Shown here: piece by piece, positions 1-26,340 of the stretch
Numbering within the stretch: the first letter of the stretch is position 1
Layout: every line of letters begins with the position of its first letter
NCBI GenBank assembly: GCA_018398765.1
Contig: JAHBMJ010001785.1
Location: forward strand, 1 to 26,340
Origin: Chromera velia
Lineage: Eukaryota; Sar; Chromeraceae
Direction: 5' to 3'
DNA: 26,340 nt
The notes under the pieces: generated by a model
The model's database searches: none
Seen by the model: only the letters and a program-made list of their open reading frames with translations
Told to the model about the DNA's origin: nothing
Position numbers and translations under genes: made by a program

Positions 1-455
1 GGTTAAAAGACCCACAATGTTTGCGCCTTTTTTGAAAAATGATGATAAAAACTTTTAAAAAGGGGGGGAAAACGTGTTACAACTAGTTATAATGGGTTAA
101 AAAGCCCCCACGGTTTATATATTTTTGGGTTAAAGCTACAAAAATTATGATAAAATGAGGTATAACAGGTTAAAAACCCCCCACTGCCAATGTTTGCATT
201 TTTTAGCGCCTTTTCTGAAAAAAGACGCAAAAACGGGTTACAACGGGTTAAATTCCCACAGTGTTTACACCTTTTCTGAAAAAATGCGTAAAAACAGGTT
301 ATAATGGGATAAAAGGCCCCTAGTCGACCCTACCGTTTACACCTTTTCGGGTTAAAGTCACCTAGAAAGTCGATCACAAGATGGGGTATAATGGGTTAAA
401 AAGCCCCCACCGTTTGCATCTTTTTACGCTTTTTTTTAAAAAAATGTATGCCGGG
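1..455. repeat. Degenerate tandem repeat, about six units
   Basis: Six imperfect units start near 1, 94, 167, 245, 306 and 393. Each opens with a GGGTTAAAA-like block, then a C-rich CCCCCAC block, then GTTTGCA/GTTTACACC, a T-rich CTTTTCTGAAAAA block and a GGTTATAAT-like end. Spacing varies from about 60 to 90 bp. Some units carry internal extras, such as GGGTTAAAG near 126 and 349. The array runs off the left edge. No reading frame is supported. It is not a simple telomeric repeat, because the units are long and degenerate. Function unknown. Confidence 0.7.
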
Positions 456-969
456 GGCGAGTGGGGTGCTTTTTGCCCCCCTAAAGGCTTAAAGCGGCGC
501 ATTTCCACAAAAAACTCGTTCTCATAATTAGTAAGGAGTTAGAAGCTGAAACTTTATGTAAGAAGACGTTGTAACGATAGAAAAAGAACTGTAGAACAGA
601 TTTTTTATATCATTTCTAGAAACATAGGTTGCCATCAAAAACCATGCTGGTTAGAGTAGGGAGGGTGAGTATGGGTGTAACGGGCCGGGTAGGCTCCATA
701 AGCCTACCTGAATGATAGGACATGTAAATATGTTAGGATGGGCCGAAGGCCCATTAAGCCTATCCACGGCCTGTGAAGGCAGAATGGGTGATACACCAAC
801 ACCTATAGACCTCTAACATTTTTTCTAGATAAAATATGATCAAATAAAGCTTATAAAAATATTATGATCAGCATGCTTAACTAGTTTTATCCCTTTTTAA
901 AAGAGAAGCTCACACTGTCAGGCAGTCGAGGAGAGATAAGCACTCATACAGTCAATGAAAGAGTAATCT
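456..969. other. Intergenic, no gene recognised
   Basis: Mixed AT-rich sequence with no supported reading frame. A C/G-rich patch (about 448-482) and a short self-complementary stretch around 735-770 (GGGCCGAAGGCCC) are the only visible structure. Confidence 0.5.
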
Positions 970-1741
970 AAGACAGAATGGAGAGATGGATTATAAGAAA
1001 GACAGATATAGAGATAAAAGAGAGAAAGAGGGAAACCTTCAGGTGGAGAATTGAGAGAGGCGTGAGAGAGAGAGACCGCAGAGAGAGAGAAAAGTGCAGA
1101 GGAGTTCACACGGCAGACATACATAGAACAAAAATAAATGGAAACAGATTTCACCTCTCTTTGTTTAAGAAAACATCAGAAGATAAACCAAGAGAAAGAA
1201 TAAGAATAGAGAAAGAAAAGCTGGGAAGGGTACCATTTTTTTATGGGAGAATAATGACTAATAATGATAAGAGCAGAACATAAGAGAAGAGCGGCTTGCA
1301 AAGTGGGAGACAGAACACTGGCAGTAATAAGGGAGAAAGTGCTACAGAGAGGAGAATAGAGCTAGGGTGCTATTGGAGAAAAGACTGTGCCAGTTCTGTA
1401 AAGGATGGATGGAAATAGAGGTGCTGGAGGATGAGATCCATATGTTGATAGAATGCCCAGTGTATGACCAAAAGAGAGCAAGAATGTATGAAGCGTTGCA
1501 AAGAGATTACTAGAACGAGAAGAGAGAAAAGAAAGCCAGAGAAATCTGTAGAGAAAAAGGGAGGAGAAAGAGGAGAGCCCCTCAAACGGATGCTCTGTTT
1601 GTTTTTCTGATGAATGAAGGGCATCCCGCGATAAATGAGTTTCTCGGGAAGGCAGCATTCCATAGAAGAGTCTTTAAGGAGAGCCCAAAAGGTACGTACC
1701 GGCCCTACTACCGGGGAGCTCACTTGATGAGACTATTCTGA
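970..1741 (+). pseudogene. LINE (non-LTR retrotransposon) C-terminal remnant
   Basis: From 1364 the frame reads a C-x2-C-x13-H-x4-C zinc-knuckle (Cys codons 1388 and 1397, His 1439, Cys 1454) followed by Pro-Val-Tyr. This is the arrangement found at the C-terminus of many LINE reverse transcriptases (C..C ... H....CP.Y). An in-frame TAG at 1511 interrupts it, after which the same frame stays open to the TGA at 1739-1741 and ends in a charged tail. Upstream TAA codons (1325, 1328) and an Arg/Glu-rich frame at 978-1283 suggest frameshifted decay of the same ORF. The upstream limit is uncertain. A second copy of the element class is at 11505-14950. Non-functional. Confidence 0.6.
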
Positions 1742-3670
1742 CATAAAGGCACGGAGTAACCATAAAGAGAAGGAAAAGAGAGAAGAGAAGAAGAGAAGAA
1801 TACAAGAGGATTCTGGAAGCAATGGAAAAGGGAAGGGAGATAAGAGTGGGAGGAGAGAGCAAAGCAGAGAAACGGATGCAGGAAGTGCATATACAAAGCT
1901 AAAATGCTCTATCGTCTGGTGTCATTAGCATTATATTTGGAATGGTTCCTTCTCAGTCAGCGGCCCAAAACCTAGCCCAAAATATGTAAGGTTCAGCTAG
2001 AACAGTTGTTAGTCGATCGCGGCCTGGGAAACCAGGTGGGCCACGGGGTGTGGTCTGAGCCTCAGGAGTAAGGCACATCCCCCTGCTATTAAACTTTACG
2101 GGGGCGCCCTCTAAGGCATCACTAAATCACTTATCACTTACTAGTTGCGCTAGATCTCAAGCTAGATCACTTATAACGAAGCCTGGGGTACTCTAAATAT
2201 TAGGTTTGGATATCCAAACTGATTTTGGAGAGATCCAAAGCTCCAAATCATCTCCATCATATGTTAAGGACCACATTAGCCTAAGGGTTATATATGTAAT
2301 GGCTGCATATGCTAGTGCATATGCAGGCTGCCGGGTTAAGCTAGGGGTTAAGTCACACCATCATACATAAAATTCACGCATTTTTATTTAAATTCTAGTT
2401 AAAATTGTACAGATACGGGAAGCGCTAATTACTATCATTATATTGATGATGAGATTATGTGACACTTTATGTCACTGCTAGTGAGAAAGAAAGCCTAGGA
2501 GAAAGCCTAATTATCCTGAGCTCTGGGAGAAAGCACATACACAGGGGGTCACGTAGTCTAGCTAGGTCACTAGGGGGGTATATAGGGGGGTTATAAACCT
2601 TATGGCGAGGCAGATCATGCAGGGATGCAACATGATGCAACGAGACAGGAAAATGATAGGAAAGGAACTAGGAAAGGAAGCACCGGGAGGCAAAAAAGAC
2701 GGGCGATGCGGAGAAACACAGGGGCAGGAATGCAAGTTAGGCAGACAGGAAGAGAGACGCCGACAAGAGGCACAGAAGTGAAGGTAGACTGAAGCAGCAA
2801 GATAGACAGCATGCACGGAGGAATTTAAAAATAGGAGAGCGGCGGGTATCAAATAAATCGGTCTTTCATCAGTTGGACGAGTCCAACTTTTAAGATCTGC
2901 CTTGATGGTATTAACAAACTGAAGAAAGACATGGAAGATCGAAAAGACAGCAGGAAGATGTAAAGAGGTTAAGTGGTCTCTCTTTCTCTTCTCACAACAG
3001 ACACACAGGAGCAGCTACAGGCTGATAGGAACCCCCCTCAAGATGCATTTCTTCTTTTCGATTCTTGGTCGGTCGTCACTCGATTTGCGTGACTGTAAAA
3101 TCGAGTGATCGATCGGAATTCATACAGACAGCACTCAAATCGATCGAGGGAGGATCGATCCATCGGAGGTCCGTGACTAACTCTGAGCTGCCTAGCTGCC
3201 CTACGGCCTCCACCCACAGGCGTGCTTTGGTCGCATGAGTTTTGGATCTATCTGCGGGTATTGGCGGACCGACGAAGAGACGAACAGAGAGTGTCAATCA
3301 AGAGAAGAGAAAGAAGGCAGCCTCGCAAACAGAANGGGGGGGGGGGGGGGAGGAGATACTGCTTTTGCGTGTGTGCCTTGCAGAGAAGGAACATGCCAAC
3401 ATACAGCCAGGGCGTGACTGTCCACATCAGAGAGCTAGCTGGACAGACACACCAGGCGGACAGCCAGCAATCCCCCTCAAGGCCTCTTTTGCTCTCTCGT
3501 TTGTTTCCCTTCCATTCCTCGATCGGCGGATTTTTCTCTCCTCTCTCTCCTCGTCTCTTCTCTTTCATTCATTCTGTCCACCCCCTCTACCTACCCCTCA
3601 TGATGCAGAAGGAAGACTGCCTGCCCCCCTTCATTCCCCCTCAACCTCGGTGGCCTGTTGGCAAGAAAGT
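1742..3670. other. Intergenic; LINE 3' UTR-like hairpins, poly-G run with an N
   Basis: No gene recognised. The stretch 2021-2120 holds hairpins (CCTGG-GAAA-CCAGG near 2024, and CTGAG/CTCAG near 2056) and may be the 3' UTR of the LINE remnant just upstream. An ambiguous base at 3335 precedes 15 G residues (3336-3350), so the local assembly is unreliable there. Open frames across 3222-3778 contain the N, lack any domain and are rejected. Short CGATCGA-type palindromes cluster around 3100-3165. Confidence 0.5.
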
Positions 3671-4828
3671 CTATTCAGGTCTCATCGCGAGTCTTGCGAG
3701 AGAGTCCTGAGACTTCTGTCTAGCTTCCATCATCTCCTTTGTGAGGGCCTCTCCGTGCAACTTCCCATCATCAGTTGATGATGCGGACTGTTCATCGGGT
3801 TGCTTCTGCTTCTGCTTCCCCCCCTTGGTTCCCTTCTGGGAGGAGAACTCTGAAAGGGAAGAGAGCTTTGACATGTCCATGCCAGAGGATGCACCGAAGC
3901 TGGCCATGCGACCTTGGAGGGACGGGTCGAGAAGTTTGAGGGCATCGTCGGGGTTCGGAGCCTTCAGTTGAAAGAAGGGACTCTTGAACGGCGTCACTTT
4001 CCCCTTCCCGTCCTTCTTCGTGCTGCTGCTGCTGCTCTTCTGCTGCAATGAGGGGGCGGGACTCGGAGTGAAATCGTCATCATCGTCGTCGTCATCATCG
4101 TCGTCGTCGTCGTCATCGTCATCATCGTCGTCGTCATCGTCGCCTTCGGATTCTCTGTACGACCGTCTACCTGACTTTCTCCCTCTCCTCCCCCGCCCCC
4201 CCTCTCGGTGTGTCCGCCCCTCTGCAACAGCCCTCTGATGAGTGCTTCGTTGCTCTGAGATGGTAGACACCGCTTTGGCAGGTGCGTCTGGGGAGGAATC
4301 CTCTGTGCTGCTCTGCTGCTCGTCTTTCTCTGGAGTGTCAACTGACTCTCCGTCTCCGTCTCCGCTGCTCTTTTTCTCCCCCTTGTTCTCTTTCTTAGAG
4401 GAATCCGTGGAGACTAGGGATGCCTTTCCCCCTTCCTCTTGGGTGCTCTTATCTGATTTCTCGTCTTTCGTTGTCTCCTTTTTTTTGGCTGTCTGGTTGT
4501 GATTGGATTCCTTCGGAGACGGATCGGCGGTCTTCTCTCTCTGTCTTTTCGCATGGTCCAGCACGCTTCTCTGAAAAGCTGCTAGGTCGAGAACACCTGT
4601 TTGCTGGGATTGCTCCATGAGCTTTTGGAGAGTGACAGCGGTATCACTGTCAGACTCTGGCTGCTGCTTTTGGGAGGAGGAAGAAGGTTGCGCAGCCGCA
4701 TTCTCAGGATGGCTGGAGATTTCAAGAAACGATGGGGCACGACGAAGCACCTCCAAGCGTTTGTCTCTCTCCGCCCCACAGAGGGACGCAAGCACCGCTG
4801 CGTGGAGCAAAATAAATAACCAAGCCAT
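3671..4828 (-). CDS. Secreted Ser/Lys/Glu-rich protein with poly-aspartate tract
   Basis: A single uninterrupted 385-residue frame runs from ATG (4828) to TAG (3671-3673). Residues 1-19 form a classic signal peptide: a hydrophobic core of Leu/Ala/Val, then a small-residue end before a charged sequence. The mature protein is low-complexity and hydrophilic. A central acidic tract of 23 consecutive Asp (codons 4073-4141) is written as a mixture of 14 GAC and 9 GAT. It is preceded by an Arg/Gly-rich basic stretch and followed by Ser/Gln repeats. The last ~110 residues look more ordered (Pro-Phe-rich SPFFQLKAPNPDD, then a Met/Ser/Leu segment). No family is recognised. The poly-Asp could bind Ca2+ or other cations, but that is inference. 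It lies head-to-head with the RING-kinase gene, about 830 bp apart. A downstream intron cannot be excluded. Confidence 0.7.
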   Translation of the reverse strand: MAWLFILLHAAVLASLCGAERDKRLEVLRRAPSFLEISSHPENAAAQPSSSSQKQQPESDSDTAVTLQKLMEQSQQTGVLDLAAFQRSVLDHAKRQREKTADPSPKESNHNQTAKKKETTKDEKSDKSTQEEGGKASLVSTDSSKKENKGEKKSSGDGDGESVDTPEKDEQQSSTEDSSPDAPAKAVSTISEQRSTHQRAVAEGRTHREGGRGRRGRKSGRRSYRESEGDDDDDDDDDDDDDDDDDDDDDDDFTPSPAPSLQQKSSSSSTKKDGKGKVTPFKSPFFQLKAPNPDDALKLLDPSLQGRMASFGASSGMDMSKLSSLSEFSSQKGTKGGKQKQKQPDEQSASSTDDGKLHGEALTKEMMEARQKSQDSLARLAMRPE

Positions 4829-5662
4829 GGAGACGTTCTTGTGCCCGCCCGCAGGCAGGAGAGTTCACAACGAGAGAAACAGAGAAGAGCCCGCGACAGT
4901 TGAGGATGCAGCCTGTTTGGTCGGGAAAACGAACTCACAAAGTCTCAAAAAATCCGTACACACTCGTGCTGCTTCCAGCCGACGACTAATTACTTCTCGA
5001 TCGCGGTGCTCACAGTGTCAGGGAGGTGTCATGCAATCATTGTGCAGGACCAATCTTTGTGGGAAGCTCACCGTCTCTGTAAAAGGCTTCATGCAATGAA
5101 TGTGGATACGTGCTTCACATTTTTTCGCAAACGCATGCTAGCGCGTAGACGGACCATAGCCCCGGCACGGATCTGAAGCGGCCGGCGCGTAACTGCGTGC
5201 GGCCCGCGCGGCCAGCTAGCGCGGGTCCGCGAACCGCAACCCGCGGCGAGCCGCGCGCGAATATGTGGCTCATTGTGGCTCGGAAATGCTCGGAATGGCT
5301 CCAGGCGCTGTGAATCCGGTGGTGCATGATGGCTGACAATGCCAGCCTTTCCACAGGTGTTCGTGCAGGTCTGCAGGATATTATCTAATAGTCTTTCTAA
5401 TCTGCTTGTCAAGCAGGTTGTTCAGCGCCCCTGCAGAGGATCGACGGGGCGTTTCCAGCCGTCGATAATCAACGATCAACAACCGGTATCAGAAAGCCCG
5501 TCTCAACCGTCTCTCCTTTGTCTCCCACCGTCACAAGCCGCTTGCAGCCAACAGGAGCTGCATAGTGGATCAGGTCTGCCCCTTTTCATACTTGTTTGTC
5601 CACGTGAGCGTGCGCATCCCCTCCAGAGTCAGGTGTCAAGCGCGACGTGGCGAGACGGCACA
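4829..5662. promoter_or_regulatory. Divergent intergenic/promoter region
   Basis: Spacer between two head-to-head genes, with a GC-rich core at about 5150-5260 (CGCGGC-type islands). It contains the 17-bp sequence ATGCTCGGAATGGCTCC at 5286-5302, which recurs upstream of the RING-CH gene. The frame of the RING-kinase gene is open from 5339, so part of 5339-5662 could be coding if an upstream start is used. No TATA box is evident. Confidence 0.45.
5286..5302 (+). promoter_or_regulatory. 17-bp upstream element, copy 1
   Basis: ATGCTCGGAATGGCTCC lies 377 bp before the ATG at 5663. An exact copy on the same strand is at 17558-17574, 383 bp before the ATG at 17941. The match and near-equal spacing are seen directly; a regulatory or 5'-UTR role is inference. 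Confidence 0.35.
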
Positions 5663-8552
5663 ATGAGTGCCGTATCCGTCTCAGAAGAGAGGTTTGCGTG
5701 TGCCATTTGTCTGGGAACATGGGAGGATCCCGTCACCGTCCCCTGTGGCCACTCCTTCTGCAAAGAGTGCATCTCTTCCCTCATCGCCGTGGGGAGGCCA
5801 GCGTGCCCCCGCTGCAGGGAGCCTGTGCCCTCGGAGGTTCCGAATGTCAATGTGGACTTGAAGGAGGCTATGGAGACAGTCAGTCAACTGCAGCAGACAC
5901 TAGCCACGGGAACGCAGCCTGTAGCGCTCACTTACGACGAGACAAGACCTCTTGGTTCCGGTGCGTTTGGCTCAGTGTACATGGGCACTATGAATGGCGA
6001 GGCGGTGGCTGTGAAGAAAGTCCTCACTCAAAGTCCCGACCAGAGAGCTAAAGTTCAGCAGGAAGTCCGTATGCTGACCCGAGTTGCGACCCACCCCAAT
6101 GTGTGCTCCTTTCTGGGCGTTTACGCGGCGTCCGGCACGGTGAGTTACTGACAGATCATTGTGCAAAGCAATCATTAAAATTCTCTGGTAATGGTCGCGC
6201 CTAATCAAACTCTGTCTGTCCAATGGCTTTCTGCTTGCAGTTCATCCCGCTGTTTACTTGCTCCTTCGTCTTTGACAATGTTGAAAGTCGCATTCATTTA
6301 CGAGACGGCCTTTTTCTTGGTGCCCTTGTGTGTTGCCACTTTATCAATTCATTCATCTGCGTGCGGATGCATGCAGCACCACACTCTGATAGTCCTGGAG
6401 CCTTGCGAGGGGAGCCTTGTCCATCTGATGGACTCCCGATGGTCCGTTTCTTGGGCGTTTGCAGTCGGAAGGACGATGGCAAGGGCACTGGCCTTCCTCC
6501 ACAACAAGGGCGTCACTCACGGAGACGTGAAACCGGAGAATACGCTTGTGAAGAGCCTCCCTCGATTGCGAAAGAGAGATGCAACAGCGGGGGACGGTGA
6601 AGCTGGAGAGACTATTCAGGAGTCTCTGCGTCTCAGCGACTTTGACAGTTCGCACCTTCAGACAACTCTTGAAAACACCGTGGGGGTAGCACCGACAGCA
6701 GGGACCGCTGCATACACACCGCCAGAGGGGTGGGGCAGACGGCAAACTGCCGAAGTTCGAGCAGCGGGTGATGTGTACGCTCTGGGAGTGCTGTTGTGGG
6801 AGCTTCTCAGTGGGGAGAGGGCTTGGGAAGGCATGGCCATCACTGAAGTGATCGGGTGTGTGCGCGATGGGGAACGTCCCCCTCTTGAAGTCCGTTGGAT
6901 GGATGGTCACTGCATGTGTTGGTCTTTTCCCTCTTGCTCCTGTCCTTCTCTTAGTCTCTGTTTTCCTTCCTCCCTTCTATCGATTTGATTGTCTTCGCGC
7001 TCCGGCCCCCTGCTTTCTTCTTTTCCACTGCAGCATACTTGCGCGAAACCTTGATCGTTAATAGGACTTCATGATTCGCTCTTACCCTTCCTTTTCTTTT
7101 CCAGTGACCATTCGGCCTCCCCCACCCTACTTCCTTCGCACGATTTCAGATGTATGTCCTTTTTCATCGCCACCTCTCCCCCCACCAGCGAATCCCCATG
7201 CATATATTTTTTGTTTGTTGTTCTCGATGTAATTACCCGGTTGCCGGCCATGCCTCCTTGCCTCCCTCCCTCCGTGTACATTTATTTATTTCTGCCTGCA
7301 GAAAGTGCCTCAACGGGCGCGTCCGATTCTGCAGAAGATGTGGTGCCAAAAACCTCTTGAGCGCCCCTCTGCCGTCCAGTGCATCGACTTACTGACTGTC
7401 AGTCCGTATCTATATCGACAGACAGACACTAGCTATCGAGTGGAATGCCGATACTCTCCAAAATCAGCCGACAGACAATCAGAGGAAAGAACCAAAAGGT
7501 TCGGCACCTCTCTTGCTTGCTCTCGAATCACACTGAAAAATAAAAAATAAAGACCGTGCATTGATTGCATCGACTTGAAATGGTCAGAGCTTGACTCGGC
7601 GTGTCTTCACTCAGGGTGCCCTCCCTGTATGAACATTCCGTTTGTGAATTCGCCTGCCTGTCTGCCTGCAGACCTCTGATGCCACGACTGCCAGCCGAGT
7701 GGTCACCTCTCCGAGCGCACCTCCCCTTTCGGAGGGGGAACAAATTTCACAGAGGGTAAGCAGACAGTTTTGGGGGTGACCGACCCAAAACAAACTGCAT
7801 CCAGAGGCAACAGAAGCGGTGCTCTCCCAACTACAGTGAATCTGTTCTCTTCGAACCTGTGTGTCCTGGTTGACGCTGTGCGTAGCGTCTCTCTTGATTC
7901 CCTCGTGATCGCTGGATTATTCGAAGCGAAGCGAAGTGAAGTGCAGTTTGCTGCTGTCAATTTTCTTCAATGTAAGACACCATGCATACATACAGGCAGG
8001 TCTTCGGGACATGTGGTCTTACTTCACTTGACCAAAAGAACTTTTGTCGTCCTTGTGCAGTCATGCAGTCTCGCTCAGATTTCCTTCCCAGCATGCATCA
8101 CTGATCGATCGACTTCCTTCTTTGAATCAAATGAACCTGCAATGACATGCAGAGCTCCTCTCAGGCCACTCGGGTTCCGTTTCCGAGTCATTCTCCGAGA
8201 GATGCTGTCACCCCGACGGCGCCTTCTCTTTCCGATGTGGAACAGGCTCACAGGGTCGGTCAGTTGGGCTGCGTGCGGGGGGCAGGGGGGGATTGCATGA
8301 TTTCTCTCTCTTTTTGTTTTATTGCTTCAGACGTCCGCACAACCACCAGGCTGTCCTTTAATTGTCCAACCAAGGCTCAGAAGCCATTGCAGCTCCCGAG
8401 TGTGTCTTTGCTAGTGATGGACGTTCTGGGAATAGTGGTGAGGTGAAGAATAGACGACCTACAGGCGACAAAGCCGTCACTCAGACTTCTGAGTGCATAC
8501 GCATGTGGCTATCGTTCACACCTACCTGCCTGCATGTGTGTTGGTCGTCCTT

Positions 8553-8595
<43 letters not shown>

Positions 8596-10247
8596 ACAGC
8601 TCAGGCTCTGGCTGTGCCGGGAGGCACTTATCCCCACCCTCTTCCGTCTGCACCGACTGTTTCTGTGGGACCCTCCAGAGCCCCATCTGAGGACCCGGTC
8701 AGTCGAGAGGGGGGGAGGAAGGAAGAAGGAAGGAGACAGGTCTCTCTCAGTTCGCAGTATATTCACCTCCAGCAGATGTGATACAGTCAGTCCTCCTCTG
8801 CGTACTTCTGTGTTCAAAACAAATGAACTTTTTCTTGCCTTCTTCTGTGCAGCATGGAGACGTTGACAGGCTGGTCGCCGTTTTGGTTGCCGGTACCCCA
8901 GAGGCAAAGGAGGAGGCTGCAGGAGCACTCGCAGGCCTCGCTTCGGTAGAGAACAACAGACAGAAGATCACCCAGGGAGGGGGAATCGGACCCTTGATCG
9001 TGGTCTTGCTATCTGGCACGCCCTCTGCGAAGGGGAGTGCTGCAAGGGCACTCAGAGACCTTGCTATAAGTCTGACCGACAGGGACAGATTTCGAATGCA
9101 GGGACTGGGGGCTGTGGTCGATTTGCTGAATTTTGGGACCCTTGAAGCAAAGGAGGCCGCTGCGGGGGTGATGGCAGACCTAGCATCCCGTAGCAGCCTG
9201 AACAGATGGAAGATCGCTACCGGGGGGGGGCCTCAGCCGCTCATCGAGCTGCTGAATACAGGGACCCCAGGTGCACAGGAGTTTGCCGCAAAAGCACTCC
9301 TCGGCCTCGCACAGAGCGAGGATTATCGAGTTCGGTCTTGTGTTGCCAGAGAGGGCATTCCGCCCCTTCTGCGTCTCCTAACATCCGGCTCGTCTGCCGC
9401 TAGGGAAAACTCCGCAAGGGCACTGGCCGTTCTCTCGCGGTCCGATGAGAACAGTGTGAAAATCGTAAAAGCAGACGGTATTTCGCATCTGATTCGTTTT
9501 CTCAGTTCTGACTCCGGCACTCCCTCTGCGAAAGAAAAAGCTATGCAGACTCTGGGCACAATTTCAGGGATAGCGGAGAACAGAGGGAAGATCACAGACG
9601 CGGGGGGGATTCGGGCCATCATTGCCGTGCTCAGGTCCGGCACACTTCTCGCGAAGGGCGTTGCAGTGAAAACACTGAACAACCTTGCCGGGGCGAGAAA
9701 AGAGAACAGCGTCAAGATCGCGTCTGCCGGGGGCATTTGGCCGCTTGTTGACCTTCTGAAATCCGGTTCGCCGGAGTTGATGGAGGAGGCCGCGAGAGCG
9801 CTGTACCTCCTTGGTTTGATGGAGGAGAACAGAGTGCAGATAGCGCATGCGGGGGGCATTCAGCCCCTGATCGAAATTCTGGTCACCGGTACTCCTGCCA
9901 TGGTGGAAAGAGCGGGGTGGGCTTTATATGTGATTGCGATTCCAGTGCAAGACAGACACAGATTTCGAATGAAGGGAATTGGGGGTGTGGTTGATCTTCT
10001 GGATGTGGGTATGCATGGAGCGAAGGGGATAGCCGCAGGGGTTTTGGCAGACCTCGCATCCCGTAACAGCATGAACGGAAGGAAGGTTGCTCAGGCAGGG
10101 GGTATTCGTCGTTTGGAGAGACTGTCGAAATACGGTTCGCCTGAAGAGAAAGAGCACGCCAATAGGGCTCTGAAGGCTTTGCATGATTGTCGAGAGAGAG
10201 AGCTAGAGGGAGGGATGCACAGATCATGCTGCTTTCCGTGGCTGTAG
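5663..10247 (+). CDS. RING finger - protein kinase - armadillo repeat protein
   Basis: Predicted exons, all joined in phase 0: 5663-6139, 6377-6889, 7302-7397, 7672-7755, 8153-8254, 8331-8399, 8596-8697 and 8853-10247; about 945 residues. The N-terminal C3HC4 RING has Cys13, 16, 28, His30, Cys33, 36, 48 and 51, typical of E3 ubiquitin ligases. A TKL-like kinase follows: glycine loop GSGAFGSV (98-105), VAVK Lys118, helix-C Glu134, HGDVKPEN with Asp209 and Asn214, DFD (247-249) in place of DFG, PPE, then DVYALG and ERPSA. There is a ~20-residue insertion before DFD. A Ser/Thr/Pro linker built from four small exons leads to eleven armadillo repeats of ~41 residues (GGI.PLI.LL.SGTP pattern) in the last exon. 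Likely role: cytosolic signalling E3/kinase with an ARM substrate-binding scaffold (inference). The start at 5663 has A at -3; the frame is open back to 5339. Exons 4-7 are the least certain. Confidence 0.8.
6140..6376 (+). other. Intron 1 of the RING-kinase-ARM gene
   Basis: Donor GTGAGT follows the Thr codon at 6137-6139. The acceptor is in TGCATGCAG at 6376. The join is phase 0 and restores the kinase beta4-beta5 region. A competing TTGCAG at 6240 puts the downstream kinase out of frame. Confidence 0.75.
6890..7301 (+). other. Intron 2 of the RING-kinase-ARM gene
   Basis: The donor GTCCGT is non-optimal, but it joins the RPPLE codons in phase 0 to KVPQRARPIL after CTGCCTGCAG (7301). This gives the expected TKL C-lobe sequence. 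A pyrimidine-rich tract fills 7030-7300. Confidence 0.6.
8557..8592 (+). repeat. (TG)18 microsatellite abutting a 3' splice site
   Basis: An uninterrupted TG tract of 36 nt is followed immediately by CAG (8593-8595), the predicted acceptor of exon 7 of the RING-kinase-ARM gene. Confidence 0.85.
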
Positions 10248-11504
10248 TGCCCTGCGTGTGTTTGTTTTCTGCTTGTTTATTTGAGGGAGTTGCGTGGGTA
10301 CCGCTGTGAACATACAGTGTGCCACTCAGTGCTACAATATCGTTCAGTGACTGTGTGCTTATTCTTGCTCGTCGGCGAGCGCGGTTGAAGCAAGGAAGCT
10401 CGACTGCGCGCGACTGACTCCCCTTTTCGGCCTCCAGAAAGTCAACAATACAAGACGCCTCCCTGCCCACTGCTTTCTCGGAGCTGCAACGCTGCATTAT
10501 GCCATTTTGTCGGGTGTGTTCAACGAAAACAGAACAAGTGACAACGGTGCTGGTACCCGTGAAAAGAAAAACGCAGACTGGTGAGGAGTGAGTGAGTGAG
10601 TGAGTGAGTTTTAAAGTTCCTGAAGCTGTGAATGCGGGAAGGAGTGAGTAAGTCAGTCCGTGGTTGAGCGGGAGACCAGGTCACGGGTGAGGATCGAAAG
10701 GAGCGAGTGCATTTCAAGATAATAATACCAGACAACGTGCGTGTCTGCATGGTGAGAATCTGCGTGCGTATGCGTACGAGATTGGCGCCAGTTCATGCAT
10801 GTGTAACGAATACTAACGATGGTGTGTTGCCCAATTTGTTCCGGCCAAACATCCATTGCATGCGTGCATGCATACTATTGAGTAATTATTAGATGGCCCA
10901 GAACAGCTCTTTCTATCACTTCTTTGTTATGACACCTAGCATGACACTCGATCGAGTCAGACATACATGGGCCTTGTTTCAAACTATCTACTACTACTAG
11001 TGACTATCCTAGTATATATCCACTTTTAATATCTGTTAGTGACTGGTTCTATCTGGAATGGTATTTATTAAATTAATTTTTATTTTTTTTCTAGAATCTA
11101 ACTTTTCTCATTTTTCTTCAAAAAGTCTACTACTTAGTTTAGTAATTTAGTAAAAAGTACTCACAAGCTGAATATACTCTACATAATAAATTTAATTAAA
11201 TTCTTGCAATTTATTGGTGACTTAGTTTCGATATATTTATTTTTATTCTCCTTCGATCGTGTGAGATTTATGTTATTGTGTTACTTTCAATCTGTGTACG
11301 TTTTTTTCTATTATAAAAAACGAAAAAAGTTCTAGAAAAAGTTTTTTACTTAACACGGATTTAACAATCAAATTAAATATAAAAAACTTGTTTTAACAGT
11401 GTTTCTACTATGTGTTAAGAAGTTCAATCAGGTTTTGAAGCTAGTTTTCTAGCTAGTTTTAAAGTATGAATAGAACATATAACTACAAATTATAATTATT
11501 AAGA
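10248..11504. other. Intergenic, increasingly AT-rich
   Basis: No gene recognised. A GAGT microsatellite occurs around 10587-10611. TGCATG-containing palindromes lie at 10795-10872. From about 10900 the sequence becomes strongly AT-rich up to the LINE boundary near 11505. Any 3' UTR of the upstream gene should lie in the first few hundred bases. Confidence 0.5.
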
Positions 11505-11812
11505 AGAGACACAGACCCTTCCTTGCAGCGTTTGTTGACTTCAGCAAGGCTTTTGACCGAGTACCCAGAAAGAAAATGATTGACAGACTTAGAGAGGAAG
11601 GAGTCAGCGAGAAGGACGTGTGCATGATTCATTCCATGTATATGAATGTATAGGGAAGGGTGGATGGTTCGGATTGGGTCTTTCCCGAAAGTGCAGGGGT
11701 AAAACAGGGAGATCCACTTTCTCCTCTTCTTTTTCTTTTGTTTATTAATCATATTCATTCTGCTTTGAGTGTTGAAGGGAGGGAAGCTGATAACGGCTTG
11801 GATGGGGAATCA

Positions 11813-11817
11813 GATAC
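11813..11817 (+). repeat. Target-site duplication GATAC, left copy
   Basis: GATAC immediately precedes the element starting TGTGCG at 11818 and is repeated at 13656-13660. Confidence 0.7.
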
Positions 11818-12129
11818 TGTGCGAAGTTCGGCCTAGCAGCCCGAATTCTTTGGTATCCCGCCGCCTCAATCAATCGATCAGAAAATATGATACGCGTATT
11901 TCGAGAGACAGCATAAAAAATTAAGTGATACAGATTAGAATTAAACGTATGCACGCAGATCAAAAGCAGAATGTAAGATTGGACAGGTGGATAGAAGACT
12001 GCAGATATAGACCAAAGTACCAGAATAGAAAGCGGTCCAGCAGTACTAGACTTCTATGTGCGTGTGTACGAATGAGACAACTTCGGTAGGAGTATGACGA
12101 ATAGCCCTAGTAAACCCAAATTTCCCAGT
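11818..12129 (+). repeat. 5' LTR (312 bp)
   Basis: Begins TGTGCGAAG and ends TTTCCCAGT. It aligns gap-free with 13344-13655, with 14 differences. It does not end in the common CA dinucleotide. Confidence 0.85.
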
Positions 12130-12214
12130 GGTGCTCGCTGCGTCGGGCTTGAACCGTTTGCCTTCAGTTCATCAGTCTGAGACTGATTGCTTGAGCCAGC
12201 TGAGCAGGGGAAGC
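12129..12214 (-). other. Antisense tRNA-Met-like sequence / extended primer-binding site
   Basis: Read on the minus strand, this 86-nt stretch resembles a whole tRNA. In order it shows an acceptor-like GCTTCCC, a D-arm TGCTCAGCTGGCTCAAGCA, and an anticodon stem TCAGT/ACTGA (12182-12186 and 12164-12168) followed by AGG. A B-box GGTTCAAGCC (12146-12155) and a terminal GCACCA at the LTR edge complete it. The elements match the elongator tRNA-Met plan, in which TCAGTCTCAT..CTGAAGG is typical. The anticodon loop is 13 nt, CTCA-GACTGA-TGA; dropping six bases leaves CTCATGA with anticodon CAT. Acceptor and T stems pair only partly, so it is not a functional tRNA gene. Its position fits a primer-binding site. 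Confidence 0.55.
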
Positions 12215-12886
12215 AAAGAAGGCAGCATGAGCACACAACAAGAGCTGCAGTGACGGAGACGTTCTGGGTAGTTCGTTGAGCTCCCCACGACAAAAGAGTC
12301 AAAAGAAGTATTGGAGGCACCAGAGGGTTGTTTTTTCTCCAGCGATTGAGCCGGCCATAGATGCATGGACCGCAATATTATACTGCATGTGGAACAGTGA
12401 GAGCTGGATTGTTGGGGACTTGGGAAGAGAAAAGGAGCAAGAGACCCTGTTGACAAGAGCCTCTCCGTATGAAGCAAGAAGGGGGAGTGAGCAAAGCTGC
12501 CCGGCCGTCCCCTGTATGGAGGAACCATGGGGGAGCCTTGCACCAGCAGTAAGAGAAGAGAAGTATCGGTGACCTGGACTCTATTGGACTTCATGCAGAG
12601 CAGTGAGTAAGAGGACGGTAGTAAACTAAGTGGACACGGGACAACAGCTTAGCAAGCGAAACTGAGTTGCAGACGAGGGAGAGAGGAAGGGAAAGGGGGT
12701 TTGAATAGACTGAAATGCAGTAGACCGACAGTGCGAGAACAGGGACTCCATGTTTATAGGCCAGGTGGCGGAGATAAAAAGGGGTACGAAAGGACTCGCT
12801 CTGTAACTGCACTAATGATCACTGACAGCATAATGTTCCCAACGACGTCCACTCTTACATAGAAAATGTAGTTGCTTGTTAAGTTT

Positions 12887-12926
<40 letters not shown>

Positions 12927-13343
12927 TCAGAGAGGAAGTGAGTGCCAGGAGTGAGGGGGTCTGCGCGAGCGTTGGTATCAATCAAGCCTTCGTCACGGCA
13001 TTCCAGTCACTCACCCAGCAACTTCAAGCATTGACAGCTCTGTCTGTACTCCATGAGTGAGGACACAGAGATTCTGGGGATGAGTGAAGGCAAGAAGACT
13101 TGAACGGTATTCCATTAGCTCTGACTGCTCTTGCCCAGAGAGTTCGGCGGCTCAGAGTATCTGGTGAAAGCCTGAAAGTATAGAAGAAAAAAGCAGCCAA
13201 CCAGCAATAGGAAAGCACGACTGCAGCTTTGGATGACCTCAGGACGGACAACGAAGATTCCGTAGCGTGTGATGCTATCAAGAAAGGCAAGAAAAATAAG
13301 ACAGATAGCTAGGGGAATTGATGAGTCGCCGGGATAGGGGGTT
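12215..13343. other. Non-coding interior of the LTR element
   Basis: No domain is recognised in any frame. The longest plus-strand frame (12276-12572, 98 residues) has no gag-like zinc knuckle. A (GA)n microsatellite occupies 12890-12924. The polypurine-like tract lies at 13331-13341. Confidence 0.6.
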
Positions 13344-13655
13344 TGTGCGAAGTTTGGCCTAGCAGCCCGAATTCTTTGGTATCCCGCCGCCTCAATCAAT
13401 CGATTAGAAAATACGACACGTGCATTTTGAGAGACAGCATAAAAAATTAAGCGATACAGATCAGAATTAAACGCATGCATGCAGATCAAAAGCAGAATGT
13501 AAGATTGGACAGGTGGATAGAAGACTGCAGATATAGACCAAAGTACCAGAATAGAAAGCGGTCCAGCAGTACCAGACTTCTATGTGCGTGTGTACAAATG
13601 AGACAACTTCGGTAGGAGTATGACGAATAGCCCCAGTAAACCCAAATTTCCCAGT
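13344..13655 (+). repeat. 3' LTR (312 bp)
   Basis: Gap-free match to 11818-12129 (offset 1526), followed directly by the GATAC duplication at 13656-13660. Confidence 0.85.
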
Positions 13656-14950
13656 GATACGGATGAAAGACAGAAGGGGGGAGAATGCGAAGAGAGGAGG
13701 GAGGAGAGTGAAACAACGGAGCAGCGACCCCGCATCACTGAGGAGGTAAGATTGGTGGACTTACTGCTTGAGAGCATAGGTTGCGCAGACGATCTTGTTA
13801 TTTTTGCTCACTCTTCTTCTGACCTGCAGTGACGTTTGGACCGTTTGGCCTCTTATTATCAGGAACATGGGTTGAAAGTGAATTTAAAGAAAACAAAAGT
13901 TCTTGCACTCTTAGGCTCAGGAAGGGAAATAAAAGGGGAAGTGACTTTTGAAGGGAAGACAGTTGAATGTGTAGAGAGCTATAAATACCTTGAGTGTCGT
14001 GTGTTTGAGGGAGGGAACCCAAGAAAGTCAGTCAAGGACCGACTTGAAAGTGCTGAACGCTGTTTGGGGGTAGTGATGGGCACTTGTTCATCCTTAGGTC
14101 CTTTACTCCCTCGATGCAAAGTTCGTTTACTGCAGGCGCTCTGGGAGCCGGTGGCAATGTACTCGCTGGAAGCCTTGCCGGTAAGTCAGAGAGATATCGT
14201 TGCACTTGATACATTGCAGCTTCGATTTATGCGCTGGATATTCCGTTTGCCCTATAACTCTTTCAAGGTGCCAACTTTGGTTTCGGTTGGTGTGCGTCCT
14301 ATGAGAGAGATCCTTTCTTGTCGGTTGGGAGAGTTCATAGGAAGCATAAAGAGAACAGAAAGGGAGGTTCCCCGGGCAGTCTGGGATGTATGGCATAGAT
14401 CGCTGACCCCGGTATGAGGCCAATTCAGCCAGTAGCATGCTTCAAACAATCGCACCAGATCTTTTGAGAAAAGAAAACCAGAGAGAGAGAAACGGAACGA
14501 ATAAATGGACACTCAGGCAGAAAGCGAGGGAAAAGGAAGCCTCAGAATGGTTGTTGGAATGGTTGACTTCAAGACCCGTCGGCGAGTATAGGCTCACCCG
14601 TTCATGTGGCATCTATCTACACAACTCCCGACTGAGTAATTTTTAGATAGAGAACCGATCGTACCAGCGTCTGGCTATATTGCTTTTAGTGGGAAGGGTT
14701 AGAAAGGGGTGAAGTTACACAGTTCAATTGCGTACTCTGCCTCGCTCCCTCTTGTCTGGTAATTCTCTTTTCACCTCTCTCCTTCGAGCATATGCTGATG
14801 CGGGAAAGAGATACGGTGGATCCTATGAAGAACACTGTATTCACTGTCCTGCAGTCAAACTGTCAAAGGTAAAAATGTATTCACTGTCCTACATCGATTG
14901 TCTGCATGCGTACGAACAGAGCAGCTTAGATCCAAACTTTATTTGCTGGT

Positions 14951-15731
14951 AGAGAAAGTGAAAGAGAGAACAGGAATCGGTGAAAGGGTCTGCAGAGCAA
15001 GATGAACTGCTGCAGCTGGGGGAAGAGGTATCGGGGAAGAAGACACATATGTAAGAGAGCTCGTTTCATTCATTGTGGACCGGGAGCCGAAGAAGGCAAG
15101 TACACTGATCGAAGCTTGTCTGAAATGAGTACACGCACGTCTTGTGTGGTTGTTCAGCCTTTAGCTTCAACCTAGGCTACGGAGGGTCGTGGTTGTTCAT
15201 ATTCATGCGGAAGCAGGCTAAGCTGCGGCGGTTTGCTCCTTTTGTTTACAACTGCATGTATGGGTTGCCATTTGTCTCTGCTTTCAGAGACCCTAGGCTT
15301 AACCACAATTAAGTAAGTAAGTACATCCATGATAAAAGAACTAGTAAAAGAATCGAATGCACTCTTTCATTCTGCATATAGAAGTGCACACATTGCGAAC
15401 CTAGTTGCCAACCTTGCAAGCTAGACAAAAGAACATCACTGCAGTTCAATATCTTCTTGTAAGCCGAGCTGAATTAGTGTAGAGCAGTGCGTACTGTAAT
15501 AATGTGTGCCATGGGGGTCCCAGTTGCTGCTGAGGGCCAGACACCTCTGGTTGGGCTTCCTTCTTGCCACTCCTGAGACAAAGAGACTCCACGCACCCCT
15601 TCACAAGCGACAGAAAGCTCTGCACAAACAGAAACAGGGCCTCCATGCAATGCGAATTCCAAATCGGCCACCAATCCATGTGTGAACGTTCAAATCTAGG
15701 TTACAGTGAGGATGTCACCTCTCGGAAAACC
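14951..15731. other. Possible LINE 3' UTR, then intergenic
   Basis: No coding frame is supported. An AAGT/TAAG repeat at 15309-15323 resembles the short tandem tails of some LINEs. Beyond it, 15330-15731 is unassigned and may hold the 3' UTR of the minus-strand gene that ends at 15732. Confidence 0.35.
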
Positions 15732-15870
15732 TCAAGAAATCTCTCCGGCTTGTGCTGATGTGTCCAGCTTCCGCCGATTTGCATAAACGATGCTGTCTTC
15801 TTCTATTGCCAGCAGGACCCCGTCCTCCTTCGCAATCTCTGCCTCTGCCCATTGCATGATCTGCACACAC

Positions 15871-15936
<66 letters not shown>

Positions 15937-17324
15937 CCACTGTCGTTGGAGCGTGCACAGCACTCGAGTCACTCTTCTTCCTTTTGTTCGGTCCCGAAAG
16001 TCAAGGGAAAGCAAACGGATGGATTGCGTTTTGATAAGGATGCACAGAGGTACAAAACAAATATGCAAGAGAGAGGCCGCATTCACGGTCAGCCAAGACA
16101 CGTCATCAATGCCAACACGTTCAGCATAAGGTACGACCAAATTCCTGAAGTAGCCAAGACACGACTGACTCGCTCGAAGTCCGTCGGTCAGAGAGATCCA
16201 TGGGCAGAGAAGCAGACAGAGCGAAAGCCAAACTGCAAGTCTTCTCATTCTTTCTGACTAGTAGAAAATCAGGCAAACTATCTGTCTTCTACTTTTTCCA
16301 ACTCGTAGTCAGAGTCAGAGTCAGAGTCAAAGTCAGAGACAGTCACGCGTCACTCTTTCTTTTTGGTCCAAAACTCGCAGACTGAGTCCAAACGTAAGAC
16401 AGGCAGACAGGCAAAAAAGACAGCACACGGACGGACGGAGGTCAAAGTCAATTGGTCCATGGACGGGCTTGGACGGAGGACGTCTTTACATGCACCAAAA
16501 AGCATTGCGGCTCTGTCAATGGTCGGCTGACTCCTGGCCTCTTTCTCTCTCTGTTCCATTCTTCCCCGTCTCATCTTTTGCACTGCGTCGACCATCTCTT
16601 TGCTTCTTCTTCTGAACCTTTCACCCATTTCTTCCCTTTTTGATTCCTTTTCCTCTTTGCCTGACTTCATCTTTTCATCATGCACCCTCCGGCCTCCCCG
16701 TCCCTCCTTTGTGCCTGACCCTTCCTTCTTCCTGCACGAGCTTTCTTTGTATTCCCTGCATTCTCTCACAAGATCTTTGATTCCTTCCGTTCGCCCTGAG
16801 TAATCCTTCAATCTCAATCTGTTTGGGTCCCCCCCCTCTGCAGTTTTCTTCCCACAGTCTGCCCTTCTCTTCTTCCCACTTACCTTCAAGGATAACTGTC
16901 CCTGCTTCATGTCTTCCCTACCTTTCTGCACCCAATCAAAAGGACTGACTGACCGGATCTTTCGCTCCCAGCGGAACTGTGATCGTGTCAATTCCAACAG
17001 CCCTCAATTGATTTGACCGAAAGTTCGTCGCGATGTCCAGGTTGTTGGCTGCACAGACGAGGCAAGAAGGAGAGACATCAGTTGAACCACAGAAGCTTTC
17101 ACAATTGCAGAGGTTGAACCCACTCACTTACCCGTTAGATAGGTGTGGATGACTGTTTGCAGCTCTGTCCGTGCTGAGGTCAGCGCACTGTCCTCAACGC
17201 CACGCTTCCACGTCAGCAGCAAGGTGATGCAGTCAACTCCCTCTTCGCATGCCATGCTGGAGGAAGAGCAGAAAGAAACGAGCACAAACAGCAACTTCAA
17301 GACACTGGGGACGAATCTCACCAT
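15732..17324 (-). CDS. Secreted protein of unknown family, five-exon model
   Basis: Predicted exons on the minus strand: 17324-17132, 17048-16954, 16925-16884, 16164-16087 and 15860-15732 (TGA). They sum to 537 nt, a 178-residue protein, with compatible phases. Donors are GTAAGT, GTCAGT, GTAAGT and GTGAAT. Residues 1-26 are a signal peptide rich in Leu/Val/Ser. Exon 2 encodes LRAVGIDTITVPLGAK, which resembles the beta-strand/turn of von Willebrand A-like folds, but no DxSxS metal site is visible. Exon 5 is amphipathic (IMQWAEAEIAKEDG). Alternative: exons 4-5 are a separate gene starting at ATG 16248, whose RRLAVWLSLCLLLCP core is itself an excellent signal peptide in frame with exon 4. A Lys/Glu/Arg-rich frame through 16350-16883 would be read if the intron after exon 3 is retained. 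Function unknown. Confidence 0.45.
15863..15934 (-). repeat. (CT)n(TG)n compound microsatellite ending at a 3' splice site
   Basis: On the minus strand about 30 nt of CT repeat is followed by about 40 nt of TG repeat (with two TATG interruptions). It runs directly into CAG at 15863-15861, the predicted acceptor of the exon starting at 15860. Confidence 0.75.
16309..16341 (+). repeat. GTCAGA hexanucleotide repeat
   Basis: About five imperfect copies of GTCAGA, one reading GTCAAA. They lie in the large intron of the minus-strand secreted-protein model. Confidence 0.6.
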
Positions 17325-17940
17325 TTCGGCCTGCGCGAATCAGCTGTAACTCCGGTCAAAAGCGTGCTCAATTGAACGACGGACTGTCTTCTTCGTGTCA
17401 AAGGGTGTGCCACTGCATCGGGTGAGTATGGGTGAGTCATCTTCAGTGCACGTCCACCATACGTCCACCCATGTCCACCCTATAGCTTCTTCTCCCATGC
17501 AGCTAGCTCACAGCTCTCTCGAGCCGCGGGCCGAGCGTCACCGAGCTAGAAATCTGCATGCTCGGAATGGCTCCGACGCGACGCATGCAGTCTCGGATTG
17601 AATGCATGGACATGAATGGACCGGCGACCTTTGATATGGCGACCTTACTGCTGCATACTATAGCCGCTGCTTGGATTTATGAAGAGGATTCTTCAACGCA
17701 AATTGATTTTCTGGCAATTTTGAGGCCTGTTGACACACCAGATCCACAAGCCTGTCCCCTGCTTCGCCCTTCAGAGTCCGTTTCTGCTGATAGACGGGAT
17801 CTGTTGTTGCTCAAGACTCTTTCTGGGACGCATTGAAACCCTGTTTGGGAAGTTCCATTCAACTGCTTGGCGATTTGGCACGCAGATTTTGAACGTCCTT
17901 GGACGTGAAAGACCTTTCGACTCATAGATTGTGAAACGCG
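17325..17940. promoter_or_regulatory. Divergent intergenic/promoter region
   Basis: Spacer between the minus-strand secreted-protein gene and the RING-CH gene. It contains the tandem TGGGTGAGT/CCACCATACGTCCACC-type repeats near 17420-17480, a GC-rich patch near 17520-17545 and the second copy of the 17-bp element (17558-17574). No TATA box is evident. Confidence 0.4.
17558..17574 (+). promoter_or_regulatory. 17-bp upstream element, copy 2
   Basis: Exact copy of ATGCTCGGAATGGCTCC from 5286-5302, 383 bp upstream of the RING-CH start. It overlaps a TGCATGC palindrome and is followed by CGACGCGACGCATGC. Confidence 0.35.
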
Positions 17941-19575
17941 ATGACGCATTCCCCAGTAGAAGCAGACCGGCAAAGCGACGCTTCTGAAGGGCCTACCTGT
18001 CGAATTTGCAGACAGGGCGCAGAGGTTCGCGAACTCGGAGACCTCATCCACCCCTGCAGGTGCACAGGAAGTCTTCATGACGTCCACCGTGTTTGTCTAG
18101 AAACCTGGAGAAAGACGGGCTCTTCTTCAAATGCCTCTCTCCAGTGTACCGTTTGTTCGCAGCGCTACGTTCTTGATCTGAATTGGAGCACAGAGCGACG
18201 TGCGATTGTGTTTGGCTACTGCCGCACGTTTCTCTGGAGCCTTTTAATTTTGGGATTTTTTTGATGTAGTCTGTGGTGTATCGGGAGCCTAACCGAGCGT
18301 TGGGGGACAGCGCCCTACGGCTGGGTCACCTGGCATAGAGAAGGGTATGACGGTAAAATTCTTCCAAGTTTCGCATACCTCACAGCGAAATTCTTCCTTG
18401 GGGAAGGGTATACGTGGGTTTTCTGGGGGGTTGATGATCCAATAGGGCTTCTACACAGACGTCTGGATTTTCCTTGGATGCCTGAAGCTCTGAAAGCGGA
18501 TGCGGCTTTCTTCACCAGTCTTGGCTGCACATACGCGTATCTGATCGTGCGCCAAGTCGATCACCAGATCAATCGGAGCCCTCTGCTCGTTCATGTTGGG
18601 GCAGCTTTGAAAGTGCTGCTTGCCGGAACGATTTCGACGGCGTTTTGGATTGTCTTGGCACAGGTGGCATCGAAGTACAGCCAGCTGAAGACTTTTCTTG
18701 TAGGGTTGACTGTCGCGGGAAATTTCTTTCTCTCCGTCTTCTGGTGGATGTCGTTCCACGTGTCTTGTGTCCTGGTTGCTGCAATTTCGTGGGACTGCCT
18801 TGTGACTGAAATTGGGAAGCCCTCGTGGCAGGTGGGCGGGGGAGGGAGAGTGCTCGTAGCGCTGCAGCTATTGAAGGGATGCAGAATAGCCCTCTTCGGT
18901 CCTTTTTGTTTCCTCTTGCTCGGACATTTCGACCACATTTCGTATCTCTGGTTCCTGAGCGGCTCTTCCGCTCTTCAAAAGAGTGCCGCAACGGGCCCGC
19001 CCCGTTTTCCCTCGGAAAAGGAATTCGAATGGTTTCGACAGCAGGGGATCGCAACAGCCCATGTCTTTTGGGGGATCCGCCTTTTTACCTTTTTCACCCC
19101 TGTTATGCCTCTCACATATGTATACAAAAGAGGTCGGTCACGCATCGCCACTCACTACAGTGTGCGGGATCTGGGCGGCGCCCGACCCTCGCAGGCCGAA
19201 CGCCGGACCCAGACACAAAGTCGGACTCAGAGAGAGGATCAGCAGGTGCCGCGCGAAATTCACAGAACAGCACCCAGCGAGGCAATGGTACGGCAGAGAG
19301 CTTCACTAACCGGGGGCGTCGGACTGGGGGAAGGGAGTCCCCAGTCTGCCATCGTACGAGAGGGGTTTCCTGCATCTCAACCTTTCCTGAACCCGCCCGC
19401 GCCTTCTCCTTTCAGAGCCTCGCTCTACCCTCAAGGAGAACGGGTCCGACCTACACCTCCCTCTGCTCCGAGCTTCGAATCGAATTACAGTCAATCTGAG
19501 AGACTCATTTCCAGGCTTTGCGCATCAGACAAGAACATCCCCTACCCCTCGTACCCTGCGTACTTCCCCCCCTAG
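17941..19575 (+). CDS. RING-CH (MARCH-type) membrane protein with in-frame TGA
   Basis: The ATG at 17941 opens a frame whose residues 20-72 form a C4HC3 RING-CH domain (Cys20, 23, 39, 41, His49, Cys52, 69, 72). This domain is typical of membrane-bound MARCH E3 ligases. The frame hits TGA at 18262-18264 (codon 108) inside a hydrophobic segment (FLWSLLILGFF). It then continues open without frameshift to TAG at 19573-19575, 545 codons in all. The continuation has several long hydrophobic segments consistent with a multipass membrane protein (about residues 195-290, 315-335 and 375-395). It ends in a Pro/Ser/Arg-rich tail finishing SYPAYFPP. Either the protein is truncated at 107 residues, the TGA is a nonsense or sequencing change, it is read through, or an unrecognised intron removes it. 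No strong GT..AG pair spanning it was found. Confidence 0.7.
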
Positions 19576-20888
19576 GTGAACGTTCCGATCGATCGATGAT
19601 CACAACGATCAAGCAGCTGCTTCTGTGAAGGATCGAGAAACGTTAGTAGAAGAGGGTTCCTCAAACGATTGTGAACCCCATTTCCAAACCCTTCAACCCT
19701 ATATGTTCTTATAGGCTCGTGCAGTATCAAACTACTTTGTGATAACTTAAAGTCACTCGGAAGTTAAGTAAAAGTCGGAACTTGCTCTGTTGCAGCTCTG
19801 TATAGCTCTCATTAGAGAATTGTAACGTGAGCGTCGGTGAACGTGGTTTACACAGTTTGTAAAGTTCTATCAGTCGGGACTGACAGAAGACCATCATCGT
19901 TCGTCTTTCCACCGCCTTCAATTCGGCGTCTTGCTGTCAGCTAAATTAAGTAGTTGTTAGTCTGATCCCACGCATTCATGCAATAGAAACGGAACAATTG
20001 AATTCTACATTCAATTGTGTAGTCAATTAAATCGCTATCTTAGACTACCGCTATCTACCACTTACGCACTCCTTTTAACCTAGCTCAGCCCCGCAACATC
20101 CCCCAACGCACCGTTCTTATGCACGCACACCGTCGCACACACACTGACTTTCTTATCGTCAGAGCGGTAACATCAAACATGGCAGCCGGTTGAGGCGCCC
20201 TGGCGTAGCCTTAGGCGTTCGTATCCGCTCGCTCGCCGACCAACCTAGCGACCGACACTCACGAGTCACGATCACCTACGTCATAAGCTCGCTTTTTTGA
20301 GTTTTCACTCCATATTAAACAACGATACAGTTTTTTATAGAACTTAGCAGCGCACTGAGCGCAGTCTAAGGCCAATTAATTATTATCGGCTGTAGTCATT
20401 CATTCATTCATTCATTCAAGTTCATTCATTCATTGAATTTCATTCATTAACTTGAAACCTTAAAATTACAAAATTTTTACTGGTGAAGAAAGTATTGAAA
20501 AAAAGAAATTTATAAGCTTTGACTGAGGTTAATTAGTTCCGTTTTTCGGTACTTAAGTTTATCGAAACTTAACAAGTCTGGCTTTGTTTTATTTCCTAAT
20601 CTCTGGTCTAGCTCGATCAGACTACTTAATCTAGTTTAAAAGATTTCAGTTTATCTAGAAGTTCATTCATTTCTATATTTTAGACTGTCAGACTCGGAGA
20701 GTGGTGTAAGAACCATACAGACTATGATACAGTGTGCATGAAAGGACAGGCAGGCACGTCAATAGGCCACAAGTGTACTTAGTGCAGCCACATCCAGTGG
20801 TTTGAGCCCTGGCTTGAGCCACACTGTGACAGGTTGGTCTTTCTAGCAGTCCCGTACCAAAGTCCTCACATTTTTTGCAAGATTGCAC
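19576..20888. other. Intergenic, AT-rich, with CATT microsatellite
   Basis: No gene recognised. It includes a CGATCGATCGAT palindrome near 19587, and a (CATT)n tract with interruptions at about 20397-20450. AT-rich sequence continues to the 3' end of the ankyrin gene. Confidence 0.5.
20397..20450 (+). repeat. (CATT)n interrupted microsatellite
   Basis: Three runs of ATTC/CATT repeats, separated by AAGTT and GAATTT. Confidence 0.75.
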
Positions 20889-22523
20889 TTAGTAGTCATA
20901 GCAGTTCCTCCGACTGCGCATGGCTTGATACGGATACCAGATAAAGCAGAAGAAAAGGAAAGAGAGGAGGCCAAGCAAGGAAATGAAGTCGCATGCAGCA
21001 TTCCGGTTACTAAAATCGTGAGCCGTCCTCCCGTCAAGATCTCGCATCTCCTGATCTGCACCTCGTTCGAGGAGGAGCTGTTCTGTCTCGATCAGATCCT
21101 CTCCCACAGCCCAGTGCAATGCTGTTCTCCCCTCCCCCCCTCGGATATTCGGATCTGCACCGTGGTCCAACAGAATCTCTGACACTTTCTGCACTGACCC
21201 GTCAGGCTGACTCCCCACCTGTGCACATATCAGAGGGGTATTGCCGTCAGAATTTTGTCTATTCACGTCTGCCTCGGCGCCCCTCTCAATGAGAAGCGGC
21301 AGGACATACGAGTTGCCTCGTAGTGCAGCAATGTGCAGGGCTGTGTTATTTTTTAGGTCAACTGCATTCACATTCACCTCCCGCTCCAAAACACACGTGA
21401 CCAACTCTTCGAACCCCCGAGCAATAAAACAATGCAGAAGAGGCCATGACATCCGACCGACTCGAATGCTCTGCAAATCCGTAGTCTTTGCAATGAGAAC
21501 TTTGAGCGCCTCAATGACAGCAGCGTGCATCTCATCAAGAGCATTACTCTCTTCTTGCAAATCGAGATCATTCAATGATGCATCACTCTGTTTCAATTGC
21601 TTTCTTGCCAGTCTCTCCATTCCCTGATCATACAAATCAAAATCATACTTGGCAGCTTCATAAGCAATGTGAAGAACCTTTCGCCCCCCCGCATCTTCCG
21701 CTTCAACGTTTGCCCCCTCTCCAACCAGAAATTGAACCATTCCCCACCGACGCAGACGACAGGCAACCATGAGGGCTGTATCTCCAATGTTGACACAAAC
21801 ATCGCCCGTCCCGTTCTCATTTTCTTCCCCCCCACATCTGCATGCGTCGGGATCATCGGAAGGGTAGATGGGCGTGGCGGGATCCAACATCTCTCGGTTG
21901 CTCTCTGCCCTCACCTCCAAATCCGCACCATCCCCCACAACCATCTGTAACCCTTCCATGCTGTCAGCCACGACAGCGATCATCAGCGCATTCTGCCCCC
22001 CCACCAGTCCATCGACATCGGCTCCGATCTTGAAGAACAACTCCAGGCTGTCTTTATTCTTATTCGTCTTTCCGTTGATGAACTTACAGAACTCCCTCTG
22101 AAAGTCTAGTGCCGTCACTCCGCGAAAGGAACGGACAATTTTTCCAACTCCTGCCAAACCGACTTCAAAGAAATGTGACAGATCGAGTCGGTATTTTCTA
22201 GCGACCCCTTCAATACCTCCGCACACTTTTTTCATGAACACCTCATCCGTCTCCTTCAGGGAATTCAGAGCGATGAGGTCCTTGGGGCTCACGACAGCGG
22301 TAGCACCGGTTGCCGTGCTTTTATTCCCTTCCACCTCCTCTCTCATCAGATCTGCGACAAGCTGTACTTGCTGGCGGGCCTTCTCGAGACAGGACAAGAG
22401 GGAAACCTTCCAGGTCTCTAACTCCTCGAGAAAGTCTTCCTTTGTAGGAGAAACAGCAGTCCCCTTCATGTCTTTATGCTGTCTATTTTCTTTGGTGAGA
22501 AAAAATATCTTTTCTCCACTCAT
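20889..22523 (-). CDS. Ankyrin-repeat protein with C-terminal membrane segment
   Basis: The frame from the first in-frame ATG (22523-22521) gives 544 residues. It stays open and coding-like upstream to about 22628 without an ATG, so a 5' exon may be missing; a TTCCAG acceptor candidate sits near 22618. The N-terminal third is helical and charged. Ankyrin repeats then follow: GGQNALMIAVVADS, GDTALMVACRLRRWGMVQFL with GANVEAED, SWPLLHCFIARGFEELV, NNTALHIAALRGNSYVLPLL, GNTPLICAQVG, GRTALHWAVGEDLIETEQLL and DGRTAHDFSNR. A single hydrophobic segment (SLLGLLSFLFFCFIWYPY) lies about 15 residues from the end, with a short Arg-rich tail, as in tail-anchored proteins. Likely a membrane-tethered protein-interaction scaffold. 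It is divergent from the polyketide synthase gene. No catalytic domain seen. Confidence 0.75.
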   Translation of the reverse strand: MSGEKIFFLTKENRQHKDMKGTAVSPTKEDFLEELETWKVSLLSCLEKARQQVQLVADLMREEVEGNKSTATGATAVVSPKDLIALNSLKETDEVFMKKVCGGIEGVARKYRLDLSHFFEVGLAGVGKIVRSFRGVTALDFQREFCKFINGKTNKNKDSLELFFKIGADVDGLVGGQNALMIAVVADSMEGLQMVVGDGADLEVRAESNREMLDPATPIYPSDDPDACRCGGEENENGTGDVCVNIGDTALMVACRLRRWGMVQFLVGEGANVEAEDAGGRKVLHIAYEAAKYDFDLYDQGMERLARKQLKQSDASLNDLDLQEESNALDEMHAAVIEALKVLIAKTTDLQSIRVGRMSWPLLHCFIARGFEELVTCVLEREVNVNAVDLKNNTALHIAALRGNSYVLPLLIERGAEADVNRQNSDGNTPLICAQVGSQPDGSVQKVSEILLDHGADPNIRGGEGRTALHWAVGEDLIETEQLLLERGADQEMRDLDGRTAHDFSNRNAACDFISLLGLLSFLFFCFIWYPYQAMRSRRNCYDY

Positions 22524-22628
22524 TCGTGGTCCCTCTTGACCAAAAAGATGCGCGGCGTCCTTCAGACTTGTCTCGGCCTCTCTCACTGTGCTCCACAGTT
22601 GCCAGGAGACGCAGTCGACTGGAACCAA

Positions 22629-23218
22629 ACGGAGACGGGAAGACTAACAGGAAAGAAGGTCATGCAGAGCGGCTGGTTGCTCAATGATTGCGGCTACTCG
22701 ATGCAAGTCCACAGGTACTGTCCGGCTCAGTGGTTCTATCGTTCTTTCACGAGCTTCGCTGACTTAGGCGGCCCGGATTGATCGATGTGTGAATAAAAGT
22801 GATGGTACGAACATTGGTGCGACAATTAAGGTGTCCATGCCATGCAGAAGATTGCAGAAGTGGCCGAAACCTCGAAATCTGCTTTTTGGGACTGCAGCGG
22901 AATGCAGCGGAGACCCTGCGAATGCGCGCGCGCGCGTTTTTTAAATTCTGATCCGTCTCCTCGCGACGGTCCAAATCCTTCAGACTGAATCTTCCTTCGC
23001 CTTGGCTGTGCACGTCACACCACAAGGCTCAGAGAGTGACAGAAACCCAACAAATACCGATCTTTGGAAGCCGACTTTGCTGATAGAGGAGAAAAGTGAA
23101 GGAACCATATATTTAGGTAGCTAGTGGTACGTGCCGTCTGAGCTTGCACGAGAGAGAATCAGTCGTAGAACTTGTTTGATCGAGATCTTTCTTGTCGACT
23201 GAGTGTTCATTCTGATCG
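22629..23218. promoter_or_regulatory. Divergent spacer, ankyrin gene / polyketide synthase
   Basis: Head-to-head spacer of about 600 bp. It contains a (CG)n run (GCGCGCGCGCGCG near 22924-22937) next to TTTTTT. No gene is recognised, although a missing first exon of the ankyrin gene could lie here on the minus strand. Confidence 0.4.
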
Positions 23219-25351
23219 ATGGAAGAGGCACAAGACCGGAGGAGACGGGACCGAGAGGTCCAAAAATCTGAAGAGTCCGGTGGAGCTGTGTGGTACCATC
23301 CAGAGACGCTTGGCCGAGTAGTTCAATCGCTAAAATTGCCTTTTTTGTCATCGACGCAGTCCAATTCGGCTGCTGCTGTGAGTCCCTTAACGCTCTCTGT
23401 CTGCGGCCTCGATCCGCAGCGTCCAGACGAGGACACGGACCGTCCTCGGAAGTCCTCAGACCACACATCATCGCATGATTTTCCTCCCGCGGACTGGTCA
23501 CACAGTTCAGGGTACAATGACAGTCAACGGCCGGACGACATTTTTCTGTCGCGACCCGTGAATCACGAAATTGTTCCAAGCAGCCAGGTGGCTGTTTGTG
23601 GCATGGCGTGTCGTTTTCCGGGTTCGAGCAGTTCGCCCTCGGAGTTCTGGGAGGCCCTTGTGAGTGGGAGGGACTGCTGCGGGCCCATTCCTCGCAGCAG
23701 GTGGAACCACGATCTGGTGTTCTCCCCCGACCCCGACGCCCCCGGAAAGGCGTACGCGCGGGAGGGCGCGTTCATCGAGGGGGTAGAGCTCTTCGACAAC
23801 GCCTTCTTCGGCATCTCTGCCGCAGAGGCCGCTCAGATGGACCCGCAACAGAGGCATATGCTCGAGGTCTCCTGGGAGGCGTTTGCCCATTCGGGGCTTC
23901 GAAAGGAGGACCTTGAGGGGTCCTCCACTGCCGTTTTTGTGGGGTGCACCAATTTCGACTGGGTCAAAAGATCCCAGCAGTGCGTGTCCCCTGTGGTGTC
24001 CTCCATCGGTAGTCTGTCCTACACAGGCGAGTCCTCCTGTCTGCTTGCCAACAGAATCTCCAGAGTCCTCGACTTGACGGGCCCCTCCATGACTATCGAT
24101 ACTGCGACCTCTGCGTCGCTGGTAGCGCTGGATTGTGCGTTTTCTGCCATCAGCCTCGGCAGGTGTGTGCGGGCGTTATCGGGAGGTGTGAACCTGATGC
24201 TGTCCCCGCAGCCGTTCGTTGCATTCTCCCGAACTCGCATGCTGTCACCCGACAACAGATGCAAAACGTTCGACGCGAGTGCGAACGGATATGTGCGGGG
24301 GGAGGGGGTGGGTGCAGTGCTCCTTGAAAGTTTGGAGACGGCAGAGCGCAACAAGAGGACGGTGCTGGCAGTGGTGAGGGGGACGGCAGTGAACCACGTC
24401 GGTTTTTCTTCGTCTTTGACAGCACCGAAGAGCAGTGCACAAGCGGCATTGATTCGGTCCGCCCTTGTCAGCGCCCGCGTTCGGCCCTCTGACGTTTCGT
24501 TTGTTGAGACTCACGGGACGGGGACGCGAATGGGAGACCCTGCAGAGTTTGCAGCTCTGCGGGAGGTGTATGGTGAGGGGAGAGGGTCGGAGAGTCCCCT
24601 CGTTTTGGGGGCTGTGAAGACGAACATCGGTCACCTGGAGGGGGCGGCGGGTATTGCGGGTTTCATCAAGCTCGTGCTGGTGCTTCAGCATCGGGCGGCG
24701 CCCCCGAACCTGCACCTGAAGACTCTGAACCCTCACCTGGACGTCGATGGATTCCCCGTCGTGTTCCCGAAAGAGAAAACAGCCCTCTCCGCCGGATTGG
24801 AGGGGGAAAGGGAAGGGGGGGCTCTGCTCGGTGCCGTCTCGTCCTTCGGCTTCGGGGGGGCGAACGCGCACGTGGTCGTTGAGGCTTTCCGGGGAAGTCA
24901 CCGAGAGGGTGCTGGGGCCTGCCGTGCGCTCCCTGCCGATGTGTGCGAGCCCTGTGTGTGGCTCTGGGAGAGGTTCCCCCTGCCTCCCACGCGAGATGCC
25001 ATTATAGACCCCCAGAACAATGCAGACTGCCTGGCTCTCCGCCGTCGTGAGGGGGGAAGTGACGGATCGGAGTCTCCGCTGTCTGCCTCAAGGTCGACTG
25101 CAGCTGCGTCGTTGTTTGCGGATCCTCAGAAGGTCAGCAGAAAGAAAAGCATGCACAACAAAAGGGAAAGGGACTTGACGTATGCAACTCTAGAAAGTCG
25201 TCGGTGTAGAGTTTTCCCATGAGCTTGAAATGTCCATGGGACTCAAAAACGCTCCTTTAATGAGACGTTTGTGTTGATCACTCGTTTGACCCTCCCCTCC
25301 TCCCCTCTCTTCTTGTCTGTGTGTGTGTGTGTGCGTGTGTGTGCGTGCGTG

Positions 25352-25421
<70 letters not shown>

Positions 25422-26340
25422 CAGGTTGAGGAGCTGACGCTCGAGGCAGTCCGGAGAGTTTCGAAGAACGGCCCCCACGCAGAGGTCCCCATGGACGCTC
25501 CCCTCTACGACCTTGTCGACTCCCTGGGGGCAGAGGAGCTCTGTAGGGTCTTGTCAGACACACTTTATCCCCTCGTGGTTTCCCCCAAAATGCTCTTTGA
25601 CCATCCCAACGTACTCGCCCTCACTCACTTTCTCTCAGACAAACTCCGCACCCTCTGTCCACGCATGACAAGAGGAACACACAGTCCCCAGAGCAACTTC
25701 AGATCACCCCAGACAAGTGAGAACGCCAGAACACCCACCCCAGAGTCTCCTGCGAGTGCACGAAGCTGTGCTCAGTATGACTCCCAGCCTCGCACACCAC
25801 CTAGACCAGCCGTCTCCTTCTTTGCCCCCGCGCCATGCGAGAATAAGCAGATGGCTGTTTGTGGTATGGCGTGTCGTTTTCCGGGTTCGAGCAGTTCGCC
25901 CTCGGAGTTCTGGGAGGCCCTTGTGAGTGGGAGGGAGTGCTGCGGGCCCATTCCTCGCAGCAGGTGGAACCACGATCTGGTGTTCTCCCCCGACCCCGAC
26001 GCCCCCGGAAAGGCGTACGCGCGGGAGGGCGCGTTCATCGAGGGGGTAGAGCTCTTCGACAACGCCTTCTTCGGCATCTCTGCCGCAGAGGCCGCTCAGA
26101 TGGACCCGCAACAGAGACACATGCTTGAGGTCTCATGGGAGACTCTGCACTCTGCAGGTTTCCACTCTCGTGAGTCTCTGAAGGAAAGAGAGGGGGAGAC
26201 TGGAGTCTTCATCGGGGCCTTCAATGGGGATTGGTCAGCCCGTAAGTGGGAGGTGGCAGGGGAGAAGGGGACCAGAAAGCTATCAGGCTTGGCAGCTCTG
26301 AACGCTTTGAGTTCAACAGGTGAGAGTGTCTCGATTATTT
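23219..26340 (+). CDS. Modular type I polyketide synthase, 5' part (KS0-ACP-KS)
   Basis: Exons are 23219-25132 and 25425 to the window edge, joined in phase 0 by a 292-nt intron (donor GTCAGC, acceptor (TG)nCAG). The first ~120 residues are unassigned and basic/Ser-rich. Ketosynthase 1 (about 122-560) has MDPQQRHMLE, catalytic His432 (VETHGTGT), His472 (NIGHLEG) and the GFGGANAH end. The nucleophile motif reads DTATSAS, with Thr297 where DTACSSS has Cys. A post-KS linker (WLWERFPLP) follows. After the intron an acyl-carrier domain carries DSLGAEEL, its Ser being the phosphopantetheine site, and LFDHPNVLAL. Then a Ser/Pro linker and ketosynthase 2 begin, cut off before its active site. No acyltransferase lies between KS1 and ACP. 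Role: assembly of a polyketide or very-long-chain fatty acid, starter handling by KS1 (inference). The ATG at 23219 is the first in this open frame. Confidence 0.88.
23590..23878 (+). repeat. Near-identical ketosynthase tract, copy 1
   Basis: Aligns gap-free with 25853-26141 (offset 2263). There are six differences in 289 bp, and only one (23674) between 23603 and 23853. Similarity falls abruptly after the VSWE codons. Confidence 0.85.
25317..25421 (+). repeat. (TG)n microsatellite with GC interruptions at a 3' splice site
   Basis: About 100 nt of TG repeat with scattered GCG interruptions runs into GCAG (25421-25424), the acceptor of polyketide synthase exon 2. Confidence 0.85.
25853..26141 (+). 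repeat. Near-identical ketosynthase tract, copy 2
   Basis: Partner of 23590-23878, at the start of ketosynthase 2. The single change in the central 250 bp turns GAC (Asp) into GAG (Glu) at 25935-25937. Confidence 0.85.

Follow-up and report, generated by a model that had tools for sequence, protein, structure and literature searches.

C-to-T changes at CpG and CpA in a short LTR retrotransposon and in most dispersed repeats compared with it

Introduction

What process leaves the two long terminal repeats (LTRs) of one short retrotransposon different only by transitions, all of them at CpG or CpA and nearly all C/T on the same strand? The question was raised by a first-pass annotation of a 26,340-nt stretch of DNA (the window, that is, the whole stretch analyzed), which took the pattern to resemble repeat-induced point mutation (RIP) or deamination of methylated cytosine and offered cytidine-deaminase editing of single-stranded cDNA for the strand bias. 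When other LTR pairs, element interiors, a host repeat, and tandem repeats are compared, the one-strand story drops out and the CpG-plus-CpA decay of dispersed repeats stays.

Anatomy of the element

The element is a non-autonomous LTR retrotransposon that inserted once, in an older dispersed repeat. The features are as follows.

11501–15323, plus strand: host repeat, older, dispersed, and unclassified (all-against-all comparison; homology over 11501–11817 and 13656–15323)
11813–11817, unstranded: target-site duplication, 5′ copy, GATAC (read directly; empty-site comparison)
11818–12129, plus strand: 5′ LTR, 312 bp, TGTG...CAGT (self-BLAST and pairwise alignment; homologous LTRs elsewhere in the genome)
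12129–12146, plus strand: probable tRNA primer-binding site, starting TGGTGCTCGC (directly after the 5′ LTR, with a leading TGG)
12130–13343, plus strand: interior, 1214 bp, apparently non-coding (frame scan; alignment with ten other copies)
13331–13341, plus strand: probable polypurine tract, GGGATAGGGGG (read directly, just 5′ of the 3′ LTR)
13344–13655, plus strand: 3′ LTR, 312 bp, with 14 transitions relative to the 5′ LTR (self-BLAST and pairwise alignment)
13656–13660, unstranded: target-site duplication, 3′ copy, GATAC (read directly; empty-site comparison)

The first base of the probable primer-binding site (12129) is also the last base of the 5′ LTR. With a TGG-starting candidate primer site after the 5′ LTR and a purine tract before the 3′ LTR, the sense of the element is the plus strand; similar purine runs also lie 5′ of the 3′ LTR in the other LTR pairs inspected. 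The longest stop-free frame of the interior found in the frame scan has 158 codons, on the minus strand, and, judged by frame length alone, the element is apparently without evident gag-pol coding capacity.

The empty site is seen in all 11 host-repeat copies compared, where both flanks abut. They overlap by exactly 5 bp in seven copies and by 3–4 bp in the other four, because the end of the alignment is trimmed there. In the genome search with the host repeat, 40 of 181 candidates were scored, and the 39 besides the window copy are 92–94% identical; its 193-aa frame has no Pfam match. Duplications of 5 bp also surround two LTR pairs of the same subfamily (AATGT at C3795 and TATGG at C3608) and therefore place the LTR limits at TGTG...CAGT. 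We inspected the flanks of the C94 LTR pair and found no target-site duplication there. The target duplication directly follows CAGT, and two bases past the usual CA seem to be retained at the U5 end; no extra base precedes the TG of the U3 end. In the second subfamily, the LTR ends with GAGT at the position matching CAGT.

A genome search with the LTR finds similarity at 32 places. The LTRs fall into two subfamilies, of ∼312 and ∼280 bp; pairs occur at 12 places including the window, and two of the pairs are partial (C1179, ∼119 bp aligned, and C637, ∼91 bp aligned). In the copy at C3562 (L024, 1438–2592), a 577-bp perfect direct tandem duplication is present within the element, possibly an assembly artefact. 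A search of the genome with the primer-site pattern gives 11 places, six of which are element copies, and establishes no tRNA gene. The other five (C135:4384, C1235:30592, C1436:71173, C3489:18804, and C3753:62423) share GGTCCAAG and could be tRNA genes or belong to a different element family. In the 26,340-nt window, Rfam gives no match at gathering score and ARAGORN finds nothing. The LTR pair itself is ordinary.

The fourteen differences

The first-pass counts are all confirmed. In the gap-free alignment of 11818–12129 with 13344–13655, the 312-bp LTRs differ at 14 sites by transitions only, seven at CpG and seven at CpA, with none at CpT or CpC; on the plus strand, 13 read C/T and the remaining one G/A, and the T states are distributed as eight in the 5′ LTR and five in the 3′ LTR. 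The single G/A difference is at a CpG, with its A in the 3′ LTR, and the other CpG differences are six C/T. A fifteenth mismatch (12131/13657) is outside the LTRs, in flanking sequence.

The other LTR copies of the 312-bp subfamily most often carry C (or G, where the difference is G/A) at 12 of the 14 sites, and therefore the changes are mainly C-to-T and not T-to-C; of the remaining two sites, one most often has T and one A, and several CpG sites are mixed. That all 14 should occur at CpG or CpA has a probability of 0.015, given the 74% share of these contexts among the transitions of 16 other LTR pairs; the lack of transversions among 14 differences has p = 0.26.

Seven of the 14 sites also differ within the C94 pair (p = 0.04, taking the number of sites as approximately 45). 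This fits hot sites common to the two pairs. We considered whether the LTR differences could be old variants imported by recombination; the sites common with the C94 pair are explained equally well by hot sites.

Strand

Against an even strand split, the 13:1 ratio of the window pair has p = 0.0018; once context opportunities are allowed for, a C/T share of 0.503 is expected, and 13 or more of 14 then has a probability of 0.00098. Taken as the most extreme pair, it has a family-wise p of 0.046 among the 12 family pairs and of 0.039 among all 17, both computed with a pooled share that includes the window pair itself. The other 11 family pairs contain 100 C/T and 84 G/A, four LTR pairs from integrase-bearing stretches 14 and 18 in the element sense, and one further LTR pair, of which the sense is not known, 21 and 20. 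Pooled, these 16 other pairs are without strand bias (135 C/T vs. 122 G/A, p = 0.45; heterogeneity p = 0.41). Two other young pairs, with few changes, are lopsided in opposite senses (C3562 with 6:1 and C752 with 1:6).

The interior of the element offers a second comparison. Had it changed at the LTR rate, the interior would have gathered about 27 changes since insertion, and 24 are seen; since the number is near expectation, an element-wide bias should show in the interior. The private changes comprise 14 C>T and 10 G>A (five and six at CpG/CpA), mildly C-rich relative to the available sites (P = 0.087). The strand split differs between LTR and interior (p = 0.03; at CpG/CpA, p = 0.02). For LTR and interior together, the C-strand excess of this element has p = 0.001, which makes chance a somewhat uneasy explanation of the strand bias. 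The most likely origin of the 13:1 split is, nevertheless, sampling combined with shared hot sites and a post-hoc choice of the pair.

A cytidine deaminase acting on one strand (cDNA, transcript, or non-template strand) at or after insertion would produce such a split and also the joint excess of LTR and interior. We consider it highly improbable, with the interior at 14:10 overall and 5:6 at CpG/CpA, and with no consistent bias across the 16 other LTR pairs. Editing of the minus-strand cDNA yields G-to-A on the sense strand, the opposite of the observed C-to-T. The 5′ contexts preferred by AID/APOBEC enzymes are TC, CC, or WRC; here, the base 5′ of the changed C has no consistent effect, with rates in the host repeat of 0.047 for AC, 0.053 for CC, 0.047 for TC, and 0.045 for GC, and in the interiors of 0.055 for GC and 0.078–0.084 for the others. 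An APOBEC_N search of the genome gives no match, and control genomes are silent too. The proposed cDNA deamination was thus abandoned: wrong strand, symmetric interior, symmetric other LTR pairs, and no 5′ context.

Context in LTR pairs, interiors, and the host repeat

With the copies aligned and tabulated by context and strand, as the first-pass annotation had proposed, the CpG/CpA bias recurs and the one-strand bias is absent elsewhere. In the 11 other family LTR pairs, both strands counted, the changed sites are 66/330 at CpG, 68/451 at CpA, 31/406 at CpT, and 19/234 at CpC. The change rates per site in 11 element interiors are, in the same order, 0.136, 0.093, 0.062, and 0.039; in 12 copies of the host repeat, they are 0.088, 0.070, 0.028, and 0.026. 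Thus C-to-T at CpG and at CpA is about two to three times as frequent as at CpT and CpC in LTR pairs, interiors, and host repeat, and alike on both strands. Relative to CpT plus CpC, CpA is raised 2.6-fold in the host repeat (p = 2e-18) and 1.8-fold in the interiors (p = 2e-7), with both p values optimistic since the copies compared are related.

The 12 host-repeat copies contain 457 C>T or G>A changes, 36 reverse transitions, and 53 transversions. The changes are symmetric between strands (176/3760 C sites and 281/5807 G sites). Adjacent changes are on the same strand in 207 of 395 cases (null 0.539, p = 0.74), which indicates no clustering, and there is no per-copy strand heterogeneity (p = 0.64). 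The corresponding values for heterogeneity and same-strand clustering are p = 0.13 and p = 0.39 in the interiors, and p = 0.91 and p = 0.99 in the LTR copies. The load per host-repeat copy is overdispersed (variance/mean 3.2). With contexts read from the other copies, CpG and CpA are raised in the host repeat whatever the third base. CHG methylation was considered and rejected: CTG shows no excess over other CpT in the host repeat (p = 0.68).

Among 20 distinct further repeat pairs (23 rows minus one identical pair and two repeated rows), CpG and CpA both exceed CpT and CpC in 15 and not in five. One 4355-bp pair, for example, has 159 transitions and eight transversions, with 59/474 at CpG, 51/669 at CpA, 23/671 at CpT, and 26/618 at CpC. 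The five exceptions include two rows of an old pair of 78–83% identity, richest in CpT and with many transversions. The first-pass annotation held that transversions, or a lack of CpA/CpG bias, in other LTR pairs would speak against its reading. The former do occur, with at least one transversion in eight of the 16 other LTR pairs; the bias persists, CpG and CpA making up 74% of the transitions. The CpG/CpA context bias is real, robust, and shared by most dispersed repeats compared. A 396-bp repeat pair in L042 (6288–6671/7789–8184) has 41 differences, all transitions, with 14 at CpG and 16 at CpA; it is possibly another short non-autonomous LTR element.

Tandem repeats and other controls

In seven tandem repeats, the pattern is absent. 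They contain 242 transitions and 188 transversions, against 493:53 in the host repeat; CpA is the lowest context (42/579), and the ratio of CpA to CpT plus CpC is 0.58. The counts come mostly from three arrays (L028, L040, and L034), in which neighboring copies are not independent; the 114-bp array is possibly coding, and stretches around integrase hits are the source of six of the seven, so that some may belong to transposons. Without the CpG/CpA pattern in the tandem repeats, this control, small and imperfect, suggests that the process targets dispersed transposons and not all repeated DNA.

Four other repeats were kept outside the tandem count. The local repeat of L009 (3519/3824) is intermediate, with 34 transitions and seven transversions (CpG 11, CpA 9, CpC 9, and CpT 5). 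The 5177 repeat of L013 has 13 transitions and six transversions, the armadillo repeat of the window, which is coding, 16 and 17, and the ketosynthase duplicate of the window five and two. In the latter gene, a 294-bp stretch (23585–23878) occurs again 2.3 kb downstream (25848–26141) with 97.6% identity, either as a partial gene duplication or as an assembly effect.

A genome-wide mutation bias, in which a C before a purine mutates more and the repeats only reveal it, with no direction toward transposons, would give the same context ranking in most dispersed repeats examined, as is observed. The intermediate L009 repeat is compatible with it, as is the ketosynthase duplicate (23585/25848), in which there are too few differences to tell. 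Such a bias is nonetheless unlikely: the seven tandem repeats are opposite for CpA and have many transversions, and the host-repeat transition rates alone lead to ∼7% G+C at equilibrium, vs. 50% in the window.

Methyltransferase and SRA genes

A PF00145 profile search of the six frames of the genome gives four matches on three contigs (seven candidates scored). For the gene on C3982 and three pieces on C1092, the best structure matches are Dnmt2/TRDMT1; for the piece on C675, the nearest solved relative is also Dnmt2, weakly (E 0.035). For the neighboring frame on C675, no Pfam family is found and no solved relative is convincing. Two of the PF00145 proteins match the bacterial dcm model, below its cut-off. 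Enzymes of the Dnmt2 class mostly methylate tRNA. This is also reported for Dnmt2 of Plasmodium (PMC9778586). Among the PF00145 matches, we recognized no DNMT1, DNMT3, DNMT5, or RID-type gene, and a gene broken into very small exons could have escaped the search. C2797 (69898–70705) encodes an SRA domain in two neighboring frames that continue one another; the ∼400 bp that split it look like an intron. In other organisms, SRA-type domains are readers of 5-methylcytosine.

A RIP-like system would recognize duplicated DNA and mutate it in bursts at CpA and CpG. The changes are indeed mostly C-to-T, CpA-rich, and not found in the tandem repeats tested, and the overdispersed load of the host-repeat copies would suit bursts. 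We regard it as very unlikely, since strand tracts and per-copy strand heterogeneity are lacking and no RID-type gene is recognized among the PF00145 matches. Over the window, CpA is not depleted and TpA is not raised (observed/expected 1.11 and 0.57, with 1.14 and 0.76 in the element); the 5′ LTR alone is borderline (0.96 and 1.06). LTR pairs diverge by very different amounts, the lowest being 1.4%, and the more divergent ones tend to have more transversions (Spearman 0.44, p = 0.08). Strict RIP was rejected, as there are no strand tracts and no RIP-like dinucleotide ratios over the window, and no RID-type gene is recognized. What stands of the first-pass reading, RIP-like or methylcytosine-deamination-like, is its description of the spectrum, C-to-T at CpG and CpA, which recurs in LTR pairs, interiors, and host repeat.

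Discussion

We favor, with a probability of about 0.6, the reading that the element and most dispersed repeats compared decay by C-to-T changes at CpG and CpA, on both strands, linked to 5-methylcytosine. The non-autonomous LTR retrotransposon inserted once into the older dispersed repeat and has since acquired C-to-T changes in these two contexts, as have most other dispersed repeats compared; over many copies the two strands are hit alike, and other neighboring bases matter little. In transposons, 5-methylcytosine is probably present, probably at CpG and CpA, and probably placed there by a methyltransferase, comparable to Dnmt3- or Dim-2-type enzymes; its deamination or misrepair would result in slow decay. 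A strand-symmetric C-to-T excess at methylatable contexts is indeed found in transposons (LTR pairs, interiors, and host repeat). Several observations count against a decay linked to 5-methylcytosine: only Dnmt2-like methyltransferase matches are recognized; the CpG observed/expected of 0.77 in the window is a mild depletion, weaker than heavy CpG methylation predicts; and five of the 20 repeat pairs are off-pattern, with the host-repeat loads overdispersed. We read the decay as neither RIP proper nor APOBEC action.

In a bolder and decidedly unlikely version, a photosynthetic alveolate-like genome would mark its transposons with CpG and CpA methylation through a Dnmt2 paralogue or an unrecognized methyltransferase, together with an SRA reader, and RIP-like mutational loss would thus occur outside fungi. 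The interest of the repeat-wide spectrum lies in the recognition of Dnmt2-like methyltransferase matches alone and in the possible chromerid host. The CpG-plus-CpA decay deserves testing as a possible mark of methylated transposons, and through it one could directly test whether transposons of non-fungal protists are mutated or methylated in such a manner. Among the papers listed by searches of the open-licence PMC literature, no title or abstract start describes cytosine methylation or such decay in chromerid algae, and the string "methylat" is absent from the main text of the chromerid genome paper (PMC4501334).

Comparison with known systems

In its anatomy, the element is like the non-autonomous LTR retrotransposons of the TRIM/LARD type, with an LTR pair, a 5-bp duplication, a probable primer site and purine tract, and no evident coding; unlike in these, the LTR ends with CAGT and not with CA. 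Hypermutation of the APOBEC3 type would share with it cytosine deamination and the one-strand skew of one LTR pair; the skew is on the wrong strand for cDNA editing, comes with no 5′ context, and is not element-wide.

For the dinoflagellate Symbiodinium, one paper describes a retrotransposon-rich algal genome with Dnmt5, Dnmt6, and retrotransposon-borne DNMTs in high copy number, and some retrotransposon classes with lowered CpG (PMC5890265). Here, in contrast to that description, there are just four PF00145 matches, nearest to Dnmt2.

In fungal RIP, as presented in three papers (PMC2621366, PMC7882544, PMC12543289), repeats gather C-to-T changes with a preference for CpA in most fungi. The repeats compared here are alike in C-to-T with a CpA preference, with CpG at least as high; they differ from the RIP so described in the absence of strand tracts, of RIP-like dinucleotide ratios over the window, and of a recognized RID-type gene, and the host is apparently no fungus.

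In the fungus Zymoseptoria, according to PMC8016269, Dim2 increases C-to-T mutation at CpA in methylated repeats, a gradual process that takes place during mitosis; >95% of the mutations are C-to-T and >98% of these are at CpA, with CpG spared. Unlike in that account, CpG is here as high as CpA or higher, and no Dim2-type gene is recognized. The C-to-T changes at CpA in repeats are alike in both, with methylation known in the fungus and probable here, and the Dim2 mutation so described shows that such a process exists.
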